Part shown: piece after piece, positions 1-64,000 of the stretch
Layout of the letters: each line of letters opens with the position of its first letter
How positions within the stretch are numbered: position 1 is the first letter of the stretch
DNA from: Fodinibius halophilus
GTDB lineage: Bacteria > Bacteroidota > Rhodothermia > Balneolales > Balneolaceae
Direction: 5' to 3'
Assembly (NCBI RefSeq): GCF_011059105.1
Contig: NZ_JAALLS010000021.1
Location: forward strand, 20,107 to 84,106
Length of the DNA: 64,000 nucleotides
Notes under the pieces: generated by a model
Seen by the model: only the letters and a program-made list of their open reading frames with translations
Database searches by the model: none
Told to the model about the DNA's origin: nothing
Made by a program: the position numbers and the translations under genes

Positions 1-26
1 ACTGGTTACTGGTTACTGGTTACTGG
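1..26. repeat. Tandem heptamer repeat (ACTGGTT)n, cut by window edge
   Basis: The window opens inside 3.7 perfect copies of the 7-bp unit ACTGGTT, followed by AT-rich non-coding sequence up to base 96. The left extent is outside the window. It lies downstream of the minus-strand GntR gene. Short heptad repeats of this kind occur between genes in Bacteroidota and cyanobacteria; no function is evident. Confidence 0.8.
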
Positions 27-96
27 AAAATGAATGATGACCATCAAAAGTCAAAGCCCTCTTAATTTTAATTCCTGATTTTTTATTTCTAATTAA

Positions 97-990
97 TCAT
101 TGATCCCAAAGTTCGGCACGGATCGTCTTGGCACTCTGGTCAGAAATGCGATACTTCAATAGGATGCGACGTCGTTCAGGGATTTTCTTCTCTACAAGCT
201 TCGCACTTTCGGAGGTGTATAAAATCAAGTCTGTTTCTCTAACAAAAAGAGGCAACGACTCCCCATAGGTAGCTCCTGCCACAAAAGATCCACTGAAATT
301 AATGCTTACTTTCAGCTCATCAATAATTTTGGGGATGGTCTGATCTTCGGCAGTCACAAGCCCAATGGTATCAATAGCCGCACGGTCTACCAGCGACAAC
401 AGGGTATCCGGATCAATACCATATACGATAGGCAACAACCGCCCTTTCTCAGAAAAGTCGCGGAATTTATTCACCAGCTGTATAGGCACAAAAAGTGCGT
501 CATATTTCACGGTCTCATTATACTGGTTGGCATTGAGGATACGACTCCGAACCCCGACCTCATCTTTGATCGCATCCGCTACCATACGGCCCAGCTCTTT
601 GGTTTCCCCGATACTGGCACAACTCTCAATACGGTCGGGCCAGTCCATAAAGCTCAGCTGTTCCTGGAATAGTTCATCGATCTCTGTCTCATCCAGGCCA
701 TAACCAATCAGTTCCTCTAGTAATTTACGCATTTTTTCGGCTCCCACTTCGAGCCGATCAGCTTTATCCAGGTTCGTATTTTGGCGCTCAACGATAAAAC
801 CCTTTCCCCGTTCGCCACGAATTAGACCTTCGTCAGCTAATATGTGGTACGCCTTGCGAACGGTATGAAAACTGGATTCAAGCTGTTGCCCCAACTGACG
901 GGTAGACGGCAGGGTCTCCCCCACGCGAAACTGTTTGGTTGCAATCATCAGGCGAATGCGATCGGCAATATATTTGGCAGATGTCTTCAA
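97..990 (-). CDS. GntR-family transcriptional regulator
   Basis: Predicted cytoplasmic DNA-binding regulator of 297 aa. Residues about 5-70 form a GntR winged helix (FRVGETLPSTRQLGQQL, then HTVRKAYHILADEGLIRGERGKGFIVER), the part I am sure of. The remaining ~220 residues do not match the common FadR, UTRA or aminotransferase-like effector domains that I recognise, so the ligand is unknown. The start is a TTG at 988-990: the next upstream in-frame codon of note is a TAA at 1015-1017 with no ATG or GTG between, and an A-rich AAAGAG sits just upstream. It is transcribed away from the CHASE2 cyclase gene, which might be its neighbour target, but I see no clear operator in the gap. Confidence 0.85.
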   Translation of the reverse strand: MKTSAKYIADRIRLMIATKQFRVGETLPSTRQLGQQLESSFHTVRKAYHILADEGLIRGERGKGFIVERQNTNLDKADRLEVGAEKMRKLLEELIGYGLDETEIDELFQEQLSFMDWPDRIESCASIGETKELGRMVADAIKDEVGVRSRILNANQYNETVKYDALFVPIQLVNKFRDFSEKGRLLPIVYGIDPDTLLSLVDRAAIDTIGLVTAEDQTIPKIIDELKVSINFSGSFVAGATYGESLPLFVRETDLILYTSESAKLVEKKIPERRRILLKYRISDQSAKTIRAELWDQ

Positions 991-1397
991 AAGTACGTAA
1001 TGCTCTTTTTTTGTTTACAGCACTAAAGATAGGTGTTAGGATGATCATTCTCACAGATCGATTTAAATTAAAATATGATCCCTGTGACTGTATCTGGAAT
1101 TGCTCTTGGCGAGGTTAACACGGTGCCGACACACGCTCTTTTAAAAGGATGTTGCTTTTTCAATCATATTACTTCAAATTACAAATGGTTTTCAATCAAG
1201 CGAGTTTTATTACTGTATAATCAATTGGGGTACACATTCTCAACTTTTCAAAAAAAATACATCTGGCACTACTTGCTTTAGGGTTTTTTCTTCTTGGAGC
1301 AGTTGGTCTTTCCACTGGAATTTTTGAGGCCGTAGACCGACAAATCCTTGACTATAAGTTTCGCTATCTCCAGCAAGAAGATCCCAACAAAAAAATA
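991..1397. other. Divergent intergenic region holding an uncalled N-terminal extension of the cyclase
   Basis: About 400 bp between the GntR gene (minus) and the conservative GTG start of the cyclase (plus). The left part should hold both promoters. From 1221 onward the cyclase frame is open and encodes a basic stretch followed by an obvious transmembrane helix (LALLALGFFLLGAVGLSTGIF), so the real protein begins well before 1398. No ATG, GTG or TTG lies in that frame after the TAA at 1218-1220. An ATG at 1185 in the same frame is separated from it by this stop, and an A8 run (1250-1257) is a possible frameshift point. Confidence 0.6.
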
Positions 1398-3398
1398 GTG
1401 TTGGTTACCATAGACGAAAAAAGCCTCTCATACTTTAACCAAAATGGTATGTATTGGCCCTGGCCGCGGGAGTTCTATCAAATAACAACCGACTATCTCA
1501 AGAAGTCGGGGGCTGACCTTATTGTCTATGACATCCTTTTTGACACCCCGGACTTTGATCGTCGTAACATTTCGGGCACACTCAGTGATAAACGATTTAT
1601 GCAATCACTCAAAAGGGCCAACAACAGTATTCTTGCTTTCAAATCTACGGCAATCCAAGATTCTGTGGCGACAGCCGTAACCCGCTACCCATCGCTGAAA
1701 CACCATCAAATAGCTCATGAAGCCCCCTATCATCAACCACATCTACTCACCTCTCGTCCGATAAACAAGTTTGGCAACGTTGCACAAGGGCTGGGAAATA
1801 CAGTCATGTCTGGCGACGAAGATGGCCTCATCCGATCGGTCCACCTTTTTGACAGTTTGGCTCACAAAGGATTTGTACCCACTCTATCGATGGCCGCCTA
1901 CCTGGAGCTACAAAATGAGGAGCACAAACTGGCATGGACCGACAAAGGATTGCAAGTTGGAAATACAAATATTCCGCTCCAAGAAAATGGCGACTACCTT
2001 ATCAACTGGTACCAAAAGGGGGGCGTACAGAAGGGGACATTTCCCTATTACTCTTTTCATGCCATCGTTCAAAGTGCCATTAAGAAAATGCGTGACTCCA
2101 CGGCCACGGTATCAATACCCCCATCCACATTCAAAGACAAGATCGTAATTATTGGAGCTTCTGCAGCCGGCCTCGGAGACATAAAAAGCACACCGATGAG
2201 TTCGCTCGAGCCCTTTCCAGGAATGGAAATTCAGGCTACAATTTTGAATAACCTTATTGGGGATAACTTTATTACTGAACTCCCATTCTGGCTAAAAGTT
2301 ACTTTTCTACTGCTACTTTGTTCAGGAATTCCTTTTGCCATCGCCTATACCCGGCCTACGAATGGCGCGGCAGTAATAGTTAGTTTCTTGTTGATAATTT
2401 TGTTTACCGGGCTCGCACTTTTTAGCTACAACAGAATTTGGTTTCCCACGGGTATGTTTTTTGTGATGGGGGTTATTGCTTATAGTGGTTCAGCAGCATA
2501 TAAATACTTCGCCGAAGAAAAACAGAAGAAAAAGATCAGATCGGCCTTTGGTCAGTATGTACAGCCAGAATTTGTAAAACAACTGATTGCCCAACCCAAC
2601 CTGCTAAAGTTGGGAGGTGAAAAGAAGTACCTGACTGTTATGTTTTCAGATCTGGCCGGTTTTACCACCATTTCAGAATCCAAACCACCCGAAGAGCTTG
2701 TATCATTCCTCAATGAATACCTGGGGGCAATGACGAATATCATTTTTGAACACTCAGGCACCGTTGATAAGTATATCGGGGATGCTGTCATGGCTTTTTG
2801 GGGTGCTCCTATCAGCCAAAAGAATCATGCGGAACTTGCTTGTCGCAGTACCATACAGATGCTTGAAAAAGTAAATCAAATGACTCCCCAAAATACCGAT
2901 ACCCATGCTCGTTTTGGTATTGCAAGCGGGGAGATGATTGTTGGGAATATCGGATCCTATAATAGATTCAATTATACTGTGCTCGGCGATACGGTAAATC
3001 TTGCTGCCCGCATGGAAGCGGCTAATAAAAATTACGGAAGTCGCGCCATGATCTCCGAACACACCTACCGTCAAGTAAAAGACAAATTTTTATGCCGCCA
3101 GCTCGATATGCTTGTTGTTAAGGGTAAAACCAAACCCGTAAAGGTGTACGAGTTAATGGCTGACAAGGAATCTTCAAAAGATTTTAAAAAACTCGAAAAA
3201 GCAGCACAAATTTACCAGAAAGGCCTCGATAGTTACTATCAACGAAATTGGGATGATGCTATCAGTACCTTTCAAGATGTAACAGAACTATTACCTGACG
3301 ACGGCCCCTCACAACTGTATATTGAGAGATGTCAGAAATTCAAAAACAATCCACCCGCCAAAGACTGGGATGGGGTCTTCCATCTTAAAACAAAATAA
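1398..3398 (+). CDS. CHASE2-domain class III adenylate/guanylate cyclase
   Basis: Membrane receptor that should make cAMP (or cGMP) in response to an extracytoplasmic signal. Counted from the GTG at 1398, residues 1 to ~290 are a CHASE2 sensor (VTIDEKSL, YWPWPREFY, DILFDTPD), about 297-370 hold three membrane helices, and about 405-590 form the class III cyclase domain. The two metal-binding Asp are present (D418 in FSDLAGFT, D462 in YIGDAVMAFWG), as are the transition-state residues N534 and R538 in DTVNLAARME. A short TPR-like tail follows (600-650). The first transmembrane helix is encoded upstream of the GTG, in frame from 1221, so this start is a placeholder. The SH3-M48 protease gene follows 10 bp downstream, probably in the same transcript. 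Confidence 0.88.
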   Translation: MLVTIDEKSLSYFNQNGMYWPWPREFYQITTDYLKKSGADLIVYDILFDTPDFDRRNISGTLSDKRFMQSLKRANNSILAFKSTAIQDSVATAVTRYPSLKHHQIAHEAPYHQPHLLTSRPINKFGNVAQGLGNTVMSGDEDGLIRSVHLFDSLAHKGFVPTLSMAAYLELQNEEHKLAWTDKGLQVGNTNIPLQENGDYLINWYQKGGVQKGTFPYYSFHAIVQSAIKKMRDSTATVSIPPSTFKDKIVIIGASAAGLGDIKSTPMSSLEPFPGMEIQATILNNLIGDNFITELPFWLKVTFLLLLCSGIPFAIAYTRPTNGAAVIVSFLLIILFTGLALFSYNRIWFPTGMFFVMGVIAYSGSAAYKYFAEEKQKKKIRSAFGQYVQPEFVKQLIAQPNLLKLGGEKKYLTVMFSDLAGFTTISESKPPEELVSFLNEYLGAMTNIIFEHSGTVDKYIGDAVMAFWGAPISQKNHAELACRSTIQMLEKVNQMTPQNTDTHARFGIASGEMIVGNIGSYNRFNYTVLGDTVNLAARMEAANKNYGSRAMISEHTYRQVKDKFLCRQLDMLVVKGKTKPVKVYELMADKESSKDFKKLEKAAQIYQKGLDSYYQRNWDDAISTFQDVTELLPDDGPSQLYIERCQKFKNNPPAKDWDGVFHLKTK

Positions 3399-3408
3399 AG
3401 AGATCACT

Positions 3409-4701
3409 ATGGTTCGTAAGTTCATCATTTCTTTGTTCCTAGCACTAGTTGCAACACTCATACTGGATACGATCAGCATTAAAAACAGTGTTGATATGCG
3501 TAACGGCCCAGGCTCGTACTATAAACTATTATTGCGACTAAAACCGGGAGCAGAAGTAGACCAGCTGGACCAACAACAACAGTGGATCAAAGTTAAAGCC
3601 CAAGAACAAACAGGGTGGATACCTGAACGTTCTGTCCATCACCAAGAACAAAATAAAGAATCTAAACCGGACGATGATCTACAATCAAACGCCCAAAATG
3701 CTTTTGATGAACTATCCGGGGGAGATAAAGCTGATACTGCCGATGATCCCTATGCCTCGCGTGCCCAAGTTGCTGCTGCCGTAAAAGGATTTGCAAAAGA
3801 TTTCACATCTCAAAAGGGTTCCTCTCAGGAAGAAAATCTCCTTCAAAACTTTGATGGTCTGGTCAATGCATCTGATTATAAGCAATTTAGAGAACAACGG
3901 TTGCACAATTGGAGCTGGGCTAAAGCCCAATCACGATTTTCTATTGATCCCAATAAAGCTCCAAAGTTTAATCCCCTGAGGGAAAAAGCAGGATGGGGAA
4001 TCGCAAATGTAATTGCGCAACAAGGACTAATAAAAAATGACGATCTGCAACAGTACTTAACTCATATTGCACTGATTATTGCTGAAAACTCTCATCGATA
4101 CGAGACTTCGGTTCAAGTTTATATTCTCGACTCTGAGGATGTAACTGGTTATGCCTCACCCAATGGCATTATCTTTGTTTCTAAAGGTGCCCTTAAGCTA
4201 ATGAAAAACGAAGCAGAATTTGCGTTTTTCGTTGCTCACGAATTGGCTCATATCGTTTTCAATCATGGGGTTAAAGAAAGCAAAAAACGAGAAACAAAAA
4301 TCAAGGCTGATGAGGCATTCGAGGAGTTAAATCAAGAGATAGACAAAGAACGGAACGAAAAATATATCAAAACAGAAGCCGAGCTTACCGAATGGGCAAA
4401 TCAGGTTTATGAATATACGGTCAAAGATCGACTCAATAAATATGAACATGAAGCAGACTACTGGGGACTCGTCTATACCTATCGCGCGGGATATGATGCT
4501 ACCGCAGCACTTGACTTACTAACACGTATTTATAAGCGACAAGGTGATTTTGAACGCGGTATCGGACTTGTTAAGTGGCAAGGTACCTCTTTGCAAAAGA
4601 GAATTTCTAAGATCAGAAACCATATCGCAGATTTTGATATTCCCAGAGGCTTTGGAAGCCGCCACCCTGAATTCTTTACCAGAAAAATTCAAGAGCTTTA
4701 A
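3409..4701 (+). CDS. Secreted SH3-domain M48 family zinc metalloprotease
   Basis: Exported protease of 430 aa. The start chosen is the ATG at 3409, preceded by AAAGAG, because it gives a clean signal peptide (MVRKFIISLFLALVATLILD); the same frame also runs open into the cyclase gene. Residues ~25-75 are a bacterial SH3 domain (VDMRNGPGSYYKLLLRL, QTGWIPERSV). A linker rich in Asp, Gln and Ser follows, then the M48 peptidase domain with the zinc motif HELAH (H277, E278, H281) and the third ligand E346 in EHEAD. Such proteins usually act in envelope quality control. It lies 10 bp after the cyclase and ends at a strong terminator shared with the convergent TonB receptor gene. Confidence 0.88.
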   Translation: MVRKFIISLFLALVATLILDTISIKNSVDMRNGPGSYYKLLLRLKPGAEVDQLDQQQQWIKVKAQEQTGWIPERSVHHQEQNKESKPDDDLQSNAQNAFDELSGGDKADTADDPYASRAQVAAAVKGFAKDFTSQKGSSQEENLLQNFDGLVNASDYKQFREQRLHNWSWAKAQSRFSIDPNKAPKFNPLREKAGWGIANVIAQQGLIKNDDLQQYLTHIALIIAENSHRYETSVQVYILDSEDVTGYASPNGIIFVSKGALKLMKNEAEFAFFVAHELAHIVFNHGVKESKKRETKIKADEAFEELNQEIDKERNEKYIKTEAELTEWANQVYEYTVKDRLNKYEHEADYWGLVYTYRAGYDATAALDLLTRIYKRQGDFERGIGLVKWQGTSLQKRISKIRNHIADFDIPRGFGSRHPEFFTRKIQEL

Positions 4702-4731
4702 TAGGTATATTTCACTACCACATTAAACAAC

Positions 4732-4763
4732 AAAAGCCCTTTCCTAAACCGGAAGGGCTTTTT
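4732..4763. terminator. Bidirectional rho-independent terminator
   Basis: Arms AAAAGCCCTT and AAGGGCTTTT enclose a loop containing a further CC/GG pair and are flanked by A and T runs, so it can work in both directions. It lies between the convergent M48 protease and TonB receptor genes. Confidence 0.85.
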
Positions 4764-4792
4764 GTTGGTGAGAAAAGCAGTTATTAGATCGC

Positions 4793-7264
4793 TTAAAGTC
4801 TGAGACCATCAAAGTTATACTTGACTGAAAGCCAATACGTACGGCCCTGAGGAGCAGCTCCAAGAAGATCTACCTTTTCATTATCAAATACATTATTTAC
4901 ACTCCCCTGAACAGAAAGTCCGGTATCAGCAATATCAAAGCCGGTAGACAGATCCAATTGAAACTTTGCAGGCAGCTCTTCTTTATCAGTCAGATCTCCG
5001 TCATCATCTAACAGTACATTCGTATTCCAGTATCCTGAATTGTACTGGTAGCTGTCTTGCCAGCGGCCTTTTATTTTGAAAAACGGAGCCTGTAAAGACG
5101 AACTGTCAAAGATATTCTTTGCCGTTATTCCCCCTTTTACTTTTAATGGTGGTGTATTCAATGGCAACGTAGCATCAGTAGTTTCATTGGTAAAATCAGT
5201 AAGCTTAATAGTAGACATGCTAGCTGAAATGCTGTAGTTATCATTAAAATAGTAGTTTAAGCCTATATCAAAACCTTGCACTGTTGCTTCACCAAAGTTG
5301 ATATACGTTTGTAAAGCCGTAAAATTACTTCCTTGAACCATAACCGGACTTCCATTTTGATATGCTATGGTATTGGCCCCATCTGCTACAACATCTGTCC
5401 CAATGAAGTTTTTATACCAAGAGATATATCCTACTACATCTACAAAAAGTTTTTCACCAAAAATCCCTTTGTATCCAAGTTCCACTGAATTAACCTCTTC
5501 CGGATTTGTGGGGTCAATGGTGTTAACAACATTTCCGCCGGCATCTTTTATTGTATATCCCTCATTATTTCCTTTGATCAGGAAATCATAATTTGGAGCA
5601 AAAAGATCCGGAACCGGTATATAAGCATGGCTTTGTAATATTGTAGGAGTAGTATATGCCCGGTTATAGGTAGCCCGGATATTATGTCCAGGTGCAGCTG
5701 TAAAAACTAAAGATCCCTTGGGACTAAACTGCATATCATAATCACTGTTTCCATCCAACCGAGCCGCAGCAACTAACTGCAACTGATCAGGGATTACATC
5801 ATAGTCAACCTGAAGATAGCCGCCCATTAACTCACGACTAATATCTTGTCCGGAACCATCTTGTAGATAGGTACCCTTGGATTCTGGCATAAACTTTCGG
5901 TATTGCACACCGGTAACCAATGAGAGAGCTCCGAAGGTATTGTTATACTGGAGTTCTGAATCATAAATTTGGGTATCATCAATAAAGGAGACACTTTCGC
6001 GAATACTCTCAATATCTACCTGATCCAGTGATGCCCCGGCATTTACCGCTGCCTGTACTGCTGGTACCACCTGGTTAAGCTGATAACTGCCGGCCTTATT
6101 TCCTGTTCGGCTAAACTGCGCATACCAATGGCTGCCACTTACTTGCAATGTCTGATAGTCTACCTCCCAATCTTTGATTCGGTTTCGGCCATTTGAAGTA
6201 AGAGAAAACTGATCTGTTGATGACCATCCATAAGTACCGGAAACTTTCCAATCACCCATTTTATAATATAAGGACCCATTAATTTTGGTAGCTCCTACAT
6301 CATAATTTTCTACTACATCCGACTCAAACACTGTATTAGCCGACGTTGGCTTAGTACCGGCCGTCTGGTAAAAGTGCAAGCTGTCTTCACGTTTTGGCTT
6401 AAAATCAACGGCTTTCATATACTGTCCGGTAACCTTCCATCCAAAACTATTATTTACGGTACCGGCTACGCGATAAGTGATATCTCGAAGCTTTTGATTA
6501 CCTGCTTTGGCGGCAACCGTTACTCCCGACTGATCCCACGGATCTTTGGTTGTAACATTAATAACACCTGATCCTGCATTAGGTCCGTACAATGCAGCAG
6601 CAGGCCCCAATACAACCTCGATACTTTTTAAATCAATCTTGCTGGAAGGTAAAAAGTTACCCTGCGGCAAACCTGTACCTCCAAGGGTAGCTATACGTCC
6701 GTCAATTAAAAATAACATGCGCGTATTAAAACTACTGTTAAAACCACGGGCAGAAACCAGCTGTGTATTCACCCCGGCATTTGAGAAATTAATCCCCTTT
6801 AAGTTCGCTATGGAAGACATAAACGTATTTCCACCTGAAGTTGCAAGCTCTTCACTGGAAATACGTTCTATAGTAGTTGGCGACTCTAATAGCTTTTCTG
6901 GCTGCTTAGATCCAGACACCACTACTTCATCCCCAGACCAAACGGTCTTCTCAAGCTGAATATCGACCGTTGTGGTTTTACCTGCCACAACAGAAACAGG
7001 CTCACTTTCAAAAGTAGCAAAGCCTAAATACGTTGCTTTTATGCGATATTGCCCTTCTGCTACATTGGTAATTTCGTACACGCCTGAACCATCTGTTGCG
7101 GCTCCTCTGGTCGTACCAACTAACGATACATTTACTCCGGGCATTACCTTTCCCGATTCCTGATCTGTAACCGTACCCTTTATGGCACCACCATTTTGAG
7201 CCCATCCACTTGATGCTATGCCCATCAAGGCACACAACAATGTAATAGTTGCTAGTTTTTTCAT
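4793..7264 (-). CDS. TonB-dependent outer-membrane receptor with carboxypeptidase-regulatory domain
   Basis: Outer-membrane beta-barrel importer of 823 aa. The ATG at 7264 is preferred over one 12 bp upstream because it begins a standard signal peptide (MKKLATITLLCALMGIASSGWAQ). Residues ~28-110 form a CarboxypepD_reg-like beta-sandwich (IKGTVTDQESGKVMPGVNVS), ~115-230 the plug (RMLFLIDGR, IEVVLGPAAALYGPNAGSGVIN) and the rest the barrel, ending in an aromatic-rich strand (YWLSVKYNFDGLRL). It lacks an adjacent SusD and the SusC signature, so it is a stand-alone receptor. It is the last gene of the regulator-hydrolase cluster but has its own upstream region with a copy of the 16-bp palindrome at 7330-7345. 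It probably imports that pathway's substrate (inference). Confidence 0.93.
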   Translation of the reverse strand: MKKLATITLLCALMGIASSGWAQNGGAIKGTVTDQESGKVMPGVNVSLVGTTRGAATDGSGVYEITNVAEGQYRIKATYLGFATFESEPVSVVAGKTTTVDIQLEKTVWSGDEVVVSGSKQPEKLLESPTTIERISSEELATSGGNTFMSSIANLKGINFSNAGVNTQLVSARGFNSSFNTRMLFLIDGRIATLGGTGLPQGNFLPSSKIDLKSIEVVLGPAAALYGPNAGSGVINVTTKDPWDQSGVTVAAKAGNQKLRDITYRVAGTVNNSFGWKVTGQYMKAVDFKPKREDSLHFYQTAGTKPTSANTVFESDVVENYDVGATKINGSLYYKMGDWKVSGTYGWSSTDQFSLTSNGRNRIKDWEVDYQTLQVSGSHWYAQFSRTGNKAGSYQLNQVVPAVQAAVNAGASLDQVDIESIRESVSFIDDTQIYDSELQYNNTFGALSLVTGVQYRKFMPESKGTYLQDGSGQDISRELMGGYLQVDYDVIPDQLQLVAAARLDGNSDYDMQFSPKGSLVFTAAPGHNIRATYNRAYTTPTILQSHAYIPVPDLFAPNYDFLIKGNNEGYTIKDAGGNVVNTIDPTNPEEVNSVELGYKGIFGEKLFVDVVGYISWYKNFIGTDVVADGANTIAYQNGSPVMVQGSNFTALQTYINFGEATVQGFDIGLNYYFNDNYSISASMSTIKLTDFTNETTDATLPLNTPPLKVKGGITAKNIFDSSSLQAPFFKIKGRWQDSYQYNSGYWNTNVLLDDDGDLTDKEELPAKFQLDLSTGFDIADTGLSVQGSVNNVFDNEKVDLLGAAPQGRTYWLSVKYNFDGLRL

Positions 7265-7329
7265 AATAATCCCCATTTACAGTTTATGTTGCCGTTTACC
7301 TTTATAACACTTTTCATGTTTATCAAAGT

Positions 7330-7345
7330 TTTGGAAAATTTCAAA
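7330..7345. promoter_or_regulatory. 16-bp palindromic operator candidate upstream of TonB receptor
   Basis: TTTGGAAAATTTCAAA, matching TTTGRAANNTTYCAAA. It lies 65 bp before the receptor start and just after the end of the hydrolase gene. The same pattern precedes the regulator gene (14854) and the enzyme operon (14273), and the two ends pair (TTTGRAA with TTYCAAA). It is the probable binding site of the GbsR/MarR-type regulator. Confidence 0.7.
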
Positions 7346-7351
7346 CACTAA

Positions 7352-8434
7352 TTACTTTATTTTTTTATTACCGCCTTCTATATGCCTTAACATGGCGCTA
7401 AATACCTTTTGGGGTTTTTCGATGAAGGGAGTATGCCCACAATCATCGATATATCGTACAGCTACTTCGCCCCCTTCTCCTTTATATTTCTCCAGGGCAT
7501 ACTCAATTTGAGAAATCATCGGTTGGGGCGGATAGCGATCTTGACCCGGCCAACCTTCCCGTAGCTTCAACCTTCCCTGGTACCCCGGATCTGAATAAGA
7601 CTGTTCAGCAATAATTCGATCATCTGTCCCATGGATCCAGAGCAGAGGGGGCTTCGGGCTGGCCTCAACAAATTGCGATAGCAATGCTATATTATACTTT
7701 GGTGAAAGCGCATTCACCGGGCCATAACTTCCGGGGGCTACCCCCGGCCAATAATCAGACTTCTTGTAATCTCCCGGATACTGTTGTGGACCTGTATGTA
7801 TCTGGAACATAGCTGACAAAATATCCTCCTCGCGCATTGCCCGGAACCCATTTTTCCAAAAAAGCCGGTTCATTGTGTTCCGGGGTGAAAACATCGTGTC
7901 AGATTCCGAACGGTCTTGCTCCTCAATACGCTCCACAAACTCGGATACTACAATACCCCCGCCTGAACCAGAAAAGTCCTCGTTATTTGCAATTCCTTTG
8001 GCACCATGAATACCTCCAAATCCCATGGGCGGACCCGGCGCCATTAATGTTGCTGTACGTATTTGGCCAGCAAACTCTGCTATCATTCTCCAGCATATAA
8101 AACCGCCAAGTGAATGACCTATCAGGTGAAAGGGACCTAGCTCCATAGCTGCAATTAGAGCACCTAAATCATCTATCCAATCCTGTGTTCCTTCAGTAGC
8201 ATCAATTAGCTTATCTTCAGTTTTCCCAAATCCCCTCAGGTCGGGGGCTACACAATAGTAGTTTTCAGACATCTCCAGCATAAACCCTTCCCAGATAGTG
8301 GAACAACTGGTATTTCCGTGAAGAAAAAGCATAGTCGGATTTTCTTCTTTCCCGGCCGTTAACAGGTGCATGCGTAGCCGACTGGTATCAACATGCTGAA
8401 CTTCTATACCATCAAGATGCCTTATTTTATCCAT
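7352..8434 (-). CDS. Alpha/beta hydrolase (cytoplasmic)
   Basis: Alpha/beta-hydrolase fold enzyme of 360 aa, without a signal peptide. The visible catalytic set is: oxyanion motif LFLHGN, nucleophile S108 in GHSLGG, an acid at D271/D272 in HGTDDRI, and H334 in DCGHTPF. It carries a ~100-residue cap between ~130 and 245, longer than in simple esterases and more like epoxide hydrolase or haloalkane dehalogenase relatives. The ATG at 8434 lies inside the last codons of the acyl-CoA synthetase gene (ATGGATAA, 8-bp overlap), indicating translational coupling; the longer reading frame upstream is overlap with that gene. Substrate unknown; in the cluster it is the last cytoplasmic enzyme before the TonB receptor. 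Confidence 0.88.
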   Translation of the reverse strand: MDKIRHLDGIEVQHVDTSRLRMHLLTAGKEENPTMLFLHGNTSCSTIWEGFMLEMSENYYCVAPDLRGFGKTEDKLIDATEGTQDWIDDLGALIAAMELGPFHLIGHSLGGFICWRMIAEFAGQIRTATLMAPGPPMGFGGIHGAKGIANNEDFSGSGGGIVVSEFVERIEEQDRSESDTMFSPRNTMNRLFWKNGFRAMREEDILSAMFQIHTGPQQYPGDYKKSDYWPGVAPGSYGPVNALSPKYNIALLSQFVEASPKPPLLWIHGTDDRIIAEQSYSDPGYQGRLKLREGWPGQDRYPPQPMISQIEYALEKYKGEGGEVAVRYIDDCGHTPFIEKPQKVFSAMLRHIEGGNKKIK

Positions 8435-9944
8435 GATGGCGGTTGTTAAATTCTTCTTCCAGATCCTTTTTCTGAATTTTATTTGAATCCCCAACAGGTA
8501 ACTCTTCTCTAAGTATCACATGCTTAGGCAACTGGTATCCGGCCAGGTAATCCCGGCAATACTCCAACAGCTCTTCTTTTGATAAACTTGCCTCCTTATG
8601 CAAGACAATGTAGGCACAACCGGTTTCTCCCCACTGATCGTCGGGCACCCCGATTACAGCCACTTGTGCTACCGCCTCATGTTGATATATTACCTTTTCG
8701 ACCTGCACCGGATACACATTTTCACCTCCGCTGATATACATCTCTTTTTTACGTCCTACCATGTAGTAGTACCCTTCATCGTCACATCGAAACAGATCGC
8801 CGGTATGGACCCAACCATCATCGAAGGCTTGTTCTGTTGCATCAGGATTGTTCCAATAGCCCTTAAAAACATGGGGCCCTTTCATCAGAAGCTCTCCCAC
8901 TTCGCCCTGCGGAAGCTCTTTATTTTGTTCATCTACAATTTTAACCCCGATATGAAAATTGGGGAACCCTACCGATCCTTTTTTTCGGATTGCATCTTCT
9001 GCAGGCAGTGAATAACAATTGGGACCTGCTTCGGTTAATCCATAGCCTTGCCTTATAGGCACCCCTTTTTCCTGATACCCCTTAATGATAGGAATGGGAC
9101 ACGATTCGCCGCCACAGATTGCAAACCTAACACTGCTAAAATCAGTTTCTTCAAAGTTATCTTCCTCCATCATCATTCGAAGCATCGTAGGAATACCAAA
9201 CAAGATGCTGATCTCTTCTTGATCTACCAGCCGATTACACTCTGCAGCATCAAATTTGGGCTGTAGTATCAGCTTGCCTCCATGATGTATCAAAGGCGTG
9301 AGAAGTACATGCCAGCCACCGGTATGATAGAAGGGCGTATTGACAAAAGAAGAATCATCCCCAGTAAGTCCTAAACTGATTTCAGTATTGAGCGAATTCC
9401 AATGAATCTGCTGCCATGATATCATCGCCCCCTTGGCTTTTCCCGTTGTTCCCGAGGTATACAAAATCATTGCAATATCGTTGGCGGAGCTCTCGTAAGG
9501 GAGTACCTCGGGCTGTTCTGTTTGCATAACGGCTGCAACAGCACGCTCCCCCTCATCCAGCATTTGATAAGAACAGCTATTGCACTCTGCAATATCGGTC
9601 ACTACTTCTGAAAATTCTTCAGCACTCACCAACAGATGGGGATCACAATCTGACACCTGCTCCTTCAACCCTGCCTTGGGCAAGCGATAGTTCAATGGTA
9701 CCAAAACGGCTCCAATTTTGGCACAGGCAAAAAACAACACCAGGTACGATATACTATTTGGGGATACAACCGCCACCCTATTACCCGCTTCTAACCCCTC
9801 CCTATGCTGCAGGTAACCTGCCAGCTGAGTTGCCAATTCATTGAGATCACGATACGTATAACGGTTGCCCGTAGTACTGTCGATGACCGCTTCTTTATGC
9901 GGGCTGTGGCGATCCCTTTTCGTAAGCCAGTTGTTATAATTCAT
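8427..9944 (-). CDS. AMP-forming acyl-CoA synthetase / ligase
   Basis: ANL-superfamily enzyme of 505 aa that adenylates a carboxylic acid and normally passes it to CoA. Motifs seen: P-loop LYTSGTTGKAKG (162-173), YGLTEAG (301-307), GWVHTGDL (377-384), hinge GRKKEMYISGGENVYP (397-412) and the C-terminal Lys K489 in SNKIQKK. All are intact, so it should complete the adenylation and thioester steps. The gene starts 1 bp after the symporter stop and overlaps the next hydrolase by 8 bp, so it belongs to a tight operon. The acid may be the product of the secreted hydrolase or a fatty acid. It could instead act like OleC (beta-lactone synthetase), but the standard motifs fit a CoA ligase better. Confidence 0.9.
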   Translation of the reverse strand: MNYNNWLTKRDRHSPHKEAVIDSTTGNRYTYRDLNELATQLAGYLQHREGLEAGNRVAVVSPNSISYLVLFFACAKIGAVLVPLNYRLPKAGLKEQVSDCDPHLLVSAEEFSEVVTDIAECNSCSYQMLDEGERAVAAVMQTEQPEVLPYESSANDIAMILYTSGTTGKAKGAMISWQQIHWNSLNTEISLGLTGDDSSFVNTPFYHTGGWHVLLTPLIHHGGKLILQPKFDAAECNRLVDQEEISILFGIPTMLRMMMEEDNFEETDFSSVRFAICGGESCPIPIIKGYQEKGVPIRQGYGLTEAGPNCYSLPAEDAIRKKGSVGFPNFHIGVKIVDEQNKELPQGEVGELLMKGPHVFKGYWNNPDATEQAFDDGWVHTGDLFRCDDEGYYYMVGRKKEMYISGGENVYPVQVEKVIYQHEAVAQVAVIGVPDDQWGETGCAYIVLHKEASLSKEELLEYCRDYLAGYQLPKHVILREELPVGDSNKIQKKDLEEEFNNRHHG

Positions 9945-9945
9945 A

Positions 9946-11496
9946 TTATTTCAATGCTGTTGGTTCTGTTTTCGCACTTCGCAATTGAATACTCTTACTT
10001 TTAGCTGCATAAATTGAAAATCCAACAATTACCGCACTGATAATTGCCAGTGAAGCGGCGACACCTGGATTTTCTCCATCTGCTTTAAAAAATGGAACAC
10101 CTAACTGCGCATAATAAACGGTGAAATGTACTATCACCGCCGTAACGGATGCTGCAATAGGTGCAAGCTTGGGTACCTCCTTGAAGAACGTACCCAAAAG
10201 AATAGGCACGAAAGCCGCTGAGAAATATGCATACACTCCATTTTGAGCAAAGATACCAACACTCAGCTTTGGATTGACCAACTGCTGCCAGGAAAGAAAT
10301 ATCGTTACCGCTCCCATCAGTACAATAACCAGTCGATTGTACACTAGTTTGGCGGGCAAACCCAACAGGTCGTTTTCAAAAAATGAATCGTTTGTCAACG
10401 GTTGTATAATATCGTTGGTAATAGAAGTAGACAGAGACTGTATTAAACTCTCAAGTGTTGAAATACCTGCCGAAATTAATCCCATTACAATGAGAAGTGC
10501 CACAGCCACGGTAAACTCTTTCACCACATAGGCCGATACAATTCCATCCATAGCCAGAGGTTCACCATTAATGGTGAGATCCGAAAAACTTATTCGTGCA
10601 TATAATCCCGCAATAACAACCAAGAAAAATAGAAATTGAGCCGATATACCGACTAATAGATATCGATTCACATCTTCTTCTCGTTTCAATAACAACGATT
10701 TTGTAAGAATATGCGGCTGACATACGATCGCAATCCCTACGATAAATGGAGCAATAAAAATTTCGAAATAACCCCGAAACAAGAAACTGCTCTCGTTGGT
10801 AATCTGTGTTAATTTGGGATCTATAGCATTAAGGGTATCCAAAAAGCCTGTCACCCCGTTGCTAAAATGCTCATAGCCCGATCCCAGTAATACAAATGCC
10901 ACTATCACCATTAAAATAGCTTGAATGGTATTGGTATAAACCATCGAGTTAGCCCCACCGAACATCATATATCCAAATATGAAAACAACAATAGCTGTTA
11001 GAACATAGAGTTCAGGCAAATTGAGCGTACTGGAAAGTACTTTAGTAAGCCCAACGCAAATAAGTACAATAAAGGTGATAAGGAGTAAAGACAGGAAGCC
11101 AAAAAAGATACCGAATCGCCTGCTTTTGTATTTTTTACGGATCCAATCGGCCATACTCAAAGCTTTCACGGTAGTTCCATAGTTTCTAAATCCTTTGGTA
11201 AAAAGGATCAACGAACCCAATGTTGCCAACGGCAGTGCTAACCCCAACGCAATCACTCCACTAAATCCATATAGGGCCACAAAACCCGGGTTAATAATAA
11301 AGGTAGCCGCACTCGTTATAGAAGCTGCCAATGACAACCCAACAGCCGTAGGCGAAAACATGACACTACCTAGCGCATAATCATCCATCTCCTTGGTCTG
11401 CCCTGCTCCGCGAACCACAAAGTACAGTATGATAGCTGCATAGCAGAGAATCAAAACCCAACCGGCTGTTACCATTGTCGATGATGCTAGATCCAT
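9946..11496 (-). CDS. Sodium:solute symporter (SSS family)
   Basis: Inner-membrane transporter of 516 aa with about 13 hydrophobic helices across its whole length. It has the SSS-family pattern: a first helix (VTAGWVLILCYAAIILYFVV), the DDYALG loop, then SLAASITSAATFI, which resembles the Na+-site region. Members import organic acids, sugars, proline or pantothenate with sodium. Lying between the KASIII-like gene (52 bp upstream) and the acyl-CoA synthetase gene (1 bp downstream), it is most likely the inner-membrane step that follows the TonB receptor. Carboxylates are the natural guess because the next gene activates an acid. Confidence 0.9.
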   Translation of the reverse strand: MDLASSTMVTAGWVLILCYAAIILYFVVRGAGQTKEMDDYALGSVMFSPTAVGLSLAASITSAATFIINPGFVALYGFSGVIALGLALPLATLGSLILFTKGFRNYGTTVKALSMADWIRKKYKSRRFGIFFGFLSLLLITFIVLICVGLTKVLSSTLNLPELYVLTAIVVFIFGYMMFGGANSMVYTNTIQAILMVIVAFVLLGSGYEHFSNGVTGFLDTLNAIDPKLTQITNESSFLFRGYFEIFIAPFIVGIAIVCQPHILTKSLLLKREEDVNRYLLVGISAQFLFFLVVIAGLYARISFSDLTINGEPLAMDGIVSAYVVKEFTVAVALLIVMGLISAGISTLESLIQSLSTSITNDIIQPLTNDSFFENDLLGLPAKLVYNRLVIVLMGAVTIFLSWQQLVNPKLSVGIFAQNGVYAYFSAAFVPILLGTFFKEVPKLAPIAASVTAVIVHFTVYYAQLGVPFFKADGENPGVAASLAIISAVIVGFSIYAAKSKSIQLRSAKTEPTALK

Positions 11497-11548
11497 ATCT
11501 TTTTCCCACCTTATAATTACGACTTCATTGTGTTATATAAACATCATA

Positions 11549-12538
11549 CTACCATCGGTAAGCACAGGCTCCAAAATGAAGCCCTCCCCCCGAGCCTACA
11601 AATACCAATAGATCTCCATCCTTCACCGCACCGTCTCGTAGAGCGGAATCAAAAACCATGGGAATTGCTGCCGATCCGGTATAACCAAACCGGTCCATGA
11701 TCGTAGGAGCAATAGCTCTTTTTAGCGACAAATTATCCATGGTCTCCCAAATTTGGTTGATATTTATTTGGGTCATATAGGCCCCTGAAATTTCATCGGT
11801 ATCAAACTTGGCTTTTTCAGCCAGGCTACGGATCATATCTGTCCATATGCGTGGGTTTATCTCTTTGGGGAACTTTTCAACAAACTGAAGGCACTGTGCG
11901 CCTCCCTGCCTTTCACTGCGCGCCGCCGGTGCAGCAGCGCCCCCTCCATATATCCCCATATGCTTATAATACTCCGGCTTGGTACGCAGGTCAGAAGCTA
12001 AAAAGCCAACCCCCTCTTCGTCGGTCGGTTCCAGTATAACCGCTCCGGCGCCATCGGCAAAGAGGGTAACCGTTTTCTTGTCATCGAGATTTAAAAAACG
12101 GCTCATCCCATAAGCCCCCATCACCATCACCTTTTGGTAAGTGGGATCTGTGGACATCATGCTATTTGCCATTGTTAAGGCAGTAGGGAACCCTGCACAA
12201 GCTGTATTGGTATCCAGCGATGTAGCATTTTCAAGCCCCATCTTATGCTGTACCACCGAAGCTGTTGAAGGTGAAATAAAATCGGGAGTATCCGTTGCAA
12301 TAATCAACAGATCAATATCTTCTGCCCCCATGTTGGCCATCTTCAACGCACTATTACCTGCTTGCACACATAAATCACTGGTCGTTTGATCTTCTTCCAT
12401 CCAGCGGCGTTCGCGGATAGTAAGATTTTCTCGCAGCCAGGTATCAACATCTTCGCCCAACTGCTCATTAAACCATTCATTTTTAATAACCCGGTCCGGG
12501 GCATACGAACCACTTGCTACAATTTTTGAATGCCTCAT
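11549..12538 (-). CDS. KASIII-like (FabH superfamily) enzyme lacking the catalytic His and Asn
   Basis: Thiolase-fold protein of 329 aa, similar throughout to 3-oxoacyl-ACP synthase III (SYAPDRVIKNEWF, IRERRWMEED, GSGGGLHFG). The nucleophile C114 is present in NTACAGF. Where FabH has PHQAN with the catalytic His, this protein reads MTQIN (T256), and where FabH has GNTSAAS with the catalytic Asn it reads GYTGSAA (Y286). Decarboxylation of malonyl-ACP should therefore be impaired. The protein may instead be an acyltransferase, a non-decarboxylating condensing enzyme or an acyl-thioester hydrolase (inference). The ATG shares one base with the SDR stop (TAATG), so the two are co-translated. Confidence 0.88.
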   Translation of the reverse strand: MRHSKIVASGSYAPDRVIKNEWFNEQLGEDVDTWLRENLTIRERRWMEEDQTTSDLCVQAGNSALKMANMGAEDIDLLIIATDTPDFISPSTASVVQHKMGLENATSLDTNTACAGFPTALTMANSMMSTDPTYQKVMVMGAYGMSRFLNLDDKKTVTLFADGAGAVILEPTDEEGVGFLASDLRTKPEYYKHMGIYGGGAAAPAARSERQGGAQCLQFVEKFPKEINPRIWTDMIRSLAEKAKFDTDEISGAYMTQININQIWETMDNLSLKRAIAPTIMDRFGYTGSAAIPMVFDSALRDGAVKDGDLLVFVGSGGGLHFGACAYRW

Positions 12539-13281
12539 TATACGACAAGTCCCCCATCCACCTGAATAACCGTTCCTGTTATATATTCTGCCTGATCAGA
12601 AGCCAAAAAAAGATAGGCTGCTGCAATGTCTTTTGGCTTGCCTAGGCGCCCCAGCGGAGTCTGCTCTTTCAATTTATTTAGTACTTTTTCGGGCACTGTA
12701 TCTACCATGGGTGTTTCAATAAAGCCGGGGGCTACTGCATTGACACGAATACCCTTGCGTCCCAACTCACGGGCCCAGGTCTTGGTAAGCCCCACCACCC
12801 CCGATTTTGTTGCCACATAATTACTTTGTCCAAAGTTGCCATACAAGCCTACTACTGAACTGGCATTTAATATCACCCCTGACTCCTGCTCGCGCATCAA
12901 CTCAGCTGCCGCTTTACCACAGTAAAACACTCCATTTAAGTTAACATCCATCACTTGCTGCCACTCATCAGCACTCATTTTTTTTAGTGTGGCATCTCGC
13001 GTAATACCGGCATTGTTGACGAGCACATCCAACCTACCCCAACGTTCGTGCAGCCCAGACATCGCCTGCTGAACGGCATCATAACTGGTGACATCTACTT
13101 TTTCAAAATGGACCTCATATCCTTCGGTTTTCCATGACTCCATCAACTCCTTTGCGGCCTCCTCTGCCATATCCCAAATTTCTACCTTCGCGCCGCGATC
13201 AATAAACTGCTGAGCCGTTTCCTGGCCAATACCCCCGGCTCCACCTGTTATCAATACAACGTTATTTTTAAAATCTATCAT
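12538..13281 (-). CDS. Short-chain dehydrogenase/reductase, FabG-like
   Basis: Classical SDR of 247 aa that reduces a 3-keto group, or oxidises the hydroxyl, with NAD(P)H. Seen: cofactor motif TGGAGGIG (12-19), NNAG (89-92), catalytic S142, Y155 and K159 in the YVATK motif, and PGFIETPM. All catalytic residues are present and the length is normal for FabG. The start chosen is the ATG at 13281; a GTG two codons upstream is possible. It sits 15 bp after the secreted hydrolase gene and overlaps the KASIII-like gene by one base. Its partner is probably the product or substrate of that enzyme rather than general fatty-acid synthesis. Confidence 0.9.
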   Translation of the reverse strand: MIDFKNNVVLITGGAGGIGQETAQQFIDRGAKVEIWDMAEEAAKELMESWKTEGYEVHFEKVDVTSYDAVQQAMSGLHERWGRLDVLVNNAGITRDATLKKMSADEWQQVMDVNLNGVFYCGKAAAELMREQESGVILNASSVVGLYGNFGQSNYVATKSGVVGLTKTWARELGRKGIRVNAVAPGFIETPMVDTVPEKVLNKLKEQTPLGRLGKPKDIAAAYLFLASDQAEYITGTVIQVDGGLVV

Positions 13282-13296
13282 AACCACTTACCACTG

Positions 13297-14250
13297 TTAT
13301 TTATTTAAGAAATTCAAAATTAATTCATTAACCGTACCCGCTTGCTCAAAGTGGACGAAATGCCCCGCTTCCGGTATCATCTTCAGCTTACTTTTTGGTA
13401 TCTTTTCGTGGCCAAACCGAGCCACTTTTTGAGTTGTCAAATCCGGATGCAGTTGGCGGTTGGGTATCAACATATCCTGCTTGCCAAAAACTATAAGTGT
13501 AGGCTGTTCCACCTTCGACAACTCCTCTGCCACCGGGTCTTCTAGCATCGCTTTCACCGAAGAGGCATAGGCACGGGCATAGCCATCAAAATGATCTGCT
13601 TGTCGAATTGTAATACGATCTTCAATCATAAATTCTGCTTCGGCGGGAAAATCAAAAAATGTAGTCTTAAACGTTTGGCGAATCAATGAATCCGGCGTCG
13701 CTTTAATAGAAGATGGAGTTACAAAGCTACTCAGTATTTGCCCTTCTTGTTGGGTAAACCTCTCAAAGCCTGCCGGTGCCAGCAATACTAAACTTGATAT
13801 CTTTTCCGGGTACTCTAATGCTGCACGCAGTGTAATTTGTGCCCCCATCGAATGCCCCATCCAGGTAGCTTTCGCAATACCCAGCGAATCCTGAAGTTCG
13901 GCTACGGTTTCAGCAAAAAAAGGAATGCTATAGTGATCTGCACTTTTTGAACTTTTCCCAAAGCCAAGTAGATCTACGGCAATAATGCGATGTGATTCCT
14001 TTAGCACCTCGATATTCTTTTTCCATGCCGGAATATAACTGCCAAGGCCATGAATCATAATAACAGCGGGCCCTTCTCCTATATCCGAATAGGCAACACG
14101 AAGGTCGGAACTCAGCTGCTGGTATTTAACCGTATAGGGATAATCGAGATCAGAAAATTGTACCGTCTGGCCCTTAAGAAGAGAGGAAGGAATTAATAAA
14201 GCTATCCCCAAAAAACATATTAGCGCTATATATCTGTGCCTTATATCCAT
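13297..14250 (-). CDS. Exported alpha/beta hydrolase
   Basis: Alpha/beta-hydrolase fold enzyme of 317 aa with an N-terminal hydrophobic segment (YIALICFLGIALLIPSSLLKGQ) that looks like a signal peptide or membrane anchor, so it should act in the periplasm. The catalytic triad is visible: S134 in GHSMGA, D259 in FGKQDMLIP, H297 in EAGHFVHFE; the oxyanion motif is HGLGS. It is the first gene of the enzyme operon, with a copy of the 16-bp palindrome 23 bp upstream of its ATG. It may cleave the imported compound, for instance an ester or lactone, to an acid that the symporter and acyl-CoA synthetase then handle (inference). Confidence 0.88.
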   Translation of the reverse strand: MDIRHRYIALICFLGIALLIPSSLLKGQTVQFSDLDYPYTVKYQQLSSDLRVAYSDIGEGPAVIMIHGLGSYIPAWKKNIEVLKESHRIIAVDLLGFGKSSKSADHYSIPFFAETVAELQDSLGIAKATWMGHSMGAQITLRAALEYPEKISSLVLLAPAGFERFTQQEGQILSSFVTPSSIKATPDSLIRQTFKTTFFDFPAEAEFMIEDRITIRQADHFDGYARAYASSVKAMLEDPVAEELSKVEQPTLIVFGKQDMLIPNRQLHPDLTTQKVARFGHEKIPKSKLKMIPEAGHFVHFEQAGTVNELILNFLNK

Positions 14251-14272
14251 ATTAATCCTAATTTATTAAATA

Positions 14273-14288
14273 TTTGAAAAGTTCCAAA
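14273..14288. promoter_or_regulatory. 16-bp palindromic operator candidate of the enzyme operon
   Basis: TTTGAAAAGTTCCAAA. Its reverse complement differs from the site before the regulator (14854) at one base only. It lies 22 bp upstream of the exported hydrolase ATG, where a bound repressor would cover the promoter or block the polymerase. Confidence 0.75.
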
Positions 14289-14307
14289 CGTTATATTTTA
14301 AAAAAAA

Positions 14308-14793
14308 TTATTCCGTTATCTCTTTATGTTTCTCTTCCCAGGCATCCATGAACTTTTCGTTATACTCATCCATCAGCTCATAAAAAGATTTCATAATCTT
14401 CATCTGTTTTTTGATGAATGCTGCACTTGAAGAATCCATTGACTGAGCCTGCATCAGGTATTTTTCAGCGATCTCAATATTCTTCTGCATCTTGTTAATC
14501 TGATTTGCATAGGCTTTGCCAAAAATATCATCGGCCGCCTGATAGTAATCTTTTCGATCCCCCGGAATCCACACCTTCTCAATTAGCCCGCGTTCTTTAA
14601 GCCGTCTGCATATTTGTGAGATAGGTCCTTTACTCATCTCTAGTTTTTCTACAAAATCATCCAGCGACTGAGGGTCTTCCGAAATGATAAGTAACCCTAC
14701 AATGCGTCCCATTAATGGGTTAAGCCCAAAATTGCTATACCCCTCCGCAAAATCTGCGACTATTTGCTGGGTAAGTTTGGGATGATCCGACAT
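14308..14793 (-). CDS. GbsR/MarR-type transcriptional regulator
   Basis: Winged-helix regulator of 161 aa. Residues ~30-90 hold the helix-turn-helix (GRIVGLLIISEDPQSLDDF, EKLEMSKGPISQICRRLKER) and wing (IEKVWIPGDRKDYYQ). A long helical tail, which should dimerise, follows. The GPISQ recognition helix and N-terminal half resemble the GbsR subgroup, whose known members repress choline or betaine genes. Here the neighbours are acyl-processing genes, so the ligand is likely different. A palindrome at 14854-14869, 60 bp upstream, suggests self-control; copies also precede the hydrolase operon and the TonB receptor. Confidence 0.88.
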   Translation of the reverse strand: MSDHPKLTQQIVADFAEGYSNFGLNPLMGRIVGLLIISEDPQSLDDFVEKLEMSKGPISQICRRLKERGLIEKVWIPGDRKDYYQAADDIFGKAYANQINKMQKNIEIAEKYLMQAQSMDSSSAAFIKKQMKIMKSFYELMDEYNEKFMDAWEEKHKEITE

Positions 14794-14853
14794 ATTAATT
14801 GTAGTAAAGGATAGCTTTTTTATTCTGAACTGATTAACGACCTGCCCCTATAA

Positions 14854-14869
14854 TTTGAAACTTTTCAAA
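14854..14869. promoter_or_regulatory. 16-bp palindromic operator candidate upstream of the regulator gene
   Basis: TTTGAAACTTTTCAAA, 60 bp before the regulator start. It matches TTTGRAANNTTYCAAA, as do the sites at 7330, 14273 and 49692. A further half-site-like TTTGCAAA follows directly at 14872-14879. It lies between the regulator gene and the end of mutS. Confidence 0.75.
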
Positions 14870-14938
14870 TATTTGCAAACTTATTTTTCTCATTTTTAGA
14901 AATGGCGATAGAATACCGTGACAGCCAACCTTTTCTGA

Positions 14939-17620
14939 TTAGTTAGTTTTATCCACCAACTTTTTCAGCTCTGAAACCAGCATTAGCGATTCAATGGGGG
15001 TCATCCGGTTGGGATCACATGCCTCAATCTTATCGATAAGCTGCTCTACATGCGGATCAAGCTGCGTCTGAAACAGCGACATCTGATCGATCTGCTCCTG
15101 TTTCTCCAGCTCTTGGGCAGCTTTTTTAACAGCTGCTTTCTTTTTCTTCGCCCCTTCCTCGAGCGTTCCATTACTATCGGTAACGTCGAGACTGTGGCTC
15201 TCCAAGTTCTTCAGGATCTCTTTGGCTCGTTCTATGACGATGGTTGGCAAACCCGCCATATCGGCCACCTGTATCCCATAACTGTGGTCGGCTCCGCCAC
15301 GCACAAGCTTGCGCAGGAAAATAACCTTATCGTCGTGCTCTTTAACAGAGACATTATAATTGACGATATGATCGTACATATTTTCGAGCTCATTAAGCTC
15401 GTGGTAATGCGTAGCAAAGAGCGTTTTTGCCGCTACCGAAGGCTGGTTATGCAAATATTCGGCCAGCGACCAGGCGATGCTGAGACCGTCAAAAGTACTG
15501 GTCCCACGGCCTACCTCATCTAACAAAATCAGGGAGTTCCGTGTCGCATTATTAAGAATATTAGCGGCCTCATTCATCTCAACCAAAAAGGTACTTTCTC
15601 CGGCAGCAAGGTTATCGGAAGCCCCTACGCGAGTAAATATTTTATCAACCAGCCCGATATGTGCTTCGTCAGCCGGCACAAAACAACCGATTTGTGCCAG
15701 TAAAACAATCAGACCCGTTTGTCGCAGGATAATACTTTTACCGGCCATATTGGGACCAGTAATAATTAGAATCTGCTCATCCTCATTTTCCAGGTGGATA
15801 TCATTGGGGATAAAAGGATCGCCCGGGGGAAGTGTTTTCTCCACCACCGGATGGCGCCCCTTTGTGATATCAATCTTTTGGTCATCGGCAATGGCCGGCT
15901 TGCAATAGTTATTATGATACGAGATCTCAGCAAAACTCTGCAGGCAATCCAGTTCGGCCAGTGCTTCGGCAACCTGCTGAACTTCCTCGGCATAGCCCGC
16001 AATTTCAATACGAAGCTCTTCAAACAGATCATATTCAAGCGATTTACTTTGCTCTTCGGAAGACAGGATTTTCTCCTCCACTTCTTTGAGCTCGGGCGTA
16101 ATATACCGCTCGGAATTCACCAGGGTTTGCTTTCGAATAAAGTGTTCTGGCACCTTATCGGTGTGTGTGTTGGTCACTTCTATGTAATAACCATATACCT
16201 TGTTATACCCAATCTTTAATGAATCGATACCGGTCTCCGCTGCCAGCTCGTCCCGAGTATCCGCAATAAAATCTTTCCCATTACGAGCTACATTGCGCAG
16301 CTCATCGAGCTCCTCGTTGTATCCATCCTTAAAAATATCACCATCCCGCACACTGGTGGGAGGCTCTTCAGCAATAGCGTTTTCGATCTTCTCCTGCACC
16401 TCAATCAAAAGCTTCAAACGCTCTAAAATATCTACCAGCAGTGACTCTTCAAGCTGATTGAACTGCATCTTAATACGTGGCACTTGGGCCAGCGATTCTT
16501 TCAGACTTACCAGATCACGAGGGTTGGCACGCCCCACACATATTCGTGATATAAGACGCTCTAAATCTCCTACTTGATCCAGCTCCCCGCGAAGCTTATC
16601 CCGCACTTCATGGTTTACATTTAATGCCTCTACGGCATTGAGACGCTCCCGAATAGGCTCCATCCGTTTGAGCGGACGCATAATCCACTTACGCAGCATT
16701 CGTCCCCCCATGGCCGTATTGGTTTCATCCAAAATGGAGATCAAAGTCCCTTCATTGCCATCATCCTGGATAGAGGTAATCAGCTCCAGGTTCCGTTTAG
16801 TAGAGCCATCAAGGGCCATATATTCATTATTCTCGAACTTGTGCAGGCGCTTGATATGTCCCAGCGATGCTTTTTGGGTCTCCTGTATATAATGCATCAA
16901 CGCCCCGGCGGCAACATGGGCTACCTCCTGATCTTCAACACCGAATCCCTTAAGAGAATGCGTCTCAAAATGTTCAGTCAATAAATTGTACCCGTAATCA
17001 CCTTCATAGACCCAATCCTCAATAAAGGTCATATTATAATCCAACAGGTATTCCGGCACATTGTTTTTGAGATTCTGTGGCAGTAGCAGTTCGGCCGGGG
17101 TTATCGACTGTAACAGATCTCCCAGCTGTTCTTTTGGCACTTCACTGAGCGCAAATTCTCCCGTCGACACATCCGCAAAACCGATCCCGGCCTTTTTACC
17201 TTCCCAATAAATGGCGGCCGCATAGTTATTACGCTTATGCTCCAACAACTTCTCTGACATGGTGACGCCGGGAGTGGTAATCTCCGTCACCTCTCGCGAA
17301 ACAATTTTACGACCCGCTTTTTTGGCTTGCTTGGGATTCTCGACCTGCTCGCACACAGCAACGCGGTATCCTTTCTTTACCAGCTTGGGCAGATAGGTGT
17401 CAAGTGCGTGATATGGAAAGCCGGCCAGGGGCGTTTGATCGCTTCCATTATTCCGCTTGGTTAATGTAATACCCAGCTCTTCACTGACCAATTCAGCGTC
17501 ATCAGCAAACGTTTCGTAAAAGTCACCAACCCGAAAAAGTAAGATGGCCCCTTCATGTTCATCCTTAATATCGTGATACTGGCGCATCAGCGGGGTAAGT
17601 GATTTTGTTTTGGTACTCAT
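14939..17620 (-). CDS. mutS: DNA mismatch repair protein MutS
   Basis: Recognises mismatches and recruits MutL. Full length at 893 aa from the ATG at 17620 (an in-frame TTG two codons upstream is less likely). The mismatch-reading Phe-x-Glu motif is present near the N-terminus (VGDFYETF, F34 and E36). The C-terminal ATPase has Walker A GPNMAGKSIILRQTG, the ABC-like signature region STFLVEMNE and Walker B LILLDEVGRGTSTFDG. A charged Lys-rich stretch and the short C-terminal dimerisation helix follow. It is on the same strand as the regulator gene but 145 bp away with an operator between them, so it is not part of that operon. Confidence 0.98.
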   Translation of the reverse strand: MSTKTKSLTPLMRQYHDIKDEHEGAILLFRVGDFYETFADDAELVSEELGITLTKRNNGSDQTPLAGFPYHALDTYLPKLVKKGYRVAVCEQVENPKQAKKAGRKIVSREVTEITTPGVTMSEKLLEHKRNNYAAAIYWEGKKAGIGFADVSTGEFALSEVPKEQLGDLLQSITPAELLLPQNLKNNVPEYLLDYNMTFIEDWVYEGDYGYNLLTEHFETHSLKGFGVEDQEVAHVAAGALMHYIQETQKASLGHIKRLHKFENNEYMALDGSTKRNLELITSIQDDGNEGTLISILDETNTAMGGRMLRKWIMRPLKRMEPIRERLNAVEALNVNHEVRDKLRGELDQVGDLERLISRICVGRANPRDLVSLKESLAQVPRIKMQFNQLEESLLVDILERLKLLIEVQEKIENAIAEEPPTSVRDGDIFKDGYNEELDELRNVARNGKDFIADTRDELAAETGIDSLKIGYNKVYGYYIEVTNTHTDKVPEHFIRKQTLVNSERYITPELKEVEEKILSSEEQSKSLEYDLFEELRIEIAGYAEEVQQVAEALAELDCLQSFAEISYHNNYCKPAIADDQKIDITKGRHPVVEKTLPPGDPFIPNDIHLENEDEQILIITGPNMAGKSIILRQTGLIVLLAQIGCFVPADEAHIGLVDKIFTRVGASDNLAAGESTFLVEMNEAANILNNATRNSLILLDEVGRGTSTFDGLSIAWSLAEYLHNQPSVAAKTLFATHYHELNELENMYDHIVNYNVSVKEHDDKVIFLRKLVRGGADHSYGIQVADMAGLPTIVIERAKEILKNLESHSLDVTDSNGTLEEGAKKKKAAVKKAAQELEKQEQIDQMSLFQTQLDPHVEQLIDKIEACDPNRMTPIESLMLVSELKKLVDKTN

Positions 17621-17740
17621 CGACAAGCAGTTATTTTGTTTTTAATTTTTTCAGTACTATTAGAGCGGTACAGCAGCCGGTTTGGGTGTAAGGTACTGAC
17701 CAATAATCTAAGCTGACTTATTAATTAGTATTCATTTATA

Positions 17741-18646
17741 GTGCAGAAGTATAAGAATTTCTGGCGGCTCATCGTAAAATTGATCAAAAAGAAAGATGTC
17801 TTTTTTAGTGCATCTGCAATTACATTTAATCTATTCATTTGTGCTATTCCCTTTATCCTTTTGATGATCTCAATTATCGGCTATGCCCTTTCCTACGAAG
17901 ATGCGTTCGCAGAAATTACTCGTTACGGTCGCGAACTGTTTCCCAACTTCACCTATGAATCACAATCCGGTGATGTATATCGCGGTGCCATTACCCTGGA
18001 AACCCTGCTAAAACCACTCGTGGGAGCCCGACGCATTTTTGGTATTGTAGGTACAGTAATTCTGGTCTTCTTTTCACAGGGCTTTTTCCACACCCTCAAA
18101 CACGTAGTATTTGATATTTTTGAATATGAGGATCGAAGGCATCCCATTCTCGAGATGGTATATAACTTCTTTACTTTTGGGTTAGTTGGAGGCGTATTTT
18201 TGTTCTTCAGCCTGATTATATCACTGCTATCCCTGGTTTCTATCAATCAAATTGACCTGCCCTTTACCGAAATGGTGATTAAACTTAGCTGGGTTTATGA
18301 ATTCCTGAACGTTCTCATCCCTATCGTATTTACCTTTATTCTATTCTACACCATTTTTCGATATATCAGTGAAAAGCGCATGCAGCCTAAAGTTGCCCTA
18401 CTGGCTGCCAGCATCTATACCCTGCTTTTTGAAGCAGCTAAATTAGGAGTTGGCTACTATCTGGAGTATGCCCTTAGTGCATACCGCTATTTTTACCAAG
18501 GATATACTATCTTAGTTATAATTGGAATATGGGCATTTTACTCTGCCGTTCTATTTGTTGTCAGTACTATTATAGCCCGATCCTACCAAGAACATTTTTT
18601 GGACCAACCATCCTTACCAGAAAATCCATATACGACTATCTCCTGA
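17741..18646 (+). CDS. YihY/BrkB family inner-membrane protein
   Basis: Integral membrane protein of 301 aa with about six hydrophobic helices and the YihY/BrkB family pattern (FFSASAITFNLFICAIPFILLM near the N-terminus and the later TIFRYISEKRMQPK and FEAAKLGVGYYLEYA). These proteins were once called RNase BN; that activity belongs to another gene, and the true role is unknown. The start is a GTG at 17741; I see no better start. The methylpurine glycosylase ATG lies one base after its stop, so the two are co-transcribed. Confidence 0.88.
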   Translation: MQKYKNFWRLIVKLIKKKDVFFSASAITFNLFICAIPFILLMISIIGYALSYEDAFAEITRYGRELFPNFTYESQSGDVYRGAITLETLLKPLVGARRIFGIVGTVILVFFSQGFFHTLKHVVFDIFEYEDRRHPILEMVYNFFTFGLVGGVFLFFSLIISLLSLVSINQIDLPFTEMVIKLSWVYEFLNVLIPIVFTFILFYTIFRYISEKRMQPKVALLAASIYTLLFEAAKLGVGYYLEYALSAYRYFYQGYTILVIIGIWAFYSAVLFVVSTIIARSYQEHFLDQPSLPENPYTTIS

Positions 18647-18647
18647 T

Positions 18648-19253
18648 ATGACGGGTCAAAAGCTTATCCCCTCATTTTATCGACGAGACGATGTTGTTAC
18701 TGTTGCCAAAGAACTGGTAGGAAAAGTTCTGTGCACCTCTTTTGGTGATACAATAACGAGCGGTATCATAACAGAAACTGAAGCCTATTGTGGCCGGGGG
18801 GATCGTGCCTGCCATGCTAATGATGGCACCCGGACAGAGCGTACCGAAACGATGTATCAGAACGGTGGCATTGCATATGTATACCTGTGTTATGGCATTC
18901 ACCACCTTTTTAATGTCGTTACCAACACAAAAGATAAAGCAGATGCCGTACTTATCCGAGCCATAAAACCGATGGATGGCATCGATACCATGTTAAAGCG
19001 ACGGGGCTTTGAAAAATCCACACCCCCGCTGACAGCCGGTCCCGGTCGGCTTACTCAAGCTTTAAATATCAAAACAAACCACGATGCCACCTCTCTTCTC
19101 GGTGATAGCATCTGGATCGAAGACCGGGGCCTCTCCTTTCAACCAGATCAGTTGTGTGCAACAACCCGTGTTGGCGTTGGTTACGCCGGTGAAGATGCGC
19201 AACTTCCCTGGCGATTTTATCCCAGAGAAAGTTCATGGATAAGCAAGAAATAA
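18648..19253 (+). CDS. 3-methyladenine DNA glycosylase (AAG/MPG family)
   Basis: Base-excision repair enzyme of 201 aa that removes alkylated purines such as 3-methyladenine and hypoxanthine. The family's catalytic Glu is in TETEAYCGRGD, the active-site floor in YVYLCYGIHHLFNVV, and the substrate loop in LTAGPGRLTQAL. The length is normal for bacterial members. It starts one base after the YihY gene and ends just before a terminator. Together with mutS next door this gives a small DNA-repair neighbourhood, though on opposite strands. Confidence 0.93.
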   Translation: MTGQKLIPSFYRRDDVVTVAKELVGKVLCTSFGDTITSGIITETEAYCGRGDRACHANDGTRTERTETMYQNGGIAYVYLCYGIHHLFNVVTNTKDKADAVLIRAIKPMDGIDTMLKRRGFEKSTPPLTAGPGRLTQALNIKTNHDATSLLGDSIWIEDRGLSFQPDQLCATTRVGVGYAGEDAQLPWRFYPRESSWISKK

Positions 19254-19256
19254 AAA

Positions 19257-19286
19257 AGTCCACTTCTGCAAAAGCAAAAGTGGACT
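19257..19286. terminator. Hairpin terminator between convergent genes
   Basis: Nine-bp arms AGTCCACTT and AAGTGGACT with an A-rich inner loop, preceded by an A run. It serves the glycosylase (plus) and DUF4168 (minus) genes. Confidence 0.75.
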
Positions 19287-19310
19287 CATAAAACACTAAA
19301 AAGAAAAAGG

Positions 19311-19817
19311 TTACTTCTTCTTCATTGTATCCTGAGTAATCTTTTGAAAACGTTTCATTACCTCAGGGTTTGACTGTACAGCACGCATGATTACCTGGAA
19401 TCGTTGTGGGTTAAGTCCACTTTCCTGAATGACAGACATCATCTGCTGCTGAGCGCCCTGTTGGACCTTCATTAACTTAGGCTGAATCTCTTTAATTGTT
19501 TGCTCCTCTTTAGGAGTAACATTTATAGAATCAGCTTTCTTATTACGCTTACTCATCATAATCTGCTGAAAACGCTGCTCATCCATCTCTTTATCTTCGA
19601 GTGCTGCCTTAACTTCAGACATCATCTTCTTTTGAATATCACCACGAACCTTTTGCATTTTTTGGTTGGCAGTAGCAAACTTCTTCAACTCTTTGTCAGA
19701 AATGCTGTCGGGCTGGGCAGTTTGCTGCTGCATCATCTGTTGTCCCTGTGCAAATGCCACACCTGCAACAAGAAAAAAGCCAAGAATGAATACTGCGGAT
19801 CGTTTGAAAATCTTCAT
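19311..19817 (-). CDS. DUF4168-domain exported protein
   Basis: Small secreted helical protein of 168 aa. A signal peptide (VFILGFFLVAGVAFAQG) is followed by a Met/Gln-rich linker and two similar DUF4168 segments. The repeated pattern is a Lys-rich helix ending in RFQQIMMSKRN (first copy) and RFQVIMRAVQSNPEVMKRF (second copy). The family is common in Bacteroidota and cyanobacteria and has no established function. It is a single-gene unit on the minus strand, with a terminator shared with the glycosylase gene downstream. Confidence 0.8.
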   Translation of the reverse strand: MKIFKRSAVFILGFFLVAGVAFAQGQQMMQQQTAQPDSISDKELKKFATANQKMQKVRGDIQKKMMSEVKAALEDKEMDEQRFQQIMMSKRNKKADSINVTPKEEQTIKEIQPKLMKVQQGAQQQMMSVIQESGLNPQRFQVIMRAVQSNPEVMKRFQKITQDTMKKK

Positions 19818-20047
19818 ATAGTATATTTGGTAGTAAATTGCGATTAAATAAATCTATTCGGTAGTAGTCAAATGAATATATTGATTATTTGTTCCGATAT
19901 AAAACGAATGAATCTCAGCTAAAACTGTTAATAGGCTCAAACTTGATGGAATACCGTAGGGCTATAAATTAATTCAACATTAAACTAAATTATTCTTTAT
20001 CTTCATCTCATTCAAAATAATATTCCAACTATTAACCAATACACTTG

Positions 20048-20674
20048 ATGAATTCTATTTTAAGAAATACAGTACTAACTTTTTTAATTGCTTCATTCTT
20101 TGTTATTACGGCTTTTACATCCATACATAACGGAGAGCCTACAAAAGCAACAAACTGGAAAATTGATGCCGCTCACAGCAGCGTTAGTTTTGAAATCACA
20201 CACTTCTTTACGCCGATCAGCGGTAAGTTCCATGAATATTCTTCTGAAATCTATTTTGATCCTGATAATCTAACAGAAAGTAGCATTTCGGTCGATATCC
20301 AGGTAAACAGTGTTGATACCGACAAGAAGAAACGAGATGGGCACTTACAGTCTCCCGACTTTTTCAATGCTGAAAAATATCCGACAATGACTTTTAAGAG
20401 TAATAAGATTACCAGCAAAGGGGATAATACATTCATCGCACATGGTAAATTGACCATTAAAGATACGACCACAGACTTCAAACTTCCTTTTACATTACTG
20501 GGCATTCGTGACAACCCAATGCGCGAAAATACCAGGGTAGCAGGAATCAAATCTGATTTCACTCTCAACCGTACCGACTATGGTGTAGGAGTAGGCGACT
20601 GGGCAGCAACCGCTGTTGTCGGAGATGAAGTTGACGTTTCATTAGCTTTAGAACTGAACAGTTCTAAGAAATAG
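20048..20674 (+). CDS. YceI-family exported lipid-binding-like protein
   Basis: Exported protein of 208 aa from the ATG at 20048; the frame also opens one codon earlier at a TTG. After a signal peptide (VLTFLIASFFVITAFTS) comes a YceI lipocalin-like barrel: WKIDAAHSSVSFEITHFFTPISGKF, SIDVQVNS-like strands with DTDKKKRDGHLQSPDFFNAEKYP in residues ~90-120, and the closing FTLNRTDYGVG. Relatives bind isoprenoid quinone-like lipids in the periplasm. It is a single gene with its own terminator. Confidence 0.9.
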   Translation: MNSILRNTVLTFLIASFFVITAFTSIHNGEPTKATNWKIDAAHSSVSFEITHFFTPISGKFHEYSSEIYFDPDNLTESSISVDIQVNSVDTDKKKRDGHLQSPDFFNAEKYPTMTFKSNKITSKGDNTFIAHGKLTIKDTTTDFKLPFTLLGIRDNPMRENTRVAGIKSDFTLNRTDYGVGVGDWAATAVVGDEVDVSLALELNSSKK

Positions 20675-20696
20675 ACTCTTTTTCATTAACTTTAGT

Positions 20697-20727
20697 GGCA
20701 GTTCGAAATTTCCGAACTGCCTTTTTT
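20697..20727 (+). terminator. Rho-independent terminator of the YceI gene
   Basis: Arms GGCAGTTCG and CGAACTGCC around a 7-nt loop, followed by TTTTTT. It lies 22 bp after the YceI stop. Confidence 0.9.
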
Positions 20728-20767
20728 ATGTTAAAGTACTAACCTTTATCACAGAATACCTGAAGTT

Positions 20768-21715
20768 ATGCGTATCGTTTCTCTTTTACCCAGTACCACT
20801 GAGATTGTTGCTGCTCTCGGAAAAAGTGATCAACTTGTAGGGCGTTCCCATGAGTGTGATTTCCCCGAGGGGATTTCCGACCTTCCCGCTTGTACCGAAC
20901 CCAAATTCAATCCCGATGGTACGAGCTACCAAATCGATCAGCGGGTAAAAGCATTACTACAAGAAGGACTATCGGTCTATCGGGTAGACCAAGAGAAATT
21001 AGAAGCACTAAAGCCGGATATTGTTATCACCCAAGATCATTGCGAGGTATGTGCAGTGTCTTTGGATGATGTCAAAGAGGCTGTTCGATCTTATGTGGGC
21101 GACCACGTGGAAGTGGTATCTGTTTCCCCTACTGATCTGTCTTCGGTAGTAGCATCCATACGAACAATTGCCGAAGCCATTGACGCATCGGACCAAGCCG
21201 AAATGGTGATGCAGAGTATGAAATCAGATCTTCAGCAGATCCAGCAAAAGACAGCTAAATTGCACCATCCCGATATCTTAGCTATCGAATGGCTGGACCC
21301 GTTTATGGCAGCCGGCAACTGGGTACCCGAGCTTATTCAGCTGGCAGGGGGTCGTCCCCTCGGTGCCGAAGCAGGCAAACATTCGCCATGGCTTGAATGG
21401 GAATCAATACGGCGGTGGAATCCCGATATCATAACTATAATTCCCTGTGGATACGATATTGAAGAGAGCCTGTCAGAACTTTCTAACCTTACCTCGCAGG
21501 ATGGGTGGCAAGGCCTTGATGCTGTACGCAACAACCAGGTTTATGTAGCAGATGGGAATCAATATTTTAATCGCCCCGGACCCCGGCTGGTAGACTCTAC
21601 TCGTATACTAGCGGAAATTATGCATCCCGGTTTCTTTAGCAAATCAAACTCCGATTCCTCGCGTTGGATAAACCTGGCGAAACATCAATTTCATCAAAGC
21701 ATTAAAAAAATATGA
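20768..21715 (+). CDS. BtuF-like cobalamin-binding protein without signal peptide
   Basis: TroA/BtuF-fold binding protein of 315 aa. It starts at once with the fold's first strand (MRIVSLLPSTTEIVAALG) and has no signal peptide, so it should stay in the cytoplasm, unlike true periplasmic BtuF. Family motifs are LKPDIVITQDHCEVCAV, IEWLDPFMAAGNWVPELIQLAGG and the C-terminal YFNRPGPRLVDSTRIL. Signal-less paralogues are frequent in bacteria and their role is unclear. There is no BtuCD transporter nearby and no cobalamin riboswitch is visible in the 90 bp upstream. Its stop overlaps the next gene's start (ATGA). Confidence 0.85.
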   Translation: MRIVSLLPSTTEIVAALGKSDQLVGRSHECDFPEGISDLPACTEPKFNPDGTSYQIDQRVKALLQEGLSVYRVDQEKLEALKPDIVITQDHCEVCAVSLDDVKEAVRSYVGDHVEVVSVSPTDLSSVVASIRTIAEAIDASDQAEMVMQSMKSDLQQIQQKTAKLHHPDILAIEWLDPFMAAGNWVPELIQLAGGRPLGAEAGKHSPWLEWESIRRWNPDIITIIPCGYDIEESLSELSNLTSQDGWQGLDAVRNNQVYVADGNQYFNRPGPRLVDSTRILAEIMHPGFFSKSNSDSSRWINLAKHQFHQSIKKI

Positions 21716-22434
21716 GCAAGAAAATAGCCATTATCGGTGCAACATCAGGTATTGGCAAAGCCCTGGCAGAAGAACTCCATGCCCGCGGGCATACCATTGG
21801 TGCAACAGGACGTCGTGTTGAACGACTTGAATCATTAAAACAGAAGCTGGGTACCCGTATCCATACAGCCTACATGGATGTTACTGAGTTTGATGATGCC
21901 ATTGACCAACTGGAATTATTAAAACAGCAGATGAATGGAATCGACAGCATCGTTCTCAATGCCGGTGTTTCCAACTTTCAAAAACGGGTGAGTCATGAGG
22001 GCGATATGCACGTAATTGATGTAAATGTCAGAGGGTTTGCCAACTTAGCTGCCTACAGCTACTCAATGTTCCACCGTCAGGACCATGGTCATATTATCGG
22101 CATCTCATCGGTGGCTTCGTTCTTTGGCTGGGGATTAAGTGCCCCTTACAGTGCATCAAAGGCATTTATGAATACCTACCTGCAGGGATACCGGCAGAAG
22201 GCGAATCACAGCGATGCCGATATCTCGGTAACCACTATCATACCGGGGTTTGTAGAATCCGAAATGACAGAGGGTAAACGGGGAATGTTTTGGATAGCTG
22301 ACACAGACAAGGCTGCAACTCAAATTGCCGATGCTATCAAAAAGAAGAAACATCGTGCTTATATCACTAAGCGCTGGAGATTGGTAGCATGGCTCCTAAA
22401 AATCATCCCTCATTGGGTATGGAACAGAATGTAA
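21712..22434 (+). CDS. Short-chain dehydrogenase/reductase
   Basis: SDR of 240 aa with the cofactor motif GATSGIGKAL (9-18), LNAGVSN and an active-site Tyr/Lys pair in YSASKAF. Residues PGFVESEMTEG follow, as in classical SDRs. A hydrophobic, basic C-terminus (RWRLVAWLLKIIPHWVWNRM) could hold it at the membrane, as in SDRs acting on lipids. Start and stop overlap the BtuF-like gene by 4 bp, so both come from one message; the pairing does not by itself tell the substrate. Confidence 0.88.
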   Translation: MSKKIAIIGATSGIGKALAEELHARGHTIGATGRRVERLESLKQKLGTRIHTAYMDVTEFDDAIDQLELLKQQMNGIDSIVLNAGVSNFQKRVSHEGDMHVIDVNVRGFANLAAYSYSMFHRQDHGHIIGISSVASFFGWGLSAPYSASKAFMNTYLQGYRQKANHSDADISVTTIIPGFVESEMTEGKRGMFWIADTDKAATQIADAIKKKKHRAYITKRWRLVAWLLKIIPHWVWNRM

Positions 22435-22494
22435 ATTCCCTATACCTTTTGGCTAAAGTATTTATTAATCCTGAAAACCAATTACCCCAACTAC

Positions 22495-22965
22495 GTGTCC
22501 AAAACCAGCGCCGGTATCGTACTGTTTACTCGCAAGCCTCATCTCCAACTGTTACTGGCCCATCCCGGTGGCCCTTACTGGTGGAACAAAGATGAGGGAG
22601 CATGGTCTATTCCCAAAGGAGAAATCGAAGAAGGTGAGTCTGCCCTGGATGCGGCAAAAAGAGAATTTCAAGAAGAGCTCGGTTTTATCCCCGAGGGTGA
22701 TTTCCTGGACCTGGGAACCGTCACTCAAAAAGGCGGAAAAACAGTACATGCATGGGCAGTAGAATATCAAATTCCCGATGACTTTATTTTTGCTCCCAAC
22801 TATTTTGAGTTGGAATGGCCACCGGATTCCGGTAAAATTGAAGAGTTTCCAGAGATCGATCGCATTGAATATTTCGGACCTTTTGAAGCACGAAAAAAGA
22901 TTAACCCTGCTCAACGTCCCTTTATCAGTCAACTTATTACTATTTGTAGCCAAGAAGAACGCTAG
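22495..22965 (+). CDS. Nudix hydrolase
   Basis: Nudix-fold pyrophosphatase of 156 aa. The Nudix box is complete from G42 to F64: GEIEEGES, then REFQEELGF, with the metal-binding Glu at 57, 60 and 61. The WSIPKG lead-in and the C-terminal RKKINPAQRPFI fit the ADP-ribose / NTP-cleaning group often called NUDIX YfcD- or MutT-like. The exact substrate cannot be read from sequence. The start is a GTG at 22495; between the SDR stop and this codon the frame holds no ATG, GTG or TTG. Confidence 0.9.
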   Translation: MSKTSAGIVLFTRKPHLQLLLAHPGGPYWWNKDEGAWSIPKGEIEEGESALDAAKREFQEELGFIPEGDFLDLGTVTQKGGKTVHAWAVEYQIPDDFIFAPNYFELEWPPDSGKIEEFPEIDRIEYFGPFEARKKINPAQRPFISQLITICSQEER

Positions 22966-23033
22966 AATAGTAACAAAAGTTATAAACACATACAGCGCAT
23001 TGTAATCATAAAGTAAACTATGAGGTAAACAAG

Positions 23034-23633
23034 ATGTCAGGACAAAAATTATTAATGCTCGTCGGAGATTTTGGTGAAGATTATGAAATTATGGTCCCCT
23101 TTCAGGCCCTGCAGATGGTAGGTCATTCCGTTGATGCTGTCTGCCCCGGCAAAAAAGAAGGAGAGGTAGTTAAAACTGCAATTCACGATTTCGAAGGAGA
23201 TCAAACCTATACCGAAAAACCAGGTCACAACTTTGCTCTCAATGCAACTTTTGATAACGTCGATCCTGCGGACTATGACGGATTGGTCGTCGCCGGGGGA
23301 CGAGCCCCGGAGTACCTGCGCCTTGAAGATGGCGTCTTAAATCTGGTGCAGCATTTCTTCGAGAAAGAGAAACCAGTAGCTGCTATCTGTCACGGACTTC
23401 AAATCCTTTCAGCAGCAGATGTTATCAATGGAAAAACGCTTACAGCCTATCCCGCCTGCGGGCCTGAAATGGAAGCAGCCGGAGCCAATTTCAAAGAGGT
23501 AGAACCAACCGAAGTTGTAGTTGATGGCAACTTGGTAACTTCGCCAGCCTGGCCGGGCCACCCAAAATGGCTTTCTGCTTTTCTTGATGTTCTGGGAACT
23601 AAAATCACCCATCTAGAAAAGGCCACTGCCTAA
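23034..23633 (+). CDS. DJ-1/PfpI family protein
   Basis: Cytoplasmic protein of 199 aa of the glutamine-amidotransferase-like DJ-1/PfpI superfamily. The nucleophile elbow is AAICHGLQ with C119 and H120, and the helper Glu is in the N-terminal GDFGEDYE. The third part resembles the bacterial protease I / YhbO type ([27 protein letters not shown]). Such proteins act as deglycase-, glyoxalase- or chaperone-like stress proteins; the exact activity is disputed. It is a single gene with a good terminator downstream. Confidence 0.9.
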
Positions 23634-23648
23634 TATTACGAATCTAAG

Positions 23649-23677
23649 AGCGGGGAGGATATCACTCCCCGCTTTTA
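23649..23677 (+). terminator. Rho-independent terminator after the DJ-1 gene
   Basis: Nine-bp arms AGCGGGGAG and CTCCCCGCT with loop GATATCA-like sequence, followed by TTTTAATATTT. Very stable GC-rich stem. Confidence 0.85.
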
Positions 23678-23893
23678 ATATTTGCACCCCACCTTAAAGA
23701 GCGTATCTAACATACCCTCCCCTAGCTTTGTTCCCCGATAGTATCAAGAGCCACACCGGATTTTTAGTTTCACAAACTATTTATTTACAATTATTTAAAT
23801 AAGAAACAGCCCTCCTCATTCGATATTAATAATAAAGGATTGTATCATGATTGATACTTAAATAATAAACAGGCGGATAAATATGGTTTCCTT

Positions 23894-25033
23894 ATGAAAT
23901 CACATGCGGTTGCAATCATTGTATATTTTCTATCTACTTTACTTCTACTGCAGTGGCTATCAGGGTGTTCTCCCCAAAACAAGAGCCAACAAATTACAGA
24001 AAAACTGGATGCCCCATCCGGTTTTACAGTAGATATCTTTGCTGCAGATGTCCCCAATGCCCGTCAACTTGCCCTTGGGGCAGAAGGTACCGTCTATGCC
24101 GGCAGTCGTAATGCCGGAAAGGTGTATGCTATCACCGATAAGAATAAAGATTTTAAGGCTGACAGCGTCTTTGTGATAGCTGATAATTTACGACTCCCCA
24201 GTGGTATAGCCTATCGAAACGGCGATCTTTATATCGGGGCTGTTAGTAAAATTCTGAAACTTGACAGTATCGATTCGCAACTTCACAACCCTCCCGAACC
24301 AACACTCATAACGAACCGCTACCCGACAGAAGGGCATCACGGCTGGAAGTTCATCGACTTTGGACCGGATGGCAAACTCTATGTACCCGTTGGTGCTCCT
24401 TGTAATATCTGCAATCCTGATAAAGATATTTTTGCCAGCATTAGCCGGATTAATCCCGATGGTACCGGCCGAGAAATTATCGCTCACGGCGTACGCAATA
24501 CCGTGGGCTTCGACTGGCATCCCCAAACAGGGAATCTCTGGTTCACCGATAATGGTCGCGACTGGTTAGGTGATAACCGTCCGCCTTGCGAGCTCAACAA
24601 CCTGTCTGAAAAAGGCCAACATTTCGGTTACCCTTACATTCATGGAAATGATATCAAAGACCCGGAGTTTGGCACATTAGCCGAACAAATAGATACCGAA
24701 TTCACGGCCCCGGCCCAGGAGCTTGGACCACATGTTGCTCCCCTGGGAATGATCTTCTATACCGGGGATATGTTACCCAACTCCTACAAAAACCAAATAC
24801 TGATCGCTGAACACGGAAGTTGGAACAGAAGTGAAAAAATTGGGTATCGTATAACGAAGGTTATGCTCAAAGATGGAAAAGCCACCTCCTATCAAACCTT
24901 CATCGATGGTTGGTTGCAACGGGGCGAAGCAGTTTGGGGACGACCGGTAGACCTGCTTCAACTTTCCGATGGCTCTGTTTTAATTTCCGATGACCATAGT
25001 GGCACCATTTATCGCGTTACTTATAATTCATAA
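23894..25033 (+). CDS. PQQ-type sugar dehydrogenase-like lipoprotein (sorbosone dehydrogenase family)
   Basis: Lipoprotein of 379 aa with the lipobox LSGC at C25, so it is anchored in the envelope. The six-bladed propeller of soluble aldose/sorbosone dehydrogenases is visible: GHHGWKFIDFGPDGKLYVPVG, RINPDGTGREIIAHGVRNTVGFDWHP, LWFTDNGRDWLGD, APLGMIFYTGD, and EHGSWNRSEKIGYRI. The CNIC pair after VGAP is normal for this subgroup. Such proteins oxidise sugars or other alcohols with PQQ in the periplasm. No PQQ synthesis genes are in the window. A DoxX gene follows 13 bp downstream, which may provide an electron route (inference). Confidence 0.88.
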   Translation: MKSHAVAIIVYFLSTLLLLQWLSGCSPQNKSQQITEKLDAPSGFTVDIFAADVPNARQLALGAEGTVYAGSRNAGKVYAITDKNKDFKADSVFVIADNLRLPSGIAYRNGDLYIGAVSKILKLDSIDSQLHNPPEPTLITNRYPTEGHHGWKFIDFGPDGKLYVPVGAPCNICNPDKDIFASISRINPDGTGREIIAHGVRNTVGFDWHPQTGNLWFTDNGRDWLGDNRPPCELNNLSEKGQHFGYPYIHGNDIKDPEFGTLAEQIDTEFTAPAQELGPHVAPLGMIFYTGDMLPNSYKNQILIAEHGSWNRSEKIGYRITKVMLKDGKATSYQTFIDGWLQRGEAVWGRPVDLLQLSDGSVLISDDHSGTIYRVTYNS

Positions 25034-25046
25034 TTTATAAAATTGT

Positions 25047-25484
25047 ATGCTCAATAAACGTAAAAGAAATGAATTTCGAGATGTCGGATTACTAATACTT
25101 CGTATCGGTCTTGGTATCATGTTTATTATACATGGTTATCCCAAAATGTTTGGCGGACCTGAAGTGTGGTCAGAAATTGGAACAGCTGTCCAATATCTCG
25201 GTATTGATTTTGCCCCCATGTTTTTTGGGTTTATGGCAGGGGTTACTGAGTTTTTTGGAGGCATTTTCTTGATACTGGGTCTCTTTTTTAGCCCAACTGT
25301 ATTTTTCCTGTTGGTTGTGATGCTTGTTGCTGCCGCTCAACACCTAGGAGCCGGAGACAGCTTTGCCAGCTATTCACACAGTATAGAAATGGGCGTCGTT
25401 TTTCTGAGTCTCATTTTCATTGGTCCGGGAACATACAGCCTTGATAAAAAACTCCAGGAAAAAAGGCGCCACCATCGCTATTAA
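25047..25484 (+). CDS. DoxX-family membrane protein
   Basis: Small membrane protein of 145 aa with four hydrophobic helices and the DoxX pattern (LLILRIGLGIMFIIHGYPKMFGG, FMAGVTEFFGGIFLILGL, then SYSHSIEMGVVFLSLIFIGPGTYSLD). DoxX-like proteins include the small subunit of archaeal thiosulfate:quinone oxidoreductase, and many others of unknown role. It follows the PQQ-type dehydrogenase by 13 bp, so the two are probably translated from one message, and the zinc alcohol dehydrogenase follows 26 bp later. Partnership with the dehydrogenase is an inference from spacing. Confidence 0.88.
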   Translation: MLNKRKRNEFRDVGLLILRIGLGIMFIIHGYPKMFGGPEVWSEIGTAVQYLGIDFAPMFFGFMAGVTEFFGGIFLILGLFFSPTVFFLLVVMLVAAAQHLGAGDSFASYSHSIEMGVVFLSLIFIGPGTYSLDKKLQEKRRHHRY

Positions 25485-25510
25485 TTCTTAACCATTAGTA
25501 CCAGCCGACA

Positions 25511-26503
25511 ATGCAAGCAATGGTCTTACATACCGTTTGGGAACCCCTTGAGCTGAGAGAAGTACCCACGCCCCAGCCCAATGAAAATCAACTTCTTCTT
25601 CAAGTAAAAAGCTGTGGCATCTGCCGCACAGATCTGCATATTGTAGATGGCGAACTTGATAACCCTGACCTGCCACTTATTCTGGGTCATCAGGTAGTAG
25701 GCATCGTTGAAGAAACAGGAGATTCTGTTTCGGGATTTTCCAAAGGTGATAAAGTAGGAGTACCCTGGCTTGGCTATACCTGCGGCCATTGTGAATTTTG
25801 CCGTGCCGGTCAAGAAAACCTCTGCGATAATGCCCGATTTACCGGTTACAATATCAATGGTGGATTTGCTGAATATACCGTTGCCGATGCTCACTTCTGT
25901 TTCCCCATCCCTGATGAATACCCCGCCTTGCAAGCAGCGCCCCTGCTATGTGCCGGCCTTATCGGTTATCGATCACTGCGCAAAACAGGGAATGCCCAGA
26001 CACTTGGCTTTTATGGATTTGGGTCAGCGGCCCATATTCTAACACAGGTGAGCTTATACCAGCAAAAAGAAATATACGCCTTTACCAAGCCCGGCGATAC
26101 AGAGGGGCAAGATTTTGCCCGCTCTCTAGGTGCCGTTTGGGCGGGGGGATCTGATACTCTGCCTCCCAAAAAATTAGATGCTGCTATCATCTTCGCTCCT
26201 GTGGGTCCGCTGGTACCTCAAGCACTTAAAGCGGTAAAAAAAGGAGGAAAAGTAGTATGCGCCGGTATTCACATGAGTGATATTCCCAGTTTCCCTTATA
26301 GCGATCTGTGGGAAGAACGCTCTATAGAATCTGTTGCCAACCTTAGCCGGCAAGATGGGCTCGACTTTATGGAACTCGCCCCAAAAATTCCTGTTAAATC
26401 GAACGTAACCACCTACCCGCTAACTAAAGCAAATGAGGCCCTGAACGACCTGCGTGACGGAAACTTTGAAGGCTCTGCTGTACTGGAGATCAACTTAGAC
26501 TGA
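25511..26503 (+). CDS. Zinc-dependent alcohol dehydrogenase family protein
   Basis: Medium-chain dehydrogenase of 330 aa. The catalytic zinc set begins with SCGICRTDLHI and GHQVVG, and the four structural-zinc Cys are in CGHCEFCRAGQENLC. The Rossmann motif GFYGFGSAAH is slightly altered from the usual GxGxxG. Subgroup: the AdhP-like cluster often annotated alcohol dehydrogenase AdhP/AdhA. It oxidises alcohols with NAD(P)+. It lies 26 bp after DoxX on the same strand. Both upstream genes also concern alcohol or sugar oxidation, so a shared transcript is plausible. Confidence 0.9.
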   Translation: MQAMVLHTVWEPLELREVPTPQPNENQLLLQVKSCGICRTDLHIVDGELDNPDLPLILGHQVVGIVEETGDSVSGFSKGDKVGVPWLGYTCGHCEFCRAGQENLCDNARFTGYNINGGFAEYTVADAHFCFPIPDEYPALQAAPLLCAGLIGYRSLRKTGNAQTLGFYGFGSAAHILTQVSLYQQKEIYAFTKPGDTEGQDFARSLGAVWAGGSDTLPPKKLDAAIIFAPVGPLVPQALKAVKKGGKVVCAGIHMSDIPSFPYSDLWEERSIESVANLSRQDGLDFMELAPKIPVKSNVTTYPLTKANEALNDLRDGNFEGSAVLEINLD

Positions 26504-26601
26504 CTCCTATCCCAAAAAACTGCTGACATCACGCAGTATTATTTGTATATTTCGGGACTCTGCAAAATATTTTTGAAACCTCTCTAAATGTACTCCTCCA
26601 C

Positions 26602-27603
26602 ATGCATGATATAGTTTTAATTCCCGGAGACGGAATTGGTCCCGAAATCACTAAATCTGTAACAACCATCTTTGATGAGGCAGGTGCCGACATCAACTGG
26701 ATAGAACATATTGCCGGTCTTACCGCCCAAGAAGAGCTAGGCAACCCCTTGCCCGACGAAACTATTGAGGCGATAGAGAAGCATCGTATCGCCTTAAAGG
26801 GACCTTTGACGACCCCAGTGGGTGCCGGCTTCCGATCTGTTAATGTTGCTATGCGAAAAAAGTTTGCGCTGTATAGCAATATTCGCCCTGCCAAAACCTT
26901 GCCCCATATTCACAGCCGATTTGAAGATGTTGATCTGGTCATGTTCCGTGAAAATACCGAAGGACTCTACATCGGTAAAGAACAATGGGTTGAAGAAGAC
27001 AGCCACGCCGAAAGCATTGCGGTTGTTACCCGGGATGCCAGTGAAAAAGTAGTGCGTGCTGCCTTTGAGTATGCTAAAAACAAAGGGCGTGACAAGGTTA
27101 CGCTCGTTCATAAAGCTAATATTCTAAAGTATACCTGTGGTCTCTTTATGGAAGTTGGCGAAGAGATTGCCAAAGATTATCCCGATATTGAGTATGAAGA
27201 TCTTATCGTAGATAATATGGCCATGCAGATGGTTATGCGTCCTGAGCAATTTGACGTGATTGTAACCACCAATCTTTTTGGAGATATCCTCTCTGACTTG
27301 GCATCGGGCCTTGTTGGCGGACTTGGTCTTACCGGGGCAGCTAATATCGGAGACGATGCTGCAATGTTTGAAGCAGTACACGGTTCTGCACCTGATATCG
27401 CCGGCCAAAATAAAGCAAACCCCATTGCATTCTTGCTCTCTGGGTTAATGCTCTTAGATCACATTGATGAAAACAAATTGGCTGACCGCATCAGGCAAGC
27501 TGTTTACTATACACTGGAAGACAAATCTGTCTGTACTCCCGATATTGGAGGCAGCGGAACAACCGAAACCTTTACTGAGGCTGTTTGTAATAACCTACAA
27601 TAA
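26602..27603 (+). CDS. NAD-type isocitrate/isopropylmalate dehydrogenase family protein (likely isocitrate dehydrogenase)
   Basis: Beta-decarboxylating dehydrogenase of 333 aa, a length typical for the IDH/IPMDH NAD group. Seen: IPGDGIGPEIT, the substrate site GPLTTPVGAGFRSVNVAMRKKF and the NIRP motif, the MFRENTEGLYIG loop, catalytic HKANILKYTCGLF, metal-site NLFGDILSDLAS, and NAD-site HGSAPDIAGQNKANP. The SxNxxxRxxF pattern in the substrate loop and the RENTEG motif fit isocitrate, whereas isopropylmalate enzymes differ there. It supplies 2-oxoglutarate in the citric acid cycle. It is a single gene that ends at a strong hairpin shared with the convergent phosphodiesterase gene. Confidence 0.88.
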   Translation: MHDIVLIPGDGIGPEITKSVTTIFDEAGADINWIEHIAGLTAQEELGNPLPDETIEAIEKHRIALKGPLTTPVGAGFRSVNVAMRKKFALYSNIRPAKTLPHIHSRFEDVDLVMFRENTEGLYIGKEQWVEEDSHAESIAVVTRDASEKVVRAAFEYAKNKGRDKVTLVHKANILKYTCGLFMEVGEEIAKDYPDIEYEDLIVDNMAMQMVMRPEQFDVIVTTNLFGDILSDLASGLVGGLGLTGAANIGDDAAMFEAVHGSAPDIAGQNKANPIAFLLSGLMLLDHIDENKLADRIRQAVYYTLEDKSVCTPDIGGSGTTETFTEAVCNNLQ

Positions 27604-27613
27604 AGCATTTCTA

Positions 27614-27653
27614 AACAGGATGGAGATGTACAAGCGTATATCTCTATCCTGTT
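27614..27653. terminator. Long hairpin between convergent genes
   Basis: Fourteen-bp arms AACAGGATGGAGAT and ATCTCTATCCTGTT, with one G-U pair, around a 12-nt loop. The right arm contains the stop codon region of the minus-strand phosphodiesterase. It can stop transcription from both sides. Confidence 0.75.
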
Positions 27654-28135
27654 AATTCTTTAAAGTCTACCTTCATTGTCTCGGTATCAACCAGTGCGAT
27701 GGTTGCTTCACCTCCGAAACCGTGCACGGTACCCGGATTTATGGCAAGAGTATCGTTAATGATTTTTGCCTTCTTCTTATGGGTATGCCCCGATACCACA
27801 ATATCATAACGCCCACACTCTTCAAGAGCTGTTGTGATAGGAAGATCAGTACCATGATACAGAGCTATCCGTTCCTCGTTTAGTTCCAGCTCTCCAAAGC
27901 TTCCCATATGCTCAGCTCCAATATCCTTGAACTTTTCTATCAACAAATAGTGGTCTCCGTCATTATTACCAAAAACTCCTTTCAACGGTAAGCCCTCGAA
28001 AGGAGGAATCGTAAAAGGACTACAAAAATCACCGGAATGTAACACTAAATCGACATTCTCCTCTTTAAAAATATGTACTGCCTGCTCTATATGGGGCACG
28101 TGATCATGGGAGTCTGATAATAAGCCTAATAACAT
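27644..28135 (-). CDS. YfcE/MJ0936-type metallophosphoesterase
   Basis: Small calcineurin-like phosphoesterase of 163 aa. All metal-binding blocks are present: LLSDSHDH, LHSGDF, FGNNDGD, YHGTD, SGHTHKKK. This length and layout fit the YfcE / MJ0936 group of phosphodiesterases that cleave model substrates such as bis-pNPP; the natural substrate is unknown. It is a single gene, convergent with the isocitrate dehydrogenase gene, and the stop codon sits inside the shared hairpin. Confidence 0.92.
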   Translation of the reverse strand: MLLGLLSDSHDHVPHIEQAVHIFKEENVDLVLHSGDFCSPFTIPPFEGLPLKGVFGNNDGDHYLLIEKFKDIGAEHMGSFGELELNEERIALYHGTDLPITTALEECGRYDIVVSGHTHKKKAKIINDTLAINPGTVHGFGGEATIALVDTETMKVDFKELTG

Positions 28136-28272
28136 AGCATCTTAGTTTGAACTTTGTGTGAGAATAAAAGGGTAATTTAATTAGCGAATATCAGCACAAT
28201 ACGCAATAACATTAATATGCTTTATAAGCTTATAACAATCACTGTTACTTTATCATAAGTATATAAGCAAAC

Positions 28273-29430
28273 TTAGTTCCCTATTTGTTCTAATAAATCC
28301 TCAGATCGGTCTTTATACTTATTATCTATGCCCGCTCTGCTTACTTTTTTCAGATAGCTTTTGGCCGCATTGACATTATTTTGCTTGTAGAGCAACTTAC
28401 CAGCAAGGTAGCCGGCAGCTGTATAAAAAGATCGCTCCGTGGAGTTAGGTAACTCGGTACTTGCAGCAAAAGCTTCTTTATATGCTTCAATTGCTTGCTC
28501 CCTTTCATCTTTCTTTTCAAAAATCCGCCCTTTCCATGTCAGAAGCTCTTCCTCCATCACCTCAAAATGTGGAAGCTCTCTTTCTTTCCAGCGATTCAAA
28601 ATCTCGTTAATAGCGGTAAACGCCTCATTATACCGACCTTGCTTGTAATAACTCTTTATTAATATCCGTGCATAGTAATTATTATCGGGATATTTGTTAT
28701 ACAGTTCTTCGAATTCTCGAACAGCAATTTTGTACTTTTTCTCGTAGTTATAGTTGATATTTCCCAAAAAGTAGGTAGCTTCCGCCCGTGCAAATATTGC
28801 TTCATCCGAAGCTTCTCTAATAAGCTGCAGCCCCCTTGTTTTATCCCCCGAGGGTAATGCCCAAGAAACAGTTTTAACAATGGGGTACGCTTCCGGCAGA
28901 TAAGCGGTATAATAAAGTTTGAGTCCCTCGGCCAGTTTTAAATCTGCAAGATCGGGCTGTTTCTGCTTCAGGTATTGATGGGCCTTCATCGCTTTACGAC
29001 CATACCGCATACTGGTCACCCAGTTACTGCGATTGGCATTATGGCGAGCCAGGTAACCATTACTGATTGCCCTTATTATTAAACCGTCGGCATGTGAGGG
29101 GTGCTTGTAAAGTAGTTTACCGGCTTGGTAATCCACCCTCTTCATAATATTAATAAATCGTTCGTCATGTGCAGTATCCTGCAGGTCAGAAAGGACCTTC
29201 CACCAGTATTTCATCCCCTCCAGTAGCGTCCATATAGGATGTTCGGGATACACTTTCTTCCATGGGGCAAGTCGACTATCGGCCCCATCAAAATTAAAAT
29301 TGTAAATAGAATCTACAGCTGCTTTTGCATCGGGATGGAATTCGGGATCGTTAATAAGTTCCGGCACCTGACCAGAAGTAGAAACAGTTACACTTACAAG
29401 AAGTGTAATAAGAAAAATAAATCGACGCAT
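28273..29430 (-). CDS. Exported TPR-repeat protein
   Basis: Protein of 385 aa with a signal peptide (MRRFIFLITLLVSVTVSTSGQ) from the ATG at 29430. A longer in-frame version would begin at 29466, directly against the upstream gene's stop, without a signal peptide at its N-terminus. From residue ~200 onward there are helix pairs of the TPR type (ARAEATYFLGNINYNYEKKY, EEFELYNKYPDNNYYARILI, KSYYKQGRYNEAFTAINEIL). These proteins usually bind other envelope proteins. No catalytic residue is visible. It follows the dienelactone-type hydrolase by 36 bp, so the two are probably one transcript. Confidence 0.85.
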   Translation of the reverse strand: MRRFIFLITLLVSVTVSTSGQVPELINDPEFHPDAKAAVDSIYNFNFDGADSRLAPWKKVYPEHPIWTLLEGMKYWWKVLSDLQDTAHDERFINIMKRVDYQAGKLLYKHPSHADGLIIRAISNGYLARHNANRSNWVTSMRYGRKAMKAHQYLKQKQPDLADLKLAEGLKLYYTAYLPEAYPIVKTVSWALPSGDKTRGLQLIREASDEAIFARAEATYFLGNINYNYEKKYKIAVREFEELYNKYPDNNYYARILIKSYYKQGRYNEAFTAINEILNRWKERELPHFEVMEEELLTWKGRIFEKKDEREQAIEAYKEAFAASTELPNSTERSFYTAAGYLAGKLLYKQNNVNAAKSYLKKVSRAGIDNKYKDRSEDLLEQIGN

Positions 29431-29466
29431 TATAGCTTTTTCTTCATTAACCGACCGGCTGTTCAA

Positions 29467-30342
29467 TTATTGCAGATGCTTTTGGAACCAAGCAGTAGTA
29501 TAGTCCAATGCCTGCTGAAATGCTTCCGGAAATTCATCCTCATCAAACGGATGAGCGGTATCAAAAGTATGTCCGGAATCCTCAATAAGTTTCAGGTCTT
29601 TATGATCAGAAGCGCAATTCCTATACAACTGTTCGGCATTATCATAGGAGGCTGCCTCATCACCTTTGGAATGAATAAACAGAGCCGGTATGGTCAGCTC
29701 ACGGGCACGCTTTACAGCCATCAACCGATCCGCATTTTCCAGGGCATCCTTGTAAACCACATCCTTAACCGGCATAACCTGGCCGGTGCGACCATTCATA
29801 ATTTCGGTTACTCCCTTATTTTCCCAGTCAGATATCATATCCTCACTCCAACGGGCATTATAATCGGCTACTGCCGACCACGTAACAACGGATGCGACCT
29901 CGGCATATTCCGCTGCGGCAGCCACTGCAGTATGTCCCCCCCGGGAGTGACCTAGTAATCCTATACTACCGGTATCAACACTGGAACCCGCTGGAAAAAC
30001 CTGTTCATTGTGTATAGCAGAGATCATCGATCGCACATCTTCCAGATCCTGGCTCAATGTTTCGCGGGCAAATAGATCCAGCTGGTCAAACTCAGTCATA
30101 CTTTCGCCCACTCCATTCAGCGAAAAGTTCATTGCTGCCACTGCAAAACCGGCTTCACTTATGGCAGCGCAAGCTTCGGGGAATGCCCCCCAGTCTTTAA
30201 ATCCCTTAAAGCCGTGCAAAAAAATAACTACCGGCAAAGGCTCTGCCCCACTGTTCGGAGGCAGATAACAATCATAATAAATTGGAAGTCCTTCGTTTGA
30301 AGAAACAGAACCCGATTCTTTTGTAATTGTTGATGAACTCAT
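29467..30342 (-). CDS. Alpha/beta hydrolase (dienelactone hydrolase-like)
   Basis: Cytoplasmic alpha/beta hydrolase of 291 aa from the ATG at 30342; the in-frame TTG at 30351 is less likely. Triad visible in PVVIFLHGFKGF (oxyanion), GLLGHSRGGH (Ser), FIHSKGDEAASYDN (Asp) and EDSGHTFD (His). The GHSRGGH elbow and overall length are like the dienelactone hydrolase and acetyl-xylan-esterase-like groups. Substrate unknown. It is adjacent to the TPR protein gene and may share its message. Confidence 0.88.
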   Translation of the reverse strand: MSSSTITKESGSVSSNEGLPIYYDCYLPPNSGAEPLPVVIFLHGFKGFKDWGAFPEACAAISEAGFAVAAMNFSLNGVGESMTEFDQLDLFARETLSQDLEDVRSMISAIHNEQVFPAGSSVDTGSIGLLGHSRGGHTAVAAAAEYAEVASVVTWSAVADYNARWSEDMISDWENKGVTEIMNGRTGQVMPVKDVVYKDALENADRLMAVKRARELTIPALFIHSKGDEAASYDNAEQLYRNCASDHKDLKLIEDSGHTFDTAHPFDEDEFPEAFQQALDYTTAWFQKHLQ

Positions 30343-30407
30343 TGCTCTCAAATATTAAATTGCTCTTCTTCATTTATTTACATTCAGCAAACAGCGAAAA
30401 CCTCTTT

Positions 30408-31211
30408 TTAGGTAAAATTAAGAGGATCAAGTTTTACCATTTTTCGGAGTGCATTAATTTCTTTTCTTCTGAGGTAACGCCAACGACTCATTTTTACATC
30501 CTTCAACGTAAGCCCTGCATACTCAACACGTTTTAACTTTGTAACTTCCGAATCAAAATATTCGACCATTCGGCGAACCAACCGGTTACGTCCCTCAAAA
30601 ATGGACATCACAAAACCATCGGGCGTTCGACTTATCTTATGCGCTTTGGCCGGTCCATCTTCCAGCTCAATACCTTCTGCCAGCTGCTGGATCTGATCAT
30701 CTTTGAGACCGGGCAATGTTTCAACCTCATACGTCTTTCGCACCTGGTAACTGGGATGCATCAGGCGGTTAGCAAGGTCTCCATCATTGGTCAACAATAG
30801 CAACCCCATAGTATGGCGATCGAGCCGCCCTACCGGGTATACACGCTTGCCGGTGGCATCTTCAATCTTATCCATCACGGTATCACGGCCACGCGGGTCG
30901 TCCGTAGTTGTTATCGTGTCTTTGGGTTTGTTGAGTAAGATATAAACAAACTTCTCCAGGCTGAGTGTTTGCCCTTCTACCACTACCTCATCTGTCCGGC
31001 GCACCTTAACACCCATCTGTGTGACTACTTCACCATTAACTTTCACTTTACCGGCAGCAATGTAATCATCCGCTTTTCTCCGTGATGTAAAGCCACAGTG
31101 TGCGATATACTTATTCAGCCGGATCAGTTCATCCTTGTCATAATTCTGTTCAGCCTGGTGTAAGGGTTCGTTTTTATTACCAGATGGTCTATTCTTCTTC
31201 TTTCGACTCAT
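30408..31211 (-). CDS. rluB: Large-subunit rRNA pseudouridine synthase (RsuA/RluB family)
   Basis: RNA-modifying enzyme of 267 aa. An N-terminal extension rich in Lys and Asn is followed by an S4 RNA-binding domain (RLNKYIAHCGFTSRRKADDYI, KVNGEVVTQMGVKVR) and the catalytic domain with the Asp-bearing motif PVGRLDRHTMGLLLLT and the later FEGRNRLVRRMVEYF. That set fits RluB/RluE/RsuA enzymes, which isomerise uridine in rRNA; position cannot be told from sequence. Its start overlaps the scpB end by 23 bp, and ScpB-RluB is a common gene pair. Confidence 0.9.
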   Translation of the reverse strand: MSRKKKNRPSGNKNEPLHQAEQNYDKDELIRLNKYIAHCGFTSRRKADDYIAAGKVKVNGEVVTQMGVKVRRTDEVVVEGQTLSLEKFVYILLNKPKDTITTTDDPRGRDTVMDKIEDATGKRVYPVGRLDRHTMGLLLLTNDGDLANRLMHPSYQVRKTYEVETLPGLKDDQIQQLAEGIELEDGPAKAHKISRTPDGFVMSIFEGRNRLVRRMVEYFDSEVTKLKRVEYAGLTLKDVKMSRWRYLRRKEINALRKMVKLDPLNFT

Positions 31212-32034
31212 GATCTACCTGTTCTTCCGTTTCATTAGTTTCATCTTCTGATTCTTCTTCACCTTCATCGTCATCATCCAGTAAAAGTTCTTCTGCTGTG
31301 TATTCTTCCAAATTGGGGATTTCAACTTCATCTTCATCAATCTTCTCTACGGCTTCGATTAGTGAGAGAGCCGTTTCAGCCGTATCGTCATCCTCGACCT
31401 TATCCTGAAGCTCTTTGAGTTCCAATTGACGATCAAAAAGGAACTGGCGATGTTCCGCCATATCATCATCTTTCAGGATTTCTTCAATCTCACGCGGCTT
31501 GGGCAATTCATCAATACTGTTGATGCCAAAGTGCTTTAAAAAATATTTTGTGGTTCGGTAAAGCAATGGCTTACCCGGAGCATCTAGCCGTCCAGAGACT
31601 TCAATAAGGACTTTCTCTAGCAACTGGCGTAGAATATAGCCGGAATCAACACCACGAATATCATCAACCTCAGGCTTTGTTACCGGTTGTTTGTAGGCTA
31701 CAATAGCCAACGTTTCAATAGCAGACTGCGAGAGTTTTCGGTACGCATTCTCATGCTGAAAAATACTCAGCCAAGGCTCGTATCGTTTTTTAGTGGCAAA
31801 AGTATAGCCTCCTGCCACGTAATCAATTCTAAATGCCAAGCCATTTTCTTCGTACCGCTGATTCAGCTTATCTACAAATGGCTCAATCGCATCCGTTTCA
31901 AGCCCCAGATTCTCTTCCCCTTTGGCAATAATTTCACAAATCTTTTCCTCCGAAATCGGTTCCGGACTGGCAAAAATAAGAGATTCAATCACCGATGATA
32001 GGCGGGTACCGTCAACAAATTGGTAATCTTCCAT
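31189..32034 (-). CDS. scpB: Segregation and condensation protein B (ScpB)
   Basis: Non-SMC subunit of the bacterial condensin, which works with SMC and ScpA in chromosome segregation. The start chosen is the ATG at 32034, with AGAAAAGG just upstream; an upstream Met in frame (32094) would add 20 residues that do not look like ScpB. The fold is two winged helices (SVIESLIFASPEPISEEKI; SAIETLAIVAYKQPVTKPEV; RGVDSGYILRQLLEKVLIE; LLYRTTKYFLKHFGINS). The last ~70 residues form a strongly acidic tail (LLDDDDEGEEESEDETNE) that is longer than in most homologues. No scpA is in the window. It overlaps rluB. Confidence 0.93.
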   Translation of the reverse strand: MEDYQFVDGTRLSSVIESLIFASPEPISEEKICEIIAKGEENLGLETDAIEPFVDKLNQRYEENGLAFRIDYVAGGYTFATKKRYEPWLSIFQHENAYRKLSQSAIETLAIVAYKQPVTKPEVDDIRGVDSGYILRQLLEKVLIEVSGRLDAPGKPLLYRTTKYFLKHFGINSIDELPKPREIEEILKDDDMAEHRQFLFDRQLELKELQDKVEDDDTAETALSLIEAVEKIDEDEVEIPNLEEYTAEELLLDDDDEGEEESEDETNETEEQVDHESKEEE

Positions 32035-32111
32035 AACCTTTTCTAATTGATGGGAATTCACTTCTTTGGCTTGTAACCCAATCCAAGCGCACATTAAAAT
32101 AACAAAAAAAG

Positions 32112-33065
32112 TTAACTCTCGTGCTCTTTGATAATAAAGAATCCATCGTTACCCTGACTCTGATACAGGGGCATGAGAATGTAACCGTCGCAACGTGCGA
32201 CAATTTTTCCTTCCTTATCTGATGCAAGCCACTCACCTTTCTTTACCGGCTGGAAATTTTTGTAACCCGGCTGCATCCTAAACTCATCACCGGATTCAAT
32301 AATATGCTGATAAACCAGCTCGGTTTCCACCGGCAGGTATTTGGTGTGCGAGCGCATATGCTTTTCATACTTCTTTATTTGATCCACATATTGCTGTTCA
32401 ATACAACCCACCGCCTGCAACAGTAACATCAGTGAAGCAGTCGTATTATACTCTGTTAACTGGTGCCTGTGCTGACCACCTTCCAATCCAAAAGAGACAA
32501 AGCCCTGCTTTTGATAATAACCGAGAGCGGTACCCAGCAATGACTCTTCAATCCCAAAAACCATAGGTACATGAAGCTTTGATAATAGCTTCCGCTGCTT
32601 GGGATCTGAGCTGGTAATAGTAAACATCCATCCATCAGCAGAAAAGGTGTGGACATCAGCCAATATCACGGGTCCGTTGGTCCTGTTTTCAATGTTATCA
32701 AGAATTCTTAATAACCGCTTCATCTCCACTCGTTCGCTAGAGCCCAACTCTTTTTCCGGCGTCTCCCGAACTTCACTGATAACCGAGGGAAACCAGATAC
32801 GATTCATATCCTCATCGATATAGCGCATATTCTGTTCCAACGCACTGATATTAGCACGCAACCCCAGCAAATGTCCATCGATAGGCGGTTCTATACCATG
32901 GAGCGTTCCAATAACATTTTTCACGGCCTCAACTCCGGCGCGCTCATTGCCATGCATGCCAGCCAAGACTACCACAGTAGGACCATCCGGGTCCCCTTCA
33001 ACAGCACCTATGATTCGTTTATTGATATCTTCTGTTTTTACTTTTGCTACGCTACTATTGTTCAT
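32112..33065 (-). CDS. Succinylglutamate desuccinylase/aspartoacylase-family zinc deacylase
   Basis: M14-like zinc amidohydrolase of 317 aa. Zinc motif H-x-x-E appears as AGMHGNERAG (His and Glu), and the third ligand is the His in LADVHTFSADG. The family removes acyl groups from amino-acid derivatives such as N-acetylaspartate or N-succinylglutamate; the C-terminal beta-domain is present and full length. The exact substrate is unknown. The start overlaps the GCS2-CBS gene by 11 bp, so a ligase that joins an amino acid and a hydrolase that cleaves an amide are made from one message. Confidence 0.88.
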   Translation of the reverse strand: MNNSSVAKVKTEDINKRIIGAVEGDPDGPTVVVLAGMHGNERAGVEAVKNVIGTLHGIEPPIDGHLLGLRANISALEQNMRYIDEDMNRIWFPSVISEVRETPEKELGSSERVEMKRLLRILDNIENRTNGPVILADVHTFSADGWMFTITSSDPKQRKLLSKLHVPMVFGIEESLLGTALGYYQKQGFVSFGLEGGQHRHQLTEYNTTASLMLLLQAVGCIEQQYVDQIKKYEKHMRSHTKYLPVETELVYQHIIESGDEFRMQPGYKNFQPVKKGEWLASDKEGKIVARCDGYILMPLYQSQGNDGFFIIKEHES

Positions 33066-35001
33066 CAGAGTTGTTGTTCGAATGTAGTACTTTAAGCAAC
33101 CGCCCTGTTATTGCCATATAATTCTGTTCTGTTATAATGCCTACCAGTCGATTATTTTTAACCACCGGAAGACAACCAATTTGTTGGCTCTCCATAATAT
33201 CCATAGCCTCCATAATCGAAGCTTCCGGATGAATGGTAATAGGATTCGTGATCATGATATCTTCTACCGATTTAACCACATCTTCCTCATGATTCACTGA
33301 TTTACTGTAGGCGTTAAAAATCATCCGCATGGTAACCAATCCTACCAGCTGTTTTTTGTCATCCTCTACCGGAACATAACGGATACGCCGCCAATCCATC
33401 AGGTTGGCCGTAAATTCCAGGATATCATCCTTTTGAACGGTAAACAGATCGGTGGTCATAAATTCTTCCACAATCAAATTGGAAGGCTGCCAATGTTCCA
33501 GGTCTTCCATCCGGGCCCGGCCCCATTTATGCACGGGCTCTCCTTTCTTTTGATTCTTGATCATGGCCGTGGTAATAGCAGCAAGCGTCTGTTCCTTGGA
33601 TTGGTTTTCCTTCTTGAGCGTGGCGTAGTTATTCAGCATCCAATATGAGGGCGTTTGGCCTGACTCTACGCGCTTCTCAATAATCTCAAGATAGCCAGTT
33701 ATGTCATCATCATCAATATCCACTTTTTCCAACCCCTCGCGGGCAATGGGCAGCAGCTCTTCGGTAATAAGATCTACGGCATTAATTCGCTGATCATCAA
33801 ACCACCGAAACTTGGTATCCAATCCCAACTTCGATGCTGCTACAAAATTCATCCGTGCATCATCAAAATCCATTTTCTCTGATACATCAGGATAGTAATC
33901 ATCCATCTTATTCATCAATCCCAACCAAAAAGCCGAATTGGCAATTTCATCCGTTACCGTTGGGCCCGAGGGAAATACCCTGTTCTCAATACGCAGATGT
34001 GCTTTACCATCAATGACTCCATAACAAGGACGATTCCATCGATATACCGTACCGTTATGTACCTGTAGTGCTTTAAGAGCCGGAGGGGTCCCTTCATCCA
34101 GCATCTTCCCCACATCTTCGGTAACCTCCGAACTGAGCATCACCCGATAGCGCGCCGTATCTTCCTGGAAGATCTCGAGAATACTCTCTTTCACCCATTC
34201 ATTACCAAACGTCACGCGCGGACTACTTTCTCTGAGATGATCCCCTACCGTTCGTGTATCCACCGATTGTTGAAAAAGGGCGATACGCGTTTCATTCCAC
34301 AAGCGCTTTCCAAACAGGATGGGCGAGCCCACCGTACTTGCCAATACCGGGGCCGTTATAAGCTGAGATATATTATATTTGGGCACAAATTCTTCGGGGG
34401 TTACCTGCAGGTGCACCTGGAATGCGGTATTACAGGCCTCTAACAAAGGGGAATCAAACTTCATTAGCAGTTCATCCATCCCCTGTATCCGGAGATCAAA
34501 ATCCTCACTTCGCAACGACATTATTGCTTCCGAAAGTGCCCGATACCGCTGTAGAGGCGTCATATTTTTCAGATCCACATCCATCTTTCGGATCGTTGGC
34601 AAAATGCCGGTCAGTAATATCTCTCCCCCGAGCTCTTCGGTTACTTCCCGGGCCTGGTCTACCTTCTTCTGTAAATTCTCCTCCATCCGGGACAGGCAAT
34701 CGCCCTTAAACTCAAGAGGCTTCAGGTTAATCTCCAGGTTAAACTTGGCAAACTCGGTGGTAAAATCTCCGGCATCATCAGCACTCAACTTTTCCATGAT
34801 CTCCATAGAACGAGGCCACGCCTTTGCTTGCTGATCTACCAAACAGAGCTCCTGCTCGGCCCCTATCCTGATTGTATCTGACTCAAACCAGTCCCCTTCA
34901 TCCAGCATTCGATCCAGTGCTCGTAAATCTTTGAGCACATACTTCATAAAGCGCTGCACTTCTTCTTGGCTGTCGGCTAACTTTACCCGTGATTCACCCA
35001 T
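33055..35001 (-). CDS. GCS2-family carboxylate-amine ligase fused to a CBS-domain pair
   Basis: Protein of 648 aa. Residues ~1-480 belong to the glutamate-cysteine ligase 2 (GCS2) group of ATP-dependent carboxylate-amine ligases: IRIGAEQELCLVD, EFAKFNLEINLKPLEF, AFQVHLQV, NETRIALFQQSVD, VFPSGPTVTDEIANSAFWLGL. The last ~130 residues form two CBS domains (VEEFMTTDLFTVQKDD and the VEDIMITNPITIHPEASIMEAMDIM copy), a nucleotide-sensing Bateman module. Such a fusion suggests adenylate control of the ligase. True glutathione synthesis is possible, but no glutathione synthetase is nearby, so another dipeptide-like product is just as likely. It overlaps the aspartoacylase-like gene. Confidence 0.85.
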   Translation of the reverse strand: MGESRVKLADSQEEVQRFMKYVLKDLRALDRMLDEGDWFESDTIRIGAEQELCLVDQQAKAWPRSMEIMEKLSADDAGDFTTEFAKFNLEINLKPLEFKGDCLSRMEENLQKKVDQAREVTEELGGEILLTGILPTIRKMDVDLKNMTPLQRYRALSEAIMSLRSEDFDLRIQGMDELLMKFDSPLLEACNTAFQVHLQVTPEEFVPKYNISQLITAPVLASTVGSPILFGKRLWNETRIALFQQSVDTRTVGDHLRESSPRVTFGNEWVKESILEIFQEDTARYRVMLSSEVTEDVGKMLDEGTPPALKALQVHNGTVYRWNRPCYGVIDGKAHLRIENRVFPSGPTVTDEIANSAFWLGLMNKMDDYYPDVSEKMDFDDARMNFVAASKLGLDTKFRWFDDQRINAVDLITEELLPIAREGLEKVDIDDDDITGYLEIIEKRVESGQTPSYWMLNNYATLKKENQSKEQTLAAITTAMIKNQKKGEPVHKWGRARMEDLEHWQPSNLIVEEFMTTDLFTVQKDDILEFTANLMDWRRIRYVPVEDDKKQLVGLVTMRMIFNAYSKSVNHEEDVVKSVEDIMITNPITIHPEASIMEAMDIMESQQIGCLPVVKNNRLVGIITEQNYMAITGRLLKVLHSNNNSDEQ

Positions 35002-35092
35002 AAGTATCTAATTAAGTTATTGATACCTTAGTTATGCCTGTAATAATCGAATTAATTATACAGAATGCAAGTCCCTAGCATTCCATTACTCA

Positions 35093-37528
35093 TTATTCCA
35101 AAGCATCTACATTTACGTTGATGCGTATTGAACTTGCCCCCTTGGGCTTATGTTGGTCATAATGATCAAAAGTAGCATCAACAAGTCGTTCAATAGCTGT
35201 AGCCCCATTATCCGGTGAAATTTTAATAAAGGTCTCCCATCTGTAATGGTTTTGCATTTTAGCAATTGCAGCAGGCGAAGGACCCAGTACGGCTTCTGAT
35301 TTCCCTAATGTTGTAATAAGACTTTCAGTAAACGCCTCAGCAACCTTTTGTACTAACCATTCCTTTTTCCCTTTAAAAGCAAAGCGAATAATTCTGGAGT
35401 ATGGAGGATATTGCAACATTTTTCGATAAGCCAGCTCTTGGCGTGCGAATGACTTAAAATCGTGCTCTTGTGCTGCCTGTATAGCCGGATGATCGGGCTG
35501 CCAGGTCTGAAAATATACTTTGCCGGCTTTGCCTGCCCGTCCCGAACGTCCTGCTACCTGGCTCAGCAGTTGATACATCCGTTCCCCGGATCTAAAAGAT
35601 GGAAATGCCAGTTCCGTATCCGCATCTATCACTCCCACTACCGTAACATCGGGAAAATCCAATCCCTTGCCCACAATCTGTGTGCCCACCAATATATCGG
35701 CTTCCTTACGCCCAAAAGCTTTTAATATGTTGGCATGTGCATCCTTCCCCGAGGTAGTATCAAAATCCATGCGCAGCGTCTCCGCATTGGGGAAGAGGTC
35801 AGCCACTTCTTCTTCCAGCTGTTGCGTTCCGCTCCCTTGTGGGACCACCGATTCATTACCACATTCCCTGCAATGACGCGGCTGGTATTGCGAATAACCA
35901 CAATAGTGGCAACGCAATTGTTTTTTGGATTTATGAAATGTGAGGCTGACCGAGCAGTTGGGGCACTCCGGGATATCCCCACATGTTTCGCACTGGATAT
36001 ATGATGAAAAGCCCCTCCTATTATATAAGAATATAGCTTGCTCTCCCCGTTCTACCGCTTCCTTTGTTGCCTCAAACAGGGGTATCGTGACAGGCCCTTT
36101 CATAGCGGAACGATACTGCTTCAGGTCAAGTACCTCAACTTCTGGCATCGATGCTTCAAACGGGCGTTCCGTTAATGTTAACAGTGTACTCTTCTCTTTC
36201 TTTGCCCCATGCAGGGTAACCATACTGGGTGTAGCAGATCCCATTACCGCTACAGCATCGTTAATATGGGCACGCATAATAGCTACATCTCTGCCATGAT
36301 AGCGCGGAGCCGGATCTTCCTGTTTATAGGATGAGTCGTGCTCCTCGTCAATTATGATAATTCCCAGATTCTGAATAGGTGCAAAAACGGCCGATCGTGC
36401 ACCGATTGCTATGCGTTTTTCCCCTTTTTGTAATGCTCTCCAAGCATCATAGCGCTCACGATTGGTTAACCGGCTGTGCAGTACCGCTATTTCATCCCCA
36501 AAAATAGTATAAAACCGTTTCACAATTTGGGGAGTCAATCCGATTTCAGGCACCAATACCAATCCGCCTTTGCCCTGCTCAAGCGCCTTTTTCAATGCAT
36601 GGATATACACCTCTGTTTTGCCGCTTCCCGTTACCCCAAAGAGTAAAAAATTTGCAAACGCATCCCTATCCAGGGCAGATTCAATTTCTGCAAAAGCATC
36701 GAGCTGCTCATCATTTAACGTATTTATTTGAGTCGGATCATGATCCAGCTTTAAACTAATGTTATTGGCCTCTACTTCTTTCGCTTCTATTAATTCCTCT
36801 TTTGCAATACGCTGCAGCGTATAATGTTCTAGCAGTTCATGAGTTGTAAGCTCTTTTTGAAATTCCGGCAGGCCAAGCTCTGTAAGAAGTTCCAGCGCTT
36901 GAATCCATTTATAAAACTTATCGGACTCTTTATGCTCACTAATAAATTCATGGATCTCTTTAACAGATAACTTATCAGTCCAGCTCCATAGCTTGTCGGT
37001 CCTGGGGTCCATCTTAGTTACAGGCTCTTCACGAATTTCTAGTAGTTTCTGACCTACCAATTTATCAATAACCTTGTCGCCCCATCTTTTTTGGGCTTCC
37101 TTTAACTGGTAGGAACTCTGTCCAGTTATTTCTTCAATAATCTCCTTTTCGTGGTCATCCAAATAATCAGGCACCGCTTCTGTTACTGCTCGTAAATATT
37201 TTTCAGCATAAAAATTAAGTCCCAGAGGAAGAGCGGCCTGAATTGCCTCGCCCCATCCACAGTAATAAAACCGATAGATCCAACGTGTAAGCTGTAGCAT
37301 TTCTTGGGATAGTACCGGCTTTTCATCCAATACCTGCTGTACATTACGAGTGTTAAACTCCGGTTCCTTGTTATGGATGTTGACAATCATCCCGATTGCC
37401 TTATGCTTTTGCAGGGGCACCCATACTCTCTTACCCACCTGGGCTTTTTCCAGGAGATCTGCGGGTAAGCTATAAGTGAATGGCTGTCGGACAGCAGTAG
37501 CGAAAACGATATCAGCGTAAGTAGACAA
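35093..37528 (-). CDS. priA: Primosomal protein N' / replication restart helicase PriA
   Basis: Helicase of 811 aa that restarts stalled replication forks. Walker A GVTGSGKTEVYIHALK and the DEEHDSSYKQ box are in the helicase core. The two zinc modules are visible as CETCGDIPECPNCSVSL and CHYCGYSQYQPRHCRECG, eight Cys in four pairs. The N-terminal 3'-DNA-binding domain begins with YADIVFATAVRQPFTYSLP. The start is a TTG at 37526-37528: a stop in frame lies 25 bp further upstream with no ATG or GTG between. It stands alone on the minus strand. Confidence 0.97.
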   Translation of the reverse strand: MSTYADIVFATAVRQPFTYSLPADLLEKAQVGKRVWVPLQKHKAIGMIVNIHNKEPEFNTRNVQQVLDEKPVLSQEMLQLTRWIYRFYYCGWGEAIQAALPLGLNFYAEKYLRAVTEAVPDYLDDHEKEIIEEITGQSSYQLKEAQKRWGDKVIDKLVGQKLLEIREEPVTKMDPRTDKLWSWTDKLSVKEIHEFISEHKESDKFYKWIQALELLTELGLPEFQKELTTHELLEHYTLQRIAKEELIEAKEVEANNISLKLDHDPTQINTLNDEQLDAFAEIESALDRDAFANFLLFGVTGSGKTEVYIHALKKALEQGKGGLVLVPEIGLTPQIVKRFYTIFGDEIAVLHSRLTNRERYDAWRALQKGEKRIAIGARSAVFAPIQNLGIIIIDEEHDSSYKQEDPAPRYHGRDVAIMRAHINDAVAVMGSATPSMVTLHGAKKEKSTLLTLTERPFEASMPEVEVLDLKQYRSAMKGPVTIPLFEATKEAVERGEQAIFLYNRRGFSSYIQCETCGDIPECPNCSVSLTFHKSKKQLRCHYCGYSQYQPRHCRECGNESVVPQGSGTQQLEEEVADLFPNAETLRMDFDTTSGKDAHANILKAFGRKEADILVGTQIVGKGLDFPDVTVVGVIDADTELAFPSFRSGERMYQLLSQVAGRSGRAGKAGKVYFQTWQPDHPAIQAAQEHDFKSFARQELAYRKMLQYPPYSRIIRFAFKGKKEWLVQKVAEAFTESLITTLGKSEAVLGPSPAAIAKMQNHYRWETFIKISPDNGATAIERLVDATFDHYDQHKPKGASSIRINVNVDALE

Positions 37529-37633
37529 TGCGTAATAACAATATGGAAATGATTAACTATTGCTGCACAGCATATCCATTTTGTTGATGTGAATCAATCA
37601 TAAATAGAGCTTACTCTATTTACTGTTTAAAAT

Positions 37634-37661
37634 AAAAAAACCCCTTCCGCAGTGGAAGGGG
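37634..37661 (-). terminator. Rho-independent terminator of the first SusCD operon
   Basis: Arms CCCCTTCC and GGAAGGGG around GCAGT. On the minus strand the stem is followed by seven T (the A7 run at 37634-37640). It lies 32 bp after the small lipoprotein stop. Confidence 0.92.
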
Positions 37662-37692
37662 CTAAACTGAGATATTTGTATGATAGCTATCC

Positions 37693-38115
37693 CTAAATAC
37701 CTGCTGATTCGTTGGATTGACGGAAGGCCTTAATTGTTATAGACCCTTGATACTCACCATCATCAACAGATATCGTAGTAGTAGTCGTATCTGACCCAGT
37801 TGCGTTACCAAAGGTAACATCAATGTATTCTCCATCTCGATATACTGAGTCTTTACTCGCACTTCCTTCTACCGTCCAAGAGTAATCCTTTTTTATTGTA
37901 AAGGCTCTTGAATAATAAGATTTGGTAACCGGAACTACATCATTAGTATCTGCAGTTGTTGTATCCTGAGGGATTGCTACTTCTACAGGCCCCATGATAT
38001 TAAGACTTTCACCGGGTTCCCAATCATAGCTTTCTTCACCTGCTACGTCACACGCTTGGAAAAAGCCTACTATGACCAAACATATAATAAATAATGTTAA
38101 TGAATTGCTTCGCAT
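37693..38115 (-). CDS. Small SusCD-associated lipoprotein, unknown function
   Basis: Lipoprotein of 140 aa with a lipobox (FFQAC). The rest is an acidic beta-rich domain with many Thr, Asp and Ser (YDWEPGESLNIMGPVEVA, SVDDGEYQGSITIKAF), similar in look to PKD- or Ig-like surface modules. I do not recognise a family. It is the third gene of an operon after SusC and SusD (25 bp gap) and ends at a strong terminator, so it is probably a surface accessory that binds the same substrate. Confidence 0.8.
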   Translation of the reverse strand: MRSNSLTLFIICLVIVGFFQACDVAGEESYDWEPGESLNIMGPVEVAIPQDTTTADTNDVVPVTKSYYSRAFTIKKDYSWTVEGSASKDSVYRDGEYIDVTFGNATGSDTTTTTISVDDGEYQGSITIKAFRQSNESAGI

Positions 38116-38140
38116 AATTATGATATTTTAAATTTCAAAA

Positions 38141-39607
38141 TTAGTTTTGGTCCCACCAGAGTTTGGTACCTTGGTTATCTGCACCCTGCATCTCAATTGC
38201 AGCCTTAAGGTTTGTCTGGTTCAGGTTGTACTCCTCATTTGGATAAGGATAACGCTGTGGAAAATCAGTACCAAAGGTTCCCTTTTTACCCGCAGCTGGT
38301 TGTTGAAGTACTCCTGTAAAGTCCAGTCGCCTAAACTCGGACCAACCCTGAACTCCCTGCATATAAAGAGCAAGCCATTTTTGCTGTGCAAAATTGGAAG
38401 CATTATAAGGAACATTGGCTATATAACTTGAGATATCAGATTGAGAAACACTCTCGTTACTCCAATAGTTTATAGAAGCTTCAATCGCTTGCTCATAGAA
38501 GTTTGCAGGAGTTCCAGAAATATATCCTCTTTCAGCAGCTTCTGCTTTGATAAACAGGACTTCATCATAAAGCATATACAAAGCTGGAGCTGTTGCGTCT
38601 CTAACCTTACTACTTGGATACGAGAATGGCTGATCCGCAAAATATTTTGGAGCAGCGCCATTAGAAAGCCCATAAGGATAGCCTAAATAATCTCCCGTTG
38701 ATGCCGGATCTGCATAAAAAGGCAATCGAGGATCACTATTCGACTTCATTAATCCAACTAGAGCTTCTGAAACAGCAAAATCATTACGATTCTTAAACGC
38801 TTCATTAATTGGATTGTTATTGGGAACAGCCGTTTTGTACGTAAAAACTGCATTATCCTCATTACTCTCAAACGCCCCGGCACTAATAGCTTCGTTAATT
38901 GCCGTATTTGCTAATTGTGGTTTAGCATCTGCAATACGCATAGCAGCACGCATTTTTAGGGAGTTAGCAAATTTTTTCCACTTTGTCATATTCCCGTCAT
39001 AAATGACATCACCAGCAGTAAAACCACTTGCATTAACATCTATAGAGTCACTAGCTTCAGTGAGCGTTTTAATAATACCAGTATATATTTCTTCCTGAGA
39101 AGAGTATTTGGGAGATGGGTTTTCGCGTCCTCCCATAGCATCTTTATATGGTGCTGCTCCCCAAACATCAGTAATCATTTGATAGGACCAAGCTTTGAGT
39201 ATCTTAGCCACTGCAATCTGGTTTTGATTAGCACCATATCCCTTATATTTATCTGGATTTTCGCGGTTTAAACGAATAATCTCCTCCAGATCTCTGATAT
39301 TTAGATAATAATCGGCCCACATTGAATTTATAGAACCGGTCCGAGGAGAATACCGACTTTCATCAGTATACTGCGTTTGCGACCAATATTGGGCATACAA
39401 GTTACCAAACCGCCCTAAGTTGAAATCATCCCATTGGGTATCTGACAAGCTTTTTTGAACATTAGTCAAAAGATAAGTTGTCCTTGCTTCTTGTGGCTCA
39501 TTTGGATTCTCATTATATGAAGTAAGAGAATCACAAGAAACCATGACTACGAGTATGACCAGTAGCCCCCCGTAGACAATATTATTGTGTTTTGTAATAA
39601 AATCCAT
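38141..39607 (-). CDS. SusD/RagB-family outer-membrane lipoprotein
   Basis: Surface lipoprotein of 488 aa that captures a substrate and closes over the SusC pore. The lipobox is MVSC after IVYGGLLVILVV. The body is the SusD-like helical fold: NENPNEPQEARTTYLL, the DLEEIIRLNRENPDKYK and AKILKAWSYQMITDVWG motifs of the TPR-like scaffold, and MQGVQGWSEFRRLDFTG near the end, a hallmark of the SusD-like 2 group. It follows SusC by 38 bp. No glycosidase, peptidase or regulator gene of an obvious PUL is next to it, so the substrate is open. Confidence 0.93.
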   Translation of the reverse strand: MDFITKHNNIVYGGLLVILVVMVSCDSLTSYNENPNEPQEARTTYLLTNVQKSLSDTQWDDFNLGRFGNLYAQYWSQTQYTDESRYSPRTGSINSMWADYYLNIRDLEEIIRLNRENPDKYKGYGANQNQIAVAKILKAWSYQMITDVWGAAPYKDAMGGRENPSPKYSSQEEIYTGIIKTLTEASDSIDVNASGFTAGDVIYDGNMTKWKKFANSLKMRAAMRIADAKPQLANTAINEAISAGAFESNEDNAVFTYKTAVPNNNPINEAFKNRNDFAVSEALVGLMKSNSDPRLPFYADPASTGDYLGYPYGLSNGAAPKYFADQPFSYPSSKVRDATAPALYMLYDEVLFIKAEAAERGYISGTPANFYEQAIEASINYWSNESVSQSDISSYIANVPYNASNFAQQKWLALYMQGVQGWSEFRRLDFTGVLQQPAAGKKGTFGTDFPQRYPYPNEEYNLNQTNLKAAIEMQGADNQGTKLWWDQN

Positions 39608-39645
39608 AATGATATACTTAATTTATTTTTCTTTATGCAATATTT

Positions 39646-42600
39646 TTATAAATCCATGCTAATATTAAAACCAAGTGTTCTTTGCGGTGGAATCTGTCCT
39701 GCTTCCACTCCTTGAACATTACCGGCACTTATCGCAATAGATGGATCTATATTAGGTGCATTTTTGAAAAGCATAGCAAGGTTACGCCCTACCAAAGAGA
39801 CACGCAAGCTGCGTATTGGCAAACTACTCAACCATTTTCTTGGCAGATCATAACCGACTGTTGCTTCTTGAATTTTGATATAACTAGCATCGTAAACGAA
39901 TGCTGCTTCTAACCCGTAAAAGGATTGGAAAAAATCAACAGCAGGAACTTCTTTTGTCCAAGCATTTCCATTAGCATCAACGCCTTGGGGAACAACGCCT
40001 AGCTCACGAACATCATTTTCTGCTGTAGCAGCAAACATTCCACTGTATTTACCCCATAGGTTGCTTACTGAATAGACATCTCCACCTTTCTGACCGTTAA
40101 AGGTTATACTTGCAGAAAGTCCTTTATATGATATTGAAGTAGAAAGCCCACCAGTCCAGTCTGGCACATATGAGCCTAATACTGATTGGTCCGAAGCCTG
40201 CTTATAGTTTCCGTTAGGAGCTATGACTTTGTTTCCATTTCCATCATATACATAATCAGTACCTACAAATGCCCCATAAGGTTCACCTTCTCTAGCATTT
40301 ATTGAAAGGCCAAAAGGAGCATTAGCCAAACGATAATTTGAAATATCTCCTGCAAATTGAACAACCTTGTTCTTGTTTTTAGACCAATTTACAGTTACAT
40401 CCCATTGAAAGTTTTTCGTTTGAACAGGAGTACCATCCAGCATAACCTCAACTCCTTTATTCTCGATCTCTCCGGCGTTAATTAACTGGCTATTACTACC
40501 ACTTGCAGGAGATACATCTACTGCAAGAATCTGATCCTCTGTGTTGTCTTTATATAGTGTTACATCTAAGCCCAGTCGGTTATTAAAGAACGATAATTCT
40601 GTTCCAACCTCCCAAGAGTATGTTGTTTCAGGCTTTAAGTTAGAGTTATTTAACGTATTACTTACTGAAAGTTGGGGTGAACTACCAAATGGAGTGCTAA
40701 ATGGATAGGTATTTTTTAACCTATAAGGACTAGTATCACTACCCACCTTGGCATAACCTATTCTTAGTTTTCCGTAAGATAGAATATCCTGATCTTCAAA
40801 TATTCCTAGTTCAGAAAATACTAAACTACCTGTTATTGAGGGATACAAATATGAATTGTTATCCTCTGGAAGCGTTGAGGACCAGTCATTCCTAAGTGTC
40901 CCGTCCAAGTATAACATCTCTTTATAGCCTAAACTAGCACTGCTAATCAAACTATAAACCATTGATTCTTGGTTATGGTCATCAATATCTGGGCGGTCTA
41001 TTGAATTTTCAAGACTATAAATACCGGGGGCACTTAATCCACCCTGAGTCTGCCCAATATTCCGGTTATACTGATTATATCGTATATTTCCTGCTACAAA
41101 AGCATCTAAAGAAATATCCTCATTTAGAGACCCTGTATAGGTCAAGGTAGTTCTAGAGTTTGTCTCCTGCACTTCACGTATACCTTCGCTATACCTGGAA
41201 GTAGCAGAGGAATATACAGCAACTCGTTCTCCCCGTCTACTGGTATAAAAATCCGTCAATAATTTAGTCTCTAAATTTAAGTTAGAGTTAAAATCATATG
41301 ACGCCGTGAAATTTCCATAGATACGTTGCTTATCATCATCCTGATAGTTTTTTTCTCTGAGCCAAAAAGGATTATCAGCATAATTTATAGTACCAGCAAC
41401 CGGATCTGCCCAGTTCCATGTACGTTGCGTACCATCAGGCCGTGTTAAATTACGCATTGGGCTACCTTCACTTAAATCAATTTGACGCTGGCCAAAATGA
41501 TTAAACTGAAGCATTGGATTTAATGTATTACCACTATTGTAACCAGTTCCTACGCGCCCTTCAGCCTTCGAATATACATAGTTCGTGGAAATTGAAGTCG
41601 TTAGCTTATCAGTTAATTTTAGTGACCCATTAAAACTAACCTCATTACGCTGCATACTACTGTTAGGCAAAATCCCTTCATTATTCACATTTGTAAGAGA
41701 AATGCGATAATTATAGGTATCTGTACCATTATAAAGTGAAATATTATTATTATTCTCTATACCAGTATTAAAGAAGTTTTTAATATTATCTGGATGCGCA
41801 TCCCATGGTGTTGTTTCACCCATTTTTCCATCCACATCATCATAACTAAACCACTCACGAACCATCCGTCCATCAAGTGGTGGTCCCCAAGAAGTATCAG
41901 TTGCATAATCAGGTACAAGTTGACCTTGGCTATTCATTTTGAAAGGTCCTTGACCTCCTCCACCATATTCATTCTGATAGTCAGGCAACCCATAAACTTT
42001 TTTAACCTTGACTCCAGAATTAACCGTAATACCGATACCTTCAGTTAGGCTACCATCTTTTGTAGTAATTTGTATAACTCCATTGGCAGCTCTTGACCCG
42101 TATAATGCTGATGCACTGGGTCCCTTAAGAACTGATACAGATGCAATGTTATTGGGGTTTATTATCTGGGCAGCATTACCATAATCATATCCACCACCAC
42201 CACTTTGTTGTGCAGTTGAAGTGAAATTAGAATTATTGATAGGAACCCCGTCAACAACAAACAATGGCTGGTTATTACCCGCAACGGACTTAGCACCACG
42301 AATTACAATACGGGAAGAACCTCCCATTGTACTGGAGTTAGAAATATTAGCTCCAGCGACTTTTCCAGTTAAAGAAGAAACAAAGTTCGTTTCTCGAACT
42401 TTACTTACGTCCTCTCCACTTATTTTTTGAACAGAATATCCCAAGGACTTCTCTTTACGTTCGATTCCTAAGGCCGTAACCACAACATCTTCTAGCTGTT
42501 GCGTACTCTGTCCAATTGATATATTTAATTTAACATCTGCCTGATCAATAGTAACCTGTTGCTTATACGTTTGATACCCGACATAAGTAGCACGGACTGT

Positions 42601-42813
42601 ATATGTTCCATACTCAATGTCTTCGATCGTAAACTGACCTTCAGGGCCTGTGGCAGTACCTCGTTCAATATCTAAAATATAAATATTTACTCCAGGTAAG
42701 GATTCACCTGTACTAGCATCGGTAACTGTACCTGTTAGCGTACCAGTTTGCCCAAAAGCAAAACCAGTAGAAACAAGACATACTATTACCATTAAAAGTA
42801 ACTTTTTTAACAT
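39646..42813 (-). CDS. SusC/RagA-family TonB-linked outer-membrane protein
   Basis: Outer-membrane importer of 1055 aa. The start chosen is the ATG at 42813 because GAGG lies 8 bp upstream; an ATG four codons earlier is also open. After the signal peptide comes a CarboxypepD_reg domain (LTGTVTDASTGESLPGVNIY), a plug with the SusC signature (VSSLTGKVAGANIS, GSSRIVIRGAKSVAGNNQPL, LFVVDGVPINNS, ASVSVLKGPSASALYGSRA) and a long barrel. It is the first gene of the SusC-SusD-lipoprotein operon. The substrate is unknown. Confidence 0.95.
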   Translation of the reverse strand: MLKKLLLMVIVCLVSTGFAFGQTGTLTGTVTDASTGESLPGVNIYILDIERGTATGPEGQFTIEDIEYGTYTVRATYVGYQTYKQQVTIDQADVKLNISIGQSTQQLEDVVVTALGIERKEKSLGYSVQKISGEDVSKVRETNFVSSLTGKVAGANISNSSTMGGSSRIVIRGAKSVAGNNQPLFVVDGVPINNSNFTSTAQQSGGGGYDYGNAAQIINPNNIASVSVLKGPSASALYGSRAANGVIQITTKDGSLTEGIGITVNSGVKVKKVYGLPDYQNEYGGGGQGPFKMNSQGQLVPDYATDTSWGPPLDGRMVREWFSYDDVDGKMGETTPWDAHPDNIKNFFNTGIENNNNISLYNGTDTYNYRISLTNVNNEGILPNSSMQRNEVSFNGSLKLTDKLTTSISTNYVYSKAEGRVGTGYNSGNTLNPMLQFNHFGQRQIDLSEGSPMRNLTRPDGTQRTWNWADPVAGTINYADNPFWLREKNYQDDDKQRIYGNFTASYDFNSNLNLETKLLTDFYTSRRGERVAVYSSATSRYSEGIREVQETNSRTTLTYTGSLNEDISLDAFVAGNIRYNQYNRNIGQTQGGLSAPGIYSLENSIDRPDIDDHNQESMVYSLISSASLGYKEMLYLDGTLRNDWSSTLPEDNNSYLYPSITGSLVFSELGIFEDQDILSYGKLRIGYAKVGSDTSPYRLKNTYPFSTPFGSSPQLSVSNTLNNSNLKPETTYSWEVGTELSFFNNRLGLDVTLYKDNTEDQILAVDVSPASGSNSQLINAGEIENKGVEVMLDGTPVQTKNFQWDVTVNWSKNKNKVVQFAGDISNYRLANAPFGLSINAREGEPYGAFVGTDYVYDGNGNKVIAPNGNYKQASDQSVLGSYVPDWTGGLSTSISYKGLSASITFNGQKGGDVYSVSNLWGKYSGMFAATAENDVRELGVVPQGVDANGNAWTKEVPAVDFFQSFYGLEAAFVYDASYIKIQEATVGYDLPRKWLSSLPIRSLRVSLVGRNLAMLFKNAPNIDPSIAISAGNVQGVEAGQIPPQRTLGFNISMDL

Positions 42814-43198
42814 AGTTAACCTCATGTTGATTAGATGTTTTGATGAAATATTACTGTGTTTTAGAGAGCTCTGGAATGGATACGAAACACCACACCTATA
42901 ATTATAACAGACGTAGTAAAATTAAAACCATCCCGTATTAGTACAGAGCTCTATTACTTGGAGCCCGAAATAAACACAAAACTTATCCAGGCAAAGCAAT
43001 TTGTTCTTAGATCCTAATATTTTTTACAAGTGTATCAGAAAATAGGGTTTAATGATAAGGTATTCACGCAGAAGGTCCATTTTGCGTAGCATAATTAACC
43101 AAAGCCTTTACATCAAAAGTCCCATTTCATTTCAGTACACCTATGTATAGCAATTATTGAATAGTACTTCAAGTTATTTTTACCTAATTCTATTGTTA

Positions 43199-43208
43199 GG
43201 GGGGGGGG
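43199..43208. repeat. Poly-G homopolymer (G10)
   Basis: Ten consecutive G in AT-rich intergenic DNA, ~385 bp upstream of the SusC start. Homopolymers of this length are prone to slippage. Without reads, variation is only a possibility. Confidence 0.8.
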
Positions 43209-43216
43209 ATCCCTCT

Positions 43217-43252
43217 TACTAGTAACGGGAAACCACCACTCCATTACTAGTA
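43217..43252. terminator. Hairpin beside the comM stop
   Basis: Twelve-bp arms with one mismatch, loop of 12 nt, placed 7 bp after the comM stop on the minus strand. No U tract follows, so it is a weak or factor-assisted terminator candidate. Confidence 0.45.
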
Positions 43253-43258
43253 CTACAG

Positions 43259-44803
43259 TTACCCCAACCACCCTTCTCGGTCCAGACTACGGTATTGAAT
43301 GGCTTCTGCAATATGATTTGGAGTAATATCTGATGCCCCTTCGAGATCGGCAATTGTGCGAGAAACTTTGAGAATCCGGTCGTACGCCCGGGCCGATAAC
43401 CCCAAAGAAGTAATAGCTTTTTTTAACATCTGTGCGCTCGCATCATCCAGTACACAAACTTTCCGCGACATTTTTGTACTCATTTGTGCATTACAATACA
43501 CACTCTCGATACCTTCAAAACGATGGGTCTGTACTTTACGAGCTTCTATAACTCGCTGGCGAATTGAGGCTGAGGGCTCTCCCTTGGATTTGCTCGATAG
43601 TTCTTCGTAGCTCACTTTTTGTACTTCTATATGCAGATCGATACGATCGAGCATGGGACCACTGATCTTACTCAAATATCGCTGCATTTGAGCCGGAGAC
43701 GCCCCACCCGGATCAGCAGGATCATACCAATCCCCGGTTGGTGAAGGATTCATGGAGGCAACCAACATAATACGGCTGGGATAGCTTACACTCATACGAG
43801 CACGCGAAATACTTACACTGCCATCTTCGAGAGGTTGACGCATGACCTCCAGCGCACTGCGTTTGAATTCCGGCAACTCATCCAGAAACAAAACTCCGTT
43901 ATGTGCCATTGATATTTCTCCCGGCATCGGAATGCTTCCGCCCCCTACCAACGCAACATCGGATACTGTATGGTGCGGTGAGCGAAATGGACGTTGTGTT
44001 ACCAATGCTTCACCACCGGGCAACAAACCGGCGACCGAGTGTATTTTTGTTGTCTCTAGTGCTTCATCCAATGTAAGAGGAGGCAATATTGTGGGAAGAC
44101 GACGAGCCATCATCGTTTTTCCGGAACCGGGTGGCCCTACCATAATTACATTATGCCCTCCTGCTGCAGCGACTTCCAGCGCCCGCTTAACATTTTGCTG
44201 TCCCCGTACATCGCTAAAGTCCAAAATTTCCCCCTCCCCATTTCTGCTAAACATCTTTTTTACATCCACATCCAGAGGCATATGCGTATTACCATCCTTT
44301 AGCCACTCCATGACTTCCGTCAGATGAGAAAATGCATATACATCAATACCATCAACCACGGCAGCTTCTGGACCATTCTCGGCAGGAACAACTACATTTT
44401 GCAAATCTTTCTTTCGCGCTTCTACGGCCATAGGCAGCACTCCTTTAACAGCACGCAACTTACCGTCCAAAGCCAACTCGCCCAATATGAGCGTTTCCTT
44501 AAGTTTGTTCGTTTGAATTTGACCCGATACATCAAGCAAGGTCACAGCTATAGGCAGATCAAAAGCACTTCCCTCTTTCGGCAGATCGGCCGGTGCCAGG
44601 TTCACAGTAACACGTCCGCCGGGAAATTTTGCATTGGAGTTTTTGAGTGCTGCTTCAATGCGGTCACTGGATTCGCTTACCGCCCGGTCGGGCAAGCCCA
44701 CTAGAAAATACTTCGGCATACCCCCGGGAGACATATGTATCTCAACCTCAATAAGACGAGCATCAACCCCAATTGTAGAAGCGCAATAAACACGTGATAA
44801 CAT
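43259..44803 (-). CDS. comM: YifB/ComM family Mg-chelatase-like AAA+ ATPase
   Basis: AAA+ helicase-like protein of 514 aa that, in species where it was tested, promotes branch migration during natural transformation. N-terminal Lon-like domain (VEIHMSPGGMPKYFLVGLPD, FPGGRVTVNLAPADLPKEGSA), Walker A GPPGSGKTMMARRL, Walker B-type VLFLDELPEF, and the sensor region SARAYDRILKVSRTIADL near the end. The start ATG at 44803 has AGGAGA upstream, a strong ribosome-binding site. No other competence gene is nearby. Confidence 0.93.
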   Translation of the reverse strand: MLSRVYCASTIGVDARLIEVEIHMSPGGMPKYFLVGLPDRAVSESSDRIEAALKNSNAKFPGGRVTVNLAPADLPKEGSAFDLPIAVTLLDVSGQIQTNKLKETLILGELALDGKLRAVKGVLPMAVEARKKDLQNVVVPAENGPEAAVVDGIDVYAFSHLTEVMEWLKDGNTHMPLDVDVKKMFSRNGEGEILDFSDVRGQQNVKRALEVAAAGGHNVIMVGPPGSGKTMMARRLPTILPPLTLDEALETTKIHSVAGLLPGGEALVTQRPFRSPHHTVSDVALVGGGSIPMPGEISMAHNGVLFLDELPEFKRSALEVMRQPLEDGSVSISRARMSVSYPSRIMLVASMNPSPTGDWYDPADPGGASPAQMQRYLSKISGPMLDRIDLHIEVQKVSYEELSSKSKGEPSASIRQRVIEARKVQTHRFEGIESVYCNAQMSTKMSRKVCVLDDASAQMLKKAITSLGLSARAYDRILKVSRTIADLEGASDITPNHIAEAIQYRSLDREGWLG

Positions 44804-44927
44804 AATATTCTCCTGATGAATCTTTTTTTAGTCATTAACGTAGTAAGACCCTACAGCAAATGATTCCTTACAAAAATGGCATATTATTAAGCCCAAATTA
44901 TTTGTAATAAAAACGGACGAGCAGATT

Positions 44928-45353
44928 ATGGAAGCTTCAAAAAAATCACGAAAAACATTTACAGAAGAGATAAAAGGAACGGTTTCAGAAATCATCTCCC
45001 AAGTTAAAAAACTTATTAAAAAAGGAAACGCCCGTCGTATCCTTATTAAAAACAAAGACGGCAAAATCCTGTTTCAGTCGCAACTGACGGTAGGAATAGG
45101 CGGAGCTGCTCTCTTAACATCAATTGCACCGATAGTATCGGCTATCAGCATGTTCGTACTCTTTTCCAATGACGTGAAGGTCATAGTTGAACGTTATCCG
45201 AATGCAGAAACGGAAGAAGATGAATATGAAGTAGAAGCAGACTTTGTTGAGATCAGAGATGAAGAAGAGGAAAATGAAGAAAAGAAAAAAGATAGGAATG
45301 ACTCAGAGGACCAAAACGATAAAACGGTAGGGAAAGATGACAGTGACCAATAA
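44928..45353 (+). CDS. DUF4342-domain protein with acidic C-terminal tail
   Basis: Protein of 141 aa. Residues 8-95 match the DUF4342 pattern: FTEEIKGTVSEIISQVKKLIKKGNARR, then the IKNKDGKILFQSQLTVGI strand, one hydrophobic segment (GGAALLTSIAPIVSAISMFVLF) and DVKVIVER. The family is a small membrane-associated protein of unknown role. Here a 50-residue highly acidic and Lys-rich tail is added (EEEENEEKKKDRNDSEDQND). It is a single plus-strand gene between comM and the convergent trxB, and its stop codon is in a long hairpin. Confidence 0.85.
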   Translation: MEASKKSRKTFTEEIKGTVSEIISQVKKLIKKGNARRILIKNKDGKILFQSQLTVGIGGAALLTSIAPIVSAISMFVLFSNDVKVIVERYPNAETEEDEYEVEADFVEIRDEEEENEEKKKDRNDSEDQNDKTVGKDDSDQ

Positions 45354-45391
45354 TTAACAAGCCAAACACTGCATGTTAACATTGGTCACTG
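45341..45391. terminator. Long interrupted hairpin between DUF4342 gene and trxB
   Basis: Outer arms CAGTGACCAAT and ATTGGTCACTG (11 bp, perfect) and inner arms TTAACA and TGTTAA, with unpaired AA/C between. It overlaps the DUF4342 stop codon and ends 12 bp before the trxB stop on the other strand. A U tract is lacking. Confidence 0.55.
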
Positions 45392-45403
45392 TTACCCAAT
45401 GTT

Positions 45404-46375
45404 TTACTCAGCTACTGCTTTTTCTTCCTCAACATCAGCATGAGCCAAAAAGCGTTCGGCGTCCAGAGCTGCCCGACATCCTGTTCCGGCTGCTGTTACT
45501 GCCTGCCGGTAGACAGGGTCCATGGCATCGCCGCAGGCAAATATCCCGGGAAGACCGGTTTCTGTGGACTGCCCTTTTGTAATAATATAGCCCACATCAT
45601 CCATCTCAAGTACGCCTTTGAACAGATCGGTATTGGGCTTGTGCCCAATTGCAATAAAGACCCCAGTTACATCATCGAGTGTTGTTACTTCCTTGGTCTC
45701 GTTATTGACAACTTTTACCCCGTCAACTGCCTCTTCACCAAGTACTTCTTTGAGCTCAGTATCCCACATAAACTCAATTTTATCGTCATTAAATGCCCGA
45801 TTCTGCATTGCCTTAGAAGCACGCAACTCTTGACGACGATGTAACACCGTAACCTTACTGGCAAACTTCGTGAGGAAGGTTGCCTCCTCCATCGCGGTAT
45901 CACCGCCTCCCACTACAATAACATGTTCATCTCGGAAGAAAGCACCATCACAGGTTGCACAGGCCGATACTCCTTTACCCCTCATTTCCTGCTCGCTTTC
46001 GAGTCCCAACCATTTGGCTGATGCCCCCGTTGAAACGATAATAGTCTTTGCAAAGACCTCTGTCTCTTCATCTACTTCGAGCTTATACGGGCGTCCGTCA
46101 AATTCAATGTCGGTTACCATTCCATAGCGGCAATCGGCTCCAAAGCGTTCGGCCTGGGCTCTAAAGTCTTGCATCATCTGGGGACCCATTACTCCTTCAG
46201 GATAGCCGGGGTAGTTTTCTACATCTGTTGTTTGCATTAACTGCCCACCGGGTTCCGGCCCTTCAAAAACAAGCGGATTCAAATCAGCACGCGCAGCATA
46301 TAAGGCTGCCGTTAACCCCGCGGGGCCACTTCCAACGATAATTACATCAAATGTTTTTCCAACAATATCTTCCAT
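45404..46375 (-). CDS. trxB: Thioredoxin-disulfide reductase
   Basis: Flavoenzyme of 323 aa that reduces thioredoxin with NADPH. FAD motif VIIVGSGPAGLTAAL, NADP-region VVGGGDTAMEEATFL and the redox pair C139/C142 in CATCDG are all present; the second FAD site GIFACGDAMD is at the C-terminal third. It starts back to back with the transhydrogenase operon that makes NADPH (230 bp between them, with a perfect 23-bp palindrome inside), an appealing functional pairing. Confidence 0.97.
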   Translation of the reverse strand: MEDIVGKTFDVIIVGSGPAGLTAALYAARADLNPLVFEGPEPGGQLMQTTDVENYPGYPEGVMGPQMMQDFRAQAERFGADCRYGMVTDIEFDGRPYKLEVDEETEVFAKTIIVSTGASAKWLGLESEQEMRGKGVSACATCDGAFFRDEHVIVVGGGDTAMEEATFLTKFASKVTVLHRRQELRASKAMQNRAFNDDKIEFMWDTELKEVLGEEAVDGVKVVNNETKEVTTLDDVTGVFIAIGHKPNTDLFKGVLEMDDVGYIITKGQSTETGLPGIFACGDAMDPVYRQAVTAAGTGCRAALDAERFLAHADVEEEKAVAE

Positions 46376-46467
46376 TAGTACTATTCAAAAAGGTTTTCAG
46401 ATTGTTCGATCAAAAGGTACAAAATTTAGCTCAAAGGATTGAGTCGAAATTTTCTATTGGCTTTATA

Positions 46468-46490
46468 AGAGTAATCGATTCGATTACTCT
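46468..46490. promoter_or_regulatory. Perfect palindromic operator candidate between trxB and the transhydrogenase operon
   Basis: Two perfect 11-bp arms (AGAGTAATCGA and its complement) around a single T. It lies 93 bp from the trxB start and 116 bp from the pntA start, in the middle of the divergent promoter region. No T run follows, so it fits a dimeric repressor site better than a terminator. Which protein binds it is unknown. Confidence 0.65.
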
Positions 46491-46605
46491 ATGTACTGCA
46501 CAATAATGACAGCATAACCTCCTCAAATCTTACTTCATTATTTCATTTGCAATACTGTAAGTTTTCGATAAGTTATGCTTTAACTTAAAATTGTTGGTGA
46601 TTACC

Positions 46606-47730
46606 GTGATTTTAGCTATTCCAAAAGAACTAGGCGAGCGTGAAAAAAGGGTTGCCCTAACCCCTGAAACTGTAGGTAAACTAAGTGACAAGGGCTTAGA
46701 CATCCGTATTGAAACAGCTGCGGGAATGCCTGCAAACTACCTTGATGAAACTTACCAAGAGGCGGGTGCTTCTATTGTTTCTGATCGTAATGAACTCTTT
46801 AGCGAGGCTGACATTCTAATAAGCATTCAAACGCCCCCGCAAAAAGACCTTGGACAGATGAAAGCAGGCAGTATTTTAATCTGCTTTCTGTGGGCACTGC
46901 AAAATGAGGAAACCGTTAATCTGCTCAAAGAAAAAGAGATTACCGCTCTGGGGATGGATGCGATACCGCGAATTTCTCGGGCCCAAAATATGGATGCCCT
47001 TTCCTCGATGAGTTCTATAGCAGGCTACAAGGCCGCACTTATGGGAGCTAATAAGCTGGATCGTTACATGCCGATGATGATGACGGCAGCCGGCACTATC
47101 GCCCCGGCCAAAGTCTTGGTGCTTGGAGCCGGAGTCGCTGGCCTACAAGCTATTGCTACCGCAAAACGCCTGGGAGCGGTGGTAGAAGCTTTTGATATAC
47201 GTCCAACCGTTAAAGAGCAGGTTGAAAGCCTGGGGGCAACCTTTGTTGAAGTTCCGGACCTTGATGAAGAATCGGAAACCGAAGGTGGGTATGCCAAAGA
47301 GCTGGCTGAGGATGAGCAGGAACGGCAGCGACAGGTTATCCATGAACATGCCAAGAAATCAGATATAATAATTACAACTGCTCTTATTCCGGGTAAGCCC
47401 GCACCTCTACTTATTACCAAAGAAATGGTACAAGATATGCACGCCGGGGCTGTTATTGTTGACTTGGCTGCAGAACAGGGCGGCAACTGCGAACTCACCG
47501 AAGCAGGTACAACTCAATCGATTAATGAAGTAAATATCGTTGGACCGCTCAACATCCCGAGCATGCTTGCTTATCATGCCAGCCAGATGTACTCTAAGAA
47601 TATGATGGCCCTGCTAAATCACTTGCTGGAAGATGGGGAACCGACATTCGACTTCGAAGATGAAATTACGCTCAACACAACCATAACACATCAGGGTGAA
47701 ATTATTAGCCCCATGCTAAAAAACAATTAG
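46606..47730 (+). CDS. pntA: NAD(P) transhydrogenase subunit alpha, part 1 (PntAA)
   Basis: Catalytic NAD(H)-binding half of the proton-pumping transhydrogenase, 374 aa. The frame is open from a TTG at 46591, but PntA proteins begin at the first strand (ILAIPKELGEREKRVALTPE), so the GTG at 46606 is the best start. Seen: NAD site VLVLGAGVAGLQAIATAKRLGA, the RQ-loop QVIHEHAKKSDIIITTALIPG and the GGNCELTEAG loop. The protein ends before the membrane part, which is a separate gene next to it, the split arrangement usual in many bacteria. Confidence 0.95.
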   Translation: MILAIPKELGEREKRVALTPETVGKLSDKGLDIRIETAAGMPANYLDETYQEAGASIVSDRNELFSEADILISIQTPPQKDLGQMKAGSILICFLWALQNEETVNLLKEKEITALGMDAIPRISRAQNMDALSSMSSIAGYKAALMGANKLDRYMPMMMTAAGTIAPAKVLVLGAGVAGLQAIATAKRLGAVVEAFDIRPTVKEQVESLGATFVEVPDLDEESETEGGYAKELAEDEQERQRQVIHEHAKKSDIIITTALIPGKPAPLLITKEMVQDMHAGAVIVDLAAEQGGNCELTEAGTTQSINEVNIVGPLNIPSMLAYHASQMYSKNMMALLNHLLEDGEPTFDFEDEITLNTTITHQGEIISPMLKNN

Positions 47731-47737
47731 AAGTTTA

Positions 47738-47817
47738 AAATGAGGAATTAGAAATTGGTCAGCAAAAACATTTCTAACTCTAAATTTTAAATTCTTAATC
47801 CCTAATTAATAATTACC
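47738..47817. repeat. AT-rich intergenic repeat-like stretch
   Basis: Sequence of the form GAGGAATTAGAAATT ... TTTCTAACTCTAAATTTTAAATTC, a loose inverted arrangement. Similar AT-rich words occur at 54141-54178 and, inverted, at ~61-95. It may be a scattered intergenic repeat of this genome; the signal is weak because of low complexity. Confidence 0.35.
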
Positions 47818-48111
47818 ATGTCCGGATTAATATTTAATCTCTTTATTTTTGTGCTGGCTTCTTTTGTGGGCTTTGAGCTCATCTCAAAAGTGCCTCCCAC
47901 CTTACACACCCCGCTAATGTCGGGGGCTAATGCCATTTCGGGAATTACTATCATTGGAGCCTTGGTGATTGCAGGACAAGTTGACCAAGAGTTCGCCCAA
48001 ATTATCGGCTTCATGGCAATAGTTTTCGCAACTATTAACGTTGTTGGTGGCTTTATGGTAACCGACCGCATGCTGGAAATGTTCAAGAAAAAAGATAAAA
48101 ACGATGAGTAA
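47818..48111 (+). CDS. NAD(P) transhydrogenase subunit alpha, part 2 (PntAB, membrane)
   Basis: Small membrane subunit of 97 aa, with three hydrophobic helices (LIFNLFIFVLASFVGFELIS; GITIIGALVIAG; IIGFMAIVFATINVVGGFMVTDRML). It corresponds to the C-terminal membrane part of a fused PntA. It lies 87 bp after the NAD-binding subunit and overlaps the PntB start by 8 bp (translation coupling). Confidence 0.94.
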   Translation: MSGLIFNLFIFVLASFVGFELISKVPPTLHTPLMSGANAISGITIIGALVIAGQVDQEFAQIIGFMAIVFATINVVGGFMVTDRMLEMFKKKDKNDE

Positions 48112-49525
48112 TTTTCTACCACCCTCAGTGCAAGCGGTACTGCCCAACATCATTCAACTTGTTTACCTCTTGGCTACAGGGGTATTTATTATGGGGATCA
48201 AACGACTTGGCTCGCCGGCTACCGCCCGTTCAGGAAATCAATTGGCCGCCCTGGGAATGTTTATCGGGGTTATTGTCACCCTTTTTGATCAACAGATTAT
48301 TTCATATGAACTTATCATAGCAGGCATCGTTGTGGGTTCAGCCATTGGAGCCTTTGCAGCTAAGAAGGTAGAAATGACCGCCATGCCTGAGATGGTAGCG
48401 ATCTTTAACGGCTTTGGCGGTGGGGCTTCTGCCCTTGTTGCCTGGGGCGAGTTTGTACGCATTGGCGCCCCCACAATGCTTGCCGGCCAAGATCTTGTAA
48501 CCATTGGTCTCAGTATTTTAATCGGCTCCATTACATTCACCGGTAGCTTTATTGCTTTTGGGAAACTTAAAGGCTTCATAAGCGGGAACCCGGTTACCTT
48601 TCCCGGGCAAAATATTTTTAATGCTTTGTTAACTGTTGGCACCCTGGTTCTAGTAGGATGGCTAACTTATGACCCCTCCAGCCAACTGGCATTCTGGTTA
48701 ATCTTCGGTATTGCTCTACTATTGGGGATACTCACCGTTATGCCTATTGGCGGTGCTGACATGCCCGTTGTTATTTCGTTGCTTAACTCCTACTCCGGAC
48801 TGGCGGCTTCAATGGCCGGCTTTGTCATCAACAACAACCTGCTCATTATCAGTGGGGCCCTGGTTGGCGCTGCGGGACTTATCCTCACCAATATCATGTG
48901 TAATGCGATGAACCGTAGCCTGGGCAACGTGCTTTTTGGAGCATTCGGCGGCAACGACTCATCAGAGAGCGGACCTGCTGCTGATACCGACAAAACAGTT
49001 CGGGAGACAACTGCTGATGATGTAGCTATTCAATGCATTTATGCTAATAAGGTCATCATAGTACCCGGATATGGTTTGGCCGTAGCACAAGCACAGCATG
49101 TACTTAAGGAAGTGGCTGACAAACTGGAGAAGAAAGGCGTAGAGGTGAAGTACGGTATTCACCCGGTAGCCGGACGTATGCCCGGGCATATGAATGTTCT
49201 CTTGGCTGAGGCTGATGTCCCATACGACCAGCTATACGATATGGAACAGATTAACCCGGATTTCAAATCAACTGATGTAGTACTGATTATCGGGGCTAAC
49301 GATGTGGTCAATCCCACCGCAAAAACCGAACCCGGCAGCCCCATCTACGGTATGCCTATTATGAATGTTGATGATGCGGAACGCACCATTGTGTTTAAAC
49401 GAAGTCTGAGTCCCGGTTTTGCAGGAATCGATAACCCACTGTTCTACAAAGAATCAAATCAGATGTTCTTTGGAGATGCTAAAGATTCATTGCAAGCTAT
49501 CACACAAGCTTTAAATGAGGTGTAA
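48104..49525 (+). CDS. pntB: NAD(P) transhydrogenase subunit beta (PntB)
   Basis: Membrane and NADP(H)-binding subunit of 473 aa. The first ~290 residues hold about nine membrane helices, followed by a soluble NADP-binding domain (KVIIVPGYGLAVAQAQHV, HPVAGRMPGHMNVLLAEADVPYD, LIIGANDVVNPTAKTEPGSPIYGMP, VFKRSLSPGFAGIDNPLFY). With PntA parts 1 and 2 it forms a proton-driven enzyme that makes NADPH from NADH. It is the last gene of the operon, and it completes the set of three. Confidence 0.97.
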   Translation: MSNFLPPSVQAVLPNIIQLVYLLATGVFIMGIKRLGSPATARSGNQLAALGMFIGVIVTLFDQQIISYELIIAGIVVGSAIGAFAAKKVEMTAMPEMVAIFNGFGGGASALVAWGEFVRIGAPTMLAGQDLVTIGLSILIGSITFTGSFIAFGKLKGFISGNPVTFPGQNIFNALLTVGTLVLVGWLTYDPSSQLAFWLIFGIALLLGILTVMPIGGADMPVVISLLNSYSGLAASMAGFVINNNLLIISGALVGAAGLILTNIMCNAMNRSLGNVLFGAFGGNDSSESGPAADTDKTVRETTADDVAIQCIYANKVIIVPGYGLAVAQAQHVLKEVADKLEKKGVEVKYGIHPVAGRMPGHMNVLLAEADVPYDQLYDMEQINPDFKSTDVVLIIGANDVVNPTAKTEPGSPIYGMPIMNVDDAERTIVFKRSLSPGFAGIDNPLFYKESNQMFFGDAKDSLQAITQALNEV

Positions 49526-49691
49526 CTTACGATCTGTAAAATCCTAAAATTCCATAGACCTGTTCCAGATTACCATCATAAAATCTTTGACTTAATTCTG
49601 AACATGTCATGTAAGAACTCGTTACATCCACAAAATGGATAGTTGCACATTCTACGTAACCCTATCCTAGGAACTTAGATAATGCTATATT

Positions 49692-49707
49692 TTTGAAATC
49701 TTCCAAA
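49692..49707. promoter_or_regulatory. 16-bp palindrome identical in pattern to the GbsR/MarR-type operators
   Basis: TTTGAAATCTTCCAAA, matching TTTGRAANNTTYCAAA as at 7330, 14273 and 14854. It lies 56 bp upstream of the small two-helix membrane protein. No regulator is encoded beside it, so it may be a distant member of the same regulon. Confidence 0.6.
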
Positions 49708-49763
49708 CCAAATATTATCATAATCTGCTAACGGATCTTACTAATAATGAGAAAATCGGTATT

Positions 49764-49976
49764 ATGAGTTCTAGCATAATAGGCTCTGGCAAAAAACTAC
49801 GACTAAGTTTCGTTTTTCTGGTTTTCTTTTTCCTATTCATCACAATAAACAGCCTATTCAAAGAGTACTTTGGTGGTGAGATACAAATTTTCACTGCAAT
49901 AATAGGAGGACTTGCCTTAGTTGCCTTCTATTATCTTTTAGACAAGGATAGAGTACAGTCCCCTGATAGAAAATAG
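49764..49976 (+). CDS. Small two-helix membrane protein, unknown function
   Basis: Protein of 70 aa with a short basic N-terminus (GKKLRLS), two hydrophobic helices (about 14-31, FVFLVFFFLFITINSLF; 41-58, IFTAIIGGLALVAFYYLL) and a charged end (DKDRVQSPDRK). I do not recognise a family. It follows PntB by 238 bp and is not in its operon. A copy of the 16-bp palindrome found at the acyl-processing cluster is 56 bp upstream, which supports a real, regulated gene. Confidence 0.65.
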   Translation: MSSSIIGSGKKLRLSFVFLVFFFLFITINSLFKEYFGGEIQIFTAIIGGLALVAFYYLLDKDRVQSPDRK

Positions 49977-50066
49977 CACTAGTTATACAGAAAGCTGTAA
50001 GTAATAAATTAATACGGTACCTACCGTGCCAAATGGTAACAGGCAACATATAGGTAGTGCTAATAT

Positions 50067-50478
50067 TTAGTACGGATCGCCATCCCCGTCACTTGAGGGA
50101 TTGCCAGTTTCAATATCATGATTATGATCCTGATTATTAATCCACACAACGGTAGTATTGGGTGCTACTTCCAGGTTCTCAGGGACAAACTGATCATTTT
50201 CCATACTGACGGTATCCTGATCTACTGATACTACATTACTGCTTACTGTAATTTTACCTTGCATATCGGGAGTATGAATGGTGCAGTAATATTCCACAGT
50301 TCCCTCCTCTGTAAATGTGTAACTAAATGATTCCCCCCGGTGCAATGGAGCCGCTATTAAAACTGGTAGACTTATTACCGTCGTCAGAATTAGTAGTTGA
50401 ATTACCGCATCCTGCAAAAATAAAAAGGAGCGATATAACAATGCTTGACACAATATTTTGAGGGTTGCGAATAGGCAT
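50067..50478 (-). pseudogene. Cupredoxin-like lipoprotein with permuted halves, frameshifted
   Basis: As read, two frames must be joined. The first, from the ATG at 50478, gives a lipoprotein signal (SIVISLLFIFAGCGNS) and SGSIAPGG; the other continues with ESFSYTFTEEGTVEYYCTIH. Removing one G from the run of six (C6 at 50333-50338 on the plus strand) joins them as SGSIAPGESFSYTF. The restored protein has the C-terminal cupredoxin half first (copper ligands Cys, His and Met in YYCTIHTPDMQG), followed by a typical N-terminal half (DTVSMENDQFVPENLEVAPN, TVVWINNQDHNHDIETG). In plastocyanins the order is the reverse. So it is a circular permutation, or the remains of a two-domain protein. It may be a pseudogene, a sequencing error or a slippage switch. 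Confidence 0.7.
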
Positions 50479-50483
50479 AACAA

Positions 50484-51148
50484 GACCTCACAAAATTATT
50501 AATTAGATATCGTTTTCATATAGTCTATACAGGTCTTTTATGCCTGGGGTTGCCTGTGGTGGGGATATTTTCTTGTCATTGTTTTAGCAAAATTATAAGT
50601 GTTTGAAAGATCTCCAGCATTGGGCTCGCTTAGGATCTAAAAAACAAGAAAAATTCCTCCTTGTGGCTCTGTCGATGAAAGGGTCGGTAGCATAAACCGA
50701 AGGAGGTACAGCTATGCGCTTCGAAGTTTTAACGTAGTGACGGAGGATGACCACGCCCATTTCACGTACTGCGCGAGCCTCCCGTTAGTGCTTTGCTGAC
50801 CCACCCTTATCTCGTTCCGATGCTCTGCGTCGGAATGATAGGTGCTATCCGATGTGTACGGTCATCTCTGATCTGAAATAGGGTTTTGTTCTCCCCTTGG
50901 GCGGATCGAAAATGGCCTTTGATACTGACTGTTCTGGATTTCTTAACGAGCAAGTTCTCAATGCTAGGTAGAAAGCTTTGGGGTTAAATTAGACTTGTAT
51001 AATATGCCAATAAAAGTCTCTCTGTGGATAGAGTTACAATAGGGCTGGCAGCGGAACCCAAAGTCAGGGGGCATAATGTATTTGCCCCTGCAATAACAAT
51101 TTGAATTAGCATTACATTTTTGCCTACAAAATTCTAAGAATTACTTCT
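50484..51148. other. 660-bp non-coding region with a widespread-type hairpin
   Basis: No plausible gene in either direction. From about 50,640 to 50,930 the base composition changes to GC-rich, unlike the AT-rich flanks, and includes a hairpin of the common REP-like form CGTTCCGATGC / GCGTCGGAATG (50813-50837). I recognise that hairpin type from other bacteria, where it is scattered in intergenic DNA. On the minus strand a few short in-frame stretches can be read, but none continues. It looks like a decayed inserted element, or a structured RNA I cannot name. Confidence 0.5.
50813..50837. repeat. REP-like hairpin (GTTCCNANGCTCTGCGT type)
   Basis: Arms CGTTCCGATGC and GCGTCGGAATG pair over 11 bp with two G-U pairs, around the loop TCT. 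The same kind of hairpin, with CGTTCCCACGC arms, is scattered in many unrelated bacterial genomes. Only one copy is in this window. Confidence 0.6.
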
Positions 51149-54019
51149 TTACTTAGTATCTAAATCTAAAAGCTGTGCCGGATGTAATGCTTGCTTGCCA
51201 GTTCCGTCTTTAATTTGATGACGACACGAAAAACCCGGGGCGCAGATGAGGGCATCTTCCGGCAGATTCCTTAGGGCTGGGAACAGCCGTTGCCGGCCAA
51301 TATCCATAGAAACGTTATAGTGATTCTTCTCATAGCCAAAACTGCCCGCCATGCCGCAACAACCGGTATCTAGTACGGTGGGATTATAGCCGCGAAGGGT
51401 AAGCAATCTTTTTATCTCCTTATGTCCTACTAACGATTTCTGATGGCAGTGTCCATGTATATATACTTGTTGTCCTACTTCGTCGGGAGCATTCGGCGTA
51501 TTGTCTGCTAGCGCTTGCGCAGCAAATGCTTCAAAAGTGAAAGTATGATCGGCCACTTTTTTTGCCTGTGTCAGCTGGTCATCGTCACACAGGTCGAGAT
51601 ATTCATCACGCAGGGTTAGTATTTCTGAGGGCTCAAGCCCGATAATAGGGGTCTCCTCTTCAGCAAATGCCGTGAGCCTGGGCAGGTTGGTATTGAGGAT
51701 CTTTTTGGCATGCCCCAACATTCCCTTGGATATCTGGGGACGCCCTACTTCATGAAAGTCCGGTACATGGACCCGGTAGTCCAGCTGTTCCAGGAAGCGA
51801 ACCGCTGATTTGCCCACTTCAGGCTCATGGTAGTTTGTAAAAATATCGATGAGGAGTACAACCTCTCGTCCGGCGGCTGAATTTGCCGTCGGACGAGTGC
51901 TAAACCAGTCCATAAACGTTTGAGAGGCAAAGGCCGGCAGGTCGCGACGTTTATCGATCCCCAAAAAATGTTCAAGCAGTTCTTTAATAACAGGCTGTTT
52001 CATGAACCAATTAGAGATCGATGGTACAAGGCTTGCTAAGGGGTACAGTTGTGCAGCCTGACCAAAAAATCGTTCATCCAGCCCAATACCGTGCTCTTCG
52101 TGCCAGCCCTGGGTAAACTCTGCCTTCATCCGAGCCATATCAACATTAGCGGGACATTCACTTTTACAGGCCTTGCAGCTCAGGCACAGATCCAGGGCAT
52201 CTTTGAGTTCTTCAGAAGTAAAGGCGTCTTGTTCTTTGCCGGCAAAAAGCTGGCGAAATAGATTGGCACGTCCACGGGTGGTATCCTTCTCCTCTTTGGT
52301 AGCCATATAGCTGGGACACATGGTACCCCCGCTATCGGCCAGCTTCCGGCATACGCCGGCCCCGTTGCAAAGTTCAAGGGCATGGCCAAAGCTCCCCTCT
52401 TTGCGCCAGTTAAAAAGGGTATTGGGTTCAGGGCGTTTATAATCCGGTGAATAGCGCAGGTCTTCTTCCAGGGGTTTGGGGTCGGTTATTTTACCGGGAT
52501 TAAAAATATTATCCGGGTCCCAGATCTGTTTTACTTTCTTCAGCAGCGGCATCATCTCAGCGCCCAGCACTTTTTCAATATAAGGTGCACGCGCGCGCCC
52601 ATCGCCGTGTTCGCCGGAAAGGGAGCCGCGGTAGCTGCGCACCAGCTCGGCAATTTCGCCGGCCATACTTTTCATCTTTTGAATACCCTCAGCTTCCTGC
52701 AGATTAATAACCGGACGCAGGTGTAACTCTCCAACCGAGGCATGAGCATAAAACACGCAATCGGTATCATGCTTGCCCAAAATTTTTTGGAACTCATCAA
52801 TATAATCGGGCAGATCGGGCACCCGTACAGCCGTATCCTCACAAAAAGTGGGGGTTCTCCCTTTAGAGCCTAAGCCCATCAGTAGTCCAAGCCCTGCCTT
52901 TCGCAGATTCCAAACGCGCCTTTTTTTCTCTTCATCAGTAATGATGGGGGTTGAGCTGCTGAGTCCCAATTGGTTCAATCGATCTGCAAGCTTTTTTGCC
53001 TTTTTCACCAATGCCTGTTGGTCCTGGCCATCAAACTGTATAATCAGAATGCAGTGCGGTTCCCCGTCTAGAAAGAACCGATTTTTACGCTGTTCAATAT
53101 TATCCTTCGTAGCATCCAAGATAATATGATCAACCAGTTCGGCCGCCGCCGGATCCATTTTTACAGCTTCTACCGTAGCTTCAAGTGCTTTTCGAATGGA
53201 AGAAAAATGAGGGACCACAATAACCGATTCCGGATCCTTTTCCACCAGGTTTACCGTTGCCGAGCCGGTCATGGCCAGGGTCCCTTCGCTGCCGCATAAC
53301 AGTTCAGCCATGTTAAATGGTCTTCCATCGTCAACAAAAGGTTGCATCTCACACAGGCGGTCCAGGGCATAACCGGTATTGCGGCGTGTAATATCAGGGT
53401 GCGGATAATTGGCCAGAATCTCTTCGCGATGCTCATGAATTAAATCCACCATCCCGCGATAAATATCGCCCTCCAGGTTATCGAGCCGCTGTTTTTCTTC
53501 AAGTTCTTCTAAGGTCAATGGTTTGAATGTCGTTTTTGACCCGTCACTGAGTACAGCATCAATTTCAAGAATATGCTCCCGCGTGGTTTTGTATTTAATA
53601 GAAAATATGCCGCAAGAGTTGTTGCCGATCATCCCACCCAGCATACATCGATTCGTGGTAGCGGTATCGGGACCAAAAAGCAGATCAAATTTATCGGCCT
53701 CCCGGTTGAGCGAATCACGTATCACTCCGGGTTGTACGGTAGCCTGCTGTTTTTGGGGATTGATGGCAACAATGTCATTCATGTGGCGCCCCACATCCAT
53801 CACAAGCCCGTTGCCGGTAGTCTGGCCAGCCAAGCTGGTACCTGCCCCACGCGCCGTTATGCTTTGTCCCTGTTGCCGGGCCCTTTTTACAATTGTAACA
53901 ATGTCTTGGGTAGAGGTGGGAAAGGCTACGCCGTGGGGTAGTTCTTCATAGCTGGATGCATCAGTGGCATATAGCCGCCGCGTTTGTTCATCCGTTGCAA
54001 TCTGCAGGTTTTGCTCCAT
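51149..54019 (-). CDS. FAD/Fe-S-containing D-2-hydroxyacid dehydrogenase (GlcD/YdiJ type)
   Basis: Large flavoprotein of 956 aa. Residues ~30-480 form a FAD-binding type 4 and GlcD-type oxidase domain (RGAGTSLAGQTTGNGLVMD, LFGPDTATTNRCMLGGMIG, SGEHGDGRARAPYI). A [4Fe-4S] part follows (CLSCKACKSECPANVDMARM, plus one CNGAGVCRK-type Cys set), then a CCG domain (GHCHQKSLVG, VLDTGCCGMAGSFGY). This layout matches YdiJ-like D-2-hydroxyglutarate dehydrogenase and related D-lactate dehydrogenases. The adjacent LhgO oxidises the L-isomer, so D-2-hydroxyglutarate is the natural guess (inference). Confidence 0.92.
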   Translation of the reverse strand: MEQNLQIATDEQTRRLYATDASSYEELPHGVAFPTSTQDIVTIVKRARQQGQSITARGAGTSLAGQTTGNGLVMDVGRHMNDIVAINPQKQQATVQPGVIRDSLNREADKFDLLFGPDTATTNRCMLGGMIGNNSCGIFSIKYKTTREHILEIDAVLSDGSKTTFKPLTLEELEEKQRLDNLEGDIYRGMVDLIHEHREEILANYPHPDITRRNTGYALDRLCEMQPFVDDGRPFNMAELLCGSEGTLAMTGSATVNLVEKDPESVIVVPHFSSIRKALEATVEAVKMDPAAAELVDHIILDATKDNIEQRKNRFFLDGEPHCILIIQFDGQDQQALVKKAKKLADRLNQLGLSSSTPIITDEEKKRRVWNLRKAGLGLLMGLGSKGRTPTFCEDTAVRVPDLPDYIDEFQKILGKHDTDCVFYAHASVGELHLRPVINLQEAEGIQKMKSMAGEIAELVRSYRGSLSGEHGDGRARAPYIEKVLGAEMMPLLKKVKQIWDPDNIFNPGKITDPKPLEEDLRYSPDYKRPEPNTLFNWRKEGSFGHALELCNGAGVCRKLADSGGTMCPSYMATKEEKDTTRGRANLFRQLFAGKEQDAFTSEELKDALDLCLSCKACKSECPANVDMARMKAEFTQGWHEEHGIGLDERFFGQAAQLYPLASLVPSISNWFMKQPVIKELLEHFLGIDKRRDLPAFASQTFMDWFSTRPTANSAAGREVVLLIDIFTNYHEPEVGKSAVRFLEQLDYRVHVPDFHEVGRPQISKGMLGHAKKILNTNLPRLTAFAEEETPIIGLEPSEILTLRDEYLDLCDDDQLTQAKKVADHTFTFEAFAAQALADNTPNAPDEVGQQVYIHGHCHQKSLVGHKEIKRLLTLRGYNPTVLDTGCCGMAGSFGYEKNHYNVSMDIGRQRLFPALRNLPEDALICAPGFSCRHQIKDGTGKQALHPAQLLDLDTK

Positions 54020-54140
54020 AAATATGGCCTTACTAAAGTTTCAAAGCGGAAATAGAATTAGTTTTTTTAGCTATACCTGCAAAGATGCCGAAACAACTTC
54101 AGTATGACAAGGGTGTTATTAAGAATACAGGATGTAGGAT

Positions 54141-54255
54141 AATTAGGAATTGAAAATTTAAAATTAAGAATTAGGAAGTCTTGCTCTATGATTTTGGGAC
54201 TTAGTAACTCTGTAACTCAGTTACTTAATCACCTAATTACTCAATCACATAGTCA
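54141..54255. repeat. AT-rich repeat and degenerate octamer repeats
   Basis: First an AT-rich word (AATTAGGAATTGAAAATTTA, like 47738-47817), then degenerate 8-bp units TTAATCAC, CTAATTAC, TCAATCAC and ATAGTCAT preceded by related CTGTAACT and CAGTTACT. It lies between the FAD/Fe-S gene and lhgO. It resembles the heptamer repeat at the window start in letter content but not in period. Confidence 0.5.
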
Positions 54256-54260
54256 TAACT

Positions 54261-55463
54261 CTACAGGGAAAAAGAACTTTCTGCCCGTTTTACAATCTCA
54301 TCACCGATAGCTAATCCTGCAGTAGCTGCCGGACTTGGGGCATTGAGTACATGAATTTCATTTTCTGTTGCTTCATAATGGAAGTCATCGAGAATTTCGC
54401 CATTGGGTTTTAAAGCCATAGCGCGAACGCCCGATGGAGAGCTTTTGAGATGTTGAGGCTTAATGGCAGGAATCAATTTCTGAAGTCCTTTAACAAAAGC
54501 TCGTTTCGAGAACGAACGATACCATTCATCCAGTCCCATCTTCCAATGCTCTTTGGCGAGATTCCAAAAACCGGGAAAGTTCAGCGTTTCAATTGTTTCT
54601 TCCAAGTCAAAAGAGATTTTATCATAGCCTTCACGTTTGAAAGCAAAAACGGCATTAGGGCCACACTCTACCGCACCAGTAACCATCTTGGTAAAGTGTA
54701 CGCCCAAAAATGGAAAGGCGGGGTTCGGCATCGGGTAGATAAGGCCATTCACAAAATGTTTGACTTCCGGCTTCAATTCAAAATACTCACCGCGAAAGGG
54801 TACAATTTGAATATCGGGAAAGACGCCTGCTGATTCTGCTACATGATCGCTGTACAGCCCGGCACAATTGATAAGATACCGGCTGTTAAAAGTACCATCG
54901 TTGGTAACTACGGCAAGGTCATCACCAGAATTATTGATCTTTTTTACCTCTTTACCACAGGCAACAGTATGGCCTTTATCCTCGATAAGCTCTCGCAACT
55001 GTTTGCACACACCAATATAGTCTACGATACCGGAGCACGGCACATGGATCGCTTTTACTCCATCCGCATATGGTTCTATCTCTTTGAGCTCTTCAGGTCC
55101 TATCTTTTTGATCCCTTCAATGCCATTTATTTTGCCGGTTTCAAAAATACCGTTTAGGCGCGGGATATCTTCCTCATCGGTAGCCACAATAACTTTGCCG
55201 CATATCTCATAATCAACGCCGTTCTTCTCGCAAAAGTCTACCAGCTGGTGACGTCCTTCCACACAGTTTTTGGCTCGGTAGCTGTTGGGTTTATAATAAA
55301 TGCCCGAGTGGATGACGCCGGAGTTATTCCCGGTTTGATGGGCTGCTACCTCTTCCTCTTTTTCAAGCACCAAGATATCTAACTCCGGAAAAGATTCGGA
55401 TAATTTATAGGCGGTTGAAAGCCCCACAATTCCTGCACCGACAATAATAAAATCGTATGTCAT
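54261..55463 (-). CDS. lhgO: L-2-hydroxyglutarate oxidase
   Basis: FAD-dependent oxidase of 400 aa that converts L-2-hydroxyglutarate to 2-oxoglutarate, passing electrons to quinone. FAD motif FIIVGAGIVGLSTAYKL, then TGNNSGVIHSGIYYKPNS and SGVRAMALKPNGEILDDF near the end are typical for LhgO. It is on the same strand as the FAD/Fe-S dehydrogenase, with a 241-bp repeat-bearing gap that may separate their transcripts. Confidence 0.93.
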   Translation of the reverse strand: MTYDFIIVGAGIVGLSTAYKLSESFPELDILVLEKEEEVAAHQTGNNSGVIHSGIYYKPNSYRAKNCVEGRHQLVDFCEKNGVDYEICGKVIVATDEEDIPRLNGIFETGKINGIEGIKKIGPEELKEIEPYADGVKAIHVPCSGIVDYIGVCKQLRELIEDKGHTVACGKEVKKINNSGDDLAVVTNDGTFNSRYLINCAGLYSDHVAESAGVFPDIQIVPFRGEYFELKPEVKHFVNGLIYPMPNPAFPFLGVHFTKMVTGAVECGPNAVFAFKREGYDKISFDLEETIETLNFPGFWNLAKEHWKMGLDEWYRSFSKRAFVKGLQKLIPAIKPQHLKSSPSGVRAMALKPNGEILDDFHYEATENEIHVLNAPSPAATAGLAIGDEIVKRAESSFSL

Positions 55464-55533
55464 CTGGTTGATAATCTATTCGTCACTTAAAATGAGCCGC
55501 TAAAATACAAAAACAGTGGGTAGGGGTAAAAAT

Positions 55534-55564
55534 AAAAAAGGCCGGAGTGGTTAGCTCCGGCCTT
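55534..55564 (-). terminator. Rho-independent terminator of the second SusCD operon
   Basis: Ten-bp perfect arms AAGGCCGGAG and CTCCGGCCTT around TGGTTAG. On the minus strand it is followed by a T-rich run (A6 at 55534-55539). It lies 23 bp after the SusD stop. Confidence 0.92.
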
Positions 55565-55586
55565 ATAATAATGTTAGGTATTTATT

Positions 55587-56960
55587 TTATAGGTTTTCAC
55601 TTTCCGGTATTGGGAACGATTCCCATACGTTATCACCGGCTCTGTCGAGTGGTAGTTCATCCAACCGATCATACCGTCGCATGTCTACCCAGCGGTGCCC
55701 CTCAAAGAACAGCTCATATCGTCGTTGACGAAGCATTTCATCTTCGAGTGCTTGTTGGGTTTGTGGGCCACTGTAATCGGCTAATCCCGCTGCATTACGA
55801 ATGACATTGATATCATCTTCAGCAGCTGATAAGTCAGGAGAACTACCGTGAATATTGGCCTCTGCCCGAATAAGCAGCAGCTCAGCATTCCTGATAATAG
55901 GCATAGGTGCTGTTTGGGTTTTGTAAACAAACAGGCCATAATCACTGGAAAGCCCATCAAGGCTAGCAGTGTTTACGTCGCCGTTATCATCTACGCGCAA
56001 AATGGCTTTATTGCCAACTACCCGGTTGTCTCCACTTTCGGCATCCGCTACAAATGAGGGGTGAACTACGTAACTGTCACCGGCTCCGGATTGCGGATTT
56101 GAAAACAATGGGTTAGTCACATCATTAGTTGCAGTGGAAAAGATATGATATACACCATTTTCGAGGTCTCCGCTGGCATCCACAAATGAGTTATTGACAA
56201 AGCCCAGAGCAGCGTCGAAATTCCCGCGGTACACGGCAACCCGTGCTCTCAGGGCTTGGTTAAACTCTAAAAAGGTGGAAGGACTGTTAAAATCGGCAAA
56301 GCCATCCGACAAAGGGAAAGAGAATTCACTTCCGGCATTTGAAAGATGCGTAGCAGCTTCATCAAGAAGGTCAGCAATCAGCTGATAGCTGTCAGCTTTG
56401 CTCATCAATGGACCGGTAGAGAAGAAGTCCGATTGATCTTGTTGACGAATCCCATTCTCGTTATGCATCGTTAGGGCCATAAGGTATTGATAGGCCTTAA
56501 TGGTTTTGGCAAATCCAAAGATACCGTTTCGTTGTGCTTCACTTACTGCATTATTGTCAGTAATGGTTTTTACTGATTCAATGAGGATATTGGCATTACG
56601 AATACTGGTATAGAACGCTGCCCAGGGGCGCGTGGTATAGAAGGAACCGGCATCCAGTTCAGAAGAACCGCCGCCTAAAAGAACCTGGGTATTACGGGGT
56701 TCTGCTGCTAAAAAGCGATACATCTCCCGGCCTATCATACCTGTGTTAATATGATAGATACGAAGGTCCGTTCTCAGGCTCGATTCAGTACCCGTTATAA
56801 GAGTATTAATCTCTGACGGGCTCGGATTTTCGACTACCGTTTGCAGTGCTGTGTTATTAGGATCCGGACGATCCTCAATGTTGACGATATTACAGCTTAC
56901 AAATGACAAGGCAAGCAGTAATATGGAAGCGATCGATATACGATGTTTAATATTGTTCAT
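55587..56960 (-). CDS. SusD/RagB-family lipoprotein (second locus)
   Basis: Surface lipoprotein of 457 aa from the ATG at 56960 (an in-frame TTG is three codons upstream). The lipobox is FVSC. The body includes the RagB/SusD pattern: NANILIESVKTIT, FGFAKTIKAYQYLMAL, LLIRAEANIHGSSPDLSAAEDDINVIRNAAG, and the closing MLRQRRYELFFEGHRWVDMRRYD, a hallmark of the RagB/SusD type. It differs from the first locus, whose SusD is of the SusD-like 2 type. It follows SusC by 19 bp. Confidence 0.94.
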   Translation of the reverse strand: MNNIKHRISIASILLLALSFVSCNIVNIEDRPDPNNTALQTVVENPSPSEINTLITGTESSLRTDLRIYHINTGMIGREMYRFLAAEPRNTQVLLGGGSSELDAGSFYTTRPWAAFYTSIRNANILIESVKTITDNNAVSEAQRNGIFGFAKTIKAYQYLMALTMHNENGIRQQDQSDFFSTGPLMSKADSYQLIADLLDEAATHLSNAGSEFSFPLSDGFADFNSPSTFLEFNQALRARVAVYRGNFDAALGFVNNSFVDASGDLENGVYHIFSTATNDVTNPLFSNPQSGAGDSYVVHPSFVADAESGDNRVVGNKAILRVDDNGDVNTASLDGLSSDYGLFVYKTQTAPMPIIRNAELLLIRAEANIHGSSPDLSAAEDDINVIRNAAGLADYSGPQTQQALEDEMLRQRRYELFFEGHRWVDMRRYDRLDELPLDRAGDNVWESFPIPESENL

Positions 56961-56979
56961 AATAGTCAATGCTTATAAA

Positions 56980-59900
56980 TTAAAAATCGATATTAAAGTG
57001 GAAATAATACTGCTTGGTCGAGGGATAAGGGGTCACCTCAATACCTTGAGCAATGGGTTGATTACCAAAGTTGGAAACCTCGGGATCATAACTGCGATAG
57101 GGCGATATCGTAAATAAATTTGTTGCAGATACACCGAAACGGATTCCTCTTAAGACGGAACTAATACCTTCTAGCGTTTTTGAAGGGACATTATAATAGA
57201 GACCAATTTCTCGCATGCGGAGGTATGATCCGTCCTGCACAAATTGCCGGGTAGTAACACCTAGCAAGCTGGCACGCTTTACCCCGTTCTTGGTATCATC
57301 TGTAATACCACCGGCTTCGTTAACAAAGTCGGGAAAGGTAAGATCGGTATCATCATAATCAGCTGTTGTACCATTAAGGTCCGACAGGAGTTCGGTGAGG
57401 TTGATAACGTCGCCTCCTTTTTTCCAGTGCAGCATAAAGGAGAAGTCTACATTCTTGAGTATGTTTAGTTGATTATACCAAGAAAGCTGAAAGTCGGGCT
57501 CACCATCACCTAATTTTTTAGTAGTAATCTCTCCACTAAAATTACCGTTGCTGTCTTTGACAGGATCAATACCCACAATTTGCGTAGCTGATTTCCCTTC
57601 TTCTATGCGATAAACACCCAGTGATGTTCCGAAACCACCTACATCAAAGGCAGGAACTGAGAGGTCAGTTACCTCGGAGACATTTTTGGAGAAGTTGAAG
57701 GTGGAGTTCCAATTGAGGTTGTTACTGCGAACGGGAGTGAGGTCCAGGCTGGCTTCAATTCCCCGGTTGCGTAATCCTCCTCCGTTGAAGCTTTCGAAAC
57801 TAAAGCCGGTAGATGGTTCCAGCTCACGCTGTAGAAGTAGCTCCGAAATGTTTTTCTGGTATAACGTAACGCTTAGGTTTGCTGTCCCTTCCCATGCACT
57901 GATATCAAAGCCGGCTTCCAGTTCTTTCTGGCGCTCAGGTTGAATATCATCGGTTCCCCGTGTATTGGTGATCAATATTCCCCCCAATCCACCTATGTTA
58001 GACGGGCCCAGCGAAGTAAACTTTGCTCCGAAGGTAGAAAGGTTTCCTGTTTGTCCGTATGCTGTACGAAATTTTAAATTGTCTATTGGGCCATCGCCAT
58101 CCCAGAAGTCCATGTTGGAAATATTCCAGGCGAACGATGCTTTGGGATAATAAAATATCTTATTCACAGCCCCATTACGATCCGATTTGTCACCACGTAA
58201 TCCTACCGTGGCAATATAGGTATCATCGTAGTTAAGCTCTTCCTGGATGAAAAATCCACGATCTCGCTGGAATACTCGGTTTTGATTATTGGTGATACTT
58301 ACAGTCTGATCCACATTGGTTTGGGTACCTAAAATACCTCTACCAACAGTAGAAATGGTGTTCTGGTCGTTATTAAATGAAGTATATCCACCTTGCGAGA
58401 CCAGTGTCATATCTTCGGAAAGGCTGTAGGTATGAACCAACATTAATGATGTGTTGGTATTCAGGTTGTTGGTATTGGTTTCTACCAGGGTGCCCGGTTG
58501 AGCGCTGATGCGTTCGAACTGAAGGTCACTTGGGAAGATGAGTTTATTGTTTTGACTAAAAAAGTCAACACCGCCTTGGAACTGGAGCGTCAGGTAATTT
58601 CCATCTGCCTGGAGAATGTCATATTCAGCCTTAACGGAAGTCAAAATACGGTTGACATCTTCCACGTTGGAAAACAGGTCTCTTGTTTGTAGTTGGTTTG
58701 CCGTATTAAAAGGATGTGCAGGATATACACCATTTTGAGGGCGCAAATCAACAAAATTTGGAGTGGCTACCATCGAAACTCCAAAAGTAGTTCCGGTATT
58801 GTCGTTACCGGTAAGTCCACGTCGCGATTCAGAGTGAATATAGTTTGATGAAACGGAGACGTTGAATTTCTCGGTAAATTGGTGATCCAGATTGGCACGG
58901 ATCGATTGTTTTTCATATCCGGTAGTCTCAATAATACCTTCATCATTTTGAAGCATTCCGCTCACATAGATTGAAGTAGATTCATTTCCAAAACTGCTGC
59001 TTACCTGGGTTTTGGAGAGTACCCCTTCCTGTCCATACATGAGTTCTTCATAATCCAGGAAGCGATCGTTGGCTTTGGCTTCATTAAAAAGCGCTTTTCC
59101 TTTAGGACCGAAGGCTGAGTCAGCAGTTGCTTCTGTAAACTGGCGCTGTCCCAGCTTTTTCTGGATGGTAGTAAAGCCAATAGATTGAGTAGCACTAAAT
59201 TGGGCCTTCCCTCCACTGCCTCTTTTGGTTGTAATAATAACCACACCACCGGAGGCGCGTTGCCCGTAAATGGCGGCTGCAGACGCACCTTTGAGTACTT
59301 CAATACTTTTAATTTCGTCAGGATTGAGGTCGGCCACCCTGTTTACAGGGTTATCCTGGTTCGAAGAACTACCGCCGGCTGCTGCTTCTGTCACTGCATT
59401 GGAACCGTTGGCAATAGCATCATTATTCAGATAAACCCCATCCACAATATAAAGTGGTTCTGAAGAACCGTTAATAGTAGTAACACCGCGTAATTTTACA
59501 GAGATACCTCCACCCGGTGCACCGGAATTTGAGCTGACATTCGCACCCGGTATTTTTCCATAAAGCGTGGAGCTCAGAGTCTGTTTTGGTGAAGCTCCCA
59601 CCAATTCTTCTGCACTAACAGAGGTAACGGCGTTTGCTAAGTTCTCTCGTTTTACGGTAGAAGCCAAACCGGTAACAACAACTTCTTCCAGATTGGCGAT
59701 GTCGGGTGCCAGTGAAATAGAAAGTTGATTGTTAGAACTGCTTACTTCCACTTTTTGAGTAATATAGCCTACATAGGTGACACGAAGAACAGCTGTGTCT
59801 CCCGGGAGTTCTAAACTGAACTCGCCATCAATATTAGTAGTAGTACCTTTTTGAGAGGCTTTATGAAAGATATTTACCCCGATAAGAGGTTCTTCACTTT

Positions 59901-60003
59901 CGGCATCTGTTACGGTTCCGGTGACGGTAAATTGTGCTACTGCTGCATGCGTGCTAAAGAGCAACACAATCATAAAAGCGTATTGTATAACTTTTTTATT
60001 CAT
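56980..60003 (-). CDS. SusC/RagA-family TonB-linked outer-membrane protein (second locus)
   Basis: Outer-membrane importer of 1007 aa with a signal peptide (VIQYAFMIVLLFSTHAAVAQ), CarboxypepD_reg domain (VTGTVTDAESEEPLIGVNIF) and a SusC plug (TLSSTLYGKIPGANVSS, GISVKLRGVTTINGSSEPLY, YIVDGVYLNNDA, SIEVLKGASAAAIYGQRA, GVVIITTKRG). It differs in sequence from the first SusC. The operon has only SusC and SusD. The gene starts opposite the TlpA-like lipoprotein gene, 417 bp away. Confidence 0.95.
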   Translation of the reverse strand: MNKKVIQYAFMIVLLFSTHAAVAQFTVTGTVTDAESEEPLIGVNIFHKASQKGTTTNIDGEFSLELPGDTAVLRVTYVGYITQKVEVSSSNNQLSISLAPDIANLEEVVVTGLASTVKRENLANAVTSVSAEELVGASPKQTLSSTLYGKIPGANVSSNSGAPGGGISVKLRGVTTINGSSEPLYIVDGVYLNNDAIANGSNAVTEAAAGGSSSNQDNPVNRVADLNPDEIKSIEVLKGASAAAIYGQRASGGVVIITTKRGSGGKAQFSATQSIGFTTIQKKLGQRQFTEATADSAFGPKGKALFNEAKANDRFLDYEELMYGQEGVLSKTQVSSSFGNESTSIYVSGMLQNDEGIIETTGYEKQSIRANLDHQFTEKFNVSVSSNYIHSESRRGLTGNDNTGTTFGVSMVATPNFVDLRPQNGVYPAHPFNTANQLQTRDLFSNVEDVNRILTSVKAEYDILQADGNYLTLQFQGGVDFFSQNNKLIFPSDLQFERISAQPGTLVETNTNNLNTNTSLMLVHTYSLSEDMTLVSQGGYTSFNNDQNTISTVGRGILGTQTNVDQTVSITNNQNRVFQRDRGFFIQEELNYDDTYIATVGLRGDKSDRNGAVNKIFYYPKASFAWNISNMDFWDGDGPIDNLKFRTAYGQTGNLSTFGAKFTSLGPSNIGGLGGILITNTRGTDDIQPERQKELEAGFDISAWEGTANLSVTLYQKNISELLLQRELEPSTGFSFESFNGGGLRNRGIEASLDLTPVRSNNLNWNSTFNFSKNVSEVTDLSVPAFDVGGFGTSLGVYRIEEGKSATQIVGIDPVKDSNGNFSGEITTKKLGDGEPDFQLSWYNQLNILKNVDFSFMLHWKKGGDVINLTELLSDLNGTTADYDDTDLTFPDFVNEAGGITDDTKNGVKRASLLGVTTRQFVQDGSYLRMREIGLYYNVPSKTLEGISSVLRGIRFGVSATNLFTISPYRSYDPEVSNFGNQPIAQGIEVTPYPSTKQYYFHFNIDF

Positions 60004-60420
60004 AGCAGATATATTAAAGGTTGGAACTGAAGGTGAGTGTTAAATGAGCATGTATAGTTTTATACAGATAGGAATAGCCTTATTAATTAATGTTACTATG
60101 GTTAATTATATAACAATTATATCTTAAAACAAGCAAAAGCTAAAAAAATTATTTAGCAAGGTTGTATAGCAGGATAAGCTAGTTTCGAAATGCAGTTTTC
60201 AGATCCTGGTATGGAGTTCAACAGAAGGGAGGAACAATTGATAGTAACCGAATAAATCTAGAAAATGTTATTAACTACCTGTCAGAATATATGAATATGA
60301 ATTTATCACCATTTTAATCGTGATAAGAAAACCAAGTATAATTTTGAGATTAATAAGTTAGTAACAATTACGTTATATTAACTTCTATTAGAATGACAAG
60401 GTTACAGCGTTCATAAAAAT
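60004..60420. other. Divergent promoter region between SusC and the TlpA-like gene
   Basis: 417 bp of AT-rich sequence without a reading frame of interest. It should hold the promoters of the SusC operon (minus) and the TlpA gene (plus). A short hairpin GTATAG/TTTTATAC-type palindrome is near 60,051. I see no riboswitch or known operator. Confidence 0.5.
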
Positions 60421-60993
60421 ATGATACAAACAGTGTTTAAGAATGTGTTTTTTGTAATATTGCTAGGTATACTAGTAGGATGCAACTCTTCGAATGAGAC
60501 CAAAGAAAAAAACTCTAAAGAACAGACAACGCCAACAACAGATGCCGAATATGTAGAACAAGCTACCTTTACTGATCTGGAAGGCAATGAGGTAGCGGTA
60601 TCTGATTACAAGGGAAAAGTCGTAATGATCGACTTTTGGGAAACATGGTGTAAACCTTGTCTGGCTAGTTTCCCGACATTGCAAAAATTAGAAGAGAAGT
60701 ATCCCGACAGGTTTGTGGTGTTCGCGGTTACCCCCGGGTTTACTGATACCCGTGACGATGCACAATCATTTGCCAATGAGCATGAATATGATTTTACCTA
60801 TTTGATGGATTCCAATAAGCTCCATCAAAAGTTGGGAGTACAAGGTATCCCATTTAAAGTGTTTGTAGATGGACAAGGAAACTTTATTAAGAAATCGATG
60901 GGGAGTTATGGACCTGACAAAGACTATAAAATGGTCCAAAATATTATTAAAGAACATTCTGAGATGCCAAGTGAACCAGAAAAAAGCAAATAG
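60421..60993 (+). CDS. TlpA-like thioredoxin-fold lipoprotein
   Basis: Envelope thiol-disulfide protein of 190 aa. Lipobox GILVGC with C21, an Asn/Lys/Thr-rich linker, then a TlpA/ResA-like thioredoxin domain: WETWCKPC with C77 and C80, KLGVQGIPFKVFVDGQG with the cis-Pro (the IP pair). It should be reducing rather than oxidising, by analogy to TlpA and ResA. It is divergent from the SusC operon and lies 130 bp before ahcY on the same strand. Confidence 0.92.
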   Translation: MIQTVFKNVFFVILLGILVGCNSSNETKEKNSKEQTTPTTDAEYVEQATFTDLEGNEVAVSDYKGKVVMIDFWETWCKPCLASFPTLQKLEEKYPDRFVVFAVTPGFTDTRDDAQSFANEHEYDFTYLMDSNKLHQKLGVQGIPFKVFVDGQGNFIKKSMGSYGPDKDYKMVQNIIKEHSEMPSEPEKSK

Positions 60994-61123
60994 CCATACC
61001 CCTTTGGCAATGAAATAAAATCAATCAGTTCAGGAATTTATTTATAACTGCCGGTGTTGAGTAACGCGCATATATCTTGTATTTTACAAGACTTTCACAA
61101 AACAGAAAATAAGTAACAGATCT

Positions 61124-62437
61124 ATGGCACAGAAGGTAAAAGAAAAACTTCCTTATAAGGTAAAAGATATTGGTTTGGCTGACTTTGGCCGCAAAGAAAT
61201 TCGGTTGGCCGAAGCAGAAATGCCCGGACTGATGGCGCTTCGCGAAGAGTATGCGGATGAACAACCATTGAAAGGGGCACGAATTGCCGGATGCTTGCAT
61301 ATGACCATCCAAACAGCGGTACTGATAGAAACATTGATTGAGCTTGGAGCCGAAGTTCAGTGGTCATCTTGTAATATCTTTTCTACGCAAGATCATGCAG
61401 CGGCAGCTATTGCAGACCAGGATATTCCTGTGTATGCATGGAAGGGAATGAACGAAGAAGAGTTCTGGTGGTGCATTGAGCAGACGATCTTCTTTGAAGA
61501 TGATGAGCCTCTGAATATGATTTTAGATGACGGCGGTGATCTAACAAAATTAGTTCACGAGGATTACCCCGAACTGCTTGACGGTATCAACGGTATTTCT
61601 GAAGAAACAACAACGGGTGTCAATCGCCTTTATAAAATGGCGAAAGAAGGCACTCTTGGTGCTCCCGCCATTAATGTTAACGACTCCGTAACAAAGTCGA
61701 AGTTTGACAATAAGTACGGCTGCCGCGAGTCTTGTGTAGATGCGGTAAAGCGTGCTACTGATATTATGTTGGCCGGAAAGGTTGCCGTTGTCGCCGGTTT
61801 CGGTGACGTGGGTAAAGGTTCTGCCGCTTCATTGCGCGGTGCCGGTGCTCGTGTTATTGTGACGGAGATTGATCCTATTTGTGCGCTGCAGGCTGCAATG
61901 GAAGGCTATGAAGTGATGAAGATGGATGACGCGATCCCCAAAGCGGATATCGTCGTTACCGCAACAGGTAATAAGGATATTATTACCGACCGTCATTTCA
62001 AAAAGATGAACGATAAAACCATTGTCGGTAATATCGGTCACTTCGATAATGAAATTGATGTCGCTTGGTTAAAAGAGAATTCTGAACGAGATAACCTAAA
62101 ACCACAGGTTGATCTGTTTAAGCTGGACGAAAACGGTAAGGAGATTATCCTGCTGTCCGAAGGTCGCTTGATGAACCTTGGTAATGCTACAGGTCATCCT
62201 TCTTTTGTGATGTCCAACAGCTTTACAAACCAGACATTGGCTCAAATTGCTCTCTGGCAACGACCAGAAGACTTTGACTTGGAGGTAAGTGTACTTCCAA
62301 AAGATCTGGATGAAAAAGTAGCCCGACTACACCTTAAGAAAATTGGTGTGGAGCTCGAAGAGCTTACAGATGAGCAGGCTGAATATATCGATGTGCCCAA
62401 AGGCGGGCCCTATAAGCCTGAACATTATCGCTACTAG
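61124..62437 (+). CDS. ahcY: Adenosylhomocysteinase
   Basis: Enzyme of 437 aa that splits S-adenosylhomocysteine to adenosine and homocysteine, keeping methyl-transfer reactions going. Complete family layout: [55 protein letters not shown], the NAD site [34 protein letters not shown] and the C-terminal [12 protein letters not shown] with the Lys and Tyr that touch NAD of the neighbour subunit. Single gene with terminator; I see no SAH riboswitch upstream. Confidence 0.98.
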
Positions 62438-62493
62438 ATATTACAATACTTGCCAGTGACGGCAAGTCACTTTTAGTATCCCACAAAAAAATT

Positions 62494-62525
62494 AAGCCCC
62501 GGCCATTCGGTCGGGGCTTTTTTTA
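62494..62525. terminator. Rho-independent terminator after ahcY
   Basis: AAGCCCCGGCC pairs with GGTCGGGGCTT (one G-U) around ATTC, with an A run on the left and T7 on the right. It can serve both ahcY (plus) and the convergent Ig-like lipoprotein gene (minus). Confidence 0.93.
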
Positions 62526-62542
62526 TGACTGGATTTGAATTT

Positions 62543-63526
62543 TTAGAAAGAGTTGAGCTGGGTTTGAGCGTTATCACCATAGTCAATCAGCTGAACGCCG
62601 TAGATCGTTTCCTCTCCTTCTTGTACGGTTTCGTAGCGAACCGTGCCGCCGGGCACATCCTTGACCCGCCAGATTTTAAGATTTATTTCAGGCACTACAC
62701 CATAGGTGATTAAATCGGCCGTAAAGGTGCCTTTCGGGACCGTTACTTCTGTATTTTTTTGAGTGATAGCGCCTTCAATAGACTCTTCGGTAAGTTGATT
62801 GGGTTGGCTGTACCAGTTTTCGGTAACCGGTTTTTCCTGTGGTTCATTATCGCCCACCTTTTCTCGGTACCTGCGAATAGATGACTTGTTCTTATCAAAA
62901 AGGACTTCTGCGGTGTAGGTGTTTTCTCCATCGTTGGTCATCTGTATTTGCCACCACTGCTGCCCGTCTTCATTTTCTTTCAAGAAAGCCTTTTTCATTA
63001 CAACCGTATCATCAGAGCCACCGGAAGAGATCTGCCATTTCGTCCATTCGCCTTCTTTGTAATCAGCCAGTTCCATACTGTACCCATAGCTGTTAAAGAG
63101 ATAACGGAACATCATGGTATACATCTGAGTTGAGCCCATCTGAGCAAACGCATTTCCGCTATAGGTAACCTGTTCGGCTAACCGTATTGTTTTTGTTTCT
63201 CCGCGATCCGATGGCAACGTTACGGTAGTAGTACTTGGCGTATGGTTATCAGCAAAAACGCTAACCGTATGTATCCCTACTGAGCCAAAACGGATCGTAG
63301 CTGTACCATCTGCATTCGTTGCCGTACTGTTTCCATTATTCGACTCAACCGTAGCCCCTTTTAGCGGTTGTCCGTCAGCATCTACCACTTTAAAACTCAC
63401 CTTATTAACCGGAATACGATTCAGCATTTGGGCACTTGGACTACAAGCTGATAGTAGTAACCCGATCCCTAAAATCAGAACCAATTGATTTGCAAAAGTG
63501 AATCTGTTTTGAGTTCTTTTTTTCAT
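62543..63526 (-). CDS. Ig-like/carboxypeptidase-regulatory lipoprotein, unknown function
   Basis: Lipoprotein of 327 aa from the ATG at 63526, with GGAGAA upstream (a second ATG at 63538 would add four residues). Lipobox LSAC. Residues ~40-110 form a CarboxypepD_reg-like or bacterial Ig-like module (VSFKVVDADGQPLKGATVES, GTATIRFGSVGIHTVSV). The remaining ~200 aa, including WTKWQISSGG and EVTVPKGTFTADLITYG, I do not recognise. Single gene, convergent with ahcY. Confidence 0.85.
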   Translation of the reverse strand: MKKRTQNRFTFANQLVLILGIGLLLSACSPSAQMLNRIPVNKVSFKVVDADGQPLKGATVESNNGNSTATNADGTATIRFGSVGIHTVSVFADNHTPSTTTVTLPSDRGETKTIRLAEQVTYSGNAFAQMGSTQMYTMMFRYLFNSYGYSMELADYKEGEWTKWQISSGGSDDTVVMKKAFLKENEDGQQWWQIQMTNDGENTYTAEVLFDKNKSSIRRYREKVGDNEPQEKPVTENWYSQPNQLTEESIEGAITQKNTEVTVPKGTFTADLITYGVVPEINLKIWRVKDVPGGTVRYETVQEGEETIYGVQLIDYGDNAQTQLNSF

Positions 63527-63568
63527 ACTTTTCTCCATGATATTTTGATCCGTTTATTAGTATTTCGT

Positions 63569-63628
63569 TTAGGGTAAAGTGAATAATACGAATTGCGTTA
63601 TACTCTCATAACCTGACTTTTACCCTAA
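63569..63628. promoter_or_regulatory. Spaced inverted repeat in a divergent promoter region
   Basis: TTAGGGTAAAGT and ACTTTTACCCTAA, 12-13 bp arms 35 bp apart, between the Ig-like lipoprotein gene (minus) and gldC (plus). It may be a pair of regulator half-sites or a hairpin in the leader. Its role is unknown. Confidence 0.4.
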
Positions 63629-63686
63629 CCAATGTATTAATCAATAACCTGCAAATTATATATTTGAAAGTAAAGCACGCACATCT

Positions 63687-64000
63687 ATGGCAGAGCAGAA
63701 GAAAGAAATCAGTATCACAGTAGAACTTGATGAAAATAATGTCCCCGAAAAAATTGACTGGAATGCCACCGATAAAGAAGGTGAAGGCATTGCCAACTGT
63801 AAGGCAATGTTGTTGTCGATGTGGGATCCCAAAAAACAAGATACACTCCGCTTGGATCTTTGGACGAAAGAGATGACGAAAGAAGAGATGAAGATTTTCT
63901 ATCATCAAACGCTTATCACGATGGCCGAAACGTTTGAAAATGCTACCGAAGAACACGGCATGGCTGAAGATATGCGTGACTTCATCTCTTATTTTGCTGA
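63687..64000 (+). CDS. gldC: Gliding motility-associated protein GldC (cut by window end)
   Basis: The first ~104 residues of a small protein with the GldC pattern (SITVELDENNVPEKIDWNATD, AMLLSMWDPKKQDTLRLDLWTK, MKIFYHQTLITMAETFENAT, DMRDFISYF). GldC of Flavobacterium is about 110 aa and supports gliding; its exact job is not settled. The ORF runs past the window edge, so the end is missing by a few residues. The ATG at 63687 is the first in frame. Confidence 0.88.
   Translation, partial: MAEQKKEISITVELDENNVPEKIDWNATDKEGEGIANCKAMLLSMWDPKKQDTLRLDLWTKEMTKEEMKIFYHQTLITMAETFENATEEHGMAEDMRDFISYFA

Follow-up and report, generated by a model that had tools for sequence, protein, structure and literature searches.

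A KASIII-fold protein with a Cys-Thr-Tyr site, encoded in a candidate operon for the uptake and breakdown of an organic acid or ester

Introduction

Should a KASIII-fold protein that has kept the Cys of FabH and lost its His and Asn still be counted as a FabH, and if not, what could it do? The question is raised by a gene of Fodinibius halophilus located on the minus strand at 11549-12538 of the window, by which we mean the whole stretch of 64,000 nucleotides analysed here (contig NZ_JAALLS010000021.1, positions 20,107 to 84,106). Its product, an open reading frame of 329 amino acids that we call the KAS protein, had been singled out by a first-pass annotation made from the letters alone, which proposed an acyl-transfer chemistry different from that of FabH and tied to the neighbouring SDR. 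The adjacency of the SDR is borne out by our analysis, but the evidence points to a wider operon for import and breakdown rather than to the SDR alone.

Results

Active site and fold of the KAS protein

The KAS protein contains two Pfam domains, PF08545 (84.8 bits) and PF08541 (73.7 bits), both above cut-off and the only ones found at an E-value of 0.001. When aligned with E. coli FabH, Cys114, within the motif NTACAGF, falls on Cys112, Thr256 (in MTQIN) on His244 and Tyr286 (in GYTGSAA) on Asn274, just as the first-pass annotation had read them, and Asn247 of FabH (not to be confused with Asn274) is retained as Asn259. The alignment was also searched for another His or Asn that could occupy the site: His is absent from all invariant and 90%-conserved columns among 45 members, and Asn259 is the Asn that is kept. 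The AlphaFold model (mean pLDDT 94.0, pTM 0.93) has the KASIII/FabH fold and can be overlaid on E. coli FabH (6x7r) across 318 residues with an rmsd of 1.6 Å and a Z-score of 46.3. Its closest solved structures are, over the whole chain, FabH and BioZ (4dfe, Z 47.1; 9w96, Z 47.0), a result on which Foldseek agrees; the PqsD structure 3h77 scores Z 43.4, and OleA is absent from the best 50 structure matches listed by Foldseek and the Z-scored comparison.

None of the NCBIfam models that match the KAS protein does so at its curated cut-off. The FabH model TIGR00747 gives 200.2 bits for a cut-off of 292.1, and the HMG-CoA synthase model TIGR01835 lies far under its own (32.1 versus 360.35 bits). 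Since the FabH and KASIII matches of the curated models are all sub-threshold, carriers of the gene may be miscounting it in fatty-acid synthesis. A further match, PRK06840, scores 140.5 bits, which is less than general FabH models (236.4 and 200.2 bits), and the ligase encoded in the same operon matches PRK06839; the consecutive numbering of the two models raised the suspicion that a counterpart might exist in a known Bacillus operon. The genome holds three more matches to the KASIII C-terminal domain (C1:293162-294127, C4:80856-81797 and C6:95685-95954), the first two of which retain His and Asn.

The C-T-Y proteins form a clade

Relatives were sought by tblastn (E 1e-3) in a collection with one genome per species, covering 84,980 species. 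The scan matched at least 507 stretches, of any class and not all of them clade members, and the best 80 (loci L056-L135, 50-84% identity) were read, so the figures out of 80 that follow describe the upper part of the matches. Cys114, Tyr143, Thr256, Gln257, Asn259, Tyr286, Thr287, Gly288, Ser289 and Ser316 are each identical in 80/80 loci, and the GGG loop is invariant in all of them. The same picture is obtained in a set of 58 relatives' genomes, the organism's own included, of which 18 encode a homologue of at least 50% identity, the remaining matches lying at 24-35%: Cys, Thr and Tyr are present in all 18, a sample that shares with the 80 loci at least 10 contigs, as judged by equal length. 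A survey of the phylum (296 genomes) found 45 places with scores of at least 359 bits, after which the best score drops to 225. Residues were read at 18 of these 45 places (10 near relatives and eight others), and the eight further members all have Cys, Thr and Tyr, with Thr287 changed to Ile in one. At the first place below the gap (G283), His and Asn are both present. A homologue on a Chloroflexota plasmid, with 39% identity to the KAS protein, also carries Cys, Thr and Tyr; it is the one read (H1) of 368 plasmid records.

The suggestion that homologues with the Thr/Tyr pair might form a clade of their own is supported by a tree in which one branch, with one change and an SH-aLRT of 99, splits 46 C-T-Y rows from 14 C-H-N rows; the tree was built without the columns around the three active-site residues and by a quick method with no bootstrap, and its long branches (L054, L136, L022 and E. 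coli FabH) could produce false joins. General KASIII models are matched by 45/45 members of alignment A2. The clade occurs in Bacteroidota, Balneolota, Ignavibacteriota, Chlorobiota, Calditrichota, KSB1 and on the Chloroflexota plasmid. Within the family of F. halophilus the KAS gene is found in 9 of 92 genomes, a patchy presence that suits an accessory pathway. Judged from their sequences, the C-T-Y residues are neither chance nor sequencing error, and the enzymes that carry them are a well-bounded new variant within KASIII. In the open literature that we searched, we recognised no description of this clade or of its operon.

Changes around the active site

What the exchanged residues imply can be read from FabH. 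For mtFabH, PMC2680598 assigns to His244 the role of the base activating Cys, so that loss of this His could weaken acylation too. In FabH, according to PMC10054515, Asn274 and His244 hydrogen-bond the enolate that arises from malonyl-ACP decarboxylation, and the oxyanion hole consists of the amides of Cys112 and Gly306. The oxyanion pair is retained in the KAS protein as Cys114 and Gly318; the enolate pair is the one replaced.

Other positions of FabH have changed across the clade as well. Lys214, Arg249 and Lys256, which we take to be the basic patch on which ACP docks, correspond to Glu in 79/80, Asn in 79/80 and Asp in 70/80 loci, respectively. The position of Trp32, presumably a CoA contact, is Trp in 80/80, and that of Arg36 is Asn in 79/80. 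Phe87, which we assume to be the gate of the acyl pocket, is Ser89 in 80/80, and the position of Phe304 is Ser in the KAS protein. The simplest reading of these residues is that of a CoA-using, non-decarboxylating enzyme with a roomier pocket. By analogy with the enzymology of FabH, on which the argument rests, the C-T-Y protein probably runs a reaction other than FabH's.

The operon in the window

The KAS gene is part of a cluster on the minus strand that reads, in order, marR, ABH1, SDR, KAS, Na+ symporter, acyl-CoA synthetase, ABH2 and TonB receptor. The MarR-family regulator (14308-14793) is assigned by PF12802 at 28.2 bits, for a cut-off of 27. It is followed by ABH1 (13297-14250), an alpha/beta hydrolase by its domain match whose hydrophobic N-terminus suggests that it is probably exported, and by the SDR (12538-13287). 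Downstream of KAS lie a sodium:solute symporter (SSF, PF00474; 9946-11496) and an acyl-CoA synthetase of the AMP-binding type (8427-9944), assigned by its domain and by its nearest solved relatives, the fatty-acyl-CoA synthase 8weu and the feruloyl-CoA synthetase 8wev. The gene of the second alpha/beta hydrolase, ABH2 (7352-8434), overlaps that of the synthetase by 8 bases, its start being placed at the ATG at 8434 in preference to the TTG at 8494 of the ORF list; an export signal was not seen in ABH2. In a crude test across relatives, a hydrophobic N-terminus was found in 57/70 ABH1 and 2/26 ABH2 proteins. The hydrolases of the operon also have weak depolymerase matches. Last in the cluster, both in the window and in its near relatives, is the gene of a TonB-dependent outer-membrane receptor (4793-7276).

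Upstream of marR, an operator-like palindrome spans 14859-14882, composed of an exact copy of the 16-base motif AACTTTTCAAATATTT on the plus strand (14859-14874) and a copy with two mismatches on the minus strand (14867-14882). A second exact copy lies between marR and ABH1 (14268-14283, minus strand). Three hits with at most two mismatches compare with 0.19 expected by chance, a post hoc figure because the motif was picked after having been seen twice. In four near relatives (L036-L039) the motif recurs close to both positions, with no more than two mismatches. These copies are likely candidates for the binding site of the MarR protein, consistent with control of the operon by this regulator.

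The SDR and KAS genes have one base in common, their junction reading TAATG, as the first-pass annotation had noted. The SDR is of the FabG type and carries Trp38-Asp39 at the end of beta-2. An acidic residue at this place in SDRs is the usual mark of NAD preference, and the matching position of E. coli FabG is Ala36. Among the 69 SDRs of loci L056-L135, each the best SDR of its locus and in some cases other than the adjacent one, Asp39 is present in 68 and Trp38 in 67. The closest solved relative of the SDR (not of the KAS protein) is the NADH-dependent FabG 4nbu, at 282 bits, which is reported in a passage of PMC5264612 to be bound to NAD. Two other positions blur this NAD-type sign. That of FabG Arg15 is Arg or Lys in 13 of 86 SDR rows, a row being the best SDR of each locus and sometimes other than the adjacent one. 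That of FabG Arg172, presumably an ACP contact, is Lys in 82/86. It is possible that the SDR is an NADH-using reductase, and the evidence for its cofactor, read from these residues, is not clean.

The operon across relatives

The first-pass annotation had also asked whether the Thr/Tyr pair travels with the operon, and it does. The SDR lies directly upstream of KAS, on the same strand, in 57/80 loci, and an acyl-CoA synthetase within 5 kb downstream in 69/80; 17 of the 80 loci offer less than 3 kb of downstream sequence. Counting any same-strand homologue in loci L056-L135 (BLAST, E 1e-10), a procedure by which general families such as SDR, MFS and hydrolases are perhaps over-counted, the 80 loci, many of them on short contigs, have the acyl-CoA synthetase in 69 cases, the sodium:solute symporter (SSS) in 61 and SDR in 59, or 71 when both strands are considered. 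Next come ABH1 (54 loci), MarR (43), a lipoprotein (42) and an outer-membrane barrel (41), followed by TonB (22), a thiolase (20), ABH2 (15), MFS (11), MaoC (five) and L-serine dehydratase (three). When the count is confined to the 42 loci that extend 8 kb or more in both directions, the same-strand figures are 42 for the synthetase, 40 for ABH1, 37 for SSS, 30 for SDR, 22 for MarR and four for MFS. As a control, the 12 kb around the organism's own FabH (L053) hold KAS and SDR (45%) matches and no other operon gene. The operon as a unit is well supported by this gene content, and its parts are those expected of a route that would import, activate and oxidise an acid.

Several loci vary the theme. 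An MFS transporter stands in the usual place of the Na+ symporter in about 10 of them (such as L072:9932-11266 and L102:8307-9569). The lipoprotein and the outer-membrane barrel, found in 41-42 of the 80 loci (for example L098:13029-15250), are without Pfam match; the barrel model (mean pLDDT 76.2) has AlgE as its closest match, with carboxylate channels of the Occ type ranking lower, at identities of about 10%. L-serine dehydratase adjoins ABH2 in 3/80 loci (L061:16868-18352, L065:16876-18330 and L067:12058-13515), a hint that the substrate could release serine there.

Discussion

From the residues and the gene order we infer the use of CoA rather than ACP, an oxidative direction and uptake of the substrate. 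That the KAS protein depends on CoA and serves a degradative operon, rather than being a FabH, is, in our judgement, quite probable. The full statement, in which a CoA-dependent and non-decarboxylating KAS protein performs thiolysis within an inducible operon for the uptake and degradation of an acid or ester, is a reading that we hold tentatively and with some doubt; within it, thiolysis itself and the parts played by Thr256 and Tyr286 are put forward as a hypothesis. An organic acid or ester would enter through the outer-membrane receptor, exported ABH1 would hydrolyse it, and the symporter would bring the acid in, to be converted by the ligase to acyl-CoA. In some relatives a MaoC hydratase would hydrate an unsaturated chain. 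The NAD-type SDR would then turn 3-hydroxyacyl-CoA into 3-ketoacyl-CoA, and if so, the KAS protein would be the next enzyme of the transcript. Cys114 would attack the 3-keto carbon, acetyl-CoA would leave, and the shortened acyl group would move from Cys114 to CoA, as in the retro-Claisen step of thiolases. The His and Asn of FabH would have their counterpart in Tyr286, possibly aided by Thr256, as hydrogen-bond donor to the departing enolate.

With thiolases, acetyl-CoA acetyltransferase included, the KAS protein would share its Cys nucleophile and the reaction proposed here. It differs from them in having no match to Pfam Thiolase_N or Thiolase_C, and in a profile comparison with 14 thiolases of the operon it aligns only over residues 50-146 around the Cys, at a probability of 18.8. 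The thiolase site includes a His and a second Cys. The organism's genome contains four other thiolase-domain matches, which rules out that the KAS protein is the sole thiolase of the cell; together with the thiolase present in 20/80 loci, they mean that thiolysis by the KAS protein may be superfluous.

The main rival to thiolysis, which we consider unlikely, is that Cys114 takes an acyl group from CoA and hands it to an acceptor other than carbon, be it a hydroxyl, an amine or a thiol; the CoA-driven splitting of an ester-linked dimer would be one such case. The two alpha/beta hydrolases and the ligase of the operon do suggest ester chemistry, and Ser89 in place of Phe87 in 80/80 loci would fit a larger acyl group, given the presumed gating role of Phe87. 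KSIII-like acyltransferases are known, as a passage of PMC9573744 relates: CerJ and ChlB3, which resemble the KAS protein in their KASIII fold, their Cys nucleophile and possibly a transfer without condensation. According to the same passage, CerJ and ChlB3 use Cys-His-Asp, whereas the 45 aligned C-T-Y members have no conserved His. This transfer also lacks a known candidate acceptor.

We consider it decidedly unlikely that the KAS protein joins acyl-CoA to acetyl-CoA or a malonyl thioester through a new carbon-carbon bond, the SDR then reducing the product with NADH. A KASIII fold adjoining a FabG-type SDR would suit such a condensation, and FabG enzymes that use NADH exist, to judge from a title cited in PMC5264612. 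Yet the His and Asn with which FabH decarboxylates are missing in 80/80 loci, the presumed ACP patch is lost, and importers, hydrolases and a ligase surround the KAS gene.

An ordinary FabH that tolerates both changes and feeds fatty-acid synthesis is very improbable. The KAS protein does share with FabH (E. coli 6x7r, B. xenovorans 4dfe) a whole-chain fold at Z 46-47 and the Cys, the Gly306 loop, Asn247 and Trp32; FabH and BioZ are its nearest folds, and generic KASIII models recognise every member of A2 (45/45). Differences from FabH are the replacement of His244 by Thr, of Asn274 by Tyr and of both Phe304 and Phe87 by Ser, the loss of the presumed ACP patch and the catabolic-type operon around the gene. 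The genome encodes, apart from the KAS protein, a FabH that retains His and Asn (L053), and we set ordinary FabH aside on the residues, the separate clade with its gap of 359 versus 225 bits, the different neighbours and the patchy presence in 9/92 genomes of the family. The 3-oxopimeloyl-ACP synthase BioZ (9w96, 6kue), nearly as close in fold (Z 47.0), and PqsD both have a Cys-His-Asn active site, in difference to the C-T-Y of the KAS protein. Finally, a non-catalytic protein that binds acyl-CoA or serves the SDR as a scaffold, as the two altered catalytic residues out of three and the SDR directly upstream in 57/80 loci might suggest, is hard to credit when the Cys, the GGG loop and the Thr/Tyr pair are invariant in 80/80, which argues for an active site in use.

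Two kinds of substrate come into view. A hydroxycinnamate is suggested by the match of the ligase to 8wev, and an (R)-3-hydroxyalkanoate would fit the FabG-type SDR, the MaoC protein of some loci and the weak depolymerase matches. In the portion of PMC11837543 on the VceA/VceB route (vanilloyl acetate), we found no tie of VceA to KASIII. Identifying the substrate would put a name to a carbon source of many poorly cultured bacteria, and the operon already sketches a degradation route with its regulator, transporters, activation and oxidation. Whatever the reaction, invariant Thr and Tyr in place of the decarboxylation pair offer a natural test of the role of those residues in ketosynthases. A bolder claim, which we regard as speculative and rather unlikely, is that thiolase chemistry arose a second time, in KASIII, making the Thr/Tyr clade a degradative enzyme that cleaves 3-ketoacyl-CoA at the centre of an uncharacterised acid breakdown. 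Were it true, the His/Asn enolate pocket of FabH would have been replaced by Thr/Tyr in a KASIII clade turned degradative.

Two clusters are built differently from that of the window. On the Chloroflexota plasmid CP069395.1 (L136:8179-18993), SDR and KAS are accompanied by a hydrolase and, in place of ligase and symporter, by a CoA transferase, an ABC transporter and a thiolase that has an OB-fold partner. Another cluster (L164:2852-10972) encodes two KASIII proteins, with 22% and 42% identity to that of the window, along with two acyl-CoA synthetases and one SDR.
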